Assembly: GCA_947487205.1 (NCBI GenBank) | Contig: CANKVU010000002.1 | Coordinates: 62,001-126,000, forward strand | DNA from: an uncultured Paracoccaceae bacterium | GTDB lineage: Bacteria; Pseudomonadota; Alphaproteobacteria; Rhodobacterales; Rhodobacteraceae | DNA: 64,000 bases | Direction of reading: 5' to 3' | Shown: positions 1-64,000 of the stretch, in pieces | Numbering within the stretch: position 1 is the stretch's first letter | Layout of the letters: each line of letters opens with the position of its first letter | The notes under the pieces: model-generated | Databases searched by the model: none | Told to the model about the DNA's origin: nothing | Seen by the model: the letters and a program-made list of their open reading frames with translations, nothing else | Position numbers and translations under genes: made by a program

Positions 1-1
1 C

Positions 2-964
2 TATGTCTGGATGGCGACGCTGTGGGGCGGGCGGATCCGGTTCCTGACGCCCATGGTCTACATGACCGGGTTCTTCATCATGTTCGTGATCGGCGGGCTG
101 TCGGGGATCATCCTGGCCAATCCGGCGATCAACTGGCAGGTCCACAACACCCAGTTCATCGTCGCGCATTTCCACAACGTGCTGCTGCCGGGGACGCTGT
201 TCGGCATCCTCGCAGGGGTCCACATCTGGTTTCCCAAGGCGTTCGGGTTCCGGCTGGACGAACGGGCGGGCCGGATCACCGCCTATCTGTGGATCGCGGG
301 GTTCAGCCTGACCTTCCTGCCGCTCTATATCGTGGGGCTCATGGGCTATCCGCGGCGCTCGGCGGCGTGGGACGACCCGACCTTCCTGCCCTACATGATC
401 GTCTGCATGATCGGGGCGATCCTGCTCGCCGCCGCCTTCACGGGCCTCTTCGTGACGCTCTGGATCTCGGTCCGCAACCGCGCGAGCCTGGCGGTGCCGA
501 TGGGCGATCCCTGGGACGGACGGACGCTGGAATGGGCGACGCCCGCGCCGCCGCCGCACTGGAACTTCGCCACCATCCCCTCGATCGCCGAGCGCGACGC
601 CTTCGCCCGCGAGAAGGCGGAGGGCCGGCCCTACGTGATCCCGGCCCAATACCGTGACATCCACCTGCCGCCCGACACGCCCGCCGGCATGATCGTGTTC
701 CTGACCACCACCGCCTTCGGCTTCGCGGCGACGTGGTGGATCTGGTGGCTCGCGATCCTGGCGGCGGTGGTCCTCGTCGGCTGGGTGGTGGTCCATTCCT
801 TCCGCAACCACCCCGAGGTGGTCATCCCCGCCGTCGAGGTGAAGCGCGTGAACAATGCCTGGATCGAGGCGATCGAGCTGGCCCAGGGCGGCATCACCCG
901 CGACGACGAGGACACGCCCCGCAACCGCGGCTATGCCGCAACGGACATGATGGTGGCGTCATGA
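2..964 (+). CDS. cyoB: Cytochrome bo3 ubiquinol oxidase subunit I, 3' part
   Basis: The C-terminal ~320 residues of the haem-copper quinol oxidase core subunit; the 5' end lies outside the window and the frame is open back to base 2. The VAHFHNV segment carries the conserved histidines of the haem/copper centre. The later WDGRTLEWATPAPPP stretch and the C-terminal WIWWLAI membrane segment follow E. coli CyoB rather than an aa3 cytochrome c oxidase. The subunit reduces O2 to water at the inner membrane with proton pumping, taking electrons from ubiquinol. Its TGA overlaps the ATG of cyoC (ATGA), so the genes are co-translated. Assignment is by recalled family resemblance; the missing N-terminus prevents a length check. 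Confidence 0.93.
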   Translation, partial: YVWMATLWGGRIRFLTPMVYMTGFFIMFVIGGLSGIILANPAINWQVHNTQFIVAHFHNVLLPGTLFGILAGVHIWFPKAFGFRLDERAGRITAYLWIAGFSLTFLPLYIVGLMGYPRRSAAWDDPTFLPYMIVCMIGAILLAAAFTGLFVTLWISVRNRASLAVPMGDPWDGRTLEWATPAPPPHWNFATIPSIAERDAFAREKAEGRPYVIPAQYRDIHLPPDTPAGMIVFLTTTAFGFAATWWIWWLAILAAVVLVGWVVVHSFRNHPEVVIPAVEVKRVNNAWIEAIELAQGGITRDDEDTPRNRGYAATDMMVAS

Positions 965-1578
965 GCGAGGAAAACGTCCATCCGGGGATGAACCTCGGCT
1001 ATCACGGGGGCGAGCACGAGGCGGAGGTGAAGGTCTTCGGCTTCTGGGCGTTCCTGATGTCGGACCTCGTCACCTTCGGCATCGTCTTCGCCGTGTTCGG
1101 GACGATGGTGACGGCCACGGCCGGGGGTCCGGGACCCGAGGAGGTGACGAACCTGCACAGCGTCGCGATCCAGACGGCGCTGCTCCTGGGGTCCTCGTTC
1201 GGGTTCAGCTGGGCCAGCCTGTCGATGAAGTACCATCCCGGCCAGCGCTGGCGGACGCTCGGCTGGCTGGCGGTGGCGGCGACCTCGGCGCTGTGCTTCC
1301 TGATCGTGGAACTGATCGACTTCCACCACTGGACCACGATCGGCGCGGTGCCGCAGCGGTCGGGCTATCTCAGCGCGCTCTGGGCGCTGGTGGGGCTGCA
1401 CGGGCTCCATGTCGCGGGCGGGCTGTTGTGGATGGCGGCGATGACGGGGCAGATCCTCGTCTTCGGGCTCACCGACGACATCAAGAGCCGGGTGACGCGG
1501 ATGGGCCTCTACTGGCACTTCCTGGACGTGGTCTGGGTCGGCATCTTCTCCATGGTCTTTCTCGCGGGGGTCGCATGA
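961..1578 (+). CDS. cyoC: Cytochrome bo3 ubiquinol oxidase subunit III
   Basis: A 205-residue membrane protein with five hydrophobic segments, matching the usual length of CyoC. It opens with a short polar stretch (MSEENVHPGMNLGYH) and continues with FGFWAFLMSDLVTFG, typical of subunit III of quinol oxidases. The C-terminal GLYWHFLDVVWVGIF is the conserved subunit III ending. Subunit III stabilises the core and has no redox cofactor. The ATG is chosen because it overlaps the cyoB stop in an ATGA; the longer track ORF reaches back into cyoB without reason. Its own TGA overlaps the cyoD ATG in the same way. Confidence 0.93.
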   Translation: MSEENVHPGMNLGYHGGEHEAEVKVFGFWAFLMSDLVTFGIVFAVFGTMVTATAGGPGPEEVTNLHSVAIQTALLLGSSFGFSWASLSMKYHPGQRWRTLGWLAVAATSALCFLIVELIDFHHWTTIGAVPQRSGYLSALWALVGLHGLHVAGGLLWMAAMTGQILVFGLTDDIKSRVTRMGLYWHFLDVVWVGIFSMVFLAGVA

Positions 1579-1913
1579 GTCTCAAAGAGCGCCTCCTCCT
1601 CGATGCGAAGAACCAGGAGGAGAAGGAGGAACGGCGGTTCTACACGCTGGGCCTCGTTCTCTCGATCGTCCTGACGGTGGCCTCGTTCGGCAGCGTCATG
1701 ACCGGGCTCGTGCCCCATAGCTGGGCGTTCCCGGTGCTGGCGATCCTGGCGCTGGCGCAGATCATCGTCCACCTGCGGATCTTCCTGCATATCGACCTGA
1801 CCCGCCAGAAGCGCGAGGACCTGCAGCTGCTGCTGTTCACGGTCCTGCTCCTGGGGATCATGGCCTTCGGCACGTTGTGGATCCTGGCCGACCTCCAGGC
1901 GCGGATGATGTAG
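1575..1913 (+). CDS. cyoD: Cytochrome bo3 ubiquinol oxidase subunit IV
   Basis: A 112-residue protein with three transmembrane segments, the standard size and shape for CyoD. The N-terminus is polar and charged (KNQEEKEERR) and the middle segment carries IIVHLRIFLHID, the family signature around histidines. It assists assembly of subunit I. It overlaps cyoC by four bases and is the last gene of the oxidase operon here: no cyoE follows, and a strong hairpin starts at the stop codon. Confidence 0.92.
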   Translation: MSLKERLLLDAKNQEEKEERRFYTLGLVLSIVLTVASFGSVMTGLVPHSWAFPVLAILALAQIIVHLRIFLHIDLTRQKREDLQLLLFTVLLLGIMAFGTLWILADLQARMM

Positions 1914-1934
1914 GGGCGCGCGGGCGCGCGCCCC
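1913..1934. terminator. Bidirectional hairpin between cyoD and the TAXI gene
   Basis: A perfect 9-bp stem GGGGCGCGC / GCGCGCCCC with a 4-base loop. It begins at the last base of the cyoD stop and ends just before the stop of the convergent gene. There is no T-tract, which is common in very GC-rich genomes, so termination is inferred from position and stem strength. Confidence 0.55.
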
Positions 1935-1937
1935 GCC

Positions 1938-2957
1938 TCAGCAGCCGATCGTCTCGCAGATCCGCTGCCGGTAGATGCTGTTCGCGGCGCTCTCGTCTGC
2001 GGCCGGGGCGGTGCAGCCGGGATCGTAGCCGGGTTGCAGCCCCGCATTGACGCAGGCCCCGATATCCCATCCGGGGGGAATGTCCTCTAGGTCGACCTGG
2101 GACCATTTCGGGTGGCCCGCCTCCTGGAGGTCGTCGAACCGGGTCAGGATCAGGTTGGCGGTATCGGCCACCGCCTTGCAGCTCGCGGCGTGATAGGCGT
2201 TGAGGTCGGGATCGTAATCGTAGGTCATCAGCACCGCCTTGACGGCCACCGATTCCACCGGGCCGGTCTGGAACGGATAGGTGTCCGCGGCGATGGTGGC
2301 AGGGCGGTAGACGGCCTTCAGCACCTCGTCGGTGAGGGGCACGAGGTGGAAGGCCTCGCCGTCGATGCGCGGGTCCTCGAAGAGCGCGGCGGGCGCCCCG
2401 GCGACGTAGAAGAGCGCGTCGATCTCGCCGGCGAGGAGCTGGTCGAGCGAGGCGTCGGGGGCGATCGCCACCCGCTCGGCGGTGACGCCGGCCAGGTCGA
2501 GGGCCAGCGAGGCGGTCAGGAAGGTGCCGCTATCCTCCACCCCCACGGCGACGCGGCCGTCGTCGAGGTCGGAGAGCGCGCCGATCCCGTCGCGCGCCAG
2601 CAGGTGCACCTCCTCGTCGTAGAGCGGGAAGGCGATCCGCACCCCGGCGACGGCGCGGGCGATGTCGGGATCGTCGGCGGCATAGGTCCGCAGGTATTCG
2701 AGCACGTCGCTCTGCACGATGCCGAGCTGGGTGACGGGGCGCTGGCGCACGCCGAGGAAGTTCTCCAAGGATCCCGCGCTTTCGCGCACGTTCAGGGTCT
2801 GGCCGCAGCTCTCCACCAGCCCGGCGATGTCCCGGCCGAACTGGATATAGGTGCCGGTCGGCCCGCCGGTGAGGATGTTGCGCTCGACCTCCTGCGCGGC
2901 GGCGGGGAGCGTGGCGGCGGCGGCGAGGAATGCGGCGAGAAGGGCGGGCGGGATCAT
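1938..2957 (-). CDS. TAXI-family TRAP solute-binding protein (orphan)
   Basis: A 339-residue exported protein. An N-terminal signal peptide (MIPPALLAAFLAAAATLPAAAQ) is followed by EVERNILTGGPTGTYIQFGRDIAGLVE, the TAXI-family opening with its TGGxxGTY element. Later parts (LGIVQSDVLEYLR, Y..PFQTGPV) also follow the family, which binds small carboxylates or amino acids in the periplasm for a fused TRAP permease. No permease gene is adjacent; the nearest is 4 kb away and has its own binding protein. It lies 22 bp downstream of the coiled-coil gene and is probably co-transcribed with it. The C-terminus is cysteine-bearing (CxxxxAGLQPGYDPGC... ICETIGC), suggesting disulfides. Confidence 0.85.
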   Translation of the reverse strand: MIPPALLAAFLAAAATLPAAAQEVERNILTGGPTGTYIQFGRDIAGLVESCGQTLNVRESAGSLENFLGVRQRPVTQLGIVQSDVLEYLRTYAADDPDIARAVAGVRIAFPLYDEEVHLLARDGIGALSDLDDGRVAVGVEDSGTFLTASLALDLAGVTAERVAIAPDASLDQLLAGEIDALFYVAGAPAALFEDPRIDGEAFHLVPLTDEVLKAVYRPATIAADTYPFQTGPVESVAVKAVLMTYDYDPDLNAYHAASCKAVADTANLILTRFDDLQEAGHPKWSQVDLEDIPPGWDIGACVNAGLQPGYDPGCTAPAADESAANSIYRQRICETIGC

Positions 2958-2979
2958 GGCGGGAACCTTTCGTTCTGAC

Positions 2980-4005
2980 CTAGCAGGGTCCGAGATCGCG
3001 GATGAGGGAGACGAGCGTCTGCCGGTTGATCGATCCGATCGCCTCCTGGAGCGCCTCGGTCGGGCAGGCGCCCCGGCGCAGGCGCGATTCGAGATCCGCG
3101 ACCCGGGCGGGATCGGCCGGCAGGCCCGGCGCCACGCGGAGCGCGGCGGCCACCGCGCCGGCGGAGCGGGCCGCGGGCGCGGGCCCGTCGTCGGCGTCGG
3201 TATCGTCGGCATCCTCGGCCACGGCCTCGGCGGGCTGCGGTTCGGCATTCCCGGCCGCGGCGTCCTCGGGCGGGGCGGCGTCGCGGGCGGCGGCGAGGTC
3301 GGCGCGCGCCTCCTCCACCGATGCGCGCAGGGCGTTGAGCTCGGCGCGCGCCGCCTCGGCCCCGGCGATCTCCTCCGCCAGGGCCGCCAGCCGGTCCTGC
3401 GCGCCGCCGATCTGGCCGCGCAGGTCGTCGAGATCGGCGCGCGCCGTCGCGACCTCCTCCCGCAGCGACGACAGGGTGCGGCGGGCGGCGGCGGCCTCCT
3501 GCTGGACATGGGCGAGGTCGATCCGGGCCACGCCCGCCTCGGCCGCTGCGCCGGTCTGGGCCCGGCGGGCGGAGACGGCGCTGTCGGCCGCGTGCTGGGC
3601 CAGGAAGACGGCGGCGGCGGTGTCGCGTTCGGCCGCCGACAGCCAGTCCCGCGCCGCCGCGATCTCGGCGCGCAAACCGTCGAGCGTGCGGCGCCCCTCG
3701 GCGATGCTGGCGTCGAGTTCGGTGCGATCCGATTGCAGCCGGGCGCGGCGCGCGTTGAGCGCGCGTTCGGCGTTCGTGACCTCGGTGCGCTGGCGCGAAA
3801 ATTCCCCTTGCGCGACGCTCTGGGCCTGGTCGCGCAACACCGACAGCCGCTCGCGCGCGGCGCCGATCCGCTCCTCGATCCCGTCGAGCGCCTCTTGGGC
3901 GGCCGCGGCGCGGGCCTCGAGCTCGGCGACGCGGTCCTCCTGCTGCGCGCCGGCCGGCCAGGCGAGGCCCGCGATCGTCGCCATCGCAATCACGGCGTGC
4001 CGCAT
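2980..4005 (-). CDS. Periplasmic coiled-coil protein of unknown function
   Basis: A 341-residue protein I do not recognise. It starts with a short signal peptide (MRHAVIAMATIAGLAWPAGAQ). Residues ~22-230 are a long heptad-rich, Ala/Arg/Glu-rich coiled coil, followed by an acidic Ala/Pro linker (~235-275). The C-terminal domain of ~60 residues (LESRLRRGACPTEALQEAIG...LIRDLGPC) has two cysteines that could pair. The start is preceded by a GGGGAAGGGGGG stretch serving as ribosome-binding site. It is the first gene of a two-gene unit with the TAXI binding protein, so it may position or sense that protein; this is inference only. Parts of the coiled coil resemble generic TolA/SMC-like repeats, so homology searches will be noisy. 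Confidence 0.7.
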   Translation of the reverse strand: MRHAVIAMATIAGLAWPAGAQQEDRVAELEARAAAAQEALDGIEERIGAARERLSVLRDQAQSVAQGEFSRQRTEVTNAERALNARRARLQSDRTELDASIAEGRRTLDGLRAEIAAARDWLSAAERDTAAAVFLAQHAADSAVSARRAQTGAAAEAGVARIDLAHVQQEAAAARRTLSSLREEVATARADLDDLRGQIGGAQDRLAALAEEIAGAEAARAELNALRASVEEARADLAAARDAAPPEDAAAGNAEPQPAEAVAEDADDTDADDGPAPAARSAGAVAAALRVAPGLPADPARVADLESRLRRGACPTEALQEAIGSINRQTLVSLIRDLGPC

Positions 4006-4021
4006 CGCGCCCCCCTTCCCC

Positions 4022-4036
4022 TTAACCTTCGTTAAC
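4022..4036. promoter_or_regulatory. CtrA-like TTAA(N6)TTAA site
   Basis: TTAACCTTCGTTAAC lies 17 bp upstream of the coiled-coil gene start, in an otherwise GC-rich gap between divergent genes. It resembles the alphaproteobacterial cell-cycle regulator CtrA box (TTAA-N7-TTAA) but the spacing is 6, not 7. Function is inferred. Confidence 0.3.
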
Positions 4037-4178
4037 GAGCATTCCGCCCGGCGCGGCGCAAATCAACCCCGCCGCGAACCGCGCCGCCGGGTGCGGCGCA
4101 ACGGCCACGGGCGGGAGGGGATTGCGCCCGGCGCGGGCCTTCCTAGATCAGGAGCGGGCGCCGCGGGAAGGGCATGCG

Positions 4179-5075
4179 ATGAACTACGTCAAGACCGGAA
4201 TCCTGATGGCGGCGATGACCGCGCTGTTCGGCGGGCTGGGCTATCTTCTGGCCGGCAGCGGCGGCATGCTCGTCGCCCTGGTCGTGGCCGCCGGCATGAA
4301 CGTCGTGACCTGGTGGAATTCCGACAAGATTGTGCTGCGGATGCACAATGCGCGCCCCGTGGGGCCGCAGGACCGGTCGGGGCTGCGCGAGATGGTGGCG
4401 GAGCTGGCGCGGAACGCCGACCTGCCGATGCCGGCTCTCTATGTGGTGGACACGCCGCAGCCCAACGCCTTCGCCACCGGGCGTAACCCCGAGAACGCCG
4501 CCGTCGCGGTGACCACCGGCCTGATGCAGAGCCTCAGCCGCGAGGAACTGGCCGGCGTCGTGGCCCACGAGCTGGCCCATATCCGCAACCGCGACACGCT
4601 GATCATGACTGTGACGGCGACCTTCGCCGGCGCGATCTCGATCCTGGCGAACTTCGCCATGTTCTTCGGCGGCAGCCGCGAGCGGATGGGGATCGCGGGC
4701 ACGCTCGCGATGATGATCCTGGCGCCGCTGGCCGCGAGCCTGGTGCAGATGGCGATCAGCCGGACGCGGGAATACGCCGCCGACCGGGCGGGGGCCGAGA
4801 TCTGCGGCAACCCGCTCTGGCTCTCCTCGGCGCTGGAGCGCATCCAGCAGGGGGCGTCGCGGATCGACAACCACGCCGCGGAGCGCAACCCGGCCACGGC
4901 GCACATGTTCATCATCAACCCGCTCCATGCCCACCGGCACGACAACCTCTTCTCCACCCACCCCGCGACGGGCAACCGGGTGGCCGCGCTCGAGGCGATG
5001 GCGCGGGAGGGGCGGGCGGCCACGCCACGACCCGCGCCCCGGGACGGCCCGGCGGCGGGCGGCCCCTGGGGCTGA
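4179..5075 (+). CDS. htpX: Membrane zinc metalloprotease HtpX
   Basis: A 298-residue M48-family protease of inner-membrane quality control. Two N-terminal membrane segments (~8-45) precede the zinc motif HELAH at residues 130-134, and the third ligand sits in the EYAADRAG motif after further hydrophobic segments (~150-185). [18 protein letters not shown] is the typical HtpX lead-in. The ATG at 4179 gives the conserved [17 protein letters not shown] start; the upstream extension in the track is unsupported. The C-terminus ([15 protein letters not shown]) is a disordered tail. A possible TTGCGC/TAGATC promoter lies at ~4122-4149. It is convergent with the aminotransferase; the two stops abut in TGATCA. 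Confidence 0.93.
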
Positions 5076-6419
5076 TCAGGCCGCGTCGCGCCGCGCCGCG
5101 CGGGTGGCGCGCTCCACCGCCCGGGACAGCTTGGCGGCCAGCTCGTCGATCTGGCCGGGGGTGATGATGTAGGGCGGTGCCAGCAGGACGTGATCGCCGC
5201 GCCGCCCGTCGACCGTGCCGCCCGCCGGATAGCAGATCAGCCCCTCGGCCATCGCCGCCGACTTGACCCGGGCGTTGACCTTCAGCGCCGGGTCGAAGGG
5301 GTCGGCAGTATCGCGGTCGGCCACCAGCTCCACGCCGCGGAAGAGGCCGCGCCCGCGGATGTCGCCCACATGCGGGTGCTCGCCCAACGCGTCGCGCAGT
5401 GCCGCGTCGAGCCGCTCTCCGCGCTCGCGGACCTGCTCCAGCAGCCCGCGGTCGAGGATCGCGTCGAGCACGGCGCCGGCGGCGGCGGCGGCCAGCGGGT
5501 GGCCGTGATAGGTATGGCCGTGCTGGAAGCTGCCCGAGCCGGCCGCGATGGCGTCGTGTATCGCGCCGGTGCAGAGCATGGCCCCGATCGGCATGTAGCC
5601 GGCCCCGAGACCCTTGGCGATCGTGACGATGTCGGGCGCGACGCCGTCCTGCTCGCAGGCGAAGAGGGTGCCGGTGCGCCCCATGCCGCACATCACCTCG
5701 TCGAGGATCAGGAGCACGCCGTGGCGGTCGCAGATCTCGCGGATGCGGGCGAAATAGCCCGGAACGGGCGGCACGGCCCCGGCGGTGGCGCCCACCACCG
5801 GCTCGGCCACGAAGGCCAGGACCGTCTCGGGGCCGAGGCGCCGGATCTCGGCGTCGAGCTCGTCGGCGACGCGGCGGCCGTAGGCCTCGGCGCTCTCGTC
5901 GGGGCGCCGGTCGCGATATTCGTAGCAGGGCGCGATATGCGAGGTCTCGACCAGGAGGGGGGCGTATTTCTCGCGCCGCCAGGCATTGCCGCCGGCGGCG
6001 AGGGCGCCGAGCGTGTTGCCGTGATAGCTCTGCCGTCGGGCGATCAGGCGGTGGCGGCCGGGCTGGCCGGTTTCGAGGCGATATTGCCGGGCGAGCTTGA
6101 TCGCCGCCTCGACCGCCTCGGACCCGCCCGACAGCAGATAGACGCGGTCGATCCCCGGGGGGGCGTTCGCGGCCAGCCGGTCGGCCAGCGCCTCGGCCGG
6201 GTCGGAGGTGAAGAAGCCGGTATGGGCGAAGGCCAGCCGGTCGAGCTGGGCGTGGATGGCGGCGCGCACACCGGCGTCGGAATGGCCGAGGCAGGACACC
6301 GCCGCCCCGCCCGAGCCGTCCAGATAGGCCGTTCCGTCCGCGTCGTAGAGATAGCACCCCTCGCCGCGCACCGCGGTGGGCCGGGCCGCGGCGCTGCGGG
6401 CGAAGACGTGCCCGCTCAC
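5076..6419 (-). CDS. Class III PLP-dependent aminotransferase
   Basis: A 447-residue fold-type I aminotransferase. Visible family marks are [20 protein letters not shown] (phosphate-binding region), RQSYHGNTLGALA, LDEVMCGMGRTG, and the PLP lysine in TIAKGLGAGYMPIGA, followed by FQHGHTYHGHPLA. Such enzymes transfer amino groups from omega-amino acids, amines or related compounds to a 2-oxo acid; the substrate cannot be told here. Its start overlaps the stop of the universal stress protein gene (ATGA), and that gene sits 1 bp after the TRAP permease. The transporter is therefore likely to import a substrate or partner of this enzyme. The size and full motif set suggest an active enzyme. Confidence 0.88.
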   Translation of the reverse strand: MSGHVFARSAAARPTAVRGEGCYLYDADGTAYLDGSGGAAVSCLGHSDAGVRAAIHAQLDRLAFAHTGFFTSDPAEALADRLAANAPPGIDRVYLLSGGSEAVEAAIKLARQYRLETGQPGRHRLIARRQSYHGNTLGALAAGGNAWRREKYAPLLVETSHIAPCYEYRDRRPDESAEAYGRRVADELDAEIRRLGPETVLAFVAEPVVGATAGAVPPVPGYFARIREICDRHGVLLILDEVMCGMGRTGTLFACEQDGVAPDIVTIAKGLGAGYMPIGAMLCTGAIHDAIAAGSGSFQHGHTYHGHPLAAAAAGAVLDAILDRGLLEQVRERGERLDAALRDALGEHPHVGDIRGRGLFRGVELVADRDTADPFDPALKVNARVKSAAMAEGLICYPAGGTVDGRRGDHVLLAPPYIITPGQIDELAAKLSRAVERATRAARRDAA

Positions 6420-6847
6420 CCCTCGGGGCCCCGCACGACGAAGACGGATTGCCGGGCGTGGCGCACCACGCGCGCCGCGTTCGGCCCCAGCAGGTAATCC
6501 GTCACGTCGTTGCGGGGGGCGCCCATGACGATGGTCTGGATCCCGAGCCGCTCGGCGGCCGAGATGATCTCGTGGTAGATGCGGCCGTGGACGACATGCG
6601 GGTGCACCTCCTGCACGTCGGGGATGTTCTCGCGCACCCAGTTCGACAATTCCACGCCGACATCGTGCAGGGCCCGTTCGATGAACCCCTCGCCGAAATA
6701 ATTGCCCACCACGGGCATGCCGAAATTGGGGATCACGGTGATGACGTGCAGCTCGCCCCCCCTGGCCATGTCGAGCGCCCGGGGAAGGGCGTGCTGCCAG
6801 GTGGCCGGGGCGGTGAGGTCGACGGGAAAGAGGATCTTGTGTGTCAT
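6416..6847 (-). CDS. Universal stress protein linked to the TRAP transporter
   Basis: A 143-residue single-domain UspA-family protein. It opens with HKILFPVDLTAPATWQHALPRAL and ends with the nucleotide-binding loop region IVMGAPRNDVTDYLLGPNAARVVRHARQSVFVVR, a variant of G-2x-G-9x-G(S/T). Known relatives encoded beside TRAP permeases (TeaD of the ectoine TRAP system is the studied case) bind ATP and modulate transport. Here it lies 1 bp downstream of the permease and overlaps the aminotransferase start, so all three are translated together. Its role as a transport modulator is inferred from context. Confidence 0.88.
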   Translation of the reverse strand: MTHKILFPVDLTAPATWQHALPRALDMARGGELHVITVIPNFGMPVVGNYFGEGFIERALHDVGVELSNWVRENIPDVQEVHPHVVHGRIYHEIISAAERLGIQTIVMGAPRNDVTDYLLGPNAARVVRHARQSVFVVRGPEG

Positions 6848-6848
6848 G

Positions 6849-9491
6849 TCAGAAGGCCGGTTTTGTCTGGCGACGGCGCTGCAGGACGATCACCAGACCG
6901 AGAAGCAGGATCGCGGGGATGTAGAAGATCTGCGCGGGCAGGCGGCTGTCGTTCGGGGCCAGGACCTCGCTGATCCGGACGGGATCGTCCGAGTAGAAGT
7001 CGAAGCTCGACAGGCTTTCCTGCATGTCGGTGCCGAACATCGGCTCTTCGAGCGTGCCCGGCGTCTCGGCGTCGGGGCGCAGCATCAGGCCCGTCTCGTC
7101 GACGCGCGTCTGCGCGTCGCCTTCGGGCACGGTGAGCGACAGGGTGGTCTGGGTGGTGTTGCCGGTGGCGAAGTCCGGCCCCTCGACCCGGAGGCGGATG
7201 CGGCTGTCCACCGGCGCCTGGGCCAGGACCTCGGCGAAGGCGGCCGGGTCCTCCTCGATGAAGCGGGGCTGGACCTGGTTCAGCCAGAAGTTCGGCACGA
7301 AGAAGGTGAAGGCCACGACGAGCAGGGCGATCGATTCGTAGAACTTGGACCGGGCCAGGAAGTAGCCCTGCGTAGCGGCCGCGAAGAGCAGCATCGCGAA
7401 GGTGGCGATGACGAACACGATCACCGCGTGGGCGATCCCCCAGAATGTGGTGAGGTCGACCCCGTAGAGGATCAGCGTGGGGTTGTAGATGAACAGGAAC
7501 GGCAGCGCCACGGTCCGCAGGCTGTAGAAGAACGCGGTGAAGCCGGTCTTGATCGGGTCGCCCCCCGACACGGCGGCGGCGGCGAAGGAGGCCAGTCCCA
7601 CCGGCGGCGTCACGTCCGCCATGATGCCGAAGTAGAAGACGAAGAGGTGGGCCGCGATGAGCGGGACGATCAGCCCCTCCTGCGCGCCGAGCGAGACGAC
7701 CACCGAGGCCATGAGCGAGGAGACCACGATGTAGTTGGCCGTGGTCGGCAGGCCCATGCCCAGCACCAGGCTGAAGAGGCCGATCAGCACCAGCATGACG
7801 AAGAGGACGCCGCCCGAGAGCTGTTCCACGAGGCCCGCGAGCTCGGTGCCGATCGGGGTCCGCGTGACGGTGGCCACGATGATGCCCGCCGCCGCCGTGG
7901 CGACGCCGATGCCGATCATGTTGCGCGCCCCCGCGATCAGACCGTCGACGAGGTCGGCGAACCCTTCCCGCGTCTGCGCGCCGATGCTCTCTCCCTTGCG
8001 GAAGAGGGCCTTGAGCGGCTTCTGCGTGATGATGATGAAGAGCATCAGGGCCGTGGCGTAGAAGGCCGACTTGGCCGGCGATTGCTGCTCGACCATCAGG
8101 AACCAGACGAGGACGAGGATCGGCAGCACGTAATGCAGGCCGGTTTTCCACACGTCCTTGACTTCGGGCAGCTTGATGTCCTCGCCCTCGGCCTCGAGCG
8201 TCTCGGGGTCGAGGTCGGTCTGGTTCGCCGCGATGCGGACCAGCCAGACATAGATCGCGGCCAGCGCGATCATGGCGATCGGCGCGGCCAGGCCCGGCAG
8301 CATCGCGTTCAGCCCGTCGATGATGTAGATGAGCGCGGTGAAGCCGGCGCCGAAGACGGCGAAGCCGATGCCGAAATTCAGCGCCATGCGCCCCAGCGAG
8401 GACCCCTCGCCCAGCGATTTCATGTCCTTCTTCAGGGCCTCGAGATGCACGATGTAGACCAGCGCGATGTAGGAGATCACCGCCGGGACGAAGGCGTGCT
8501 TGATCACCTGCACGTAGGAGATGCCGATGAATTCCACCATCAGGAAGGCGGCGGCGCCCATCACGGGGGGCATGATCTGGCCGTTGACGGAGGAGGCGAC
8601 CTCGACCGAGCCGGCCTGTTCGGAGGTGAAGCCCACCCGCTTCATCAGCGGGATGGTGAAGGTGCCGGTGGTGACCACGTTGGCGATCGAGGAGCCCGAG
8701 ATCAGGCCGGTCATGGCCGAGCCCACGACCGCCGCCTTGGCCGGCCCGCCGCGCAGGTGGCCGAGCCCGGCGAAGGCGAGCTGGATGAAGTAGTTGCCGG
8801 CGCCGGCCTTGTCGAGCAGCGAGCCGAACAGCACGAAGAGGAACACGAAGGCGGTGGAGACGCCGAGCGGGATGCCGAACACCCCCTGGGTGTCGAGCCA
8901 TTGCGCGGTGACGAGCGAGGTGAAGGACAGGCCCTCGTGCTCCAGCAATTCGGGGATCAGCCAGCCGGTGCCGAAATAGGCATAGGCCAGGAAGATCGCC
9001 CCGACGATGGTCAGCGCCGGCCCGAGCGCGCGGCGCGACGCCTCCAGCAGCAGGACGAGGCCGACGGCCCCGATCCAGACCTGGGTGGTCGTCGGCAGGC
9101 CCGAGCGTGCCGTCTGCGCCAGGTGGTCGGCGGCCCAAAAGACGTAGAGCGCCGTGCCCGTGGCCACGATGGCGAGCGCCCAGTCGAGCAGCGGCACGCG
9201 GTCGCGCGGGCTCGACTTGGTCGCGGGATAGCAGAGATAGGCGAGGAAGATCGCGAAGGCGAGGTGGAGGGGGCGCGTCTCGGACGAGTTCAGGACCGGG
9301 AAATAGGCCCCCATCCACAGCATCGGCTGCGCGATCCAGAGCTGGAACAGCGACCACAGCAGCGCGACGCCGCCGATCAGCAGCGCCACCCAGCGCGTGC
9401 TGGGCGTTCGCGCCCCGGCATCGGAGGAGGCGACGAGGTCCTGAAGCTCCTCGTCAGAGAATTGGCGGTTGCCGGACGGTTGGTCGGCCAT
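6849..9491 (-). CDS. TAXI-type TRAP transporter fused permease (DctQM fusion)
   Basis: An 880-residue polytopic membrane protein joining the small (4TM) and large (12TM) TRAP permease subunits, as is usual for TAXI systems. The N-terminus is cytosolic and polar (MADQPSGNRQFSDEELQDLVAS). Conserved stretches include GSSIANVVTTGTFTIPLMKRVGF, NGQIMPPVMGAAAFLMVEF and LVLGMGLPTTANYIV, all characteristic of the family. A large periplasmic insert near the C-terminus (~700-850, acidic, e.g. RFIEEDPAAFAEVLAQ) precedes the last membrane segment and an RRRQTKPAF tail. It drives Na+-dependent uptake together with the binding protein encoded upstream at 9625-10653. MADQPSG is preferred to the track start, which runs 55 residues into the intergenic hairpin region. 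Confidence 0.92.
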   Translation of the reverse strand: MADQPSGNRQFSDEELQDLVASSDAGARTPSTRWVALLIGGVALLWSLFQLWIAQPMLWMGAYFPVLNSSETRPLHLAFAIFLAYLCYPATKSSPRDRVPLLDWALAIVATGTALYVFWAADHLAQTARSGLPTTTQVWIGAVGLVLLLEASRRALGPALTIVGAIFLAYAYFGTGWLIPELLEHEGLSFTSLVTAQWLDTQGVFGIPLGVSTAFVFLFVLFGSLLDKAGAGNYFIQLAFAGLGHLRGGPAKAAVVGSAMTGLISGSSIANVVTTGTFTIPLMKRVGFTSEQAGSVEVASSVNGQIMPPVMGAAAFLMVEFIGISYVQVIKHAFVPAVISYIALVYIVHLEALKKDMKSLGEGSSLGRMALNFGIGFAVFGAGFTALIYIIDGLNAMLPGLAAPIAMIALAAIYVWLVRIAANQTDLDPETLEAEGEDIKLPEVKDVWKTGLHYVLPILVLVWFLMVEQQSPAKSAFYATALMLFIIITQKPLKALFRKGESIGAQTREGFADLVDGLIAGARNMIGIGVATAAAGIIVATVTRTPIGTELAGLVEQLSGGVLFVMLVLIGLFSLVLGMGLPTTANYIVVSSLMASVVVSLGAQEGLIVPLIAAHLFVFYFGIMADVTPPVGLASFAAAAVSGGDPIKTGFTAFFYSLRTVALPFLFIYNPTLILYGVDLTTFWGIAHAVIVFVIATFAMLLFAAATQGYFLARSKFYESIALLVVAFTFFVPNFWLNQVQPRFIEEDPAAFAEVLAQAPVDSRIRLRVEGPDFATGNTTQTTLSLTVPEGDAQTRVDETGLMLRPDAETPGTLEEPMFGTDMQESLSSFDFYSDDPVRISEVLAPNDSRLPAQIFYIPAILLLGLVIVLQRRRQTKPAF

Positions 9492-9584
9492 GAAACGGTC
9501 CCCCTGTTGCCGCGGGTCCGGGGTTTTCCCCGGTTCTGTCGGTTCGCCGCGACGGGCGGCGGCACGCGTCACCATACCGTGGGG

Positions 9585-9617
9585 CCGGAGCGATCCGCAC
9601 GGGGCGGACCGCTCCGG
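9585..9617 (-). terminator. Hairpin between TAXI binding protein and permease genes
   Basis: CCGGAGCGATCCGC pairs with GCGGACCGCTCCGG (14 bp, one mismatch, 5-base loop). Placed between a binding-protein gene and its permease in the same operon, it may act as a partial terminator or mRNA stabiliser that keeps the binding protein in excess. No T-tract is visible. Confidence 0.5.
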
Positions 9618-9624
9618 TCCGGCC

Positions 9625-10653
9625 TTACTGGGCGCTTTCGCCCTCGGAGGCGCCACTTTCGGCGCTGTCGCCTTCCGAAGAGCCGCCGAGCAGACCGGCC
9701 TCCTCGAAGTAGCGCTCGGCGCCCGGGTGCAGCGGCGCCGACAGGCCCTCGCTCGCCATCTGTTCCTTCTCGAGGTTCTCGAAGGCGGGGTGCAGGCCCT
9801 TGAACTGGTCGAAATTCTCGAACACCGCCTTGACCACCTGGTAGACGGTCTCCTCGTCCACCTCCTCGGAGGTGACGAGGGTGGCGCCGACGCCGAAGGT
9901 GGTCGTGTCCTCGTCGTTGCCGCGATACATGCCGCCCGGGATCGTCGCCTCGCGGTAATAGTCGTTTTCCGAGATCAGCGTCTGCGCGGCCTCGTTGTCG
10001 ACATCGACGAGCACCGAATCACAGGCCGTCGTCGCCTCCTGGATGGAGCCGGACGGGTGGCCGACCGAATAGACCATCGCGTCGATGTTGTTGTCGCAGA
10101 GCGCCTGGGACTGTTCGGCCGCCTGCAGCTCGGAGGCGAGCGTGAAGCTGTCCATGGTCCAGCCCATCTGGTCCATCAGCCGTTCCATAAGCACCCGCTG
10201 GCCGGAGCCCGGGTTGCCGACATTGACGCGCTTGCCTTCCAGGTCGGCGAAGGTCTCGATCCCCGCATCGGCGCGGGCGACGACCGTGAACGGCTCGGGG
10301 TGGATCGAGAAGACGGCGCGCAGGCCGTCATAGGCGCCCTGCTCCTCGAACTGCTCGGTGCCGTTCAATTTCTGGTACTGCACGTCGGACTGGGCGACGC
10401 CGAATTCCAGCTGCCCCTGTTCGATCGCGTTGACGTTGTAGACCGACCCGCCGGTGGATTCGACGGAGCAGCGGATGCCGTGATCGGAGCGGCCGCGATT
10501 GACGAGCCGGCAGATCGCCCCGCCGGTGGGATAATAGACACCGGTCACGCCGCCGGTGCCGATGGTGATGAACGTTTCTTCCTGCGCCATGGCGCCCGAT
10601 GCGCCGACCGCTGCGGCAAGAGCCAGGAGCGAGACGGTGATGGGTCTTTTCAT
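9625..10653 (-). CDS. TAXI-family TRAP solute-binding protein
   Basis: A 342-residue periplasmic binding protein, partner of the fused TRAP permease 133 bp downstream. The signal peptide is [24 protein letters not shown]. The mature start [28 protein letters not shown] contains the TAXI hallmark [10 protein letters not shown], followed by [15 protein letters not shown]. The C-terminal ~20 residues ([19 protein letters not shown]) are a low-complexity acidic tail not needed for the fold. An AGGGAGA ribosome-binding site precedes the ATG at good distance. A TTGACC (-35-like) sits at 10725-10730 without a convincing -10. The ligand is unknown; the downstream aminotransferase hints at an amino or oxo acid. 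Confidence 0.9.
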
Positions 10654-10924
10654 GGATATGATCTCCCTGTGAGACGTGGGCGGCAACGCCCAACCCGCAC
10701 AGGAGGGCCCGACCCGGCCCCAAAGGTCAAGCGGCCTCTGCCAGATCGATCCCCCGGCGGGGTTGCGGCGCGGGCGCTCGGGGCGTCCGCCGGGTTGCCG
10801 GATCGTCCACCCGCCGCGCCCGACCCTGCGCCCGGCCGCGCGCCCCCGTCGCCCCCGCATGGAGGTGACGCGCGCGTGCCGGTCGGCGCCCCGGGGGGGC
10901 GCAATCTGGGAAAGGACGCGCGAC

Positions 10925-13327
10925 ATGAAGGTGCCCGAAACCGTTCGAAACCTCCTCCGCTCGGCGGCGCCGACGCTGCTGTCGGCCCTGGCGCTGCCGC
11001 CGCCGCTGAACGGCATCGCGGCGACCGTCGCCGCCCGGGCGCTCGGCGGGACGGAGGCGGACGGGGCCGGGCGCCCGGTTTCCGCGGAGGAGGCGATCCG
11101 GCTGATCCGCCAGCGCGCCGGCGACCCCGAGATCCTGGCCCGCCTGCGCGCCGCCGAGACCGACCTGCAACGCTACGAGGCCGAGGCCGGCATCCGCTTC
11201 GAGGAACTGGCCGTAGAGGACCGCAAGCGGGCGAGCGAGCTGCAGACGGGGGGCCGGATCTCGGAGGTGGCCTACCGGCACGGGATGCGGATCGTGTGGA
11301 TCGCCATGGGCTCGATCCTGCTCATCATCCTGGCCGCGCTGTGGGTGGCGACGGCCGGCGTGCCCGAGGCCGACGCGGAATACATGGTCGCGGCCTTCGG
11401 CCTGATCGGCACGGCGGTGGGCTTCATCAACGGGATCGCCGGTTCGGTCGTGACCTTCTATTACGGGTCGAGCCAGGGCTCGAAGGACAAGACCGACGCG
11501 ATGGCGGATTCGATCCGCCGGTTCGGCGACGAGATCGAGCGGTCCTCGCGCCGCGACCGCGCCGCCGCCGATCGCGCCGAGACCGCGCGCGCCCGGGCCG
11601 AGGCCGCCCGTCCGCCCGCGCCGCCCGCCGCTCCGACCGCCCCGGCCGAGGCGGCCGAGGCGGAGGCCCCCGACCTGTCCCCGGCCGAGGCCTATCCCCC
11701 GCGCGAGGCGCCGGCGAGCCTGTCGCTGGTGTCCGAGATGCTGCCCGACCTGTCGCGGCCGCACCGGCATTTCGCCACCTCGGCGGAATGGCGGATGAGC
11801 GCGGCGGGGATCTCCGTCGACGGGGCGCCGGCGGCGCGCACGCCGGGCAAGCCGCGCAGCGTCGAGCGGATCTGGGAGCGCTACGGCGCGGATTGCGGCG
11901 ACGCCGCGGTGCGGTTCGGGGTCCCGGTGGAGTTGATCGTGGCGACCATCGCCACCGAGAGCGGCGGCGACCCGGAGGCGCGGCGCGCCGAGCCGCGCCT
12001 GAAGACCGAGAGCGTCGGGCTGATGCAGACGCTGGTGACGACCGCGCGCGAGGCGCTCGGCCAGCACGGGCTGACGGGGGACGACCTGCTCGATCCCGCG
12101 ACCTCGATCGCGGCGGGCACCGCCTATATCGCCCAGCAGCGCAAGAGCACCCGGTTCGACCCGCCGCTGGTCGCGGCGGCCTACAACGCGGGATCGCTGC
12201 GGCGCGACCCGGCGCCGCAGAACCGCTGGAACCTCGTCTGCTATCCGAGCGGGACGGGCGCGCATATCGACCGCTTCGTGGCCTGGTTCGGGGACGCGAT
12301 GGCGGTCGCGGGCCCGGCGGATTGGAGCGGCGGCGGCCGGGTGCCGAGCTTCGCCGCGGCCTTCGCGGGCGCGGCGCCGGACGAGGCACCGGGCCGGAGC
12401 GCGGCCGCGCCGGAGGAGGGAGCGGCGGCCTCCGCCACGATCCTGGTGGAGCAGATCACCCGGTCGATGTCGCTGACCGAGATCGCCGGCAATCTGGGCC
12501 TGGCGCAGGAGATGCAGGCGCGGCTGAGCGCGTTCGGCTATCTCGACCCGCCGCCCGACGGACGGTTCGGCCCCATCTCCACCTGGGCGTTGCAGGCCTT
12601 CTGCGCCCACCGCGCGATCGAGATCGGCGACGCGGTCACCCCCGACATGGCCCGCGCGCTGGCCGACCCCGCCAACGCCCTGCCGCGGATCGCCCCCTGC
12701 GAGACGCATCCCTGGATCGAGAAGGTGATCGCCGCCATGCGGGAGCGCGGCCACTGGATCTGCGGCGTGCCCGAATGCCGCAACATCGTCTACCTCGAAG
12801 GGGCCAATCCCGACGGGACGGTGAACGCGGACCGCCCCGACGTGTTCAACGACCTGCGGGTGGTGTTCTGGACCGATGCCGCGGGCGCCACCCAGGTCCG
12901 CGCCTGGGAGGCCACGACCGAGCCCGGCAAGCATTTCACCGATACGCCGCTGAACCCCCTGGGCGCGGCCCGCATCCGGTTCGGCCAGTACAAGGCCTGG
13001 CGCGTGGGCACCCACCGGGCGGGGTCCGACGGCGCGCACGAGGCGCTGGTCCAAGTGTCGGACGTGAGCGTGCACCGCGACCTCGACCGCGATCACGCCC
13101 GCGTCGGCGACCGGGTGGTCACGGGGCTCTTCGGGATCAACCAGCACTGGGGCTACGACGCGCCGCGCGACAATATCGGGCGCACCAGCGCGGGGTGCCT
13201 GGTGGGCCGCACGACGGCGGGGCACCGGGAGTTCATGGCCGAGGTGAAGGCCGATCCCCGCTACCGCGCGAATGCCGATTACCGCTTTGTCACCACGATC
13301 CTGCCGGCCCGCGAGGTGCTGGGCTGA
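10925..13327 (+). CDS. Holin-lytic transglycosylase fusion protein
   Basis: An 800-residue multidomain protein. Residues ~1-190 resemble the GTA/phage three-TM holin family: [28 protein letters not shown], then [13 protein letters not shown], two membrane segments (~122-144 and ~151-180) and the terminal [11 protein letters not shown] Pro/Ala/Glu linker follows. Residues ~313-430 form a lytic transglycosylase domain with catalytic Glu345 (ATESGGD) and the GLMQ and AAYNAGS motifs. Residues ~516-565 look like a peptidoglycan-binding domain 1 ([18 protein letters not shown]). Residues ~595-800 end in [13 protein letters not shown] with Cys758, faintly like an L,D-transpeptidase motif. No phage structural genes are near. 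The start is the ATG giving the holin-like N-terminus. The probable action is on the cell's own peptidoglycan from the membrane. Confidence 0.8.
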
Positions 13328-13333
13328 GACGGG

Positions 13334-13360
13334 GGGGCCGCCCGGCCATCGGGCGGCCCC
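13334..13360. terminator. Bidirectional hairpin terminator
   Basis: A perfect 11-bp stem GGGGCCGCCCG / CGGGCGGCCCC with loop GCCAT, between the stops of two convergent genes. It probably serves both strands. Confidence 0.65.
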
Positions 13361-13367
13361 GCGCCGG

Positions 13368-14501
<1,134 letters not shown>

Positions 14502-14590
14502 GATGTCCTCCCTATCATTTCTCGCATCTGGCACGATGTTGGCGCTCCCCGCCACCGGGAAAAACCGCCCGGCGGCGGGGCGCCCCCGCG

Positions 14591-15727
14591 TCACTCGCCC
14601 CCGGTCGACCCGGCGCCCGAGATCTGCGCGGGCAGGGCGCCGGCGCGCTGCTTGTCCATCATGAATCCGGCGAAGGTGGATTCGGCCACCTGCTGCCAGA
14701 GGAAATGCTCGGCCTGGAAGGCCATCATGCTGTCGTAGATCGGGCCCCAATCGGGATCGCTCTCGCGCAGTTCGCCATAGAGTTCGAGCGCGGCGTCGTA
14801 GGCGGCGTCGAGGATCTCGTCGGGGAAGGCGCGCAGCTCCGCGCCGCCCTCCACGAGGGTCCGCAGCGCGGCGGGGTTCTTGTAGTCGTATTCGGCCATC
14901 ATGCCGGAATTGGCGGCCCGGCAGGCCGTCTCCAGCAGGCTGCGATAGCTGTCGGGCAGCCCCTCCCATTCGGCGCGGGAGACGAAGACGTTGAGCACGG
15001 TGCTGGGCTCCCACCAGCCGGGATAATAGTAGTACGGCGCCACGTCGGCGAAGCCCAGCCGCTCGTCGTCGTAGGGCCCGATCCATTCCACCGCGTCGAT
15101 GGTCCCGCGTTCGAGCGCGGCATAGATGTCGCCGCCGGCGATCTGCTGGGGCACGACGCCCAGCCGCTCGACGATGCGGCCCGCGAGTCCCGCGATCCGC
15201 ATCTTGAGGCCGTCGAGGTCCGACAGGCCGGTGATCTCGTTGCGGAACCAGCCGCCCATCGTGGTGCCGACATTGCCGGCGGGCAGGTAATGCAGGTCGC
15301 GGGCGTGGAAGAACTCGTTCAGGATCTCCATCCCGCCGCCGTAATAGAGCCAGGCGTTCATGCCGCGATAGTTCAGCCCGAACGGGATCACGGCGCCGAG
15401 CGCCCAGGTCGGTGACTTGCCGACGTAATAATAGGTGCCGGTGTGGCACATCTGCACGGTGCCGTTCTGGACCGCGTCGGCGGCCTGCAGGCCGGGCACG
15501 ATCTCGCCGGCGGCGAAGACCTGGATGTCGAAGGCGCCGTCGGTCGCCTCGCGGACATAGCGGGCCACGTCCGCGGCGCCGCCATAGATCGTTTCGAGGG
15601 ATTGCGGAAAGGACGAGGTGCAGCGCCATTGGACCTGGGGGCGCGACTGCGCCAGCGCCGGGGCGGCGAGCGCGGCGGACCCGGCGGCGCCGAGCGCGGA
15701 GGTGCGGAGGAACTGGCGGCGTTTCAT
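14591..15727 (-). CDS. TakP-like TRAP solute-binding protein, copy 2
   Basis: A 378-residue paralogue of the next gene, aligned without visible gaps over nearly the whole length. The Tat signal is MKRRQFLRTSALGAAGSAALAAPALAQ. It shares WRCTSSFPQSLETIYGG, GEIVPGLQAADAVQNGT, MRIAGLAGR and AVEWIGPYDDERLGF. Differences cluster around the pocket-side segment (VVPQQIAGGDIYAALERGT is kept, ILNEFFHARDLHYLPAGNVGTTMGG differs), so the two may bind different oxo acids. AGGAGA precedes the ATG. It is divergent from dctQM across a 163-bp promoter region and is the first of the two binding-protein genes in its transcript. Confidence 0.9.
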   Translation of the reverse strand: MKRRQFLRTSALGAAGSAALAAPALAQSRPQVQWRCTSSFPQSLETIYGGAADVARYVREATDGAFDIQVFAAGEIVPGLQAADAVQNGTVQMCHTGTYYYVGKSPTWALGAVIPFGLNYRGMNAWLYYGGGMEILNEFFHARDLHYLPAGNVGTTMGGWFRNEITGLSDLDGLKMRIAGLAGRIVERLGVVPQQIAGGDIYAALERGTIDAVEWIGPYDDERLGFADVAPYYYYPGWWEPSTVLNVFVSRAEWEGLPDSYRSLLETACRAANSGMMAEYDYKNPAALRTLVEGGAELRAFPDEILDAAYDAALELYGELRESDPDWGPIYDSMMAFQAEHFLWQQVAESTFAGFMMDKQRAGALPAQISGAGSTGGE

Positions 15728-15798
15728 GGGCGTCTCCTGCCGTGATGCGTCGGGCGCCATGGTAGGCGCCGTCCCCGCATCGGGGGAAGCCTGCGGAA

Positions 15799-15828
15799 TT
15801 GCCTTTTGCGCCGGTGGCGGCGTATCAC
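15799..15828 (+). promoter_or_regulatory. Candidate sigma-70 promoter for dctQM
   Basis: TTGCCT, 18-bp spacer, TATCAC, about 30 bp upstream of the leader ORF that precedes dctQ. This is the best -35/-10 pair in the divergent region. No experimental support. Confidence 0.4.
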
Positions 15829-15858
15829 GGGGGGGGAACGCCCGGCAGAGGAGCTTCG

Positions 15859-15894
15859 ATGAGTGTCGTGACCCAATTTCCGTGCAATCCATGA
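15859..15894 (+). CDS. 11-codon leader ORF overlapping the dctQ start
   Basis: ATG AGT GTC GTG ... CCA TGA encodes MSVVTQFPCNP. A strong GAGGAG lies at proper spacing before its ATG, whereas dctQ's own ATG has only CCAATTTCC upstream. The TGA overlaps the dctQ ATG (ATGA). This arrangement suggests that ribosomes load at the leader and re-initiate on dctQ. The alternative is a GTG (15882) start for dctQ, which has no ribosome-binding site either. Confidence 0.4.
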   Translation: MSVVTQFPCNP

Positions 15895-16451
15895 GCGCGC
15901 TTCTGGGACTGGCCCGCGCCATCGACCGGGTGAACGGCATCGTCGGGCGCTGGCTTGCCTGGCTAATCCTCGCCGCGGTTCTCGTCAGCGCCGGCAATGC
16001 CGTGATCCGCAAGAGCTTCAACATCTCGTCGAATGCGTGGCTGGAGCTGCAATGGTATCTCTTCGGCGCGGTGTTCATGCTCTGCGCCGCCTGGACGCTG
16101 CGCGAGGACGAGCATGTGCGCGTCGACGTGCTGAGCGGCTGGCTCAGCCCGCGCGGCCGGGTCTGGATCGACCTCGTCTGCCACATCCTGTTCCTGATGC
16201 CCTTCGCAGTGCTGATGATCTGGCTGTCCTGGCCGTTCTTCGTCTCCTCCTACCTGTCGGGCGAGCAATCGAGCAATGCGGGCGGCCTGATCCGCTGGCC
16301 GGCCAAGCTGTGGGTGCTGGTCGGCTTCGTCATGCTCGCGGCGCAGGGCCTGTCCGAGATCGTCAAGCGGGCCGCGATGCTGTCGGGCACCCTGCCGATC
16401 CCCGACGCGGCCGCGCACGAGGACGAGCGCGTCCGGGAGCATGCCGGATGA
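15891..16451 (+). CDS. dctQ: TRAP transporter small permease subunit DctQ
   Basis: A 186-residue protein with four membrane segments. The order is a charged start (MSALLGLARAIDRVNGIVGR), TM1 LAWLILAAVLVSAGNAVIR, then the family motif SSNAWLELQWYLFGAVFMLCAAWTLREDEHVRVDV, and two further TM segments. The SxxxxELQWYLF...DxHVRVD pattern is diagnostic for DctQ. It pairs with DctM and with one or both TakP-like binding proteins for Na+-driven uptake. The stop overlaps the dctM start by four bases. The C-terminus (DAAAHEDERVREHAG) is a polar cytosolic tail. Confidence 0.92.
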   Translation: MSALLGLARAIDRVNGIVGRWLAWLILAAVLVSAGNAVIRKSFNISSNAWLELQWYLFGAVFMLCAAWTLREDEHVRVDVLSGWLSPRGRVWIDLVCHILFLMPFAVLMIWLSWPFFVSSYLSGEQSSNAGGLIRWPAKLWVLVGFVMLAAQGLSEIVKRAAMLSGTLPIPDAAAHEDERVREHAG

Positions 16452-18364
16452 TCGAGCTCATCGCCCACAACCTCGCGCCCATCATGTTCGTCAGCGTGAT
16501 GGGCATGCTGCTCCTGGGCTATCCCGTCGCGCTGACGCTGGCGGCGGGGGGGCTGTTCTATTTCGTCGTCGGCGTCGGCCTGTCGGATTACTCGAACGAG
16601 ATCAACCTGTTCTGGCCCCTCCTTCGGGCGATGCCCGAACGCGTCTTCGGGATCATGTCGAACGACACGCTGCTGGCGATCCCGTTCTTCACCTTCATGG
16701 GGCTGATCCTGGAGCGGTCCGGCATGGCCGAGGACCTGCTCGACACGGTGGGCCAGCTCTTCGGCCCGCTCAGGGGCGGTGTGGCCTTCGCCGTGGTGCT
16801 GGTCGGCGCGCTCCTGGCGGCGACCACGGGCGTGGTGGCGGCGTCGGTGATCGCCATGGGGCTCATCTCGCTGCCGATCATGCAGCGCTACAATTACGAC
16901 CCGTCGGTGGCGATGGGGACCATCGCGGCGGCGGGCACGCTGGCGCAGATCGTGCCGCCGAGCCTGGTGCTGATCGTGATGGCCGACCAGCTGGGCGTGT
17001 CGGTGGGCGACATGTATCTGGGCGCGATCTATCCGGCGCTGATCGTCATCGGGGCGTATTGCCTCTACGTGGTGGGGCTCGCCGTCCTGCGCCCGGGCAC
17101 GGTGCCCGCCCTGCCGCCCGAGGAGCGGCGCCTGGGCGGCGGCGTGTGGTCGCTGGTGGCGATGATCGCGCTGTCGGTCGTGCTGTACCTCGTGGCCGCG
17201 CGCTTCGTCTTCGCCGACCGGATCCCGGCGACGCGGGTGGTCTTCGCCGCCTCCCTGTCGGTGCTGGCCTGCCTGGGCATCGCGCTGGCCAACCGGCATC
17301 TGCGCCTCGGCGTGTTGTCGAAGCTGGCCGAGGAGGTGGTGATCGTCCTGATCCCGCCGCTGGCGCTCATCTTCCTCGTCCTCGGCACGATCTTCCTCGG
17401 CATCGCCACGCCGACCGAGGGCGGCGCCATGGGCGCGGTCGGCGCGCTGATCCTCGCGGTGGCCAAGCGGCGGCTCGACTTCGCGACGCTCCGCTCGGCG
17501 GTCGAGGCGACGGCGAAGCTGTCGGCCTTCGTCCTGTTCATCCTGATCGGGGCGCGGGTGTTCGGGCTGACCTTCTATGGCGTCAACGGCCAGGTCTGGC
17601 TCGAGGAGCTGCTCCTGGCCCTGCCGGGCGGGCAGTTCGGCTTCCTCGTCGTGGTGACGATCGTCATCTTCGTGCTGGGCTGCTTCCTCGACTTCTTCGA
17701 GATCGCCTTCATCCTGGTGCCCCTCCTCGCCCCCGTGGCCGAGACGCTGGGCATCGACCTGATCTGGTTCGGGGTGATCCTGTCGATGAACCTGCAGACC
17801 TCGTTCCTGACGCCGCCCTTCGGGTTCGCGCTGTTCTACCTGCGCTCGGTCGCGCCGCAGCAGGACTGGACCGACGAGGCGACGGGCCGGACGATGCCGC
17901 GCATCCGCACCCAGCAGGTCTATCGCGGCGTGCTGCCCTATATCGCGATGCAGTTCGCCCTGATCATGCTGGTCATCCTGGTGCCGGGACTGGTCACGCA
18001 TTACGACGACGCCCCCGCGCCGTCGCAGGGATCGGGACAGATCTCGGTGCCCGATGGCGGCGGCTCGCAGGGCGGCGGGTTCAATTTCGGCGGCGGCGCG
18101 CCCTCCGGCGGCGGTGAGGGCGACGGCGGCGACGCGGGCGCGCAGGGCGGCGGTTCGGGCGGCTTCAACTTCGGCAGCGGTGGCGGCGATGACGCCCCGG
18201 CGCCCGAGGCGGACGGGTCCGGCCCGGACGCGGCGCCGGCGGGGTCCGACGACGGGGGCGGGTTCAACTTCGGCGGCGCGGCGCCCGGCGGATCGCAGGA
18301 CGACGCCGCCCCGGAGGAGGACGGCGACCCGGGCGGATCGGGGGGGTTCAATTTCGGCCAGTGA
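16448..18364 (+). CDS. dctM: TRAP transporter large permease DctM with FNFG-repeat tail
   Basis: A 638-residue protein, much longer than a typical DctM of ~430. The membrane part has the family stretches LLAIPFFTFMGLILERSGMAEDLLD, GTLAQIVPPSLVLIVMADQLGVS, GIATPTEGGAMGAVGAL and MNLQTSFLTPPFGFALFYLRS. It includes an extra set of helices around residues 230-300, as in other TakQM-type large subunits. After the last TM (~520) comes a ~120-residue Gly/Asp-rich tail with four GGFNFG-type repeats. It is the transport core that works with DctQ. The tail is described in the findings; codon composition stays GC-rich, so it is not an obvious frameshift. Confidence 0.92.
   Translation: MIELIAHNLAPIMFVSVMGMLLLGYPVALTLAAGGLFYFVVGVGLSDYSNEINLFWPLLRAMPERVFGIMSNDTLLAIPFFTFMGLILERSGMAEDLLDTVGQLFGPLRGGVAFAVVLVGALLAATTGVVAASVIAMGLISLPIMQRYNYDPSVAMGTIAAAGTLAQIVPPSLVLIVMADQLGVSVGDMYLGAIYPALIVIGAYCLYVVGLAVLRPGTVPALPPEERRLGGGVWSLVAMIALSVVLYLVAARFVFADRIPATRVVFAASLSVLACLGIALANRHLRLGVLSKLAEEVVIVLIPPLALIFLVLGTIFLGIATPTEGGAMGAVGALILAVAKRRLDFATLRSAVEATAKLSAFVLFILIGARVFGLTFYGVNGQVWLEELLLALPGGQFGFLVVVTIVIFVLGCFLDFFEIAFILVPLLAPVAETLGIDLIWFGVILSMNLQTSFLTPPFGFALFYLRSVAPQQDWTDEATGRTMPRIRTQQVYRGVLPYIAMQFALIMLVILVPGLVTHYDDAPAPSQGSGQISVPDGGGSQGGGFNFGGGAPSGGGEGDGGDAGAQGGGSGGFNFGSGGGDDAPAPEADGSGPDAAPAGSDDGGGFNFGGAAPGGSQDDAAPEEDGDPGGSGGFNFGQ
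18071..18361 (+). repeat. Region encoding four GGFNFG repeats in the DctM tail
   Basis: GGGFNFGGGA, GGFNFGSGGG, GGGFNFGGAA and GGFNFGQ occur in order from residue ~542 to the C-terminus, separated by 24-42 residues rich in Gly, Asp, Ala, Pro and Ser. The coding repeats are imperfect at the DNA level (TTCAATTTCGGC and TTCAACTTCGGC). Confidence 0.8.
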
Positions 18365-18366
18365 CC

Positions 18367-18406
18367 GCCGGCCCGCCGCGCGGTGCGGTCCCCCTGCGGG
18401 GCCGGC
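18367..18406 (+). terminator. Hairpin after dctM
   Basis: GCCGGCCC pairs with GGGCCGGC across a 24-base loop that can itself fold, 3 bp after the dctM stop. Likely transcription end of dctQM, inferred from position. Confidence 0.4.
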
Positions 18407-18466
18407 GCCGCACTGATGCGGGCCGCGCGCCCCCGATCCCTGCGACCACGACAAAGGAACAGCGCG

Positions 18467-19474
18467 ATGCGTGTCCTGATCACCGGCACCGCCGGGTTCA
18501 TCGGCTTTCACCTGGCGCGGCGGCTCCTCGACGAGGGGCATGTCGTCCACGGCTATGACGGGATGACGGATTACTACGACGTGACCCTGAAACGGCGGCG
18601 CCACCAGGCGCTGCTGCAATCGCCCGGCTTCACCGCGACCGAGGGCCTGCTCGAGGATCGGGCGCGGTTCGACCGTGTGGCGGACGCCGCCGCGCCCGAC
18701 GTGATCGTCCACCTCGCCGCCCAGGCGGGCGTGCGCTACAGCCTGGAGCAGCCGCGCGCCTATGTCGACGCCAACGTCGTGGGCACCTTCAACGTGATGG
18801 AGGCGGCGCGGCGGCTCGGGGTGCGCCATTTGCTGATGGCCTCCACCTCGTCGGTCTATGGCGCCAACGCCGAGACCCCCTTCGCCGAGACCGACAAGGC
18901 CGACACCCAGCTGACGATCTATGCCGCGACCAAGAAGGCGACCGAGAGCATGGGCCATGCCTATGCCCATCTCTACGACCTGCCGACGACCATGTTCCGC
19001 TTCTTCACCGTCTACGGGCCCTGGGGGCGGCCGGACATGGCGCTGTTCAAGTTCGTGGACGCGATCCTCGACGGTCGGCCCGTCGACATCTACAACCACG
19101 GCGACATGTCGCGCGATTTCACTTATGTGGACGACCTGGTGCGCGGCATCCGCCTGCTGATCGACGCGGTTCCCGAGCGCCCCCCCGACGGCGTGGTGGA
19201 GGCGGGCGACAGCCTGTCGCCGGTGGCGCCGTGGCGGATCGTCAATATCGGCAATTCGCAGAGCGTGCGGCTGCTCGATTTCGTCGAGGCGATCGAGGAG
19301 GTCCTGGGGCGGCGGGCGATCCGCAACTACATGGACATGCAGCCCGGCGACGTGCACGCGACCTGGGCCGACGCGACGCTGCTGCACCGCCTGACGGGCT
19401 ACCGGCCGCAGACCGGGGTGCACGAGGGGATCGCCGCCTTCGTCGCATGGTTCCGCGACTATTACCGCAAATGA
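18467..19474 (+). CDS. UDP-glucuronate 4-epimerase-like NAD-dependent epimerase
   Basis: A 335-residue extended short-chain dehydrogenase. The Rossmann motif [15 protein letters not shown] is at the N-terminus, the catalytic Ser/Tyr/Lys set appears as STSSVYG and YAATKKATE, and the [19 protein letters not shown] segment is typical of UDP-glucuronate (GalA-forming) epimerases. The enzyme inverts C4 of a UDP-sugar acid for surface polysaccharide synthesis. No glycosyltransferase gene is adjacent, so it stands alone between two hairpins. The ATG at 18467 gives MRVLITG directly; an AAAGGAA lies 8 bp upstream. UDP-glucose epimerase activity is the main alternative. Confidence 0.85.
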
Positions 19475-19477
19475 GAC

Positions 19478-19508
19478 GCCGCCGCGCGCCGGGGCGGGGC
19501 GCGGCGGC
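19478..19508 (+). terminator. Hairpin after the epimerase gene
   Basis: A perfect 10-bp stem GCCGCCGCGC / GCGCGGCGGC with an 11-base loop, beginning 3 bp after the stop codon. Confidence 0.5.
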
Positions 19509-19532
19509 GCGACACCAACCAGGGGGCCCGAC

Positions 19533-20756
19533 ATGACCGATCCGGAATTTCTGCACGCGCTCTTCGACGCCGCCGTGGCCGCGGCCGATCCCGCCCGGGC
19601 GCTGCCCCGCGCGCTGCCCGAGCGGCCCCCGGGCCGGGTGGTGGCGCTCGGGGCGGGGAAGGCCTCGGCGCGCATGGCCCAGGCGCTGGAGGCGGCCTGG
19701 GGCCCGGTCGAGGGGCTGGTCGCGGTGCCGCACGGCGCGGCCCTGCCGACCGAGCGAATCGAGCTGGTCGAAACCGCCCATCCCGTCCCCGACGCGGCGA
19801 GCGAACGCGCCGCGCGGCGGATGCTGGAGATCGCGGCGGAACTGGGCGAGGGCGACACGCTGGTGGCGCTCGTCTCGGGCGGGGGCTCGGCGCTGCTCGC
19901 CGCGCCAGCCGAGGGGCTGAGCCTGGCCGACAAGCAGGCGGCGACGAAGGCGCTCCTGCGCTCGGGCGCCCCGATCTCGGAGATGAACGCCGTGCGCCAA
20001 TGCCTGTCGGCGGTCAAGGGCGGGGGGCTGGCCCGCGCCGCCGCGCCGGCGCGCGTCTGGACCTATGTCGTCAGCGACGTGCCGGGCGACGATCCCGCGC
20101 TCGTGGCCTCGGGGCCCACGATCGCGCCGCGGGCGGGCGCCGACCCCGAGGCGATCGTCCGCCGCTGGGGGATCGACCTGCCGGATGCCGCCCGGCGCCG
20201 CCTGTCGGCGCCGCAGGCCGGGGAGGGGCCCGCGGGCGAGGTGCATGTGATCGCCTCGGCCCAGATCGCGCTGGAGGCGGCGGCGGAGGTCTGCCGCGAG
20301 GCCGGGGTGACGCCGCTGATCCTGGGCGACGCGATCGAGGGCGAGGCGCGGGAGGTGGGCCGGGTCATGGCCGGGATCGCCCGCCAGGTGGCCCGCCACG
20401 GCCAGCCCGCCGCCGCGCCGGTCTGCCTGCTGTCGGGGGGCGAGACGACGGTCACCGTGCGGGGGCAGGCGGGCCGCGGGGGGCGGTGCAGCGAGTTCCT
20501 GCTGGCCTTCGCCATCGCCGCCGAGGGGGTGCGGGGCGCCTCGGCCATCGCCTGCGACACCGACGGGCGCGACGGGTCTGAGGAGAATGCCGGCGCGATC
20601 TGGTCGGCGGCCGATCCGTTCGACCGCGCCGAGGCGCTCGCCCGCCTCGACGCCCACGACGCCTGGACGTTCTTCGACGCCACCGGCGGCCTGGTCGAGA
20701 CCGGACCGACGCACACCAATGTCAACGATTTCCGCGCCGTGCTGCTGCGCGGCTGA
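19533..20756 (+). CDS. Glycerate 2-kinase (DUF4147/MOFRL family)
   Basis: A 407-residue class II glycerate kinase. The N-terminal domain carries VVALGAGKASARMAQALE, TAHPVPDAASERAARRMLE and LVSGGGSALLAAP. The middle part has NAVRQCLSAVKGGGLARAA and the YVVSDVPGDDPALVASGPT motif. The C-terminal MOFRL domain has LSGGETTVTVRGQAGRGGRCSEFLLA and ACDTDGRDGSEENAGA. It phosphorylates D-glycerate to 2-phosphoglycerate, feeding glycerate from hydroxypyruvate, tartronate or serine breakdown into glycolysis. Older annotations call this family TtuD or hydroxypyruvate reductase, which the domain content does not support. It is probably a single-gene unit, closed by a hairpin. Confidence 0.9.
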   Translation: MTDPEFLHALFDAAVAAADPARALPRALPERPPGRVVALGAGKASARMAQALEAAWGPVEGLVAVPHGAALPTERIELVETAHPVPDAASERAARRMLEIAAELGEGDTLVALVSGGGSALLAAPAEGLSLADKQAATKALLRSGAPISEMNAVRQCLSAVKGGGLARAAAPARVWTYVVSDVPGDDPALVASGPTIAPRAGADPEAIVRRWGIDLPDAARRRLSAPQAGEGPAGEVHVIASAQIALEAAAEVCREAGVTPLILGDAIEGEAREVGRVMAGIARQVARHGQPAAAPVCLLSGGETTVTVRGQAGRGGRCSEFLLAFAIAAEGVRGASAIACDTDGRDGSEENAGAIWSAADPFDRAEALARLDAHDAWTFFDATGGLVETGPTHTNVNDFRAVLLRG

Positions 20757-20761
20757 GGCCG

Positions 20762-20793
20762 CCGGGGGCGGGGCGCCGCGCGCCCGCCCCCGG
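20762..20793. terminator. Bidirectional hairpin between glycerate kinase and ask
   Basis: A perfect 11-bp stem CCGGGGGCGGG / CCCGCCCCCGG with a 10-base GC-only loop that can extend the stem. It separates two convergent transcripts. Confidence 0.6.
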
Positions 20794-20807
20794 TCGGGGT
20801 GTCGCGC

Positions 20808-22232
20808 TCAGGCGACCTTCAGCACCGATTCGTCCGCTTTCTCGATCAGCGCGGCGTGGAGGGCGGCCACGACCGGCTTCAGGTGGTCCCGTTCCAGGAT
20901 GAACTGGACGTCCACGTTCCGCGGCCCCTGCGAGGCGCCGACGGCGGAATGGCCGGCCTCGGCGATCGCGGTCAGCCCGCGCTGCAGCACCGCCAGGCCG
21001 TTCAGGTCCCGCCCGATCGCCGCCGCCATCGACATCGGCCGCGACGACACGCTGGCGGAGGGATAGATCTTCTCCAGATCCTTCTCGACCCGGCGCATCA
21101 CCCGCAGCGAGGCGTCGACGTAATGGGTGATCGTGTTGGCGTTCGACACCTTGGAGACGATCCGCACGTCGTTGCGCGTCAGCACCTCCAGGATCTTGGC
21201 GTCGTAGCCCTTCACCCCGACCATGTCCTGCTCGAAGAGTTCGAGCGCGACGATGTCGATGCCGGTCACGATCTCGACGCTGGGGCTCTCGGCGGGCTCG
21301 TCGTCGATCAGCGTGCCGGGATCCTCGGGCTCGAAGGCGTTGGTCACGCGCAACGGCACGTTGGCCTGGCGCAGCGTCTTGGCGGCGTCCGGGTGGATCG
21401 CCTCCATGCCCATGTTCGACAATTGGTCGGCCACGTCGTAATTGGTCCGGCCGAGCTTGCGGACCTTGTCCTGCCCGACGGTCTTGGGATCGGCCGAGGA
21501 CAGGTGGTATTCCTTGTGGATGATCGCCTCCCGCGCGCCGGTCAGGGCGGCGAGGCGGGAGAACGTCACCTCGGAATAGCCGCGGTCGAATTCGCGCATC
21601 AGCCCTTCGGCGCATTGGGCATAGCCGGTGACGATCGGCATCTCGGACATCGGGTCGACGCCGTCCAGCCCGTGTTCCAGCCGCTCGTCCAGGCTGCGCT
21701 CGGCCTGGTCGCGCCAGCCCGACAGGTCCACCAGGCGCGCATCGACGCCTGCGCGCTGCAGGCAGAGCGTCGCGACCATGGCCGAATGCGCCTCGCCCAG
21801 CCCCGACAGGAGCTCGCGGATATGCAGCATGTGCTCGGACAGGCGGAAATGCCCGTAGGAGCAGAGGCGCTGCAGGTCGATCAGGCAGTTCCGGGCGCCG
21901 TCGATCCGCTCGCGCACGAAGGCGTTGGCGGTGTCGCGGTCGGCGCCATGGGTCAGCAGGCGGCCATGCGCCTCGACCATCGCCTCCTCGACCTTCTCGA
22001 GCGCCGATTGCCAGCCGGGCCCGCCCGAGGCATGGGCGAACTTGGCATAGACGCCGGGATCGCCGGTCTTCTTGTGCTCGAGCAGGAGGTCGGTGATCCC
22101 CCCGAAGGCCGAGACGACGAAGATCCGGCCATAGAGGTCGTCGCCCGTCCGGCCCCGGACGATCAGGTCGTCACAGAGCTCGTTGAAGCGGGACATGGAG
22201 GTCCCGCCGATCTTCTCGACAGTATGGGACAT
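20808..22232 (-). CDS. ask: Ectoine-pathway aspartokinase Ask_Ect
   Basis: A 474-residue aspartate kinase, last gene of the ectoine operon. It begins with HTVEKIGGTSMSRF, the kinase K(I/F)GGTS motif, and continues with FVVSAFGGITDLLLEHKK and GRGYSEVTFSRLAALTGA-type substrate-site sequence (here DRGYSEVTFSRLAALTGA). The C-terminal third holds two ACT-type regulatory segments (SVEIVTGIDIVALELFEQDM and MSMAAAIGRDLNGLAVLQRGL). The dedicated form phosphorylates aspartate for aspartate-semialdehyde supply and is known to be less feedback-inhibited than biosynthetic LysC. Only 3 bp separate it from ectC, so it is part of the operon. Confidence 0.93.
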   Translation of the reverse strand: MSHTVEKIGGTSMSRFNELCDDLIVRGRTGDDLYGRIFVVSAFGGITDLLLEHKKTGDPGVYAKFAHASGGPGWQSALEKVEEAMVEAHGRLLTHGADRDTANAFVRERIDGARNCLIDLQRLCSYGHFRLSEHMLHIRELLSGLGEAHSAMVATLCLQRAGVDARLVDLSGWRDQAERSLDERLEHGLDGVDPMSEMPIVTGYAQCAEGLMREFDRGYSEVTFSRLAALTGAREAIIHKEYHLSSADPKTVGQDKVRKLGRTNYDVADQLSNMGMEAIHPDAAKTLRQANVPLRVTNAFEPEDPGTLIDDEPAESPSVEIVTGIDIVALELFEQDMVGVKGYDAKILEVLTRNDVRIVSKVSNANTITHYVDASLRVMRRVEKDLEKIYPSASVSSRPMSMAAAIGRDLNGLAVLQRGLTAIAEAGHSAVGASQGPRNVDVQFILERDHLKPVVAALHAALIEKADESVLKVA

Positions 22233-22235
22233 GGC

Positions 22236-22628
22236 TCACGCCGCCTCGTCCGGGAGGGCGTAGGAGCCGTCGGCGCGGTGCACCTCGGTGCCGGTCACCG
22301 GCGGGTTGAAGCAGCACGCCATCACCAGCTCCTCCTCGGCGCGGAGGATGTGGCGGTCGTGCTCGTTCAGGGCATACATCACGCCCGGCCGGATCTGGTG
22401 CGTCTCGCCGGTGGCGATGTCGGTGATCGAGCCCTTGCCCGACATGCAATACACGCTCTCGAAGTGGTTCTTGTACTCGAATTCGTGCTCGGACCCGGCC
22501 TTGAGGGTGGTGATGTGGAACGAGAACCCCATCCCGTCATCGGCCAGCAGCATCCGCACCGAGGTCCATTCGGCATCCGAGACGGCGCGGTCGGTATCCG
22601 TCAGCTCGTGGAAGTCGCGAACGATCAT
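22236..22628 (-). CDS. ectC: Ectoine synthase
   Basis: A 130-residue cupin, the normal EctC length. It closes N-gamma-acetyl-diaminobutyrate to ectoine. Family stretches are [48 protein letters not shown] with the iron-binding Glu/Tyr/His region, and [19 protein letters not shown] with the catalytic-site residues. The ATG at 22628 gives the conserved MIVR start; the longer track ORF runs into ectB. It follows ectB by 5 bp and precedes ask by 3 bp. Confidence 0.96.
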
Positions 22629-22633
22629 GTCGG

Positions 22634-23926
22634 TTACTCCGCGGCAAGGTGGTTGGGGGCGGCGGTGCGGACGGCGGCCTCCAGCGTGGCGAGGCCCGCC
22701 TTGAACTGCTCCATCGGGATGGTCAGCGGGGCCAGCACCTTGACGACCTCGTCCATGGCGCCCGAGGTCTCGATGATCAGGCCGTTGCGGAAGCATTCGG
22801 CGCAGATCTCGTCGGCCAGTTCGCCCGAGCCCACGTCGACCCCCTGCATCATGCCGCGTCCCTTCAGGCGGGCGCCCGGGATCGTGTCGGCGATGCGGCT
22901 CAGGCTGTCGTGGAGCACCTCGGCCTTCTCGGCGATCGACGCGGCGAAGGCGTCGTCCGCCCAGAACTTCTCCAGCGCGACGCGCGCGGTGACGAAGGCG
23001 TGGGTGTTGCCGCGGAAGGTGCCGTTATGCTCGGCCGGCTTCCAGATGTCGTCGTCGGGACGCACCAGCAGCAGGGCGAATGGCAGCCCGATGCCCGACA
23101 GCGACTTGGCCAGCGGGATCATGTCGGGCTGGATGTCGAAGGCGTCGAAGCTGAAGAACGATCCGGACCGGCCGATGCCCGCCTGGATGTCGTCGACGAT
23201 CAGCTTGATGCCGTGCTTCTTCGCGATCCGGGCGATGCCCTGGGTCCATTCCTTGGTGGCGGCGTTCAGGCCGCCCTCGCCCTGGATCAGCTCGACGATG
23301 AAGGCCGCCGGCGCGTCGATCCCCGAGGAGGGGTTGTCGAGCATCATCTCGATCTGGCTCAGCGTGTCCACGTCGGGGCCGAACGCGCCCTCGTAGGGCA
23401 TGCGCGAGACGCCGCAGAGCGCGCCGCCGCCCGCGCCCGCGCGCTTGCCGGCATTGCCGGTGCAGGCGAGCGCGCCCAGAGTCATGCCGTGGAACCCGTT
23501 GGTGAAGGCGATCACGTTGCGCCGCCCGGTCGTCTTGCGCGCCAGCTTGATGGCGGCCTCGACGGCATTGGTGCCGGTCGGGCCGGTCATCATCACCTTG
23601 TGGTCCATGCCGCGCGGCTTGAGGATGATGCGCTCGAACGCCTCGAGGAACGCCGCCTTCTCGGTGGTGTACATGTCGAGCCCGTGGGCGATGCCGTCGT
23701 TCGAGATGTGCTCGATCAGCGCCGCCTTCATGTCGGGGTCGTTATGGCCGTAATTCAGCGAGGAGCAGCCGGCGAGGAAGTCGGTGTAGTCGCGGCCCGC
23801 CTCGTCGGTCAGGGTCGCGTTCATGCCCTTGGTGAAGACGGTGTCGAAGCTGCGGCAATAGCTCCGCACGACACTCTCGCGCCGCTCGAAGATCTCGTGG
23901 GTCGTCTTGTCCATATCCTTGGGCAT
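22634..23926 (-). CDS. ectB: Diaminobutyrate-2-oxoglutarate transaminase
   Basis: A 430-residue class III aminotransferase, first step of ectoine synthesis: aspartate semialdehyde plus glutamate gives L-2,4-diaminobutyrate. Motifs are [19 protein letters not shown] (EctB N-terminus), [54 protein letters not shown] and the PLP lysine in [15 protein letters not shown]. Length matches the family. It begins MPKDMDKTT, sharing MPKDM with EctA upstream. A GAAAGGAG sits before the ATG. It lies 49 bp after ectA. Confidence 0.96.
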
Positions 23927-23975
23927 GACTGACTCCTTTCAAGTTCGGTGTGGGATGTCGCGCGGCGGGCGTCCC

Positions 23976-24572
23976 TCAGGCGACGACGCGCAGCGCGTCG
24001 CCCGCGCGCGGAATCGAGATCGACACCATGTGCTCGGTCGGGGCGGAGCCGTCGAAGTGGATGTCCTCCTCGAAATGCGGCTCGTCCTCGATCTCGCCGC
24101 CGATGGACTTGGCGAAGCTGCGGAAGAGGCCCCAGGAGGCGTCGTTCGACTTGGTGATCGTGGTCTTGAGGTGGCGCGCCTCGGCACATTCGTCGCGGTC
24201 GATCAGCTCCTGCAGCATCCGCTTGCCGAGCCCGAGGCCCCGCGCGCGCGGGCTGACCGCGACCTGCCAGACGAAGAACGAATCCTCGTTCGGGATCATG
24301 TGGCCCGAGATCCAGCCCAGGATCTCGCCGTCCACCTCGGCGACGACGCAGGTGTCGGAGAAATGGTCGGCCTGGATCAGGTTGCAATACATCGAGTTCT
24401 CGTCGAGGGGCTTGCACTCCTTCACGAGGGTCCAGATCGCCGGGCCGTCCTCGGAGGTCGGCTTGCGGAACGTCACCGCCTGCGCCGCGGGCGCCGTGTC
24501 GTCCGCGGCCGGTCCGGGCGCCGCGCCGTCGGCGGCCGTGTCGTCGGTGGCGAGGGTCATGTCCTTGGGCAT
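23976..24572 (-). CDS. ectA: L-2,4-diaminobutyrate N-gamma-acetyltransferase
   Basis: A 198-residue GNAT enzyme, second step of ectoine synthesis using acetyl-CoA. The GNAT core starts near residue 35 (VTFRKPTSEDGPAIWTLVKECKPLDENSMYCNL) with the acetyl-CoA loop VSPRARGLGLGKRMLQELI and a C-terminal SNDASWGLFRSFAKSIG. The first ~35 residues (Ala/Asp/Pro-rich) are an extra disordered extension; the start is placed at MPKDM because the same five codons open ectB and the next upstream codons enter the promoter. It is the first gene of ectABC-ask, facing ectR. Confidence 0.95.
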   Translation of the reverse strand: MPKDMTLATDDTAADGAAPGPAADDTAPAAQAVTFRKPTSEDGPAIWTLVKECKPLDENSMYCNLIQADHFSDTCVVAEVDGEILGWISGHMIPNEDSFFVWQVAVSPRARGLGLGKRMLQELIDRDECAEARHLKTTITKSNDASWGLFRSFAKSIGGEIEDEPHFEEDIHFDGSAPTEHMVSISIPRAGDALRVVA

Positions 24573-24603
24573 TGGCTTGCGCCTCCGTTGTTCTTCGGAT
24601 GTT

Positions 24604-24631
24604 GAAGTAACAAACTGGCCGGAAAGTTCAA
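24604..24631 (-). promoter_or_regulatory. Candidate ectA promoter
   Basis: On the minus strand TTGAAC (24631-24626), a 16-bp spacer and TACTTC (24609-24604), in the AT-richer part of the ectA-ectR gap. The -35 fits well, the -10 only weakly. The adjacent palindrome lies just upstream. Confidence 0.35.
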
Positions 24632-24636
24632 CCGAC

Positions 24637-24649
24637 CAAAGTAACTTTG
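24637..24649. promoter_or_regulatory. Candidate EctR operator, perfect 6-1-6 palindrome
   Basis: CAAAGT-A-ACTTTG is an exact inverted repeat in the divergent gap, about 65 bp upstream of the ectA start and just upstream of the candidate -35. MarR-type dimers such as EctR bind short palindromes of this kind. Flanking GTTGAA (24601-24606) and TTCAAC (24627-24632) form a second, wider inverted repeat. Confidence 0.45.
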
Positions 24650-24808
24650 TGGCGAAGATCGCCCCGACATCCCGGAATTTCCGCCGGAACGGGCGCGAAT
24701 CGGCGGGCGAAGCCCCGGGATAGCCACGATTTTCCGCATCCCGGGCCGGATGCTGAGAAAGTAATTCGGTTATTGAAGTTTCCACATCTGTTGTGGCAAG
24801 CAGCCGGA

Positions 24809-25306
24809 ATGAAATCTTCGATGCCAGACCGGACGGATGCCAGCCTGATCGCGCTGCGGCGGATCCTGCGCGCGACCGAGATCTATGCCCGCGACCTGGC
24901 CCACCAGGCGCAGCTGACGCCGTCGCAGCTGCGGCTGCTGCAGGTGGTGGCCGAGGCCTCGGCCAAGCCGACCGACATCGCGCAGCGGATGGGCGTGAGC
25001 CAGGCCACCGTGACCGCGCTGGTCGACAAGCTCGCCGCCCGGGGCCTGGTCGAGCGCCGCGCCTCGGAGCGCGACCGCCGGCAGAGCTTCGTCTGCGTGA
25101 CCGAGGCCGGGCAGGGCATCGTCGACAACATCCCCGACGCGCTCCAGCAGCGCTACGTGCGCGCCTTCGCCGGCCTGGCGGATTGGGAGCAGGCGCAGCT
25201 CGTCGCCTCGCTCGAACGGGTGGCCGCGATGCTCGACGCCGAGGCGATCGACGCCTCGCCGATCCTGACCTCCGGCGATATCAGCCACGCGCCGCGCTCC
25301 AAGTAG
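24809..25306 (+). CDS. ectR: MarR-family ectoine operon regulator
   Basis: A 165-residue winged-helix regulator. The DNA-binding core runs LTPSQLRLLQVVAEASAKPTDIAQRMGVSQATVTALVDKLAARGLVERRASERDRRQSFVCVTEAG, with the DxRxx wing typical of MarR. It is divergent from ectA, the standard place of EctR1, a repressor of ect transcription in methylotrophs and marine bacteria. The ATG at 24809 follows an imperfect GCCGGA; a second in-frame ATG at 24821 is possible. A CCACA-TCTGT-TGTGG inverted repeat lies in its 5' leader. Confidence 0.9.
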   Translation: MKSSMPDRTDASLIALRRILRATEIYARDLAHQAQLTPSQLRLLQVVAEASAKPTDIAQRMGVSQATVTALVDKLAARGLVERRASERDRRQSFVCVTEAGQGIVDNIPDALQQRYVRAFAGLADWEQAQLVASLERVAAMLDAEAIDASPILTSGDISHAPRSK

Positions 25307-25335
25307 CGGAGCGGTGGTGGCCCTGTCGCCCCGCC

Positions 25336-26025
25336 TCAGATCCCCAGGTGGCGGGCGGCGCGCCCCGCGGTGATGTCGCCCGGGGGGCCGGTCCACACGT
25401 CCCGCCCGCCATCCAGGATCACCGCCCGGTCGGCCAGGCGGGTCAGCTCGGCCAGCGACTTGTCGACCACCAGGATCGCCATCGCCGCCTCGCGCCGGAG
25501 CGTGTCGAGCGCCGCCCAGATCTCCGCCCGCACGAGCGGGGCCAGCCCCTCGGTCGCCTCGTCGAGGATCAGGAGCCGCGGGTTGGTCATCAGCGCGCGC
25601 CCGATCGCCAGCATCTGCTGCTCGCCCCCCGACAGCGTGCGCGCGGCCTGTCCGTCCCGCTCGGCCAGGCGCGGAAACAGGCGCCGGACCGCCGCGAGGT
25701 CCCAGGGCCCGGGCCGGGCGGCGGCGACGAGGTTCTCGCGCACCGTGAGCCCGGCAAAGAGGCGCCGCCCCTCGGGGGCGAGGCCGATCCCGGCGCGCGC
25801 GATCCGGTGCGCGGGCAGGGCGGCGATGTCGCGCCCGGCGAAGCGGCGGCGACCGCCGGCGGCGACGAGGTTCAGGATGGCGCGGATCGTCGTTGTCTTG
25901 CCCATCCCGTTGCGCCCCATGAGCGCCACGACCTCGCCCTCGGCCACGGCGAGATCGACGCCGAACAGCGCCTGCGCCGGCCCGTGGAAGGCGGTGAGCC
26001 CCTCGACCTGCAGAAGGGGCGTCAC
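25336..26025 (-). CDS. livF: Branched-chain-type ABC transporter ATP-binding protein LivF
   Basis: A 229-residue ABC ATPase. Walker A is GRNGMGKTT, the signature LSGGEQQML, Walker B LLILDEATEGLAP; the RNGMGKTT and EQQM forms are typical of LivF. It energises the permease pair LivHM with LivG. Its start overlaps the livG stop by four bases and it is the last gene of the unit, convergent with ectR. Substrate is not evident; the family covers branched-chain amino acids, amides, urea and aromatic acids. Confidence 0.9.
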   Translation of the reverse strand: MTPLLQVEGLTAFHGPAQALFGVDLAVAEGEVVALMGRNGMGKTTTIRAILNLVAAGGRRRFAGRDIAALPAHRIARAGIGLAPEGRRLFAGLTVRENLVAAARPGPWDLAAVRRLFPRLAERDGQAARTLSGGEQQMLAIGRALMTNPRLLILDEATEGLAPLVRAEIWAALDTLRREAAMAILVVDKSLAELTRLADRAVILDGGRDVWTGPPGDITAGRAARHLGI

Positions 26026-26759
26026 GGCGCCTCTCCCAGATAGGCGGCGCGCACCGCCGGATCGGCGCGGATCGTCGCCACCGTCCCGGTGGCGACGACG
26101 CGCCCGGCGACCAGCACCGAGATGCGGTCGGCCAGCGCGAAGACCGCGTCCATGTCGTGCTCGATCAGCAGGATCGGCGCCTCGTGGCGCAGCCCGTCCA
26201 GCAGGCGCGTCAGCTCGGCCGTGCCCTCGGGGCCGAGCCCGGCCATCGGCTCGTCCATGACGAAGGCGCGGGGCGCGAGCGTCAGCGCGATCGCGATCTC
26301 CAGCCGGCGCCGTTCGCCGTGCGACAGCGCCGCGGCGCGGGTATCGGCGAGCGGGGCCAGGCCGATCCGGTCGAGCGCCGCCGCCGCCCGCGCCGCCAAG
26401 TCGCGCCGCGGCCGCAGGCCGAAGGCGGCGCCCGCCGCCCCCACCGCGCCGAGGAGCGCGTTGTCGCGCACCGTGTCGCCGCCGGCGAGCTGCGAGACCT
26501 GGAACGTCCGCGCGAGGCCCCTCCGGGCCCGCGCCGCAACCGGCAGGTCGGTCACGTCCTGCCCGTCGAGCAGGACCCGCCCCGCATCGGGCCGAATCGC
26601 GCCCGAGATCTGCCCCACCAGCGTGGACTTGCCCGCCCCGTTCGGGCCGATCAGGGCGTGGATCTCGCCGGGCCGGAGGTCGAGGCAGACCGCGTCGGAC
26701 ACGGTCAGCGCGCCGTAGCGCTTCGTCACCTCGCGGCAGGACAGGATCGCCTCAGACAT
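26022..26759 (-). CDS. livG: Branched-chain-type ABC transporter ATP-binding protein LivG
   Basis: A 245-residue ABC ATPase with Walker A GPNGAGKST, the LivG-type ARTFQVSQL segment, signature ALSHGERRRLEIA and Walker B FVMDEPMAGLGPEG. The SHGE variant of the signature is regular for this subfamily. The C-terminus (ATIRADPAVRAAYLGE) is the standard LivG ending. It overlaps livM by 8 bp and livF by 4 bp, so the ATPases are made together. Confidence 0.9.
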   Translation of the reverse strand: MSEAILSCREVTKRYGALTVSDAVCLDLRPGEIHALIGPNGAGKSTLVGQISGAIRPDAGRVLLDGQDVTDLPVAARARRGLARTFQVSQLAGGDTVRDNALLGAVGAAGAAFGLRPRRDLAARAAAALDRIGLAPLADTRAAALSHGERRRLEIAIALTLAPRAFVMDEPMAGLGPEGTAELTRLLDGLRHEAPILLIEHDMDAVFALADRISVLVAGRVVATGTVATIRADPAVRAAYLGEAP

Positions 26760-27729
26760 GGCTGCGCCCGGTCACGAGCCCCGCGATCCCGCCCCGCGCG
26801 AAGAGGACGACGCCGAGCAGCAAGAGCCCCAGCAGGATGTGCCAGTATTCCCAGATCCCGCCCAGCCAGTGCTCCATCGCGACGAAGGCCGCCGCCCCCA
26901 GGACCGGCCCCGACAGCCGCCCGGCGCCGCCCAGGATGACGAAGACCATGATCTCTCCCGACAATTGCCACGAGAACATCGCCGGCGACACGAAGCGGTT
27001 CAGATCGGCGAAGAGCGCGCCCGCGAGGCCGGTGATCGCGCCCGAGACGACGAAGGCCGCCAGGCGCAGGCGCTGCGGCTCGATCCCGGCGGCGCGGACC
27101 CGCTCGGGAGCCTGCCGCGCGGCGTTGAGCGCCAGCCCGAAGGGCGCCCGGCGCAGCCCCGCCACCAGCCCCGTCGCGGCCGCCAGAAGCGCGAAGCACA
27201 GCCCGAAGAACTGGATCGGATCGAGCGTGTTCAGCCCCGGAAAGCCGTTCCGCACATAGATCGACAGGCCATCCTCGCCCCCGTAGGCGGGCCAGGAGAC
27301 GGCGAAGAAATAGAACATCTGCCCGAAGGCGAGCGTGATCATGATGAAATAGACCCCCGCCGTGCGGAGCGCCAGAAGCCCGATCAGCAGCGCCGCGAGG
27401 CCCGAGACGGCGACCGCCACCAGCCAGATCGCCGGCATCGACTGGGTGCCCGCGATCTCCAGCGGGCCGATCCGCATCGGCTGGTACATCTGCGCGTGCC
27501 AGGCCAGGATGCCCATCGCGTAGCCGCCCAGCCCGAAGAAGACCGCATGGCCGAGGCTGACGAGCCCCCCCAGCCCGAGGGCGAGGTTCAGGCCCACCGC
27601 CGCCAGCGCGAAGATCGCCGCGCGGGTGGCGAGCGTGACGGTGAACGGCTCGTCCGCGACATGCGCGGCGAGCGCCACGAGGCCGAGCGCGGCCAGCGCC
27701 CCCAGGGTCAGCACCCGCTCCGTGATCAT
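26752..27729 (-). CDS. livM: Branched-chain-type ABC transporter permease LivM
   Basis: A 325-residue membrane protein with about nine hydrophobic segments. Family stretches are LGLGGLVSLGHAVFFGLGGY, YFIMITLAFGQMFYFFAVSW and the permease loop RAAGIEPQRLRLAAFVVSGAITGLAGALFA. It forms the channel with LivH. It overlaps livH by 4 bp (ATGA) and livG by 8 bp. Confidence 0.9.
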   Translation of the reverse strand: MITERVLTLGALAALGLVALAAHVADEPFTVTLATRAAIFALAAVGLNLALGLGGLVSLGHAVFFGLGGYAMGILAWHAQMYQPMRIGPLEIAGTQSMPAIWLVAVAVSGLAALLIGLLALRTAGVYFIMITLAFGQMFYFFAVSWPAYGGEDGLSIYVRNGFPGLNTLDPIQFFGLCFALLAAATGLVAGLRRAPFGLALNAARQAPERVRAAGIEPQRLRLAAFVVSGAITGLAGALFADLNRFVSPAMFSWQLSGEIMVFVILGGAGRLSGPVLGAAAFVAMEHWLGGIWEYWHILLGLLLLGVVLFARGGIAGLVTGRSHV

Positions 27730-28649
27730 GCCGGCCGCGCCCCGAAGAGCCCGGTCGGCCGCCAGACGAGGATCGCCGCCATCAGCGCGTAGATCGCCAT
27801 CGAGGCGAGCGCTGCGCCGGTCGCCGCGGCGGTCGCGGGGTCGGTGACGAGAAGGAGCGCGCGCGGCAGCACGATCCCCCCCAGCGTGTCGGTCAGCCCG
27901 ACCAGCAGCGCGCCGGCCAGCGCGCCGCGGATCGAGCCGATGCCGCCGATGACGATGGTGACGAAGGCCAGGATCAGCACCGGTTCTCCCATCCCGACCT
28001 GCACCGACTGGATCGTGCCGACGAGCGCCCCGGCCAGGCCCGCGAGCCCCGCCCCGAGCGCGAAGACGAGGGTGTAGAGGCGGGCGATGTCGATGCCGAG
28101 CGCGGCGATCATCTCGCGGTCATTCTCGCCGGCGCGGATGCGGATGCCCGTCCGGGTGCGCCCGATCAGCAGGCCCAGCCCCGCCGCCACCGCCAGCCCC
28201 GCGCCGATCAGCGCCAGCCGGTAGCGGGGATAGAGGATGCCGCCCGGCAGCTCCACCGGCCCCGACAGCCACGGCGGCACGTCGAGATAGAGCGGGAACG
28301 AGCCGAAGATCCAGCGCGTCCCCTCGGAGAAGATCAGGATCAGCGCGAAGGTCGCCAGCACCTGGTCCAGGTGGTCGCGGTCGTAGAGGCGGCGGATCAC
28401 CACCCGCTCCACCACCGCGCCGGCGAGCGCCGCGCCCGCCAGCGCGGCGGCCAGCGCCAGCAGGAACGAGCCCGTCGCCGCCGCCACGCTGGCGGCGACG
28501 AAGGCGCCCACCATGTAGAGCGACCCGTGGGCGAGGTTGATCAGCCCCATGACCCCGAAGACGAGCGTCAGGCCGGCGGCCATCAGGAACAGCATCACCC
28601 CCGATTGCAGCCCGTTCAGGACCTGCTCGGCGATCAGCGCGGCGGACAT
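27726..28649 (-). CDS. livH: Branched-chain-type ABC transporter permease LivH
   Basis: A 307-residue membrane protein. It opens with EQVLNGLQSGVMLFLMAAGLTLVFGVMGLINLAHGSLYM, diagnostic for LivH, and has the coupling loop RENDREMIAALGIDI (here RAGENDREMIAALGID) plus FVTIVIGGIGSIRGALAGALLVG near the C-terminus. It follows the binding-protein gene by 10 bp. Confidence 0.92.
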   Translation of the reverse strand: MSAALIAEQVLNGLQSGVMLFLMAAGLTLVFGVMGLINLAHGSLYMVGAFVAASVAAATGSFLLALAAALAGAALAGAVVERVVIRRLYDRDHLDQVLATFALILIFSEGTRWIFGSFPLYLDVPPWLSGPVELPGGILYPRYRLALIGAGLAVAAGLGLLIGRTRTGIRIRAGENDREMIAALGIDIARLYTLVFALGAGLAGLAGALVGTIQSVQVGMGEPVLILAFVTIVIGGIGSIRGALAGALLVGLTDTLGGIVLPRALLLVTDPATAAATGAALASMAIYALMAAILVWRPTGLFGARPA

Positions 28650-28659
28650 GGCGCGCCCG

Positions 28660-29808
28660 TCACTGCGTCATCGTGCAATCGTCGACATAGGCGTTGGCGC
28701 GGTCCTCCATCGCGGTCCCGACGATGCGGTTGGTGAAGACGCCGTCCTCCTCGATCACCTCGCGCACATAGATGTCCTGGACGGGATGCTGGTTCGGGGC
28801 GAAGGTGAAATCGCCCCGGACGCTGTCGAAATCGGCCTCCCGCAGGGCGGCGCGGAAGGCCTCCGGGTCGCCGATATCGGCCTTGTCGAGCGCCGACAGC
28901 AGCAGGTTGGCGGTGTCGAACCCCTGCGCGGCGTAGAGGGAGGGCAGGCGGTCGTATTCCGCCTCGAACGCCGCGACGAAGGCGCGGTTCGCCTCGTTGT
29001 CGAGGTCCTTCGACCATTGCGAGGTGTTGCGGATCCCGAGCGCCGCCGCCCCGATGGCCTGCAGGATGCCCTGGTCGAAGGAGAAGGCGGGGCCGATCAG
29101 CGGCAGGTCCACGCCCGCATCGGCGTATTGCTTGAGAAAGCTGATCCCCATGCCGCCGGGCAGGAAGAAGAACACCGAATCGGCGCCCGAGGCGCGGATC
29201 TCGGCGATCTGGGCCGCGTAATCGGTCTGCCCCAGATCGGTGTAGACCTCGCCGGCCAGGTCCCCCTCGTAGAAGCGCTTGAACCCGGTCAGCGCGTCCT
29301 GGCCCGCGGGATAGTTCGGCGCCATGATGAAGGTGTCGGCATAGCCCGCCTGGTTGGCCCAGGCGCCGGCGGCCTCGTGCAGGTTGTCGTTCTGGTAGGA
29401 GACGGCGAAATAGTTCGGGTGGCAGCCGCGGCCCGCCAGCTGCGCCGGCGCGGCGTTGGTCGACAGGTAGAACTTCCCCTGCGCGGTGCCCGAGGGGACG
29501 ACCGCCATGGCCAGGTTCGACCAGACGATGCCGGTCAGCACGTCGACCCGGTCGGACTGGATCATCCGGTCGGCGATCTGGACGGCGCGGTCGGGGGCGC
29601 GCTCGTCGTCCTCGATCACCACCTCGATGTCGTCGCGCCCCGCCTGCTCGATCGCCAGCATGAAGCCGTCGCGGGTATCGACGCCGAGCGACGCGCCCCC
29701 GCCCGACAGCGTGGTGATCATGCCGACCTTGGTCTGGGCGGCGGCGGTCCCGGCCAGCGCGGCGAGCGCGGCGGCGGCGAACAGCGCGGGTCTCGCGGAT
29801 CTCATCAT
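28660..29808 (-). CDS. Branched-chain-type ABC transporter substrate-binding protein
   Basis: A 382-residue type I periplasmic binding protein. Signal peptide MMRSARPALFAAAALAALAGTAAAQ, then TKVGMITTLSGGGASLGVDTRDGFMLAIEQAG, typical for the LivK/Peripla_BP_6 family. Two lobes follow, with ISFLKQYADAGVDLPLIGP and GFDTANLLLSALDKA near the hinge. It delivers an unknown ligand to LivHMGF. The N-terminus begins MM, so the start may be one codon later. It is the first gene of the unit and divergent from the YgiC-like gene. Confidence 0.9.
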   Translation of the reverse strand: MMRSARPALFAAAALAALAGTAAAQTKVGMITTLSGGGASLGVDTRDGFMLAIEQAGRDDIEVVIEDDERAPDRAVQIADRMIQSDRVDVLTGIVWSNLAMAVVPSGTAQGKFYLSTNAAPAQLAGRGCHPNYFAVSYQNDNLHEAAGAWANQAGYADTFIMAPNYPAGQDALTGFKRFYEGDLAGEVYTDLGQTDYAAQIAEIRASGADSVFFFLPGGMGISFLKQYADAGVDLPLIGPAFSFDQGILQAIGAAALGIRNTSQWSKDLDNEANRAFVAAFEAEYDRLPSLYAAQGFDTANLLLSALDKADIGDPEAFRAALREADFDSVRGDFTFAPNQHPVQDIYVREVIEEDGVFTNRIVGTAMEDRANAYVDDCTMTQ

Positions 29809-29939
29809 CGGCCTCTCCGTTGGTCCCGGCTCGTCCCGGCCGGTCGGCTCCTTCGGTAGCGTGTGCGCGAGCGCAAGGGAACCGGGCTTTTCGCGCGCGC
29901 GCCCACGCCCTATCAGGGAGCGACGGAGTCGGAGGCAGG

Positions 29940-31100
29940 ATGCGACGCGACGATCTGGGGGCGCGCCCCGACTGGCGGGAGAAGGCCGAGGCGGCGGGGT
30001 TCACCTTCCACCAGATGGACGGTGCGCTCTACTGGGACGAGGCCAGGGCCTATGCCTTCACCCTGGAGGAGATCGAGCGCGACCTCGAAGGCCCGGCCGA
30101 GGAGCTGCACGGCATGTGCCGCGCCGCGGTGGAGCACGTCCTGGGCTCGGATGAACTGATGGAGCGGCTCTGCATCCCGGCGGCGCATCGCGACCTGGTG
30201 GCGGCGAGCTGGCGGGCCGGCGAGCCCGAGATCTATGGCCGCATGGACCTCGCCTATGGCGGGGACGGGCCGGCGAAGCTTCTGGAATACAACGCCGACA
30301 CGCCCACCACCCTCTACGAGACGAGCGGCTTCCAGTGGCACTGGCTGGAGGACATGATCGCCGCCGGCCGCCTGCCGGAGGGCGCCGACCAGTTCAACGG
30401 CCTCCACGAGGCGCTGGCGGCGCGGTTCCGCGACCTGTTCTACAAGGGCACGAACATCCATTTCGCCGCCTTCGAGGACGCGGTGGAGGATTACGCCACC
30501 GTCGAGACGCTCGGCTGGGCCGCGCGGGAGGCCGGGATGGGCGCCCATTTCGTCGATATCCGCAAGATCGGCCTGACCGAGACGGGCCAGTTCGCCGACG
30601 CCGAGGACCGCGCCATCGGCGTGCTGTTCAAGCTCTACCCCTGGGAGGACATGCTGCGCGACGATTTCGCCGACGCCATCGCCGGGGCGCGCTGCCGGGT
30701 GATCGAGCCGGCCTGGAAGGCGGTCCTGTCGAACAAGGGCATCCTGCCGGTCCTGTGGCGGCTGTTCCCGGGCCATCCGAACCTGCTGCCTTGCGTCTTC
30801 GCCGACGAGGATGCAGGAGATCTGGGCGCCGAGGTGGTGGAGAAGCCGATCTTCTCGCGCGAGGGGGCGGGGGTGCGGATCCGCGCCGCCGGCGCCGAGG
30901 AGGCCTCCGCCGACAGCGCCTACGACGCCCATCCCCGCATCCTGCAGGCCTATGCGCCGCTGCCCGTCTTCGGCGACGACCACGTCGTCTGCGGCCTGTG
31001 GTTGGTGGGCGAGGAGGCGCACGGATTGTCGCTGCGCGAGGATGTGTCGCGGATCACCCAGGACACGTCGCGCTTCCGGCCCCACTACATATTGCCCTAG
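29940..31100 (+). CDS. Glutathionylspermidine synthase-like ATP-grasp protein (YgiC/YjfC family)
   Basis: A 386-residue protein of the GSP_synth (ATP-grasp) family. Conserved parts are YGRMDLAYGGDGPAKLLEYNADTPTTLYETSGFQWHW, which builds the metal and nucleotide site, KLYPWEDMLRDDF, EPAWKAVLSNKGILPVLWRLFPGHPNLLP, and EKPIFSREGAGV. E. coli homologues YgiC and YjfC lack a proven substrate; ligation of a peptide to a polyamine or similar amine is the family theme. The ATG follows GGAGG closely. The next gene, 10 bp downstream, is DUF1190 (YgiB-like), reproducing the E. coli ygiB/ygiC pairing in reversed order. Confidence 0.87.
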   Translation: MRRDDLGARPDWREKAEAAGFTFHQMDGALYWDEARAYAFTLEEIERDLEGPAEELHGMCRAAVEHVLGSDELMERLCIPAAHRDLVAASWRAGEPEIYGRMDLAYGGDGPAKLLEYNADTPTTLYETSGFQWHWLEDMIAAGRLPEGADQFNGLHEALAARFRDLFYKGTNIHFAAFEDAVEDYATVETLGWAAREAGMGAHFVDIRKIGLTETGQFADAEDRAIGVLFKLYPWEDMLRDDFADAIAGARCRVIEPAWKAVLSNKGILPVLWRLFPGHPNLLPCVFADEDAGDLGAEVVEKPIFSREGAGVRIRAAGAEEASADSAYDAHPRILQAYAPLPVFGDDHVVCGLWLVGEEAHGLSLREDVSRITQDTSRFRPHYILP

Positions 31101-31110
31101 GATGACGCCC

Positions 31111-31704
31111 ATGATCCATCGCCCCCGCAAGCGCGCCGCCCGCACCCGCTACGTCCTCTTGGGCACGGCCGCCTTCGGCCTGGCCGCCTGCCAGCCCGAG
31201 GAGCAGGTGGAGACGAGCGTCTTTCCGTCGGTGGAGGAATGCCGCGCCGTCGCCGACCTGCCCGAGAACGACTTCACGCCAGAGGATTGCGAGGCGGGCT
31301 TCGCCGAGGCGCAGGCCGTCCACGCCGAGAGCGCGCCGCGCTACGAGGACGCGGCGCTCTGCGAGGAGGAGCATGGCGGCGAATGCGTGGCCGAGCAGCG
31401 CTCGGACGGCAGCTCCATCTTCCTGCCGCTGCTGGCGGGCTACATGATCGGCAACATGATGGGCGGCCGCGGCCTGGGGGCCAAGCCGCTCTATCGCACC
31501 AGCGCGGGGCGCTACGCCACGCCGGGCGGGGGCACGATCCTGTCGGGGCTGCGGGGCAAGACCAATCTGGGCGCGAATTCGTTCGCGGCGGCGCCCAATA
31601 CCCGCACCGCCGCGCCGCTCACCCGCTCGACGGTGCAGAGCCGCGGCGGCTTCGGCGCCGCGCGGACCTCGGGCGGGTTCGGCTCGCGCAGCTTCGGCGG
31701 CTGA
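31111..31704 (+). CDS. DUF1190 lipoprotein, YgiB/YjfM-like
   Basis: A 197-residue protein. The N-terminus (MIHRPRKRAARTRYVLLGTAAFGLAACQPEEQ) is a signal with lipobox LAAC, so Cys is probably acylated. It then shows VFPSVEECRAVADLPENDFTPEDCEAGFAEAQAVHAESAPRYEDAALCEEEHGGEC, the cysteine-bearing DUF1190 core, and a Gly/Arg/Ser-rich C-terminal half ending in GGFGSRSFGG. The ATG at 31111 is preferred because AGGA lies 8 bp upstream; the ATG at 31102 has none. Function of the family is unknown; the constant pairing with YgiC-like ligases suggests a common process at the envelope. Confidence 0.82.
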   Translation: MIHRPRKRAARTRYVLLGTAAFGLAACQPEEQVETSVFPSVEECRAVADLPENDFTPEDCEAGFAEAQAVHAESAPRYEDAALCEEEHGGECVAEQRSDGSSIFLPLLAGYMIGNMMGGRGLGAKPLYRTSAGRYATPGGGTILSGLRGKTNLGANSFAAAPNTRTAAPLTRSTVQSRGGFGAARTSGGFGSRSFGG

Positions 31705-32433
31705 TCAGACGGCGGTGAAGCCGCCGTCGATGGGCAGCGTCACGCCCGAGATCATCGACGCGCCCGCCGACAGCAGGAACACGATCGGCGCCGCGATCTC
31801 GGCCTCCGTCGCCCAGCGGCCAAGCGGCATCGTCTCGAGGAACGGCCCCTCGACCTCCGGGCGGCCCCAGTACCAGGCCGACATCGGCGTCATCACCACC
31901 GTCGGGTTCACGCTGTTCACGCGGATGCCGTGGGGGCCCAGCTCCAGCGCCGAGACGCGGGTGATGTTGTCGAGCGCCGCCTTGGACGAGCCGTAGGAGA
32001 CATGCCCCCTGAGCCCGACCAGCGACGCCTGGCTCGAGACGTTGACGATGGCGCCGCCCCGCCCCGCGGCGATCATCGCGCGCGCGGCGTATTTCGTCAC
32101 CAGGAGCGCGCCGCGGGCATTGATCGAGATCACCTTGTCGAAGACCGCGATGTCGGTCTCCATCGGCGTCGCGATCTCGCCGCCGAAGCCGCCGCAATTG
32201 ACCACGCCCCAGAGCTCGACCCCCTCCAGCGCCGCGGCGACGCTGTCCTCGGATTCGAGGTCGAATTCCAGGGTGCGGCAGCCCGTCTCGTCGGCCAAGC
32301 GCGCCAGCGCCCCGGCATCGCGGCCGGCGGCGATCACCGCGGCGCCGGCGGCGACCAGCTGGCGCACGGTCTCGCCGCCGATGCCGCCGCTGGCGCCGGT
32401 GACGAGGATGGGCGCGGGCGAGAAGTCGGTCAT
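31705..32433 (-). CDS. L-xylulose reductase-like short-chain dehydrogenase
   Basis: A 242-residue classical SDR. Cofactor motif TGASGGIGGETVRQL; an AAGRD stretch after strand 2 suggests NADP(H) preference. The catalytic site is SSQASLVGLRGHVSYGSSKAAL (Ser, Tyr, Lys). ALELGPHGIRVNSVNPTVVMTPM and the IDGGFTAV end closely follow dicarbonyl/L-xylulose reductases as I recall them. It is the last gene of the sugar ABC operon, 10 bp after the kinase, so it probably oxidises the imported polyol or reduces a ketose. Its stop abuts that of the DUF1190 gene in TGATCA. Confidence 0.85.
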   Translation of the reverse strand: MTDFSPAPILVTGASGGIGGETVRQLVAAGAAVIAAGRDAGALARLADETGCRTLEFDLESEDSVAAALEGVELWGVVNCGGFGGEIATPMETDIAVFDKVISINARGALLVTKYAARAMIAAGRGGAIVNVSSQASLVGLRGHVSYGSSKAALDNITRVSALELGPHGIRVNSVNPTVVMTPMSAWYWGRPEVEGPFLETMPLGRWATEAEIAAPIVFLLSAGASMISGVTLPIDGGFTAV

Positions 32434-32443
32434 GTTCTGTCCT

Positions 32444-33088
32444 CTAGGGGGTGACGTCGAAGGGAACGATTACGTCCGCGGGCCGGGATTCCGCCAGCAC
32501 CACCAGGCCGTTCGGCAGGTCGTTGGCCTCCACCCGGGCGGGGATCTCGGCCTCGGGGATGCCGTGGCCGCGCCAGCGCGCGACGAGGCGGCGGCGGAGT
32601 TCGCGGGCCGGCACGTCGAGCGCCACGGTCAGGTCGAACCGGGCGGCGAGGTCGCGCCAGACGGGCCGGTCGAGGAGCAGGTAATTGCCCTCCACGATCA
32701 CGGTGCCGATCCCTTGCGGGATCATCCGCGCGGCATTGCGCGAGATCTCCAGCCCGCGGTCGAAGACCGGGACCGCGATCTCGGCCTCGGCATTGGCGCC
32801 GAGCCGGTCGAGCAGATGAACGAGCCCCGCCGCGTCGAAGGTCTCCGGCGCGCCCTTGCGCGGGCGCAACCCGCGCGCCTCCAGGATGGCGTCGTCGTAA
32901 TGGAACCCGTCCATGGGCAGGATCGCCGCCGCGACGCCCCGCGCCTCCAGGCCGTGGCGCAGCGCCTCGGCCAGCGTGGACTTGCCCGATCCGGGGGGGC
33001 CGGCCAGGGCCACCATCCGGCGCGCGCCGCCGTCCAGGGCGGCCACGCGGTCGACGAGCGCGGGCAGGGTCGGAAAGCGGTCGCTCAT
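32444..33088 (-). CDS. P-loop sugar/nucleoside kinase, uridine kinase-like
   Basis: A 214-residue kinase of the phosphoribulokinase/uridine-kinase fold (FrcK/YggC-like). Walker A is AGPPGSGKSTLAEAL; other marks are ILPMDGFHYDDAIL (substrate Asp), RPRKGAPETFDAAGLVHLL and VIVEGNYLLLDRPVWRDLAARFD (Walker B-like). Such genes often accompany sugar ABC transporters and are presumed to phosphorylate the imported sugar or its product. Here it lies between the ATPase gene and the SDR, 9-10 bp from each. Confidence 0.85.
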   Translation of the reverse strand: MSDRFPTLPALVDRVAALDGGARRMVALAGPPGSGKSTLAEALRHGLEARGVAAAILPMDGFHYDDAILEARGLRPRKGAPETFDAAGLVHLLDRLGANAEAEIAVPVFDRGLEISRNAARMIPQGIGTVIVEGNYLLLDRPVWRDLAARFDLTVALDVPARELRRRLVARWRGHGIPEAEIPARVEANDLPNGLVVLAESRPADVIVPFDVTP

Positions 33089-33097
33089 GGCAGGTCC

Positions 33098-34219
33098 TCA
33101 GGCGATCCGGCGCTCTGTGTCCGGATCGAAGGCCACGGCCTTCTCCATGTCGAAGACGAAGGGCGCGCGGGCGCCGCTTTCGGCCGCGGTATGGGCGCGG
33201 AAGCGGCCGATCGCATCCTTCCCGCCCAGCGAGACGGTGACATAGGTGTCGCTGCCGGCGGGCTCGACCACGTCGACGGGCAGGTCCACCCGGTGCAGCG
33301 CGCCGCTGTCGCGGTCGGCGCCCTCGGGATCGGTCATCGCCTCGGGGCGGATGCCCAGGACGATGGCCTCCCCCTCGCGGGCGTCCAGCCCGGTCGCGCG
33401 GGGGAAGGGCAGCGTCACCGCCTCGCCGCCCGCCAGGTCGAGCCGCACGGCCGGGCCGCCCTCGGCCCGGGCGACGGTCGCGGGCAGCAGGTTCATCGCG
33501 GGCGATCCCATGAAGCCCGCCACGAACATGTTGGCCGGATCGTCGTAGATCTGCTGCGGCGTGCCGATCTGCTGTACGTCCCCGGCATACATCACCGCGA
33601 TCCGCGTCGACAGCGTCAGCGCCTCGATCTGGTCGTGGGTGACATAGACGATGGTGGTGCCGAGCTTCTGGTGCAGCTTCTTGATCTCGGTCCGCATGTC
33701 GACGCGCAGCTTGGCGTCGAGGTTCGACAACGGCTCGTCGAACAGGAACACGTCCGGGTCGCGGGTCAGCGCGCGGCCCATGGCGACGCGCTGGCGCTGC
33801 CCGCCCGACAGCTGGCCGGGCTTGCGGTCCAGAAGGTTGGTGATCTGCAGGAGCTCGGCCACCTGCGCGATCTTCTCCTCGCGCTCGGCCTTGGGGATCT
33901 TGTGCATCTCCATGCCGAACGAGATGTTCCCGCGCACCGTCATGTTGGGATAGAGCGCGTAGGACTGGAACACCATGGCGATGTTGCGCTCGGCGGGGCG
34001 GACGTCGTTCATGCGCGCCCCGTCGATGCGGATCTCGCCCGCGGTGACGCTTTCGAGCCCCGCGATCATGTTCAGGAGCGTGGACTTGCCGCAGCCCGAG
34101 GGGCCGACGAGGACGAGGAACTCGCCCTTCTCGACCGAGATGTCGGTCTCGTTCAGCACCTTCACGGCGCCGAAGGACTTGGTCACGCGGTCGATATCGA
34201 GAAATCCCATTGCGGTCAT
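33098..34219 (-). CDS. Sugar ABC transporter ATP-binding protein (UgpC/MalK type)
   Basis: A 373-residue CUT1-type ATPase. Walker A GPSGCGKST, Q-loop VFQSYALYPNMTV, signature LSGGQRQRVAMGRAL, Walker B VFLFDEPLSNLDAKLR, H-loop VYVTHDQ. The C-terminal ~130 residues form the OB-type regulatory domain (VVLGIRPEAM-like: IVLGIRPEAMTDPEG). It powers the permease pair encoded upstream. The start is ATG at 34219, overlapping the permease stop; the 553-residue track ORF is an artefact of the open upstream frame. Confidence 0.92.
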   Translation of the reverse strand: MTAMGFLDIDRVTKSFGAVKVLNETDISVEKGEFLVLVGPSGCGKSTLLNMIAGLESVTAGEIRIDGARMNDVRPAERNIAMVFQSYALYPNMTVRGNISFGMEMHKIPKAEREEKIAQVAELLQITNLLDRKPGQLSGGQRQRVAMGRALTRDPDVFLFDEPLSNLDAKLRVDMRTEIKKLHQKLGTTIVYVTHDQIEALTLSTRIAVMYAGDVQQIGTPQQIYDDPANMFVAGFMGSPAMNLLPATVARAEGGPAVRLDLAGGEAVTLPFPRATGLDAREGEAIVLGIRPEAMTDPEGADRDSGALHRVDLPVDVVEPAGSDTYVTVSLGGKDAIGRFRAHTAAESGARAPFVFDMEKAVAFDPDTERRIA

Positions 34220-35136
34220 CCTTTGACGGAGCCCGACATCAGGCCACGCACGAAGAAGCGCCCGGCGACGATGTAGACGAGGAGGGTGGGCAGGGCGGCC
34301 ATGATCGCGCCGGCGAAGTGGACGTTGTATTCCTTCACGCCCGTGGAGGATTGCACGAGGTTGTTCAGCGCCACCGTCATCGGCTGGCTGTCGTAATCCG
34401 CGAAGGAGGCGCCGAACAGGAAGTCGTTCCAGATATTGGTGAACAGCCAGATGACGCAGACCACCGCGATCGGCCCCGACGAGGGCAGCAGGATGCGGAA
34501 GAAGATCTGGAAGAAGCCCGCCCCGTCGATCTGGGCGGCGCGGATCAGCTCGGTCGGGAAGGCGGCGTAGTAGTTGCGGAAGTAGAGCGTGGCGAAGCTG
34601 ATCCCGTAGACCACGTGGACGAAGACGAGCCCCCGAACCGTCCCCGCCGCGCCGATGAAGCCGAGCGTGCGCGCCATCGGGATCAGGACGATCTGGAACG
34701 GGATGAAGCAGCCGAAGAGGATCAGCCCGAACAGCACGGTCGCCCCGCGAAAGCGCCATTTCGTCAACACGTAGCCGTTCAGCGCCCCGAGCAGCGTGGC
34801 GATCGTCACCGCCGGCACGACCATCAGGAGGGAGTTCAGGAAATAGGGCCGCAGGCCGGTCGGCTGCACGCCGATCTGCGCCTCGGACCAGGCGGTGCGC
34901 CAGGGCGCGCCGGTCCAGCTGCCGGGCAGCGCCATCATCCCGCCCGAGGTGATCTCCTCCAGCGGCTTGAAGGAATTGACCACCATCACGTAGAGCGGCA
35001 GCAGGTAATAGAGGCAGAACGCCCCCAGCAGCGCATAGAGGACGAGGCGCGGCAGCCGCGCCGAGAGCCGCGTGCCCCCGGTGCGGGCCGGGTCGCCCGT
35101 TCCGGCGGTGACGGCGTTCGCGGTGGGCGCGGCCAT
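34216..35136 (-). CDS. Sugar ABC transporter permease (MalG type)
   Basis: A 306-residue inner-membrane protein with six hydrophobic segments after a ~28-residue polar N-terminus. LVLYALLGAFCLYYLLPLYVMVVNSFKP and the EAA loop ELIRAAQIDGAGFFQIFFRILLPSSGP identify the CUT1 inner permease. It overlaps its partner permease by one base (TGATG) and the ATPase by four. Confidence 0.92.
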   Translation of the reverse strand: MAAPTANAVTAGTGDPARTGGTRLSARLPRLVLYALLGAFCLYYLLPLYVMVVNSFKPLEEITSGGMMALPGSWTGAPWRTAWSEAQIGVQPTGLRPYFLNSLLMVVPAVTIATLLGALNGYVLTKWRFRGATVLFGLILFGCFIPFQIVLIPMARTLGFIGAAGTVRGLVFVHVVYGISFATLYFRNYYAAFPTELIRAAQIDGAGFFQIFFRILLPSSGPIAVVCVIWLFTNIWNDFLFGASFADYDSQPMTVALNNLVQSSTGVKEYNVHFAGAIMAALPTLLVYIVAGRFFVRGLMSGSVKG

Positions 35137-35993
35137 CAGGATTTCTCCCTCAGCTCGGAATAGAGGTAGGGCACCACGATCGCGGCCACGGTCATCAGCA
35201 TCACGACCGCCGAGGCGGCGCCGATCCCCATCTGGTTGCGCGTGAAGGTATAGGAATACATGAACGTCGCCGGCACCTCGGTCGCGGTTCCGGGGCCGCC
35301 ATTGGTCAGCGCCACCACCAGGTCGTAGGACTTGATCGCCATGTGCGCCAGGACCACGAAGGAGGACAGGGAGGCGGGCCTGAGCTGCGGGATCACGATC
35401 CGGCGGTAGAGCGCGAATGTGGAGGCGCCGTCGATCTGCGCCGCCTTCAGCATCTCGCCGTCGATGCCGCGCAGCCCGGCCAGGAACATCGCCATCACGA
35501 AGCCCGAGGTCTGCCAGACCGCGGCGATCACGATCGTGTAGATCGCCATGTCGCGATCCTTGATCCAGTCGAAGGCGAAGCTTTCCCAGCCCCAGCCCTG
35601 CACCACCGCCTCGATGCCGATGCCGGGGTCGAGGATCCATTTCCACGCCACGCCGGTCACGATGAAGCTCAGCGCCATCGGATAGAGGTAGATCGTGCGG
35701 ATCACCCCCTCGGCGCGGATCTTCTGGTCGAGCAGGATCGCCAGGCCCAGACCCAGCGCGCAGCAGATCGCGATGTAGAGCGTGCCGAAGATGGCGAGGT
35801 TCGTCAGCGCGATGTCCCAGGTCCGCAGGCCGAAGAGCCGGGTGTAATTGCCCGCCCCCACCAGGTCGTAGCTGGGCAGCATGCGGCTGTCGGTGAAGGA
35901 CAGGTAGGTCGTGAAGGCGATGAAGCCGTAGACGAAGATCGCGATCAGGGCGACCGTCGGAGAGAGCACGAGGCGCGGCAGCAGGTCGCGCAT
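35136..35993 (-). CDS. Sugar ABC transporter permease (MalF type)
   Basis: A 285-residue membrane protein beginning MRDLLPRLVLSPTVALIAIFVYGFIAFTTYLSFTDSRMLPSYDLVGAGNY, a typical MalF-like start with its periplasmic sequence. The EAA loop is EMLKAAQIDGASTFALYRRIVIPQL. The ATG at 35993 is chosen for this conserved start; the track ORF's 61 extra residues lie in the hairpin region. It follows the binding-protein gene after a 136-bp gap with a strong hairpin. Confidence 0.9.
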   Translation of the reverse strand: MRDLLPRLVLSPTVALIAIFVYGFIAFTTYLSFTDSRMLPSYDLVGAGNYTRLFGLRTWDIALTNLAIFGTLYIAICCALGLGLAILLDQKIRAEGVIRTIYLYPMALSFIVTGVAWKWILDPGIGIEAVVQGWGWESFAFDWIKDRDMAIYTIVIAAVWQTSGFVMAMFLAGLRGIDGEMLKAAQIDGASTFALYRRIVIPQLRPASLSSFVVLAHMAIKSYDLVVALTNGGPGTATEVPATFMYSYTFTRNQMGIGAASAVVMLMTVAAIVVPYLYSELREKS

Positions 35994-36052
35994 CGTGTCC
36001 CGGGCGGAGCGGGAGCGGTCCAAGGCAGCCTCCGTCGGAAAGCGGGAACGGG

Positions 36053-36090
36053 GCCGCGCGGGGCCCGGCCGGGCCGGACCCCCGCGCGGC
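36053..36090 (-). terminator. Hairpin between sugar-binding protein and permease genes
   Basis: An 11-bp perfect stem GCCGCGCGGGG / CCCCGCGCGGC around a CCCGGCCGGG core that can pair further. It lies 40 bp after the binding-protein stop and 60 bp before the permease start, and probably lowers read-through so that binding protein exceeds permease. Confidence 0.55.
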
Positions 36091-36129
36091 GTCCGGGCGA
36101 AGCGGCGCGCCGGCCGCTCCGCCCCGGTC

Positions 36130-37383
36130 CTACATCTGCGCCGATTCGACGGCGATCTGCAGCTCCTCGACGGCATCCTCCGAGGACATGTCGGAGTTGA
36201 AATGCTCCGTCACCACGTCGAAGATCGCGCGCTGCACCGCCGAGGTCTGGGCGTGGCCGTGGGCGAGCGATCCCAGCAGGGCGTCGTTCTCCTGCGCCTC
36301 GGCGATATCCTCCATCGCCGTCTGCGCGCAGGCGTCGAAATCGTCGCCGGGAATGTCCGTCCGGGCCGGGATCGAGCCCTTGACCAGGTTGAATTCCTTC
36401 TGGAACTCGGGCGACATCACCGAGCGGGCCAGCTCCTGCTGGGTCTCGCGATTGTCCTCGCTGACATCGAAGAGCGCGAAGAAGTCGGTGTTGAAGAGGT
36501 AGGCGCCGTCGGTGCCGGGGGCGGGCACGCACAGGATGTCCTCGCCGGGCACCATGTCGGCGCGCACGATCTCGCCCTTGGCCCAGTCGCCCATCAATTG
36601 CATCGCCGCCTCGCCGTTCAGCAGCATCGCCGTGGCGAGGTTCCAGTCGCGGCCCGAGAAGTTCTCGTCCACGAAGCCGCGCAGGGTCCGCATCTGGTCG
36701 AAGACCTGCACCATCGTCTCCGAGGACAGCGCCTCGGGGTCGCCCTCGATGATGGCGCTGCGGTAGAAGTCCGGCCCGCCGATGCCCAGCACCACGTCGT
36801 CGAAGACGGTCGTGTCCTGCCAGGGCTGGCCGCCATGGGCGAGGGGGGTGATGCCGGCCTCCTGCAGCTGGGTGGCGGCGGCGTTGAACTCCTCCCAGGT
36901 GGTGGGCGGCTCCAGCCCCTGCTCCTCGAAGATCTTCGCGTTGATCCACAGCCAGTTCGGGCGGTGGATGTTGACCGGCGCGGCGACCCAGGCGCCGTCA
37001 TGGGTGGCGAATTCCTGCACCGCGGCGGGGACCACGTCGCCCCAGCTCTCTTCCTCGGCGACGGAGGTGAGGTCGCCGAGCGCCCCGGCCTCGGCCCATT
37101 CGCGGACCTGCATCCCCAGAAGCTGCGCCGCCGTGGGCGGGTTGCCCGCGGTGACGCGCGCCTTGAGCGCGGTCGAGGCCGCCTCGCCGGCGCCGCCCGC
37201 GACCGGCATGTCCTGCCAGTCGATGTCCTTGGAGGCGAGGTCCTCCTTCAGGACGTTCAGCGCCGCGGCCTCGCCGCCGGCGGTCCACCAATGCAGGACC
37301 TCGACGCTCTGCGCCGAGGCGGCGGTCGCCGCGCAGCCCAGGGCCGCGCCGGTCAGAATCCCGGCCGTCTTCTTGAAAGTCAT
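36130..37383 (-). CDS. Sugar/polyol ABC transporter substrate-binding protein
   Basis: A 417-residue CUT1-family periplasmic protein. Signal peptide MTFKKTAGILTGAALGCAATAASAQ, then SVEVLHWWTAGGEAAALNVLKEDL, a common opening of glucose/polyol binders. Internal stretches VNIHRPNWLWINAKIFEEQGLEPPTTWEEF and NGEAAMQLMGDWAKGE follow the family. AGGGAGG precedes the ATG. It is the first gene of the operon, divergent from the ROK regulator across a palindromic operator. With the xylulose-reductase-like SDR and kinase, a pentitol or tetritol ligand is my best guess. Confidence 0.9.
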   Translation of the reverse strand: MTFKKTAGILTGAALGCAATAASAQSVEVLHWWTAGGEAAALNVLKEDLASKDIDWQDMPVAGGAGEAASTALKARVTAGNPPTAAQLLGMQVREWAEAGALGDLTSVAEEESWGDVVPAAVQEFATHDGAWVAAPVNIHRPNWLWINAKIFEEQGLEPPTTWEEFNAAATQLQEAGITPLAHGGQPWQDTTVFDDVVLGIGGPDFYRSAIIEGDPEALSSETMVQVFDQMRTLRGFVDENFSGRDWNLATAMLLNGEAAMQLMGDWAKGEIVRADMVPGEDILCVPAPGTDGAYLFNTDFFALFDVSEDNRETQQELARSVMSPEFQKEFNLVKGSIPARTDIPGDDFDACAQTAMEDIAEAQENDALLGSLAHGHAQTSAVQRAIFDVVTEHFNSDMSSEDAVEELQIAVESAQM

Positions 37384-37475
37384 GCCATCCTCCCTGTCAT
37401 CGAGCGGCGCCGGTCGCGCCGGAACCGCCGGCATTCGTGTCGGCCGCCGTCCCTCCTCCGGGCGGGGGCCGATTT

Positions 37476-37494
37476 GTTTGTTTGCAAAACAAAC
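37476..37494. promoter_or_regulatory. Operator of the ROK repressor, perfect 8-3-8 palindrome
   Basis: GTTTGTTT-GCA-AAACAAAC is an exact inverted repeat in an AT-rich island of an otherwise GC-rich divergent gap, centred 110 bp upstream of the transporter start and 71 bp upstream of the ROK start. It overlaps the -10 of one promoter and the -35 of the other. Confidence 0.7.
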
Positions 37495-37511
37495 ACGCGG
37501 TCGCGTATGTG
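37482..37511 (+). promoter_or_regulatory. Candidate promoter of the ROK gene
   Basis: TTGCAA (within the operator), 18-bp spacer, TATGTG. This overlaps the opposing promoter, so the repressor would control both directions. Confidence 0.35.
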
Positions 37512-37515
37512 TCAA
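37487..37515 (-). promoter_or_regulatory. Candidate promoter of the sugar ABC operon
   Basis: Minus strand: consensus -35 TTGACA (37515-37510), 17-bp spacer, weak T-rich -10 TTGTTT (37492-37487) inside the operator palindrome. Repressor binding would block it. Confidence 0.45.
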
Positions 37516-37555
37516 CGTGTCTCGGCGCCGGCGGGCGCCCGGGGGGGGATCCGCG

Positions 37556-38758
37556 ATGTCGATGCCGGCCACCGTCAGGCAGATCAACGCCGCCCGCGCG
37601 CTGGAGCGGCTGCTGGTGCGCGGTCCCATGAGCCGGGCCGACCTGGCGCGGGAGCTGGAGCTGACGCGCGCCACCGCGAGCCGCATCGCCGCGGCCCTGA
37701 TCCGCGAGGGCCAGGTCCGCGAGGTCGCCGGCCCCGAGACGGTGCCGCAGCGCACCGGGCGCCCCGCCGTCCGGCTGCAGATCAACGCCGACCACGCCTT
37801 GTTCCTGGGCGCCGACGTGGCGGCGGGGCATCTGCGGCTCTGCGCGGTCGATTTCGTCGGCCGGGTGCGGCACCTGTCCGACCGCCCGGTCGAGAGCACG
37901 CGGCCCGAGGACCTGGCCACGGCGCTGGCCGGGATGATCGCCGGCTACCGCGCCGCCTGTCCGCGGCCCGGCACGATCCGGGGGGTGAACGTGTCCGTGC
38001 CGGGGATCGTCGATCTGCACGGCGAGGTCCTGCGCGCCCCCCCGCTCGGCTGGCGGCGCGTGCCGCTGGCGCGGCTGCTGCGCCAGCGGCTCGACACGGT
38101 GCGGGTCGCCGCGCTCGTCAACGACGCCAACGCCTTCGCCGTCGCCGCGCGCGAGCGCCACGGCCCCGACACCCTGGCCGAGGGGGTGTTCCTGTTCATC
38201 GACGAGGGCGTTGGCGCCTGCCTCGTCAGCGGCGGGCGCATCCTGCTGGGGCGCGACGGCTATGCCGGTGAACTGGGCCACATCCCCATGGGCGAGCCCG
38301 GATTCTGCGCCCATGCCGGCGTCGCGGGCGCCTTCGAGAGCTTCGTCGCCCGGCGCGCGATCCTGGCGCGCAACGCCGCGCTCGGCGGCGGCGAGACGAC
38401 GCTGGCGGGGTTCCTCGACCGCCTCGGGGCGGGCGATCCGCGGGCGCGGCGGGTCGCCGACGACTGGGCGCGGATCTTCGGGCGCGGCGCGGCGATCCTG
38501 ACGGCGATGCTGAACCCCCGCGCCATCCTCATCGGCGGGCGGGTCGCGCCGCTCTTCGGCCATGTCCGCGACCGGGTGCTGGAATCGCTGGAGGCCAACC
38601 TGATGCCCGAGACGCCGGCGCCGGTGCTGGAACTGGCCGATGTCGGGCCCGAGGCGCCCGCTATCGGCGCCGCGCTGATGCTCCAGCGCGGCCATTTCGC
38701 CGCCATGGGCGAGGCCGCCGCCGCCGGCGAGGCCGCGGCGGCCGCGGCCGCCTCCTGA
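37556..38758 (+). CDS. ROK-family transcriptional repressor
   Basis: A 400-residue NagC/XylR-type regulator. The N-terminal winged HTH is ARALERLLVRGPMSRADLARELELTRATASRIAAALIREGQVREV (~10-60). The ROK sugar-binding domain follows (FLGADVAAGHLRLCAVDF, VSVPGIVD, DEGVGACLVSGGRILLGRDGYAGELGHIPMG). The zinc motif normally reading CxCGxxGC is degenerate (FCAHAGVAGAFESF), keeping one Cys, so the usual zinc site is probably absent. The C-terminus is an Ala/Gly repeat (GEAAAAGEAAAAAAAS). It is divergent from the sugar ABC operon and presumably represses it until the sugar binds. Two in-frame ATGs (37556, 37562) are possible starts. Confidence 0.9.
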   Translation: MSMPATVRQINAARALERLLVRGPMSRADLARELELTRATASRIAAALIREGQVREVAGPETVPQRTGRPAVRLQINADHALFLGADVAAGHLRLCAVDFVGRVRHLSDRPVESTRPEDLATALAGMIAGYRAACPRPGTIRGVNVSVPGIVDLHGEVLRAPPLGWRRVPLARLLRQRLDTVRVAALVNDANAFAVAARERHGPDTLAEGVFLFIDEGVGACLVSGGRILLGRDGYAGELGHIPMGEPGFCAHAGVAGAFESFVARRAILARNAALGGGETTLAGFLDRLGAGDPRARRVADDWARIFGRGAAILTAMLNPRAILIGGRVAPLFGHVRDRVLESLEANLMPETPAPVLELADVGPEAPAIGAALMLQRGHFAAMGEAAAAGEAAAAAAAS

Positions 38759-38786
38759 CCGGGCGCCGCTCGCGTCGGCACGCGGC

Positions 38787-39311
38787 TCAGAGCGGCGGCC
38801 ACATCCGCGCCACGATGCCGTCGCGGCGCACGATCCCGTGATGGAGCGCCGCGGCCACGTGCAGCGCCACCGCCGCGATCAGCGCCCAGGCGGCGACATA
38901 ATGCACGCTCTGCGCCGCCTCGGCCAGGGCGTCGGAGCGGGGCACCAGCCCCGGCAGGCCCATCGCGTCCAGCGCCTCGATCGGGAACCCCCCGGCGCGG
39001 ACCCGCACATAGCCCGAGACCGGCATCACGACGAGCAGGACATAGAGCGCGGCATGGTTCAGCGTCGCCGCCCGCGCCTGCCAGCGCGGCAGGGCGGGGC
39101 GCGGCGGCGGCGGATGCGCCGCCCGCCAGGCCGCCCGCACCAGCATCGCCAGCAGGATCAGCGTCCCGGTATTCTTGTGGAATATGAACAACGTATCCTG
39201 CAGGCCCCGGGGTATGCCGTCGCGGATCATCACCAGCCCGGCCGGGATCATGGCCAGAACGGCCAGGGCGATGATCCAGTGCAGGGCCCGGGCGGGGCGG
39301 TCGTATCCCAT
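38787..39311 (-). CDS. Cytochrome b561-family membrane protein
   Basis: A 174-residue four-TM protein of the bacterial b561 (CybB-like) family. It opens YDRPARALHWIIALAVLAMIPAGLVMI with the first haem histidine in ALHW, continues with DTLFIFHKNTGTLILLAMLVRAAWR (second His), and ends with VHYVAAWALIAAVALHVAAALHHGIVRRDGIVARMW (two more His). It carries electrons between quinol and an unknown acceptor, or detoxifies superoxide as CybB does. It is 51 bp downstream of the sulfatase-like gene on the same strand. Confidence 0.9.
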   Translation of the reverse strand: MGYDRPARALHWIIALAVLAMIPAGLVMIRDGIPRGLQDTLFIFHKNTGTLILLAMLVRAAWRAAHPPPPRPALPRWQARAATLNHAALYVLLVVMPVSGYVRVRAGGFPIEALDAMGLPGLVPRSDALAEAAQSVHYVAAWALIAAVALHVAAALHHGIVRRDGIVARMWPPL

Positions 39312-39362
39312 CTCCGTCCTCCTATGCGCGGGGCCGGGCGCGGTCGCCGCGCGCGTCGCGCC

Positions 39363-40943
39363 TCATCCCCCCGTCCGCGCAGCGCCGCAGCCGCCGGTGG
39401 AAAAGCAGGTGGCGAGCATCCCCCGCAGATCCGCCATGCTGCGTTCGGCCAGGTCCGCTTCCGGCAGCATGCCGTCCGACCAGCGCCCCGGCAAGCGGTC
39501 GAGCAGCCGCGCATCGCGCGCGATGACGTGGATCGGCACCGCCGCGCTGACGCTCGTGCCGGCGACGAGCGGCGCGGGCTGGTGGTCGCCCAGGACCACG
39601 ACTAGCGCGTCGCCGGCCGATCGGGCCACCCATTGGGCCACCACCTCGACCGCGTAGTCGAGGGCGCGGGAATAGGCCGCGCGGATCGTGTCGGGCGCCG
39701 ACCACACCTCCGCCGGGGTCGCGCCCGACCGGCGGCGGCCGTCGAAGGCCGCCCCGTCCCCCACCGCCTCCCAGGGCAGGATCTCGGGCAGGGGCGTCCA
39801 CGGCGCGTGCGAGGAGATGAGCGCCGCCTCCACCATCACCGGCGGCCCGCCGCCCGCCCGCGCCAGGCGGTCGAGGGCGGCGAGCGTGTACTGGTCGGGC
39901 ATCGTCACCCAGTCGAAGGGCCGCCCGCGATAGCCGAGCCGGTCGCGGTCGAGCACCACGTCGTAGCCGAACCAGGCCGCCTCCGGCCAGGCGCGGGTGA
40001 TCGCGGGCATCACCGCCACCGTGCGCCACCCCGCCCGCGCGAAGAGGCGGTTGAGCGACGGCCGGCCGGAGGCGACGAGGGCGTCGTACCGGGCCTGGCC
40101 CGCGGTCCAGAGCCCCGACATCGCCGTGCCGTGGGACAGCCAGCTCTGCCCGCCGCGGGTCGGCGCCCGCATCCATCCCGACCGCACCGCGAACCCCGCC
40201 GCGGCGAGCCGCGCCTCGGCGGCGGCGAGCCGCGCCCGTCCGGTGCGGGCATAGGGCTCCGCCTCGAGCCAGGCGCGCCCGTAGCTCTCGACGAAGAGGA
40301 CGATCACGTCGCGCCCGGCGAGGGCGGCGAAATCTGGCGGCGGCAGGCCGTCGCGGGACAGGTCGCGGGCGAAGTCGCGCTCGTCGGCGAGCGCCGCCTG
40401 AAGCCGCCCGGCGCGCTCGGCGACGGCCTGCGGCAGGACCGGCGCCGACCCTGCCGCGAGGAGGAGGAGCGCGGCGGCCCCGGCGGCGGCGGCTGTGGCG
40501 GCGGGTGCGCCCCGCGCCAGCCGGGTCAGCCCGCCGAGCGCCCAGTGGAGCGCCGCGAAGACCGCCCCGAAGGCCAGGATCGCGGCGGCGAGGGCCGCGC
40601 CCGCGGCCGCCGCGCCGAAGGTGCCCGCCGCCAGCGTCCAGCCCGAGGCCACCAGGTGCAGGTCGAGCACCGGGTTGAAGCCGCGGCGAAACGCGACGAC
40701 CATGCCCAGATCCGCAAGCCGCCACAGGCTCAGCGCCGCCAGCGCCGCCACCAGGGCGGCCCGCAGCCACGCCGTGCCCCGCACCGGAAGGCAGAGGACG
40801 AGCACGATGACGGCCAGATCGGCGGGAGGCGGGACGAAGTGGGACAGGCGGTAGGCCTCGGGGCGGCTCGGCAGCGGCAGCAGCACCGCCAGCAGCAGGA
40901 CGGCCAGCGCGGCGCGCAGCGGTGTTGAGATCCGCGCGGTCAT
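39363..40943 (-). CDS. Membrane-anchored sulfatase/phosphoglycerol transferase-like protein
   Basis: A 526-residue protein of the alkaline-phosphatase superfamily. Residues ~1-190 form about five membrane segments. The soluble domain begins ALAGRDVIVLFVESYGRAWLE (metal-binding strand; the Glu/Ser pattern differs from classical sulfatases), then GGQSWLSHGTAMSGLWTAGQ, in which the Ser or Thr could be the nucleophile, and ends with ALVVVLGDHQPAPLVAG, the metal His motif. The layout is like LtaS and MdoB-type phosphoglycerol transferases, shorter. The substrate is unknown; the neighbours suggest a lipid headgroup. The first 22 bp overlap the divergent flippase-like gene. Confidence 0.8.
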   Translation of the reverse strand: MTARISTPLRAALAVLLLAVLLPLPSRPEAYRLSHFVPPPADLAVIVLVLCLPVRGTAWLRAALVAALAALSLWRLADLGMVVAFRRGFNPVLDLHLVASGWTLAAGTFGAAAAGAALAAAILAFGAVFAALHWALGGLTRLARGAPAATAAAAGAAALLLLAAGSAPVLPQAVAERAGRLQAALADERDFARDLSRDGLPPPDFAALAGRDVIVLFVESYGRAWLEAEPYARTGRARLAAAEARLAAAGFAVRSGWMRAPTRGGQSWLSHGTAMSGLWTAGQARYDALVASGRPSLNRLFARAGWRTVAVMPAITRAWPEAAWFGYDVVLDRDRLGYRGRPFDWVTMPDQYTLAALDRLARAGGGPPVMVEAALISSHAPWTPLPEILPWEAVGDGAAFDGRRRSGATPAEVWSAPDTIRAAYSRALDYAVEVVAQWVARSAGDALVVVLGDHQPAPLVAGTSVSAAVPIHVIARDARLLDRLPGRWSDGMLPEADLAERSMADLRGMLATCFSTGGCGAARTGG

Positions 40944-41776
40944 GGCTGCGGCTGGTCCTGCCGCTGGCGCTCCTCGCGCTGGTCCTCTGGGCGGTGGAGC
41001 CCGGCGCGGCCTGGGCGCGCCTGCGCGGCGCCCGGGTCGCGCCGCTCCTGGGCGCGCTGGCGCTCGCCCACGTGGTGATCCTCGCCTCGGCGGCCCGCTG
41101 GGCCGACACCGCCGCCCGGCTGGGCCACCCGGTGCCGCGCCGCCGGGCGGTGGCGGAATACTACGCCGCGAGCCTGCTCAACCAGGTCCTTCCGGGGGGC
41201 GTGGCGGGGGATGCAGTGCGGGTCTGGCGCGGCCGATCGCGGGGCGGCGCCGGACCGGTCGCCCGGGGCGTGGTGATCGAGCGGCTGTCGGGGCAGGTCG
41301 CGCTGGCCGGGGCGCTGGGGCTGGGCCTGGCGCTCGGCGGGGTGCCGGGCACGGGACGGCTCGCGGCGCTCTTCGCCGCCGGGCTGGCGGCGGTGCTGGC
41401 CGGGCTGGCGCTGACGCGCGGCTTCGGCGGGGATCTGCGCCGGGCCTGGGCCACGCCCGGCGCGGCGGCGGCGCAAGCGGCGCTGAACGCCGTGGTCGTC
41501 GCGGCGCTGATCGGCGGGTTCTGGCTGTGCGCGCGGGCGGTCGGCACGCCCATGGCTCCGGCAGAGGCGCTCGTCCTGGTGCCCGTGTGCCTCGTCGCGA
41601 TGCTGCTGCCGGCCGGGATCGGCGGCCTCGGCCTGCGCGAGGGCGCCGCGGCCGCGCTCTGGCCGCTGGCCGGCCACCCGGCCGAGGCCGGGGTCGCGGC
41701 CGCGCTGCTCTTCGGGGCGGCGGCGCTCGCCGGCGCGCTGCCGGGGGCGGTGGTGTTGTCGCGTCACCGTTCCTGA
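40922..41776 (+). CDS. Flippase-like UPF0104 membrane protein (LPG synthase TM domain)
   Basis: A 284-residue protein with about eight hydrophobic segments, of the lysylphosphatidylglycerol synthase TM / AglD family. Marks are AEYYAASLLNQVLPGGVAGDAVRVWRGR, in which the N-Q-x-LPGG-x-GD motif is clear, RGVVIERLSGQVAL and VPVCLVAMLLPAGIGGLGLREGAAAAL. Relatives move isoprenoid- or glycerol-linked lipids across membranes. The start is GTG at 40922, needed to keep TM1; no good ribosome-binding site is seen and it lies inside the divergent gene. Its last 13 bp overlap the convergent CDP-alcohol phosphatidyltransferase gene. Confidence 0.82.
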   Translation: MLRSARSWLRLVLPLALLALVLWAVEPGAAWARLRGARVAPLLGALALAHVVILASAARWADTAARLGHPVPRRRAVAEYYAASLLNQVLPGGVAGDAVRVWRGRSRGGAGPVARGVVIERLSGQVALAGALGLGLALGGVPGTGRLAALFAAGLAAVLAGLALTRGFGGDLRRAWATPGAAAAQAALNAVVVAALIGGFWLCARAVGTPMAPAEALVLVPVCLVAMLLPAGIGGLGLREGAAAALWPLAGHPAEAGVAAALLFGAAALAGALPGAVVLSRHRS

Positions 41777-42501
41777 CCGAGCCGCGCCAGGTCGCGCGCG
41801 AACGAGGCGAGGATCGCGACCAGGCAGGTCCAGACCAGCGCCCGCCCCGCCGCCGCCGGCAGCGGCAGCGCCAGCAGCGCGATCGGCGTGGCCACCTGCA
41901 GCACGCAGACCGCCTTGCGGATGCGGGATGGGGGCAGGGGGCGGCCGAACCGCGGCCGCCACGCCCGCAGCACCGAGAAGGCGTAATAGGGCGCGATCAG
42001 GGCCAGGATCGCGGGCCCGGCCGGCCCCGTCCGCCAGGCCAGGACCGAGAGGACGAGGGTCAGCGCGGCGTCGACCTCCACGTCGAACCGGGCGCCGAAG
42101 GGCGAGGCGAGCCCGGTGCGCCGCGCCGCCGCGCCGTCGATCCCGTCGAGCGCCAGAATCGTCCCCCCGGCCGCGACGGCCACCGTCGGGGTCAGCGCCC
42201 CGAGCGCGGCGGGGTCGAGCGCCAACGCGGCGAGGCCCGCGACCCCCGCCGCCCGCAGCGCCGTCACCGCGTTGGCGGGGCCGAAGCGGGGATGCAGATG
42301 GGCGCGCAGCCCCGCCAGCACCAGCCCCGTCACCACCGCCCAGACGAGCGGCAGGAACGGCGCGGGGACGATCTCGGACCGCGCGGCGATCCCGGCCCCC
42401 ACCGCCCAGAGCCCCAGCCCGAGCGCCGCGCAGCACAGGAGTGCCCCCGGCCGCGCCCGGTCGGCCGCATGCGCAGGACGGGGCGGATCGGTCGCCGAGA
42501 T
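41764..42501 (-). CDS. CDP-alcohol phosphatidyltransferase, probable ATC start
   Basis: A 245-residue (if started at ATC) membrane enzyme that joins a CDP-activated alcohol to a second alcohol. The catalytic motif DGIDGAAARRTGLASPFGARFDVEVD fits D-x2-DG-x2-AR-x8-G-x3-D-x3-D exactly. The track start (GTG, 42402) cuts a hydrophobic segment; reading upstream gives SATDPPRPAHAADRARPGALLCCAALGLGLWAVGAG before an in-frame TAG. The only well-placed initiator in this stretch is ATC at 42501-42499, 7 bp after AAGGAG. The substrate is unknown. Its 3' end overlaps the flippase-like gene. Confidence 0.8.
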   Translation of the reverse strand: MSATDPPRPAHAADRARPGALLCCAALGLGLWAVGAGIAARSEIVPAPFLPLVWAVVTGLVLAGLRAHLHPRFGPANAVTALRAAGVAGLAALALDPAALGALTPTVAVAAGGTILALDGIDGAAARRTGLASPFGARFDVEVDAALTLVLSVLAWRTGPAGPAILALIAPYYAFSVLRAWRPRFGRPLPPSRIRKAVCVLQVATPIALLALPLPAAAGRALVWTCLVAILASFARDLARLGQER

Positions 42502-42508
42502 GGGTCTT

Positions 42509-42514
42509 CTCCTT
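42509..42514 (-). promoter_or_regulatory. Shine-Dalgarno AAGGAG preceding an ATC codon
   Basis: AAGGAG on the minus strand with a 7-base spacer to ATC (42501-42499). It decides the proposed start of the CDP-alcohol phosphatidyltransferase gene; no ATG, GTG or TTG in frame is near it. Confidence 0.5.
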
Positions 42515-42606
42515 CGCGATGTGCGGTCCAGCTATAGCAGTCCCGGCGCCCGGCGATCGAGCCCGGGGCTGCTACATTCTGGCGCAGACAGGCGGAGGGC
42601 TTGGCG

Positions 42607-43350
42607 ATGTGGGCCGAGGGGACGGCGGCGGCGATCGGGCGGTCGATCGACATCTATTACCGCGACGCTCCGCGCGCCGCCGCGATGGAGGCGCTCCTGG
42701 CGCGCTTCGTCGGCCCCGGCGCGCTCGCCTTCGACATCGGCGCCCATCTGGGCGACCGCAGCGCCGCGATGGCGCGGCTCGGCGCCCGGGTCGTCGCGCT
42801 CGAACCCCAGCCGGCGCTCCACCGGGCGCTCCGCGCCCTCCACCGCCGCACCCCGGGGGTGGAGATCCTGGGCGCCGCGGCCGGCGCGCGGGCCGGGCGG
42901 GCCGAGATGTTCCTCAACACCCGCAACCCGACCGTCTCCACCCTGTCGGGCGCGTTCGTGGCGGCGGCGCGGGACGGGCCCGGTTGGCGCGGCGAGGTCT
43001 GGGACCGGCGCGTCCGGGTGCCGGTGATCCCGCTCGACGCGCTGATCGCCCGGTTCGGGGTGCCGGATTTCGTCAAGATCGACGTGGAGGGCCACGAGGC
43101 GGAGGTGCTGGCCGGCCTGTCGCGCCCGCTCCCCGCCCTGTCGTTCGAGATCACCAGCCTGCGCGTCGCGGCGGGGCTCGAATGCCTCGACCGGCTGGCG
43201 GCTTTGGGGGAATACGCCTTCGCCCTCGCCGCGGGAGAGGGGCACGCGTTCCGCCCCCCCGGCTGGATGCCGGGCCCGGCGATGCGGGCCTGCATCGCGG
43301 GGTTCGGCCATGCGGACAATTCCGCCGACATCTACGCCCGGCGGGTCTGA
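42607..43350 (+). CDS. FkbM-family methyltransferase
   Basis: A 247-residue SAM-dependent methyltransferase. Motif I is ALAFDIGAHLGDRSAAMARLGARVVALEPQP, and the FkbM signature PDFVKIDVEGHEAEVLAGL appears at ~155. FkbM enzymes O-methylate sugars, polyketides or other hydroxyls. GGAGGG lies 8-9 bp before the ATG at 42607; the TTG at 42601 is too close. The 3' end overlaps the convergent GlxA gene by 19 bp. Context (lipid headgroup enzymes) hints at modification of a lipid or glycan. Confidence 0.88.
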   Translation: MWAEGTAAAIGRSIDIYYRDAPRAAAMEALLARFVGPGALAFDIGAHLGDRSAAMARLGARVVALEPQPALHRALRALHRRTPGVEILGAAAGARAGRAEMFLNTRNPTVSTLSGAFVAAARDGPGWRGEVWDRRVRVPVIPLDALIARFGVPDFVKIDVEGHEAEVLAGLSRPLPALSFEITSLRVAAGLECLDRLAALGEYAFALAAGEGHAFRPPGWMPGPAMRACIAGFGHADNSADIYARRV

Positions 43351-44333
43351 CCGGCGCTCTCGGCGGCGGCCCGGCGCCACGCTTCGGGCGACATGCCCGC
43401 GCGGCTGCGGAACGTCCGCCCCAGATGGGAGGCGTCGCAGAACCCGGTCTCGGTCGCGATCGCGGTGACGGATTGCGCCGACCCTTCCAGAAGCCGGCGC
43501 ACCCGGGCCAGGCGCAGGCGCAGGAACGCCTCCGCCGGGCTGAGGCCGAGCGCGGCGGCGAAGTGCCGCTCCAGCTTGCGCCGCCCGACGCCGAGCGCGG
43601 CGGCGATGCGGGCGATGCCGGGGGGCGCGTCGAGCCGCTGCTGCATGTGCAGGATCGCCCGGCGCACCAGCGGGTCGCGGGTGGCCAGGTCGGCGGGCAG
43701 CGCCGGCTGCGGCTCGTCGGCGGGCATCGCCTCGTCGATGATCAGGATGTTGAGGCTCTTGCGCGCCGCCGGGGCGCCGACATGGCGCGCCACCAGCCAA
43801 GCCGCCAGATGCGCGGCGCTCGCGCCCCCCGAACAGGTCAGCCGGTCGCGATCGACGACGAAGATGCGGTCCGACACCGGCACGAGCCCGTCGAACCGTT
43901 CCAGGAAATCGTCGTGGTGGAACCAGCTGACGCAGCAGCGATAGCCCTGCATCAGCCCCGCCTCGTGGAGCAGGAACGCCCCCGTGCAGAGGCCGACCAG
44001 CGGCACCCCGGCGGCGGCGGCGGCGCGCAGGAACGCGGCGCTGCGCGGGTCGAGGCGGCCCGCCTCGTCCAGGAGCCCGCCGACCACCGCGACATAGTCG
44101 AACCGGCGCGGATCGCCCGGCCGCTCGCTGGCGCTGACCGACACGCCGCAGCTCGACCGGACCGGGCCCATGTCGGGCGCCAGCACCGACCAGCTGCAGC
44201 GGATCGGGCGCGACCGGTCGCCCTCGTCCGCGGCCAGGCGCAGCACGTCGACGAAGGTCGCGAAGGCCGACAGCGTGAAGCGTTCGGCCAGGATCAGCCC
44301 GACGCGCAGGCTGGGGGGCGATTGGGCGTCCAT
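43332..44333 (-). CDS. GlxA-family AraC-type regulator (GbdR-like)
   Basis: A 333-residue regulator with an N-terminal DJ-1/PfpI-like domain (RVGLILAERFTLSAFATFVDVLRLAADEGD... LVGLCTGAFLLHEAGLMQGYRCCVSWFHHDDF... LTCSGGASAAHLAAWLV) and a C-terminal AraC double HTH (ARIAAALGVGRRKLERHFAAALGLSPAEAFLRLRLARVRRLL... SVTAIATETGFCDASHLGRTFR). It resembles GbdR, the betaine/dimethylglycine-responsive activator. It is divergent from soxB and the first of two 14-bp direct repeats overlaps its start codon, so it probably activates soxBDAG and controls itself. Confidence 0.9.
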   Translation of the reverse strand: MDAQSPPSLRVGLILAERFTLSAFATFVDVLRLAADEGDRSRPIRCSWSVLAPDMGPVRSSCGVSVSASERPGDPRRFDYVAVVGGLLDEAGRLDPRSAAFLRAAAAAGVPLVGLCTGAFLLHEAGLMQGYRCCVSWFHHDDFLERFDGLVPVSDRIFVVDRDRLTCSGGASAAHLAAWLVARHVGAPAARKSLNILIIDEAMPADEPQPALPADLATRDPLVRRAILHMQQRLDAPPGIARIAAALGVGRRKLERHFAAALGLSPAEAFLRLRLARVRRLLEGSAQSVTAIATETGFCDASHLGRTFRSRAGMSPEAWRRAAAESAGQTRRA

Positions 44334-44368
44334 GACGCGGATATACCACATCGGTGACGCGGATCTAC
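44333..44368 (+). promoter_or_regulatory. Direct repeats TGACGCGGAT(A/C)TAC, spaced 22 bp
   Basis: TGACGCGGATATAC (44333-44346) and TGACGCGGATCTAC (44355-44368) differ at one base and start 22 bp apart, two helical turns. A third partial copy TGACGCG begins at 44372. Tandem sites of this spacing are what AraC-type proteins bind. They lie upstream of soxB and over the regulator's ATG. Confidence 0.55.
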
Positions 44369-44436
44369 TGGTGACGCGCCCCCCCGATCTGTCATAGGCG
44401 GGGAACAGACCCTCGTGCCCCGGGAGGTGGTCCGCC

Positions 44437-45690
44437 GTGACCCGATTCTCCGCCTTCGCCCTCGTGAAGAACGCCCTCAACGGCCAGACCGGCTGGAGCG
44501 AGCAATGGCCCGACGCCCAGCCCAAGGCGGAATACGACGTGGTCATCGTCGGCGCCGGCGGCCATGGCCTGGGCGCCGCGCATTACCTCGCCAAGGAACA
44601 CGGCATCACCAATGTCGCGGTGATCGAGAAGGGCTGGCTCGGCGGCGGCAACACGGGCCGCAACACGACGATCATCCGCTCCAACTACCTCTACGACGAG
44701 AGCGCGCGGCTCTACGACCACGCGCTCGACCTCTGGGAGGGGCTGAGCCAGGAGCTGAACTACAACGTCATGTTCTCGCGCCGGGGGGTCCTGATGCTGG
44801 CGCACAACGTCCACGACGTGCAGAGCTTCCAGCGCCACGTCCACGCCAACCGGCTGAACGGGGTCGACAACACATGGCTGACCCCGGAACAGGCCAAGGA
44901 GTACTGCCCGCCGCTCAACATCTCGAAGGATGCCCGTTACCCCGTCCTCGGCGCGGCGCTGCAGAAACGGGCGGGCACCGCGCGCCACGACGCGGTGGCT
45001 TGGGGCTATGCCCGCTCGGCCGCGGCGCGCGGCGTCGACATCGTGCAGAACTGCCCCGTCACCGCCATCCGCCGCGGCCCCTCCGGCGCGGTGGAGGGGG
45101 TGGAGACGGCGCGCGGCTTCATCCGGGCCCGGAAGGTCGCCGTCTCGGCCGCCGGCCATACCAGCGTCATCATGGACAGCGCCGGCGTGCGGATGCCGCT
45201 CGAAAGCTTCCCGCTCCAGGCGCTCGTCTCCGAGCCGGTGAAGCCCTGCTTTCCCTGCGTGGTGATGTCGAATGCGGTCCATGCCTACATGTCGCAATCC
45301 GACAAGGGCGAGCTGGTGATCGGCTCGGGCACGGACCAGTACACGAGCTATTCCCAGCGCGGCGGCCTGCCCCTCATCGAGCATACGCTGGCCGCGATCT
45401 GCGAGATCTTCCCGATCTTCACCCGGATGCGGATGCTGCGGAAATGGGGCGGCACGGTGGACGTGACGCCGGACCGCTCGGCGATCCTGGGCAAGACCCC
45501 GGTCGAGGGGCTCTACGTCAATTGCGGCTGGGGCACCGGCGGGTTCAAGGCGACGCCCGGCGCCGCCCACACCCTCGCCTGGACCGTGGCGAAGGACGAG
45601 CCGCACCGGATCAACGCGCCCTTCACGCTCGACCGCTTCCGCACGGGGCGGCTGATCGACGAGGCCGCCGCGGCCGCCGTCGCGCATTAA
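44437..45690 (+). CDS. soxB: Heterotetrameric sarcosine oxidase subunit beta
   Basis: A 417-residue flavoprotein. The dinucleotide motif is [33 protein letters not shown], followed by [27 protein letters not shown]. The His in [20 protein letters not shown] matches the covalent FMN site known in this enzyme. It oxidises sarcosine to glycine with the alpha subunit, passing the one-carbon unit to tetrahydrofolate. Start is GTG with GGGAGGTGG 7 bp upstream. First gene of soxBDAG. Confidence 0.95.
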
Positions 45691-45701
45691 GAGAGGGCAC
45701 C

Positions 45702-46001
45702 ATGCTTCTGATCCACTGTCCCTATTGCGACGAAAGCCTGCCCGAGATGGAATTCGCCTATGCCGGCGAGGCGCATATCGCCCGTCCCGTCGACCCGAAC
45801 GCGGTCTCCGACGACGAATGGCGCGACCACCTCTTCGTCCGGTCCAACGTGCGCGGCCCCCATTACGAGCGCTGGCGCCACGTCCATGGCTGCGCGCGCT
45901 TCTTCAACGCCGTGCGCGACACGGTGAGCGACCGGGTTCTGGGCACCTATGCCGCCGGGGCGCCGCGCCCCTCCCTCGCCGATCTGGGGGTCGAGGAATG
46001 A
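45702..46001 (+). CDS. soxD: Sarcosine oxidase subunit delta
   Basis: A 99-residue zinc-binding subunit. The zinc ligands known from the crystal structures (two N-terminal Cys, one His, one Cys) are present as C6, C9 (CPYC), H60 and C64 (HVHGC). DEWRDHLFVRSNVRGPHYERWRH is the standard core. It holds the alpha and beta subunits together. It is too small for most track filters and overlaps soxA by four bases (ATGA). Confidence 0.93.
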   Translation: MLLIHCPYCDESLPEMEFAYAGEAHIARPVDPNAVSDDEWRDHLFVRSNVRGPHYERWRHVHGCARFFNAVRDTVSDRVLGTYAAGAPRPSLADLGVEE

Positions 46002-48991
46002 GCCGCTACCGCATTGCCGGAAAGGGCCGGGTCGATTCCGGCCAGCCGATCCAGTTCTCCTTCGACGGGCGGACCTATGACGGCCTGAGGGGCGATACCC
46101 TAGCCTCGGCGCTCCTGTCGCACGGGCTTCATTTGATGGGGCGGTCCTTCAAGTATCACCGGCCGCGCGGCCCGGTCAGCGCCGGCTCCGAGGAGCCGAA
46201 CGCGCTGGTGGGCACCACGCGCGGTCCGGGGCGGTTCGAGCCCAATACCCGCGCCACGATGCAGGAGCTGCGCCACGGCCTCGTCGCCGAAAGCCAGAAC
46301 CGCTGGCCGCATCTGAAATTCGACGCGGGCGCGGTGAACGACGCGCTCTCGCCGCTCTTCTCCGCCGGGTTCTACTACAAGACCTTCATGTGGCCGCGGA
46401 ATTTTTGGGACAAGGTGTACGAGCCGGTGATCCGCGCCGCCGCCGGCCTGGGCCGCGCGCCCGTGGCGGAGGATCCCGACACCTACGCGGCCCGCTACGC
46501 CCATACCGGCGTCCTGGTGATCGGCGCCGGCCCCGCCGGGATCGCCGCCGCCCTGACCGCGGCCCGCGCGGGGTCGGACGTGACGCTGGCGGACGAGGGG
46601 CCCGAGATCGGCGGATCGCTCCTGTCCGACCCCGGCATCTCCATCGACGGGCAGGGCGCCTGGGACTGGCTCGCCGCCCGGCGTGAGGAACTCGACGATC
46701 TGGGCGTCACGATCCTGACCCGCACCACCGCCATCGGCTATTACCACCAGAATTTCCTGGGCCTGGTGGAGAAGCTGACCGACCACCTGGACGAGGCCCC
46801 CGAGGGCGCCCCGCGCGAGCGGATGTGGCGCATCCGCGCCGGCCACGTGGTCCTGTCCCAGGGCGCGCTGGAAAAGCCGCTGATCTTCGACGGCAACGAC
46901 CGCCCCGGCGTGATGCTGGCCGGCGCCGCGCAGACCTACCTCAACCGCTACGGCGTCGCCGTGGGCGAGCGTCCCGTGGTCGTCACCTCGCATGACAGCG
47001 CCTGGTACGCGGCCTTCGACCTGGCCGATGCCGGGGTGCAGGTGCCGGTCATCGTCGATACCCGCGACGAGGTCCGCGACGACCTGCGGCGCGAGGCGCG
47101 CCTGCGCGCCATCGAGGTCCTGACGGGCCAGACCGTCACCGGCACCGCCGGGCGGCTCCGCGTCGCCTCGCTCACCGTGAACCCCGTCGCGGGCGGGACG
47201 GTCGGCGAGGCGCGGACGTTCCGCTGCGATTGTCTCCTGATGTCGGGGGGTTGGACGCCGTCCCTGCACCTCTTCTCGCATACCAAGGCGAGCCTCTCCT
47301 GGGACGACGAGGCCAAGGCGTTCCTGCCCGACAAGTCGATCGAGGCGCTGGAGATCGCGGGCGCCAGCCGCGGCCTCTGGGGCTATGGCGCGGCCCTGAC
47401 CGACGGTGCGGCCGCCGGGCGCGCCGCGGCCGAGGCGCTGGGGCAGGCGGCCGAGACCACGTCCTGGGACGTCTCCGGCGACCGCACCGGCACCGGCCTG
47501 AGCCACGGGCAATTGCCCACCGACCGCGCCCCGTCCCGCGTGCGCGCCTTCGTCGATTACCAGAACGACGTGACCGCCAAGGACATCCGCCTGGCGGTGA
47601 AGGAGGGGATGCGCTCGATCGAGCACGTCAAGCGCTACACCACCACCGGCATGGCCACCGATCAGGGCAAGCTCTCGAACATCAACGCCCTGATGATCGC
47701 CGCCGAGGCGCTGGGGACCACGCCGCCCAGGGTGGGGCTGACGACGTTCCGCCCGCCCTATACGCCGACGACCTTCGGCGCCTTCGCGGGCTACCACCGC
47801 GGCGCCGCCTTCGAGGTGACGCGCAAGACCCCCATCGATGGCTGGGCCGAGGCGCATGGCGCGGTCTGGGAGCCGGTGGGCCAGTGGCGCCGCGCGCGCT
47901 ACTTCCCGCAAGGCGACGAGGACATGGAGGCCGCCGTCGCCCGCGAATGCCGCGCCGTGCGCGCGGGCGTGGGCGCCTTCGACGCCTCGACGCTCGGCAA
48001 GATCGACGTGACGGGGCCGGACGCGGCCGAATTCATGAACCGCATGTACACCAACGCCTGGACGAAGCTGGCCCCCGGCCGCGCCCGCTACGGCCTGCTC
48101 CTGGGCGAGGACGGCTATGTGCGCGACGACGGCGTGGTGGGCCGGATCGGGCCCGACCGCTTCCACGTCACGACCACGACGGGCGGCGCGGCGCGGGTCC
48201 TCAACATGATGGAGGATTACCTCCAGACCGAATGGCCCGACCTCGACGTGTGGCTGACCTCCACCACCGAGCAATGGGCGGTCGTGGCGCTGAACGGCCC
48301 CGAGGCGCGCCGCGTGCTGGAGTCGCTGGTCGCGGGGCTCGACATCTCCGCCGACGCCTTCCCGATGATGTCGGTGGCCGACTGCACCGTCGCGGGATTC
48401 CCCGCCCGGCTCTTCCGCCTCAGCTTCACCGGCGAGCTGGGATTCGAGATCAACGTCCCCGCCCGCCACGGCCGCGCGCTCTGGGAGGCGGTGATGGAGA
48501 GCGGGAAGGCCCACGGAATCACCCCCTACGGGACCGAGGCGATGCACGTGCTGCGCGCCGAGAAGGGCTTCATCATCGTCGGCCAGGACACCGACGGCAC
48601 CGTCACGCCCGAGGATCTCGGCCTCGGCTGGACCATCGGCAAGACCAAGTCAGATTTCGTCGGCAAGCGCTCCCTCGCCCGGCCCGACCTGGTGGCGCGG
48701 GGGCGCAAGCAATTCGTGGGCCTGCTGACCGCGGACGGCGCGACCAGGCTGGAGGAGGGGGCGCAGATCGTCGACGATCCCGACCAGCCGCTGCCGATGC
48801 GGATGATCGGCCATGTCACGTCGAGCTATCACAGCGCCGCGCTGGGACGGTCGATCGCGCTCGCCGTGGTCGAGAACGGGCGCGACCGGATGGGCGAGAC
48901 GGTCCATGTGCCGATGCCCGGCGGCAGCGTCGCGGCCACCATCGCGCCCGGGGTCTTCTACGACCCCGATGGCGGGCGGGCGAAATTGTGA
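45998..48991 (+). CDS. soxA: Heterotetrameric sarcosine oxidase subunit alpha
   Basis: A 997-residue subunit with three parts: an N-terminal ferredoxin-like fold (FSFDGRTYDGLRGDTLASALLSHGLHLMGRSFKYHRPRG), a NAD-binding domain (VLVIGAGPAGIAAALTAARAG) and a C-terminal GcvT-like tetrahydrofolate domain (RYFPQGDEDMEAAVARECRAVRAGVGAFDASTLGKIDVTGPDAAEFMNRMYTN). The last accepts the methyl carbon as 5,10-methylene-THF. Length is typical. It overlaps soxD and is followed by soxG. Confidence 0.95.
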   Translation: MSRYRIAGKGRVDSGQPIQFSFDGRTYDGLRGDTLASALLSHGLHLMGRSFKYHRPRGPVSAGSEEPNALVGTTRGPGRFEPNTRATMQELRHGLVAESQNRWPHLKFDAGAVNDALSPLFSAGFYYKTFMWPRNFWDKVYEPVIRAAAGLGRAPVAEDPDTYAARYAHTGVLVIGAGPAGIAAALTAARAGSDVTLADEGPEIGGSLLSDPGISIDGQGAWDWLAARREELDDLGVTILTRTTAIGYYHQNFLGLVEKLTDHLDEAPEGAPRERMWRIRAGHVVLSQGALEKPLIFDGNDRPGVMLAGAAQTYLNRYGVAVGERPVVVTSHDSAWYAAFDLADAGVQVPVIVDTRDEVRDDLRREARLRAIEVLTGQTVTGTAGRLRVASLTVNPVAGGTVGEARTFRCDCLLMSGGWTPSLHLFSHTKASLSWDDEAKAFLPDKSIEALEIAGASRGLWGYGAALTDGAAAGRAAAEALGQAAETTSWDVSGDRTGTGLSHGQLPTDRAPSRVRAFVDYQNDVTAKDIRLAVKEGMRSIEHVKRYTTTGMATDQGKLSNINALMIAAEALGTTPPRVGLTTFRPPYTPTTFGAFAGYHRGAAFEVTRKTPIDGWAEAHGAVWEPVGQWRRARYFPQGDEDMEAAVARECRAVRAGVGAFDASTLGKIDVTGPDAAEFMNRMYTNAWTKLAPGRARYGLLLGEDGYVRDDGVVGRIGPDRFHVTTTTGGAARVLNMMEDYLQTEWPDLDVWLTSTTEQWAVVALNGPEARRVLESLVAGLDISADAFPMMSVADCTVAGFPARLFRLSFTGELGFEINVPARHGRALWEAVMESGKAHGITPYGTEAMHVLRAEKGFIIVGQDTDGTVTPEDLGLGWTIGKTKSDFVGKRSLARPDLVARGRKQFVGLLTADGATRLEEGAQIVDDPDQPLPMRMIGHVTSSYHSAALGRSIALAVVENGRDRMGETVHVPMPGGSVAATIAPGVFYDPDGGRAKL

Positions 48992-49010
48992 CTTCGACGG
49001 AGAAGTGCCC

Positions 49011-49556
49011 ATGACCGACATCCATGCCGCCACCGCCACCGCCGCCGCCGTGCCCGAGGTGACGGAGCTGCCGCCCCGCACCCGGATCGGCCTGCGGGTG
49101 CGCGCCGGGGGGCGCGACGAGCTGGGCGCGGCGCTCGGCGTCGATCTGCCCGCGCGGATCGGCGACCGGGCGCGCGGCCCGGCGGGGTACGAGGCGCTGT
49201 GCCTGAGGCCGGACGAATGGGTGATCGATGCCGAGGACGGCGCCGCCGGCGACATCCTCGCCCGCCTCGCCGACCGCGCCGCGGCGGTGCCCCACGCGGC
49301 CACCGACATCTCCGACCGGGAGGTGGCGTTCCGCATCGCGGGGCCGGGGACGCTGTCGCTCCTGGCGATGGGCTGCCCGCGCGACCTCGGGCGGCTGGAA
49401 CCGGGCCGCGCCGCGCGCACGATCCTGCACGGCGCCTCGGTCGTGATCCGGCGCGAGGCGCCCGACGCGGTGCGGGTCGATGTCTGGCGCTCCTTCGCGC
49501 CGCATCTGCGCGCGCTCCTTGACACCGGATTGACCGAATTGCGCGCCGGCCTCTGA
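49011..49556 (+). CDS. soxG: Sarcosine oxidase subunit gamma
   Basis: A 181-residue protein. It is the least conserved subunit; the order in the operon and stretches such as CLRPDEWVIDA, ATDISDREVAFRIAGPGTLSLLAMGCPRDLG and VWRSFAPHLRALLDTGLTEL fit SoxG. The ATG is 19 bp after soxA. The first ~20 residues are Ala/Thr-rich and likely flexible. Confidence 0.88.
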   Translation: MTDIHAATATAAAVPEVTELPPRTRIGLRVRAGGRDELGAALGVDLPARIGDRARGPAGYEALCLRPDEWVIDAEDGAAGDILARLADRAAAVPHAATDISDREVAFRIAGPGTLSLLAMGCPRDLGRLEPGRAARTILHGASVVIRREAPDAVRVDVWRSFAPHLRALLDTGLTELRAGL

Positions 49557-49590
49557 CCGGGACGGCGCCCGCCGACAGGAGCCTCGCCCC

Positions 49591-50994
49591 ATGTTCGTCT
49601 CCGTCTTCGACCTCTTCAAGCCCGGGATCGGGCCCTCCTCGTCGCACACGATGGGGCCGATGGTGGCCGCGCGGCGCTTCCTCGCCGACCTGGACGGCGG
49701 GGCCGAGCGCATCCCCGGCGCCAGCGCGCCGGCGGCGCTGCGCGCCTCGCTCCACGGCTCGCTGGCCTTCACCGGCAAGGGCCATGCCAGCGACCGGGCG
49801 GTGATGCTGGGGCTGCTGGGCTTCGACCCTGCCACGGTCGATCCCGACGCGGCCGAGGCCGCGCTGGCCCGGCTCGCCCGGACCCGCCGCCTCGGGCCCG
49901 AGGCGGACGCCCTCGCCTTCGACCCCGCCGCCGATCTCGTCTTCGATTACGGCCCGCCGCTGCCGCTCCACGCCAACGGCATGGTGTTCCGCGCCTTCGA
50001 CCGGCACGGGGCCCCGTCCCTGACGCGGACTTACTATTCCGTCGGCGGCGGCTTCGTGCTGACCGACGACGAATTGCGGCTGGAGCGGGGTCGGGACGGC
50101 GACCGCGCCGGTCCCGACCCCGACGTGCCCTGGCCCTTCGCCACCGCGCGCGAGATGCTGGCCATGGGCCGCGCCTCGGGCCTCTCCGTCGCCGCCATGA
50201 AGCGCGCCAACGAAGAGGCGAAGGCCCCCCGCGCCGAGGTCGATGCCCGGCTCGACGCGATCTCGGGGGCGATGAACGACAGCATCGACCGGGGCCTCGT
50301 GCAGGACGGCGTCCTGCCCGGCGGGCTGAACGTCCGCCGCCGCGCCCGCGACATCCACGAGAAGCTGAAGGCCGAGGCGTTCTCGAACCAGAAGCTGCCC
50401 CATTCGGGCAACGAATGGCTGTCGGTCTATGCCATGGCCGTGAACGAGGAGAACGCCGCCGGCGGCCGCATCGTCACCGCGCCCACCAACGGCGCGGCGG
50501 GCACGGTTCCGGCGGTGCTGCGCTACTGGCAGGACCAGTGCGGGGGCCTCGACGACGCCCGGCGGCGCGACTTCCTGCTGACCGCGGCCGCGATCGGCGG
50601 CATCCTGAAATCCAACGCCTCCATCTCGGGCGCCGAGGTCGGCTGCCAGGGCGAGGTCGGCAGCGCCGCGGCGATGGCCGCCGCCGGGCTCTGCGCGATC
50701 CAGGGCGGCACCAACGAGCAGATCGAGAACGCCGCCGAGATCGCGCTGGAACATCACCTGGGCATGACCTGCGACCCCGCCGCCGGCCTCGTCCAGGTGC
50801 CCTGCATCGAGCGCAACGCCCTCGGCGCGATCAAGGCGGTGTCGGCGGCGGCGCTGGCGCTCCGGGGCGACGGGACGCATTTCATGCCGCTCGACAATTG
50901 CATCCGGGTGATGCTGCAGACCGGCCGCGACATGGACGCGAAATACAAGGAGACCTCCACCGGCGGCATCGCCGTGAACCTGCCCGAATGCTGA
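49591..50994 (+). CDS. sdaA: L-serine ammonia-lyase (iron-sulfur)
   Basis: A 467-residue single-chain serine dehydratase turning serine into pyruvate and ammonia. It starts [24 protein letters not shown], the classic opening, and its three cluster cysteines have the canonical C-x41-C-x10-C spacing (VGCQG, MTCDP, VPCIE), which I measured on the DNA. Lying 34 bp after soxG, it would complete sarcosine to glycine to serine to pyruvate, with serine hydroxymethyltransferase encoded elsewhere. Confidence 0.95.
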
Positions 50995-51117
50995 TCCCGG
51001 CCCGCCCCGCCGCGGGCCCCACCGGCCCCCGCGGCGGGCGCGATCGCTGGCAATCGCGGCCGCCGCCGCTAGGGTTCAGGGACGAAGGCACTGGAACCAG
51101 CCTGGGGAGGACACCGG

Positions 51118-51525
51118 ATGTATCGCAGGATTCTCGTCGCCGTCGCGCCGGATCACCCGGAAACCATTGAGGAAATGCTCCAGGTCGCGCGGGGCCTGGC
51201 CGAGCCCGACGCGACCATCGAGGCATTGAGCGTGGTCTCGGCGATCCCGACCTATATCGAGGTCCATATCCCGAAATCGATCTATCAGGCCTCCGCCGAG
51301 GAGGTGCGACAGAAGCTCGAACAGGGATTGGCCGGCCAGGAGGGCGTCGAGCGCGCGGTGGAGGTCGGCAAGCCCTCCGAAGAGATCCTGGCCTATCAGC
51401 AGCGGGGTGGCCACGACCTGATCGTGCTGCGCTCGCACAACCCCACGATCGGCGACATGGTGCTCGGCTCCACCGCCGCCCGCATCGTCCGCAATGCCCG
51501 CTGCTCGGTCCACGTGATCCGCTGA
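51118..51525 (+). CDS. Universal stress protein
   Basis: A 135-residue UspA-type domain: MYRRILVAVAPDHPETIEEMLQVARGL at the N-terminus and LIVLRSHNPTIGDMVLGSTAARIVRNARCSVHVIR at the C-terminus, with the G-2x-G-9x-S/T nucleotide motif recognisable (GDMVLGSTAARIVRNA). It begins 123 bp after sdaA with a GGGGAGGA site, so it may have its own promoter. It differs clearly from the TRAP-linked stress protein at 6.4 kb. Confidence 0.88.
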   Translation: MYRRILVAVAPDHPETIEEMLQVARGLAEPDATIEALSVVSAIPTYIEVHIPKSIYQASAEEVRQKLEQGLAGQEGVERAVEVGKPSEEILAYQQRGGHDLIVLRSHNPTIGDMVLGSTAARIVRNARCSVHVIR

Positions 51526-51538
51526 GGCGCGCGGGCGG

Positions 51539-53287
51539 TCAGGTCGGCGGGGCGTCCGGCCTGCGGCACACCGCGAAGCCGAGGGGCGGGATCTCTAGCC
51601 CGCCGGCCGCCATCGCGGTGGCAAATCCCGGCCCGTCCAGGACCGCCGCCCCGCCGACCCGGTCGCGCGGCACCGTCTGGACCGTGCGGGACAGGTTCGC
51701 GGCGCACAGGAGCCGCTGCTGGCCGCCATGGCGCTCCCATAGGATCAGCGGCGCCAGGTCGGGGGGATGCATGATCTCGCCGCCCCAGCGCAGCAGGTCC
51801 TGCCCCCGCCGCCAGTCGAGCAGGGCGCGCAGGAACGCCATCGGCGCGTCCGGGTCGTCCCGCTGCGCCGCGACGCTCAGGCCGTGATGCTCGGGCGGGA
51901 TGCGGATCCACGGCGTCCCGGTGGTGAAGCCGAAGCCGGGCGCGGTTTCTTCCCAGGGGATCGGCGTGCGGGCCCCGTCCCGGCCCTCGAAATCGGGCCA
52001 GAAATTGATCCCCCAGGGATCGCGCAGATCCTCGAAGTCGAGCGTCGGATGCGGCAGCGCCAGCTCCTCTCCCTGATAGAGGATGCCGCCGCCCTTCAGG
52101 CAGAATTGCAGGAAGAACAGCAATTTCTGCGCCGCGACCTGCTCCTGCCGGGTTTCGGCGAAGCGGGTCAGGTCGCTGACCGCCCGGGCCGTGTCGTGGT
52201 TCGAGAAGACGTTCATCATCCAGCCGGTCCGCAGGAAGTCGCTGCGATAGGTCAGGATCTCGGTCAGCGGGCGCACGTCGCGCGGCCCGTTGATCAGGCT
52301 GAAATCATAGACGGCGTGGAACCCCTCGCCCGAGATCGTGTACTTTTCCGACACGCGGGCGCTGTCCACGTCCGCCAGCTCGCCGATCAGCACCCGTTCG
52401 GGGGTGTAATCCTCCACCGTATGGCGCAACTTCTCGATGATGGGAAAGGCGGCCGGCACGTCCCGGTCGAACATGTGGTTCTGCTTGCGGAACGGGTTGT
52501 TCACCCCCCCGCCCAGCGGGGCGACGGGGCCGCGCGAATCCTCGGGCGGGTTGGACCGCAGGTCCGCGTCGTAGGCCAGGCATTGCACCGCATCGAGGCG
52601 GAAGCCGTCGACGCCGTGATCCAGCCAGAAGCGCATGGCGTCGCGCACCGCCTCGAGCGTCGGGTCGTGCAGCAGGTTCAGCGCCGGCTGGCAGGGCAGG
52701 AACGGGTGGTAATAGTATTGCGAGCGGCGCGGCTCCCAGGTCCAGGCCGGCCCCCCGAACGAGGAGAGCCAGTTGTTGGGCGGGCCGCCGTCGCGCGCCG
52801 CGTCGGCCCAGACATACCATTCCGCATAGGGGCCGTCGGGGTGCGACCGGCTCTCGATGAACCACGGATGCCGGTTCGAGGTGTGGCAGGGGATCAGGTC
52901 GAGCAGGACCTTGAGCTTCCGCTCATGCGCCCCCGCCACCAGGCGGTCGAAGGCGGCCAGGTCGCCGTGGATCGGATCGACGGCGCAGAAATCGGTGATG
53001 TCGTAGCCGAAATCCTTCTGCGGCGAGGGCTGGACGGGGCTGAGCCAGAACCCGTCCACCCCCAGCCCCGCGATATGGTCGAGCCGCGCCGTCACCCCGT
53101 CGAGGTCGCCGATCCCGTCGCCGTCGCTGTCCATGAAGCTGCGGACATAGACCTGGTAGAGCGCCGCGCCGCGCCACCATTCGCGGCGCGTCAGCGGCTG
53201 GACGGGGTCCTGCATCGTGGCCCGGGCGACGATGGTTTCACGCGTGGGACGCATGGCGCCGTCGCGACGGGAATAGATCTCGGTCAT
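51539..53287 (-). CDS. GH13 alpha-glucosidase-like glycosyl hydrolase
   Basis: A 582-residue cytosolic enzyme with the (beta/alpha)8 GH13 layout. Conserved regions are ALYQVYVRSFMDSDGDGIGDLDGVTARLDHIAGLGVDGFWLSP, KVLLDLIPCHTSNRHPWF, GFRLDAVQCLAYD with the nucleophile Asp, LIGELADVD with the acid/base Glu, and MNVFSNHDTARA with the third Asp. The third residue after FSNHD differs from the usual D-x-x-R pattern only slightly. It hydrolyses or transglycosylates alpha-glucosides. Start is uncertain: three in-frame ATGs (53287, 53254, 53215) precede the conserved part, none with a clear ribosome-binding site. Confidence 0.88.
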   Translation of the reverse strand: MTEIYSRRDGAMRPTRETIVARATMQDPVQPLTRREWWRGAALYQVYVRSFMDSDGDGIGDLDGVTARLDHIAGLGVDGFWLSPVQPSPQKDFGYDITDFCAVDPIHGDLAAFDRLVAGAHERKLKVLLDLIPCHTSNRHPWFIESRSHPDGPYAEWYVWADAARDGGPPNNWLSSFGGPAWTWEPRRSQYYYHPFLPCQPALNLLHDPTLEAVRDAMRFWLDHGVDGFRLDAVQCLAYDADLRSNPPEDSRGPVAPLGGGVNNPFRKQNHMFDRDVPAAFPIIEKLRHTVEDYTPERVLIGELADVDSARVSEKYTISGEGFHAVYDFSLINGPRDVRPLTEILTYRSDFLRTGWMMNVFSNHDTARAVSDLTRFAETRQEQVAAQKLLFFLQFCLKGGGILYQGEELALPHPTLDFEDLRDPWGINFWPDFEGRDGARTPIPWEETAPGFGFTTGTPWIRIPPEHHGLSVAAQRDDPDAPMAFLRALLDWRRGQDLLRWGGEIMHPPDLAPLILWERHGGQQRLLCAANLSRTVQTVPRDRVGGAAVLDGPGFATAMAAGGLEIPPLGFAVCRRPDAPPT

Positions 53288-53372
53288 CTCGGCTCGGTCG
53301 GTCCGTTCGCAAGGGATCGTCGCCCCCTCAACCCCGGAGGACGCGATCCAGTCCCCCCGCGGACGGGCCCGT

Positions 53373-54776
53373 TCAGGGCGCCGGGCGGGCCGCGATCCCC
53401 GCCGCCGCGCGCAGCGCCGGCGCGATCGCGCGGTTCTCCAGATACGCGCCGTCGTTGAACCCCAGGACCTCGGCCAGGTGGGGATCGCGGCCCGTGGCGC
53501 GGTCGCTGAGGTGCCGGGCGCCCGCGCCCTGGGCCCGAAGCAGCGTGTTCTCGGCGGTGTGGCCCGCCGCCTGCCAGCTGACGCCGGGCAGGGCGCCCGC
53601 GCCGTTGTTGCGCACGGGCTGGAAGGGGACGGCGTCCGCCTCCGGCCCCATGAGCAGGCCGTTGCCGTGGTCGGTCAGCACCACGACCAGCGTCTCCTCC
53701 CACGAGGAACGGGCCTCCACCCACTCGATGCCGGCCGCGACCGCGCGGTTGAAATCCGTCATCTCCTCGATCAGGCCCGGCAGGTCGTGGGCATGCGCCG
53801 CCCAGTCCACGGCGCCGCCCTCCACCATCAGGAACAGGCCGTCGGGATCCTGCGACAGCACCTGCAGGGCCGCCGTGGTCAGCGTCGCCAGCGACGGAAG
53901 CCCGTCGATCGCGGCCCGCCCCGAGGCGGTGTCGGCCGACCGGCCGACCACCTCCGCCCGGCGGCCGAGCTGCAGCGTCGCGCCGCCCCGGGGCAGCACC
54001 AGAAGGGGGCCGGCCACCTCCAGCCCGCCCGCGGCCAGGTCCGCGATCTCCGCCCCGGATTCGATCAGCCGGCGCGGCGGGTCCTCGCCCCGCAGCGCGG
54101 CCCAGGTCGCCTCGGAGACATAGGTGAAATCGGGGGCCTCCCGGCGCCGGCCGCTGGCGTCGAAGCCGGGATGGCCGCCGCCCATGATCACGTCGAGCGT
54201 CCGGCCGTGGATCATCTCGTCGCCGATCTCGACGTAATTGCCGCGCGACATGTTCCGGGCGCCGAAGGCGGCCGGGGTGGCGTGGTTGTAGGGCACGGTG
54301 GTGACGGTGCCGGTGGCCTTGCCCGCCGCCTTCATCGCCTCGGTGATCAGGCCCAGCGGCGCGCCCTGCGGGTCGAGGCCGATCCGCCCGTTCAGCGTCG
54401 TCTCGCCGGTCGAGAGCGCGGTCGCCGCCGCGGCGCTGTCGGTCGCGCCCCGGGCCAGGTAGTCATAGCCCGCGACCGCGCCGTCCGCATCGCGGTCGCG
54501 CGACCAGGCAAGGCCGGGGTCGTAGGGGGCGCCGGTGCCGGCGGGGCGGGTGGTCATGCCCAGCTTCACCTCGAACCCGTCATAGGGCTGGCGCCCCGTC
54601 TCGCCGTATTCGTGATAGCTCGCCGCGTCCCAGGCCCCCCAGCTGGCCCCGTCCGCGATGAAGAGGAGGATGTTGCGCGCCTCCTCCGCGCTGGCGGCGG
54701 CGGCGGACAGGACGAGCGCGGCGAGCCAGGCGCCGGCCGCGCGGCGCGCGCGGCGGAACGGGAAAACGGGGGGCAT
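53373..54776 (-). CDS. Periplasmic alkaline phosphatase (PhoA family)
   Basis: A 467-residue secreted phosphatase. Signal peptide MPPVFPFRRARRAAGAWLAALVLSAAAASA; then ARNILLFIADGASWGAWDAASYHEYG, the first metal strand, ARGATDSAAAATALSTGETT with the Ser nucleophile, LMVEGGAVDWAAHAHD and VVVLTDHGNG with metal ligands, and AGHTAENTLLRAQGAGA. LTDHGNG replaces the usual ADHETG. The MPP start is chosen because it opens the signal peptide; the track ORF adds 67 unlikely residues. It probably serves phosphate scavenging. Confidence 0.9.
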   Translation of the reverse strand: MPPVFPFRRARRAAGAWLAALVLSAAAASAEEARNILLFIADGASWGAWDAASYHEYGETGRQPYDGFEVKLGMTTRPAGTGAPYDPGLAWSRDRDADGAVAGYDYLARGATDSAAAATALSTGETTLNGRIGLDPQGAPLGLITEAMKAAGKATGTVTTVPYNHATPAAFGARNMSRGNYVEIGDEMIHGRTLDVIMGGGHPGFDASGRRREAPDFTYVSEATWAALRGEDPPRRLIESGAEIADLAAGGLEVAGPLLVLPRGGATLQLGRRAEVVGRSADTASGRAAIDGLPSLATLTTAALQVLSQDPDGLFLMVEGGAVDWAAHAHDLPGLIEEMTDFNRAVAAGIEWVEARSSWEETLVVVLTDHGNGLLMGPEADAVPFQPVRNNGAGALPGVSWQAAGHTAENTLLRAQGAGARHLSDRATGRDPHLAEVLGFNDGAYLENRAIAPALRAAAGIAARPAP

Positions 54777-55028
54777 GATCGTCCTCGGGCCAGGGGAGCG
54801 CAGGCGGGGCCGGTCGGGCGACCCCCGCGCGACTATCGCATGGCGTGTAGCGGATGAGAAGGTTTCCCCCGGATCGTCGCGCGTCGCACCGGGAATCTGT
54901 CTTATGTAGCAATTCCGTCCGTCCCGCGGCGCCGGGGGGCCGGATTTCCGCCGCTCATCCGGCGCATGCCCTCGCAATCGGGCCGGTTCCGACCAGATTG
55001 GGGCCTGTCACCATTGGAGGGGCCCGGC
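54777..55028. other. Non-coding gap upstream of the alkaline phosphatase gene
   Basis: About 250 bp with no gene I can support. An AT-richer pocket lies at 54893-54910 (AATCTGTCTTATGTAGCA), where a promoter for the phosphatase could sit. CTGTCTTATG at 54897-54906 resembles half of a Pho box but points away from the phosphatase gene. Confidence 0.4.
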
Positions 55029-55169
55029 ATGCCGGCCGACGATCCGACGCGCGGCGATCCCGCGCGCCCCGAACGCGCGAAGGCCGCAATCATCCGCCCG
55101 GACGCCCGGACCGGCCCGGGCCCGCCGCCATCCGCGCGCGCCGTCCGCCCCGCGCGCGCGGCGCGCTGA
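55029..55169 (+). CDS. Possible 46-codon ORF ahead of ynfA
   Basis: ATG preceded by GGAGGGGC, encoding [22 protein letters not shown]..., Pro/Arg/Ala-rich and unlike any family I know. Its TGA is 4 bp before the ynfA ATG, which itself lacks a ribosome-binding site. It may be a leader for translational coupling or merely GC-biased sequence. Confidence 0.2.
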
Positions 55170-55173
55170 TTCC

Positions 55174-55500
55174 ATGGCCGCGCTTGCCACCTACGCCGCC
55201 GCCGCGCTGGCCGAGATCGCCGGCTGCTTCGCCTTCTGGGCGTGGCTCCGTCTGGGGCGCACGGCGCTGTGGTTGGTGCCCGGCATGGCGGCGCTGGCCG
55301 GGTTCGCGTGGCTCCTGGCGCAGAGCCCGGCCGCCCAGGCGGGTCGCGCCTATGCCGCCTATGGCGGCGTCTACATCGCCGCCTCGCTGCTGTGGCTCTG
55401 GCTGGTCGAAAGCCGGCGGCCCGACCCTTGGGACCTCGCCGGCGCGGCGCTCTGCCTCGCCGGCGCGGCGATCATCCTCTGGGCGCCGCGCGGCGGCTGA
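55174..55500 (+). CDS. YnfA-family (UPF0060) small membrane protein
   Basis: A 108-residue protein with four membrane segments, the full family length. The order is [82 protein letters not shown]. Family resemblance to small drug-exporter halves is known, but transport by YnfA is not firmly shown. No clear Shine-Dalgarno precedes the ATG. It is convergent with the GNAT-nitrilase gene. Confidence 0.9.
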
Positions 55501-55509
55501 GCACCGGGC

Positions 55510-57054
55510 CTATCCGCCGTCGCTCCACCGCGTGCGGTAGAGGTCGAAGCGCCGGTCTCGCAGGTTGCGGACCGACCCGCGGGCGCGCGCCCATTGCACC
55601 GTCGCGAGGTTGAGGTCGGCGACGATGATCATCTCGACGTTCTCGGACGCCTCTGCGGCGATCCCGTCCCGCGCGAAGGGGAAGTCGCAGGGCGTCATGA
55701 TCGCCGATTGCGCGTACTGGATGTCGAGGTTCGACACGTTGTCGAGGTTGCCGACCATGCCCGAGGTGACGACGTAGTACTGGTTCTCGACCGCGCGGGC
55801 CTGGCAGCAATAGCGCACCCGCAGGTGGCCGTGGCGGGTGTCGGTGTTGAAGGGCACGAACAGGATGCGCGCGCCCTCGTCGGCCAGCCGCCGCGCCGCC
55901 TCGGGGAACTCGCTGTCATAGCAGATGAGCACGCCGATGGGGCCGCAATCGGTCTCGATCACCTCGACCGTGTCGCCGCCCCGGATGTTCCAGCTTTCGC
56001 GTTCGTCCGGCGTGGGATGCAGCTTCGCCTGGCGGTGAACGGTGCCGTCGCGCAGGAAGATGTGGCTGACATTGTGGATCTCGTCGCCGACGCGGGTGGC
56101 GTGGCTGCCGCCGATGATGTTGATCGCGCGCGACAGCGCCATCGCCTGCAACCGCTCCACGAAGGTCTCGGTATGTTCGGTGGCCCGCGCGATGGCCTCG
56201 CGCGGGGGCAGCTCGCGATCCTCGCAGGACAGGAGCTGCAGCGTGAAATGCTCGGGAAAGACGACGAAGTCGGACCCGTATTCCGAGGCGATGTTGGTGA
56301 AGTATTCCACCGTCTGGTAGAATTCCTCCTCGTTGCGCAGCGTGCGGGCGTTGAGCTGCACCGAGGCGACGCGGACGACTTCCGGGTTGGCGCGGGTGAT
56401 CGATTGCCGCTCGGCTTCGGGGTCGTAATAGGGGTTCGACCAGACCAGCAGCGCGGCATGCCCGCCCGCCGGGATGTCCTCGGGGGCGTAGTTCGGCAGC
56501 GCCTGAACCAGCTCGAACCCGTTGCGCATCTGGAAGGTGAGCACGTTGTCGCGGATCTCGCCCGAGCGCACCGCGTCGAGATAGGCCGCCGGGTCGGGAT
56601 AGCGGCGGCGGTGGCGGCGGAAGCCCGACATCCGCCCGCCGAACGCGATCCCCTTCAGCTCCTCGTCGACGCAGAGCCGCTCGCGCGCCTGATAGAGCCG
56701 CCGGCCGATCCGGAGCCGCCGCCGCGCGGGATCGACCATCACCTCGACCCCGTAGAGCCAGTCGCCGTTGCCGTTGTGCTGCGAGGAATAGCCCCCCCCG
56801 GTGATCTCGGCCCAGGTATGCGGCGCCATGACCTTGCGCTCGGCGACGATGGTCGAGGCGGCATAGCCCACGACCTCGCCCTCGTAGATCGCCACGAAGG
56901 TCCCCTCGCGGAACGCGTTGATCTGCCCCGAGACCTGGCCGCGGGTATAGGGCACCTCCTCGGGATAGACGCGGCGGGACAGGTCGATGACGGCATCGAC
57001 ATCGCGCAGCGAGGCGTGGCGGATCTCGAGCCGGGGGCTGGTGTCTTTGGCCAT
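55510..57054 (-). CDS. GNAT acetyltransferase-nitrilase fusion protein
   Basis: A 514-residue two-domain protein. Residues ~8-200 are a GNAT domain (IRHASLRDVDAVIDLSRRVYPEEVPYTRGQVSGQI ... VEVMVDPARRRLRIGRRLYQARERL). Residues ~225-500 are a carbon-nitrogen hydrolase with the triad Glu in FVVFPEHFTL, Lys in HRQAKLHPT and Cys in IGVLICYDSEFPEA. The fusion is widespread but its reaction is not established; hydrolysing or transferring an amide while acetylating an amine is possible. Start ATG at 57054 gives MAKDTSPRLEIRH. It stands alone. Confidence 0.92.
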   Translation of the reverse strand: MAKDTSPRLEIRHASLRDVDAVIDLSRRVYPEEVPYTRGQVSGQINAFREGTFVAIYEGEVVGYAASTIVAERKVMAPHTWAEITGGGYSSQHNGNGDWLYGVEVMVDPARRRLRIGRRLYQARERLCVDEELKGIAFGGRMSGFRRHRRRYPDPAAYLDAVRSGEIRDNVLTFQMRNGFELVQALPNYAPEDIPAGGHAALLVWSNPYYDPEAERQSITRANPEVVRVASVQLNARTLRNEEEFYQTVEYFTNIASEYGSDFVVFPEHFTLQLLSCEDRELPPREAIARATEHTETFVERLQAMALSRAINIIGGSHATRVGDEIHNVSHIFLRDGTVHRQAKLHPTPDERESWNIRGGDTVEVIETDCGPIGVLICYDSEFPEAARRLADEGARILFVPFNTDTRHGHLRVRYCCQARAVENQYYVVTSGMVGNLDNVSNLDIQYAQSAIMTPCDFPFARDGIAAEASENVEMIIVADLNLATVQWARARGSVRNLRDRRFDLYRTRWSDGG

Positions 57055-57168
57055 GATGCGTCCTGAGAATCGGGGGCGGCCGCCCGGGATGCGGCCCGCC
57101 CCGCACCTAGGCCGATCGCCGCGCGACGGCAACGCGTCTCGCCCCCCACCCGGCCATGTCAGGCCACC

Positions 57169-57810
57169 TCAGGTCGGCGAGGCGACCGAGCGTCCCAGCT
57201 GCGCGTGCGGCACGTCGTATCCCAGGTTGCGGCGCAGCGCGTTGACCCGCCGGGGGGCCAGGCGCCGCGTGTCCATCGTGTCGGCGTCCAGGTACGGCTC
57301 GCCCTCGTGATAGACGATCCGGTAGGTGCGCCGCACCCCGGTGGCGCGTTCCCGCCGCGCCAGCACCATCAGCTCGAACCGGTCGAGCTCGCTCAGGTCG
57401 GCCATCCCCTCCTGCACGCGGATCCGCTCGAAGATGTTCTGGATCGCCCCCAGGTCGCGGTACTCGCCCGAGCTCAGCGGCCCCTGCAGCGTCGCCGAGA
57501 GCGGCGTCTCGAGGTCGGCATGGGACACCTCGTCGCGCTCGGTGATATTGGCGCTGAACGTCTCGCCGCCCTTGTGGAGCACCGCCAGGATATCGGTGAC
57601 GTAGACCGGCTCGAAGCCCAGGTTGGTCAGGATGATCCGCCCGTCCATCCCGTGCCCGGCGCCGCGGTCGAGGCTCAGGATCGCCCGCTTCTGGCGGCGC
57701 TGGCTGGTAAACAGCAATTGCAGGTAGACGAGCCAGATCAGCGCCGTGACGATGCCGGTCACCATCGACACGAAGGCGGTGTTCTCATGGAGCCAGTGCA
57801 GTATCGACAT
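57169..57810 (-). CDS. Single-span membrane protein beside the type I secretion genes
   Basis: A 213-residue protein I cannot assign. One membrane segment (~12-34, FVSMVTGIVTALIWLVYLQLLF) is followed by RRQKRAILSL and a soluble domain with a beta-rich look (GRIILTNLGFEPVYVTDILAVLHKGGETFSANITE...). It lies 137 bp downstream of the adaptor gene on the same strand. The topology suggests a cytosolic or periplasmic domain anchored near the secretion machinery; a role there is inference. The start at 57810 gives MSILHWLHENTAF. Confidence 0.7.
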   Translation of the reverse strand: MSILHWLHENTAFVSMVTGIVTALIWLVYLQLLFTSQRRQKRAILSLDRGAGHGMDGRIILTNLGFEPVYVTDILAVLHKGGETFSANITERDEVSHADLETPLSATLQGPLSSGEYRDLGAIQNIFERIRVQEGMADLSELDRFELMVLARRERATGVRRTYRIVYHEGEPYLDADTMDTRRLAPRRVNALRRNLGYDVPHAQLGRSVASPT

Positions 57811-57947
57811 TCTCGGGCCTCGTCCGTCCTTCCACGCGGGATCTGAGGCTGCCACCTGTGGTTTCCGCGGCAGTGCCGCAAGTGGCCGCGCGCGCCGAAA
57901 GATCGCGTTCTTGAAGTACGATGGTCGGCGCGTCCGCGCCGCCCCCC

Positions 57948-59294
57948 TCATTGCTCGCGAAAGGCGCGGCCCATGCTCTCGCGGATCGGCTTGGAGAGGT
58001 AATCGGCGAAGGTCCGTTCGGCGGTGCGGATCATGATCTCGGCCGGCATGCCCGGCGTCGGCGTGAACCCCGCCACCCGGCCGAGCTCGGCCGGCGGGAT
58101 GCGGACCCGCGCCACGTAGACCTCCTGCGGGGCGCCGCCGGCCGAGGGTTCGGGAAGCGAATCGGCCGACACGTAGAACACCTCGCCGTCGAGCACCGGC
58201 GTCGTGCGCCGGTTGAGCGCCGTCAGCCGCACCGTGGCCGGCTGGCCCACCTTGACGCTGTCGATGTCGACGCGGGGGATCTGCACCTCGATGATCAGCG
58301 GCTCGTCCTCGGGCAGGATCTCCAGGATCGGGCGGCCGCTTTCGACGACGCCGCCGGCGGTATGGTAATGCAGCCGCACCACCGTGCCCGCCGCCGGCGC
58401 CGGGATCTCGGCCCGTTCGCTCACGTCCCGCGCCGCGCGGGCCTGTTCGCGGATGCCGTCGAGCTCGCCCTGGATCTTCTGCAGGTCGGCCAGCGCGGTC
58501 TGGCGATAGCGGTCGATGGCCTGCGCGATCTGGGTCTCGTTGCGGCGGCGGACCTGGGCGATCTCCTCCACCTCGGCGCGCAGGCGCCCGATCTGGCCCT
58601 CCGCGTCGATCATCGCCCGTTCGAGCGCGGTCAGCTCCGAGCGCCGCGCCAGGCCCTTGGCCATCAGGCTGCGCTTGCCCTTCAGGTCGTCGAAGAGCAC
58701 CTTGCGCTGGCGCTCGTAGGAATCGAGCTGGGTCGCGTATCCGGCGGCGCGCACGTCGAGCGAGCCGATGTTCTGATGCAGGATCGACAGGTCGTTCTCC
58801 AGCGCGCGGCGCGACACCTCGAAGGCCAGTTCCTGCCCGTCGAGGATCGAGGCGACCTCGAAATCCGCGCGCGCCTCCACCAGGCGGGCGGGGAACGCGA
58901 CCTCCGCCTGCCGGTCGTATTCGGCCCGCAGCCGCGCCTCGGTGGCCTCCAGCCGCATCTGGCGCAGCTGCAGCTCGCGCGCCGCCGCCGCCGCCACCGT
59001 CCGGTCGAGCCGCACCAGGAGCTGGCCCGCGCGCACCCGGTCGCCCTCGGCCACCAGGATCGCGTCGATGATGCCGCCCTCCAAGTGCTGGACGATCTTG
59101 TTGCGCCCCGTCGCGACGAAGCTGCCCTGCGCGATCACCGCCGCGGCCAGCGGCGCCCGGAACGCCCAGACCCCGAACCCGCCGAAGGAGACGGCGAGCA
59201 GCACCAGGCTGAACAGCGTGATCCGCGCGATTGAGCGCGGCACTGCCGCGTACCATTCCTCCACCGCGTCCTTCGGCATCGCCTCACCCCGCAT
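57948..59294 (-). CDS. Type I secretion periplasmic adaptor (HlyD family)
   Basis: A 448-residue membrane fusion protein. One N-terminal membrane segment (~21-45), then the lipoyl-like half GSFVATGRNKIVQHLEGGIIDAILVAEGDRVRAGQLLVRLD, a long coiled-coil hairpin (~75-290), the second half EIPAPAAGTVVRLHYHTAGGVVESGRPILEILP, and the C-terminal HlyD signature region (PGMPAEIMIRTAERTFADYLSKPI). It links the inner-membrane ABC protein with an outer-membrane TolC. It resembles PrsE of rhizobia. Start is either 59294 (AAGGAG 10 bp upstream, overlapping the ABC gene) or 59279. Confidence 0.92.
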   Translation of the reverse strand: MRGEAMPKDAVEEWYAAVPRSIARITLFSLVLLAVSFGGFGVWAFRAPLAAAVIAQGSFVATGRNKIVQHLEGGIIDAILVAEGDRVRAGQLLVRLDRTVAAAAARELQLRQMRLEATEARLRAEYDRQAEVAFPARLVEARADFEVASILDGQELAFEVSRRALENDLSILHQNIGSLDVRAAGYATQLDSYERQRKVLFDDLKGKRSLMAKGLARRSELTALERAMIDAEGQIGRLRAEVEEIAQVRRRNETQIAQAIDRYRQTALADLQKIQGELDGIREQARAARDVSERAEIPAPAAGTVVRLHYHTAGGVVESGRPILEILPEDEPLIIEVQIPRVDIDSVKVGQPATVRLTALNRRTTPVLDGEVFYVSADSLPEPSAGGAPQEVYVARVRIPPAELGRVAGFTPTPGMPAEIMIRTAERTFADYLSKPIRESMGRAFREQ

Positions 59295-61377
59295 CGCCCA
59301 GCCGCTCCTTCGGGGGCGCCTTGCGCCCGGCCAGTTTCTCCAGCACCGCCGTGCGCTCGCCGAACAGCTGGATGTTGCCGTCCGCGAGCAGCATGATCTT
59401 GTCGACCGACGACAGCAGCGACGGCTTCTGGGTGATCACGATGGCGGTGATCGCGTTCGTGCGCGCATGGGCCACGGCGCGGGCCAGCGCCCGGTCGCCC
59501 GCCGAATCGAGGTTCGAGTTCGGCTCGTCCAGGACCACGAAGGTCGGGTCGCCGAAGAAGGCCCGCGCCAGGGCGATGCGCTGCTTCTGGCCCCCCGACA
59601 GCGGCGCGCCGTCGGCGGCGACCACCGTCTCGTAGCCCTGTGGCAGGTTGGCGATCATCTCGTGCACGTCGGCCAGCATCGCGGCGCGGTAGATCTGCGC
59701 GTCGGTGGCATCGGCCCGCATCCGGCCGATATTGTCCTTGATGGTGCCGGGAAACAGCTGCACGTCCTGGGGCAGATAGCCGATATTCTCGCCGAACTGG
59801 CGCGGGTCCCAGTTGCGGATGTCCATGAGGTCCAGGCGGACATTGCCGCTGGTGGGCAGGATCGAGCCCACCAGCATCTTGCCGAGCGTGGTCTTGCCGG
59901 CGCCCGAATTGCCGATGATCGCCAGGCTCTCTCCCGGCGCGAGCGAGAAGCTGATCCCGTTCAGGACCACCTGCTTCGTCCCCGCCGGCACATAGAGCAG
60001 CCGCTCCACGTCCAGCCGCCCCTCGGGACGGGGCAGGTTCAGCTTCTCGAATTGCAGCCGGGTCGATGTCAGCAGCCCGCGGATCCGCCCATAGGCCGAG
60101 CGCGACAGCGAGAACGCGTTCCAGCCCTCGATCGACCCCTCGATGGGGGCGAGCGCGCGGCCGGCGATGATCGAGGCGGCGATGACCATGCCGCCGGTGA
60201 TCTGCCCGTCGATGGCGAGCCACGCCCCCCAGCCCAGCATCGACACCTGCGTCAGGAGCCGCACCGCGCGCGACAGCGCCGAGGTGACGATGTTGCGGTC
60301 CTGGGCGCGCACCTGCGCGGTCAGCGAGGCGGCGGTGTCGCGGCCCCAGATCCGCACCGCCTCGGGGATCATCGCCAGCGCGTTGATGATCTGGCTGTTG
60401 CGCGACATCGAATCGAGGTGCAGGTTCGCCCGCGACTGCGCCCGGTTCGCCTCCGCGAACGGGCCCGAGGTGATGCGCTGGTTCAGCGCCGCGATGGCGA
60501 AGAGCAGGATCGCGGTGCAGACCACGATCGTGCCCAGATGCGGGTGCACCAGGTAGATCGCGGCGATGAAGAGCGGCGCGAAGGGCACGTCGAGAAACGA
60601 GATCAGCGTGCCCGAGACCAGGAAGCCGCGCACCTGCTGCAGGTCGCCCAGCGTCTGGTATTCGCGGCCCGTCCCGTGCAGCGACGCTGCCGCGGCGGCG
60701 CTCAGGATCGGCGCGCCCAGCCGCACCGCCGTCTCCACCGCCGTCCGCATCAGCACGAACCGCCGCAGCGCGTCGAAGACCGCCTGCAGGATCACCGCCC
60801 CGGCGATGACCGCGGTCAGCATCACCAGCGTGTCGACCGAGCGGCTGGTCAGCACCCGGTCCGAGATCTGGAACAGGTAGACCGGGATCGCCAGGATCAG
60901 CACGTTCGTGGCGCAGGTCAGCACCAGCACCACGATCATGTTGCGCCGCACCGCCGCGATCCCGGCGGCGAGGCTCGCGGCGTAATCGTCGGGGCCGATC
61001 CGCTTGTGGAATTTCGGCGGCGGCGGCGTGCCCCCGCCGGCGCCCGGCGTCCCGGGCCCCTCGCCGCGCCGGATCGGGCCGGTCTCGCCCTCGATCGTGA
61101 CGCCCGGGGGCGTGGCGCCGGTGTCGCGCGCCGTCTCGGGGCGCCGCTCGGGATCGGCGGCGGGCGCGGCCCGCGCCCGGTCCGGGGTGGTGGTATCGGC
61201 CCCGTTTGCGGCCGGGGCGTCGGCGGCATCGGCGGCATCGACGACCTCGGGGGCGTCGGGCGCGCGCTCGGCGCGGCGGATCGCGTCCGCGGTGCGGGAG
61301 GAGAAGCGGCTGAACGGGCGATCGTCCTCGGCCTGCGGCGCGGATGGCCGGGTGCCGATCGGAGAGAAATGGGTCAC
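59284..61377 (-). CDS. Type I secretion ABC permease/ATPase (PrsD/LapB type)
   Basis: A 697-residue exporter. The first ~130 residues are a disordered acidic/Pro-rich extension (AAPAADPERRPETARDTG...), longer than in PrsD relatives. The membrane domain (~145-410) follows, then the ATPase with Walker A GNSGAGKTT, Q-loop YLPQDVQLF, signature PLSGGQKQRIALARAF and Walker B FVVLDEPNSNLD. There is no C39 peptidase domain, so substrates are expected to carry C-terminal signals. It precedes the adaptor gene and follows the 739-residue candidate substrate by 31 bp. Confidence 0.93.
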   Translation of the reverse strand: MTHFSPIGTRPSAPQAEDDRPFSRFSSRTADAIRRAERAPDAPEVVDAADAADAPAANGADTTTPDRARAAPAADPERRPETARDTGATPPGVTIEGETGPIRRGEGPGTPGAGGGTPPPPKFHKRIGPDDYAASLAAGIAAVRRNMIVVLVLTCATNVLILAIPVYLFQISDRVLTSRSVDTLVMLTAVIAGAVILQAVFDALRRFVLMRTAVETAVRLGAPILSAAAAASLHGTGREYQTLGDLQQVRGFLVSGTLISFLDVPFAPLFIAAIYLVHPHLGTIVVCTAILLFAIAALNQRITSGPFAEANRAQSRANLHLDSMSRNSQIINALAMIPEAVRIWGRDTAASLTAQVRAQDRNIVTSALSRAVRLLTQVSMLGWGAWLAIDGQITGGMVIAASIIAGRALAPIEGSIEGWNAFSLSRSAYGRIRGLLTSTRLQFEKLNLPRPEGRLDVERLLYVPAGTKQVVLNGISFSLAPGESLAIIGNSGAGKTTLGKMLVGSILPTSGNVRLDLMDIRNWDPRQFGENIGYLPQDVQLFPGTIKDNIGRMRADATDAQIYRAAMLADVHEMIANLPQGYETVVAADGAPLSGGQKQRIALARAFFGDPTFVVLDEPNSNLDSAGDRALARAVAHARTNAITAIVITQKPSLLSSVDKIMLLADGNIQLFGERTAVLEKLAGRKAPPKERLGDAG

Positions 61378-61408
61378 GGGCGTCGCGCCTCCGTACCGGG
61401 CGGGCGGA

Positions 61409-63628
61409 TCATGCCAGCACCGTCTGCATCACGTCGACCTCTCCGGGGGCGCCGGCATCCTGCGCGGCCCCGGCCGGCCCGGCTGCGTCCGACAGGGCGG
61501 GCGCGATCATGCCGTCGACCAGGAAGGCGATCGCCTCGGAGGCCAGCTCCGAGACCGTGGCGCCCGCGGCGGCGGCGGTGTCGACGAAGCCCGCCTGGTG
61601 GATCAGCGCGTCGGAATAGACCTCGCCCCCGGCCATGCGGGTCGAGGCGATGCCGTCGTCCACGATCTCGGCCACGTTGGCGAGCAGGTTCGACCCCGCG
61701 ATCACCGCCACCTCGGCCTGCAGCTCGTCGGCGAAGGCGTCGCGGGCCGCGCGCACCTGGTCGGCATCGCCGACCACGTTGGTCTGGGCGATCCGGTCCA
61801 CGGTCACGAAATCGCCCGCCACATAAAGCACGCGCAACAGGTCCAGCCCCTCGAACAGCGCATGCCCGGCGGTGGCGGCGGCGATGTCGCGGCCGCCATC
61901 GGCCAGCCGCGCGAGCGTCTGCGCGAAGGCCGCGTCGAGGGCGGCATCGACATCCGCGCCGATCGTCTCGATCCGGGCGGCGTTCCAGGCCAGGTTGTCG
62001 CCGCCCGAGATCCCCGCCGGGAACGCGTCCGCCGCCCGTCCCGCATCCGTCCCGACCGCGTCGGGCCGCGCGGGGGCGTCCGCCGGCGCGCCGTCCCGAC
62101 CCTGTCCCGGCAGGCCGGCCATGTCCCGCCCCGCCGCCGCCGCGCCCGGCGTCGCGGCCCCGCCCGGGCCCGCCGCGGCCGCCGCCGCCGGCCCGGCGAA
62201 GCCGGTCTCGACGGTATCGGCGTCGAGAAGGACGTTGGTCTGCTCGATCACGGCGAGGTCGATCATGTCGCCGCCCACCACGATCAGGTCGTAGGCGAAG
62301 CCCAGCTCCCAGAAGCTCGCGGCGTTGACGAGTTCGTTGCCGCCCATCTCGATGCGGGTCTCGCGGCCCGACAGGGTGATCTCGGCCCGGTCGTGGTCGG
62401 TGGCGAAATTGTACTGCTCGACCCAGTTGATCTGGGTCACGTCGCCCTCGATCCGCACCACCGACCAGGCCGCGGGGGCGTCGCCCCCGCCCCCGCCGCC
62501 CGGCGCCGCGCCGGGCCCGGGGGTCTGCGCGATCTCGGCGGCGTTGACCGCGGCGGACGGGCCGGACGGGGCGCCGGCCGGGCCGGGGACGGCGTCGCGG
62601 TCCACCACCACGTTGCGCTGGGTGATCGCGTCGAGCGCGACGATCCGCCCCCCCACCGCGATCACCGGGGCGTCGAGCCAGTTCGATACGATCGCGGCCT
62701 GGTTCACCGCGACATTCGCCCCGGTCCAGATCCCGGGGCCGGAGGAATGCGACGATCCCCCGCCGTCCCCGTCGCCGTCCCCGTCCCCGTCGCCGCCGGG
62801 CAGGCCCGCGAAGGGATCAGGCGGGGCGGCGTCCGATGGCCCCTGCCCGTCCTCCGCGTCCGGGTCCGCCCCCGCTGGCACGGGCAGCGGCAGGTCGCGC
62901 CCGGCCAGGTGATCGGGGCGGAACGCGGCCCAGTCGGGCATCTCGTCCGCGCGCTGGCCGTCGACGCGGATCCCCGCCGCCTCGGGCCCGCGCAGCGTCT
63001 CGATCCGGAGCGGGCCGCTCTCGACGCTGCCGGCGGGCGGCAGGTCCGCGATCGCCGCGACGGCCGCGTCGCCCCAGCCCGCCTCCTCTGTCGGGGGGGC
63101 GAGCGCGACCGGGCCGATCCGCGCCGCCGCGTCGGCCAGCGCCATCAGCGCCTCCGTGGCGGGGGCCACAGGGGCGAAGCCGGCCGCGTCGATATCGCCC
63201 CGATTGTCGTTATCCGTCAGGACGTTGCGCTGCACCGTTACCGCGACGAGGGAAGAGGGCGGCAGGATCAGCACCTCCGCCCGCGACGTCGCCTCCGCGG
63301 CGACGGGCCCCGCGGGGGCGGCGCGATCGGGCGCCATGGCGAAGGAGAGCGGCTCCACCCGGCCCTGGACCGGGCCGGTGTCGACGCGCTGGACGGAATG
63401 GTGAAGGGGATGATGCGCGCCTTCGTAATCGAGCCGGGGCGCCACGCCGGCCAGATCGTGCGGCGCCTCGGCGGCCGCGCGCCCCAGGTCGAGCGGCGGC
63501 CGGGCGGCCGCGTCGGGCTCAGGATCGACGAAGGGGTCGTAGCCGTCGCGCGCGCGCCCCTCCTCGATGGCGAGGGCGAAGAGGCCGGCGAAATGCGCGA
63601 TGGCGTCTGTGGTCGGATCGAGCGGCAT
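61409..63628 (-). CDS. Candidate type I secreted protein with QxNV repeats
   Basis: A 739-residue acidic, Ala/Gly/Asp-rich protein with no family I know and no N-terminal signal. From residue ~115 on, a pattern recurs: I-x-Q-x-N-V-x-x-D-x-D-x-V (VQRNVLTDND, ITQRNVVVDRDAV, VEQYNFATDHD, IEQTNVLLDADTV, IAQTNVVGDADQV), mostly just after GGD/AGD, alternating with N-x-A-x-I units (VNQAAIVSNW, VNAAEIAQT, WNAARIETI, ANVAEIVDD). A (GD)n run (~285-297) divides it. No RTX nonapeptides are present. It is encoded directly before the secretion ABC gene, so secretion is likely. The C-terminus (VDVMQTVLA) is hydrophobic, as is usual for such substrates. Confidence 0.65.
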   Translation of the reverse strand: MPLDPTTDAIAHFAGLFALAIEEGRARDGYDPFVDPEPDAAARPPLDLGRAAAEAPHDLAGVAPRLDYEGAHHPLHHSVQRVDTGPVQGRVEPLSFAMAPDRAAPAGPVAAEATSRAEVLILPPSSLVAVTVQRNVLTDNDNRGDIDAAGFAPVAPATEALMALADAAARIGPVALAPPTEEAGWGDAAVAAIADLPPAGSVESGPLRIETLRGPEAAGIRVDGQRADEMPDWAAFRPDHLAGRDLPLPVPAGADPDAEDGQGPSDAAPPDPFAGLPGGDGDGDGDGDGGGSSHSSGPGIWTGANVAVNQAAIVSNWLDAPVIAVGGRIVALDAITQRNVVVDRDAVPGPAGAPSGPSAAVNAAEIAQTPGPGAAPGGGGGGDAPAAWSVVRIEGDVTQINWVEQYNFATDHDRAEITLSGRETRIEMGGNELVNAASFWELGFAYDLIVVGGDMIDLAVIEQTNVLLDADTVETGFAGPAAAAAAGPGGAATPGAAAAGRDMAGLPGQGRDGAPADAPARPDAVGTDAGRAADAFPAGISGGDNLAWNAARIETIGADVDAALDAAFAQTLARLADGGRDIAAATAGHALFEGLDLLRVLYVAGDFVTVDRIAQTNVVGDADQVRAARDAFADELQAEVAVIAGSNLLANVAEIVDDGIASTRMAGGEVYSDALIHQAGFVDTAAAAGATVSELASEAIAFLVDGMIAPALSDAAGPAGAAQDAGAPGEVDVMQTVLA
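62761..62796. repeat. Hexamer-like (GTCGCC/GTCCCC) simple repeat encoding (GD)n
   Basis: Runs of CCGTCCCCGTCGCCGTCCCCGTCC encode GGDGDGDGDGDGG on the minus strand. The six-base unit could change copy number by slippage without loss of frame. Confidence 0.7.
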
Positions 63629-63676
63629 GGTCCTGTCCCATCGGTCGCGTCAGTCCGGTCGGCGCCGGAGGAGATC

Positions 63677-63700
63677 GGCCCGCGCGCGAAGGCGCGGGCC
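63677..63700 (-). terminator. Hairpin 2 downstream of the partial gene
   Basis: A perfect 9-bp stem GGCCCGCGC / GCGCGGGCC with a 6-base loop, between the partial glycine-rich gene and the 739-residue gene. It may act as terminator, attenuator or mRNA stabiliser. Confidence 0.45.
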
Positions 63701-63711
63701 GCCTGCAGAAG

Positions 63712-63741
63712 GCCCCGGGGCCGGCGCACCGGCCCCGGGGC
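63712..63741 (-). terminator. Hairpin 1 downstream of the partial gene
   Basis: A perfect 13-bp stem GCCCCGGGGCCGG / CCGGCCCCGGGGC with loop CGCA, 14 bp after the stop of the partial gene. It is the strongest hairpin in the window. Confidence 0.6.
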
Positions 63742-63755
63742 GCGGGACACGGCGA

Positions 63756-64000
63756 TCAGGCGTCGCCGTCCTCGCCCGTGTAGGCGGAGCTGAACGCGCC
63801 GCCGACCACCGTCATGTCGACGGTGTTGCCGAGCACGTTGGCGCCCATGACGATGTCCTGGTTGAACGCGCCCACATCGAGCTGCGCCGCCGAGGAGGCG
63901 AAGGATTCGCCGGTCACGTAGCCGTCGTCCCCGTTGCCAGAGCCCCACGAGCCGGCATTGCCGCCCATGCCGCCGTCGCCGGTCGAGGCGCTGCCGCCGG
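63756..64000 (-). CDS. Glycine-rich candidate secreted protein, 3' part
   Basis: At least 81 residues, open to the window edge; the ATG in the track (63968) is internal, since the frame continues upstream as GGSASTGDGG. The visible part is Gly/Ser-rich, then ASSAAQLDVGAFNQDIVMGANVLGNTVDMTVVGGAFSSAYTGEDGDA. NQDIVMGANVLGNTVDMTVVGG recalls the N-V/VVGG elements of the 739-residue neighbour. It is probably a second substrate or structural partner of the type I system. Its N-terminal part is not in the window. Confidence 0.6.
   Translation of the reverse strand, partial: GGSASTGDGGMGGNAGSWGSGNGDDGYVTGESFASSAAQLDVGAFNQDIVMGANVLGNTVDMTVVGGAFSSAYTGEDGDA

Follow-up and report, generated by a model that had tools for sequence, protein, structure and literature searches.

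To our knowledge, few bacterial genes start at an ATN codon other than ATG; infC, which encodes IF3, is the textbook case, and an ATC start is almost only known from this gene. The pcnB gene of E. coli has an AUU start, which presumably serves to hold down the level of a potentially harmful enzyme. In E. coli infC starts at ATT, in Streptomyces at ATC; non-canonical starts repressed by IF3 include those of infC and of sigR, the latter a GTC (PMC5472188). In Streptomyces the sigR start has been examined by exchanging the start codon, by supplying additional infC and with fidelity mutants of infC (Feeney et al. 2017, PMC5472188). For IF3 fidelity mutants in E. coli, 3- to 15-fold increases in expression from such starts are reported (PMC5472188).

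Here we describe a further instance of this kind, not a new kind: a gene for a membrane-lipid enzyme in the window (the whole 64,000-nucleotide stretch of DNA analysed, from an uncultured Paracoccaceae bacterium), whose sequence gives good support for a start at ATC (Table 1). As in infC and sigR, no canonical codon is found at the apparent true N-terminus, and a near-cognate codon stands behind a Shine-Dalgarno sequence. The likeness to infC extends to the usual distance between a Shine-Dalgarno-like site and ATC, to the general lack of a canonical codon that would fit the N-terminus and to the recurrence of the codon in another species, here in one relative, two species being too few to show selection. 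However, infC encodes the repressor itself and is autoregulated, whereas the present gene encodes an enzyme that is not known to be linked to translation, and the infC ATC is invariant in the genus, whereas here ATC occurs in two of four to five orthologues. Like sigR, the gene lies outside the translation machinery, and its non-canonical start follows a strong ribosome-binding site, recurs in a second species of the genus and was missed by annotation rules; unlike sigR, its codon is ATC rather than GTC, and its start is proposed from sequence. It shares with pcnB a near-cognate AUN start, although the codon differs and the protein is unrelated.

Read 5′ to 3′ on the minus strand, the start region consists of a TAG stop, ten non-coding-like codons that include AAGGAG, a 7-nt spacer and the ATC at 42501, followed by 32 codons free of ATG, GTG and TTG up to the GTG at 42402. 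The initial annotation had described a frame open from the TAG, an ATC 7 bp after AAGGAG, the absence of ATG, GTG and TTG between the TAG and the GTG, and a hydrophobic segment that the GTG would cut; each of these was borne out, the last by residue 34 falling inside a helix predicted by AlphaFold2. Because the TAG is in frame, any start further upstream is excluded. Residues 2–20 of the ATC-read protein are SATDPPRPAHAADR. A promoter scan upstream of the gene found no consensus site.

Table 1. Features of the gene and its start region (positions within the window).
Feature	Position	Strand	Remarks
CDP-alcohol phosphatidyltransferase gene, with ATC as its start	41764..42501	-	245 codons + stop; PF01066 match
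Proposed start codon ATC	42499..42501	-	Sole fitting position behind the Shine-Dalgarno; ATC in G011, ATG in G012 and G676
Shine-Dalgarno AAGGAG, 7 nt before ATC	42509..42514	-	From sequence; AAGGAGG at the corresponding G011 site
In-frame stop TAG	42532..42534	-	Rules out starts further upstream
TATAGC, possible -10 element, weak, without consensus -35	42531..42536	-	Found by eye; aligns with a TATATG-like stretch of G011
Predicted transmembrane helix 1, residues 18–40	42382..42450	-	AlphaFold2 model, moderate confidence
GTG, first canonical start-type codon, residue 34 within helix 1	42400..42402	-	Judged a non-start

By family profile and motif, the protein is a CDP-alcohol phosphatidyltransferase. 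It matches PF01066 with 42 bits against a cut-off of 22, and the motif DxxDGxxAR...GxxxDxxxD is intact (DGIDGAAAR and GARFDVEVD), with acidic residues that are invariant in 12 homologues. Given this intact catalytic motif, the gene does not look decayed. None of the subfamily models reaches its own cut-off for this protein, and its relatives of known structure, choline/ethanolamine phosphotransferases and phosphatidylserine synthases, are distant. Two genes lie beside it, at 39363–41776. One encodes a sulfatase-like membrane protein, for which the thresholds used gave no Pfam or NCBIfam match; the other encodes a flippase-like protein of the LPG-synthase type. The sulfatase-like gene adjoins CDP-alcohol phosphatidyltransferase homologues throughout the family, which suggests an uncharacterised lipid-modification module.

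We scored all six frames with a codon model trained on the codon usage of the same genome. The frame between ATC and GTG scored -1.1 bits, the best of the six; the remaining frames scored -10 to -22. Over the ten codons that precede ATC the score was -13.9 bits. The coding signal is already present before the GTG, with a score maximum that starts at 42441, and coding statistics set in near the ATC. The first ~18–20 codons after ATC have a weak coding score, and this N-terminal stretch is poorly conserved. Structure prediction places the GTG within helix 1, for which pLDDT is only about 55–65. Homologues from other genera start some way ahead of helix 1, and none of the homologues examined begins at the GTG equivalent, a start that would have spoken against the ATC; the family starts upstream of the first membrane helix. 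We conclude that, on the predicted model, the GTG is a poor start.

The closest homologue, in genome G011 of the same genus, is 55–56% identical and has the same two neighbours as the window gene, one divergent and encoding an FkbM methyltransferase, the other convergent and flippase-like. Its leader reads CGCAAGGAGGCCAATCAC-ATC-ACC-ACG-AGC-GAT, with AAGGAGG-N8-ATC (equivalent to AAGGAG-N9-ATC) at the aligned position, a spacing that differs by 2 nt from that of the window gene. No canonical codon was found in G011 between the Shine-Dalgarno/ATC and a GTG in the first membrane helix. An in-frame ATG lies upstream in G011, within a TATATG-like stretch and without a Shine-Dalgarno, and could be the start in that species; it falls roughly where the window has TATAGC and the stop, and indels separate the two leaders there. 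At the position aligning with the ATC, ATG is found both in G012 (52–54% identical) and in G676, which belongs to another genus (47–50%) and also has an FkbM neighbour. The N-termini align as ISATDPP (window), ITTSDTP (G011), MSDIQDSP (G012) and MTRIDPLS (G676), so the ATC occupies the place of a start codon. The proposal that this ATC is the probable start is thus supported, at the level of sequence, by the ATC at the same aligned place in G011 and by the ATC start of infC.

Matches to records from Qingshengfaniella, Roseitranquillus and Marivita assign the genus to the Rhodobacteraceae/Paracoccaceae. The gene is present in 8 of the 15 genomes of the genus. The two ATC carriers are not grouped by the housekeeping tree, in which deep nodes are weak, and the orthologue tree is compatible with either a single or a double change from ATG to ATC (support 0.36). 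No further ATC orthologues were found in plasmid records, in a scan of genome contigs or in about 1300 genomes. The homologue of Qingshengfaniella alkalisoli (WP_168201387.1; G132, plasmid NZ_CP042264.1, L070:2827) has an annotated TTG start with an in-frame ATG ten codons upstream (MHGLRDSGLP); it probably starts at this ATG, the annotation being too short. Several other family homologues (L031, L035, L040, L045, L052 and L113) have, by eye, -35/-10-like boxes close to their ATG; boxes so close make leaderless or very short-leader transcripts likely, and these upstream regions are unlike that of the window gene with its Shine-Dalgarno.

Initiation at ATC probably operates in these cells, since infC starts at ATC, before the conserved N-terminus ARRPHNAPP, in every one of the genus's 15 genomes. 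In the window's own genome infC reads GGAAGGACCACACCC-ATC (G000:C10:17481; L089:17481; L063), and across the genus its leader context resembles that of the CDP-alcohol phosphatidyltransferase gene. Together with the literature on IF3 control, the infC start leads us to expect both ATC initiation and its control by IF3 here. Gene callers limited to ATG, GTG and TTG would misplace the infC start in this genus. A maf-like gene directly after infA, the gene for IF1 (L090:18060-18666, that is G000:C10 at about 38102; L093, L099, L100), has no ATG, GTG or TTG before its conserved start in G000, G002, G010 and G012. In G010 it has ATC-CGG-CTG where others have ATG-CGC-CTG; in G000, G002 and G012 it seems to depend on CTG or on being coupled to the stop of infA.

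We surveyed 464 kb of the window's genome (346 genes) for strong sites, defined as a 6-mer Shine-Dalgarno 5–10 nt upstream of a codon; a survey based on coding boundaries only had recovered neither infC nor the CDP-alcohol phosphatidyltransferase gene. ATG followed such a site 38 times, against 6.2 expected, and 0.56% of all ATCs did so. Among the 346 genes, only infC and the present gene combine a strong Shine-Dalgarno and ATC with the lack of a better canonical start. Two candidates were rejected as chance: ATA/CTG at L075:5093, where a shadow frame precedes a glycogen-debranching-like gene, and ATC at L083:3879, inside a gene with its own ATG.

If translation began downstream, at the near-cognate CTG 42438 in the helix-1 segment or at the GTG, and AAGGAG–ATC were a chance arrangement, the weak coding signal over the first ~20 codons and the position of the coding-score maximum would be accounted for, and the CTG would retain most of helix 1. 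Such a start would not explain, however, why a strong Shine-Dalgarno is present before the ATC and recurs in G011. Neither codon has a good Shine-Dalgarno ahead of it, orthologues carry tails of 15–25 residues before helix 1 and the GTG cuts that helix in the predicted structure; we consider a downstream start improbable. Still less probable, to the point of being very unlikely, is that the natural codon is ATG and that the start was recently lost by mutation, or the assembly is wrong here, the gene being silent or mis-sequenced. That G012 and G676 have ATG here and that the gene is patchily distributed in the genus would fit this, but the independently assembled G011 carries ATC at the corresponding place despite the divergence of the two proteins, and both the reading frame and the catalytic motif are preserved. 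The combination of ATC in G011 with ATG at the same place in G012 and G676 makes a sequencing error or fresh mutation unlikely, and, given also the strong Shine-Dalgarno, we would not expect resequencing to reveal an ATG at 42501.

A real alternative concerns the second half of our claim, regulation, and is compatible with ATC as the start: the codon may be a slightly deleterious drift state without regulatory meaning, tolerated as little enzyme is needed. Two of the four to five orthologues keep ATG without sign of trouble, and RNA folding of the leader gave no unusual structure at the start (z 0.61), both of which are consistent with drift. Yet ATC and a strong Shine-Dalgarno have lasted through a deep split in the genus, even though reversion to ATG takes a single base. 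We rate drift as a serious possibility, at somewhat less than an even chance. Counting against the ATC start itself are that only two species carry it, that the N-terminal ~18 residues are poorly conserved and weak as coding sequence, and, further, the upstream ATG of G011, the 2-nt difference in spacing and the lack of a consensus promoter.

On balance, we think it probable that ATC 42501 is the start and that weak, IF3-sensitive initiation limits the dose of a membrane-lipid enzyme. AAGGAG would set the mismatched ATC in the ribosomal P site, where the initiator tRNA would read it as fMet. Since a third-position mismatch in a start codon leads IF3 to reject it, initiation would be weak and responsive to IF3; low IF3 would increase it, as with infC on ATC in the same genome. 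The expected outcome is a permanently low, IF3-coupled dose of enzyme. The low rate and the response to IF3 are what infC and sigR would lead one to expect, and from these we infer a control role that would limit synthesis of the enzyme; the physiological reason for such a limit is likewise inferred.

These results have a practical side, since gene calling limited to ATG, GTG and TTG can cut off a membrane helix. They also provide a metabolic gene on ATC in two well-separated species of a genus with infC on ATC, and thus a testable IF3-linked case outside the translation machinery. It is conceivable, although on present evidence rather unlikely, that the ATC shared by the two species couples membrane-lipid synthesis to the level of IF3, as a lipid-gene counterpart of sigR. 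If so, infC and the membrane-lipid enzyme would rise together when IF3 is scarce or initiation fidelity falls, and the gene would perhaps belong to a small group of genes in the genus that start at ATC.
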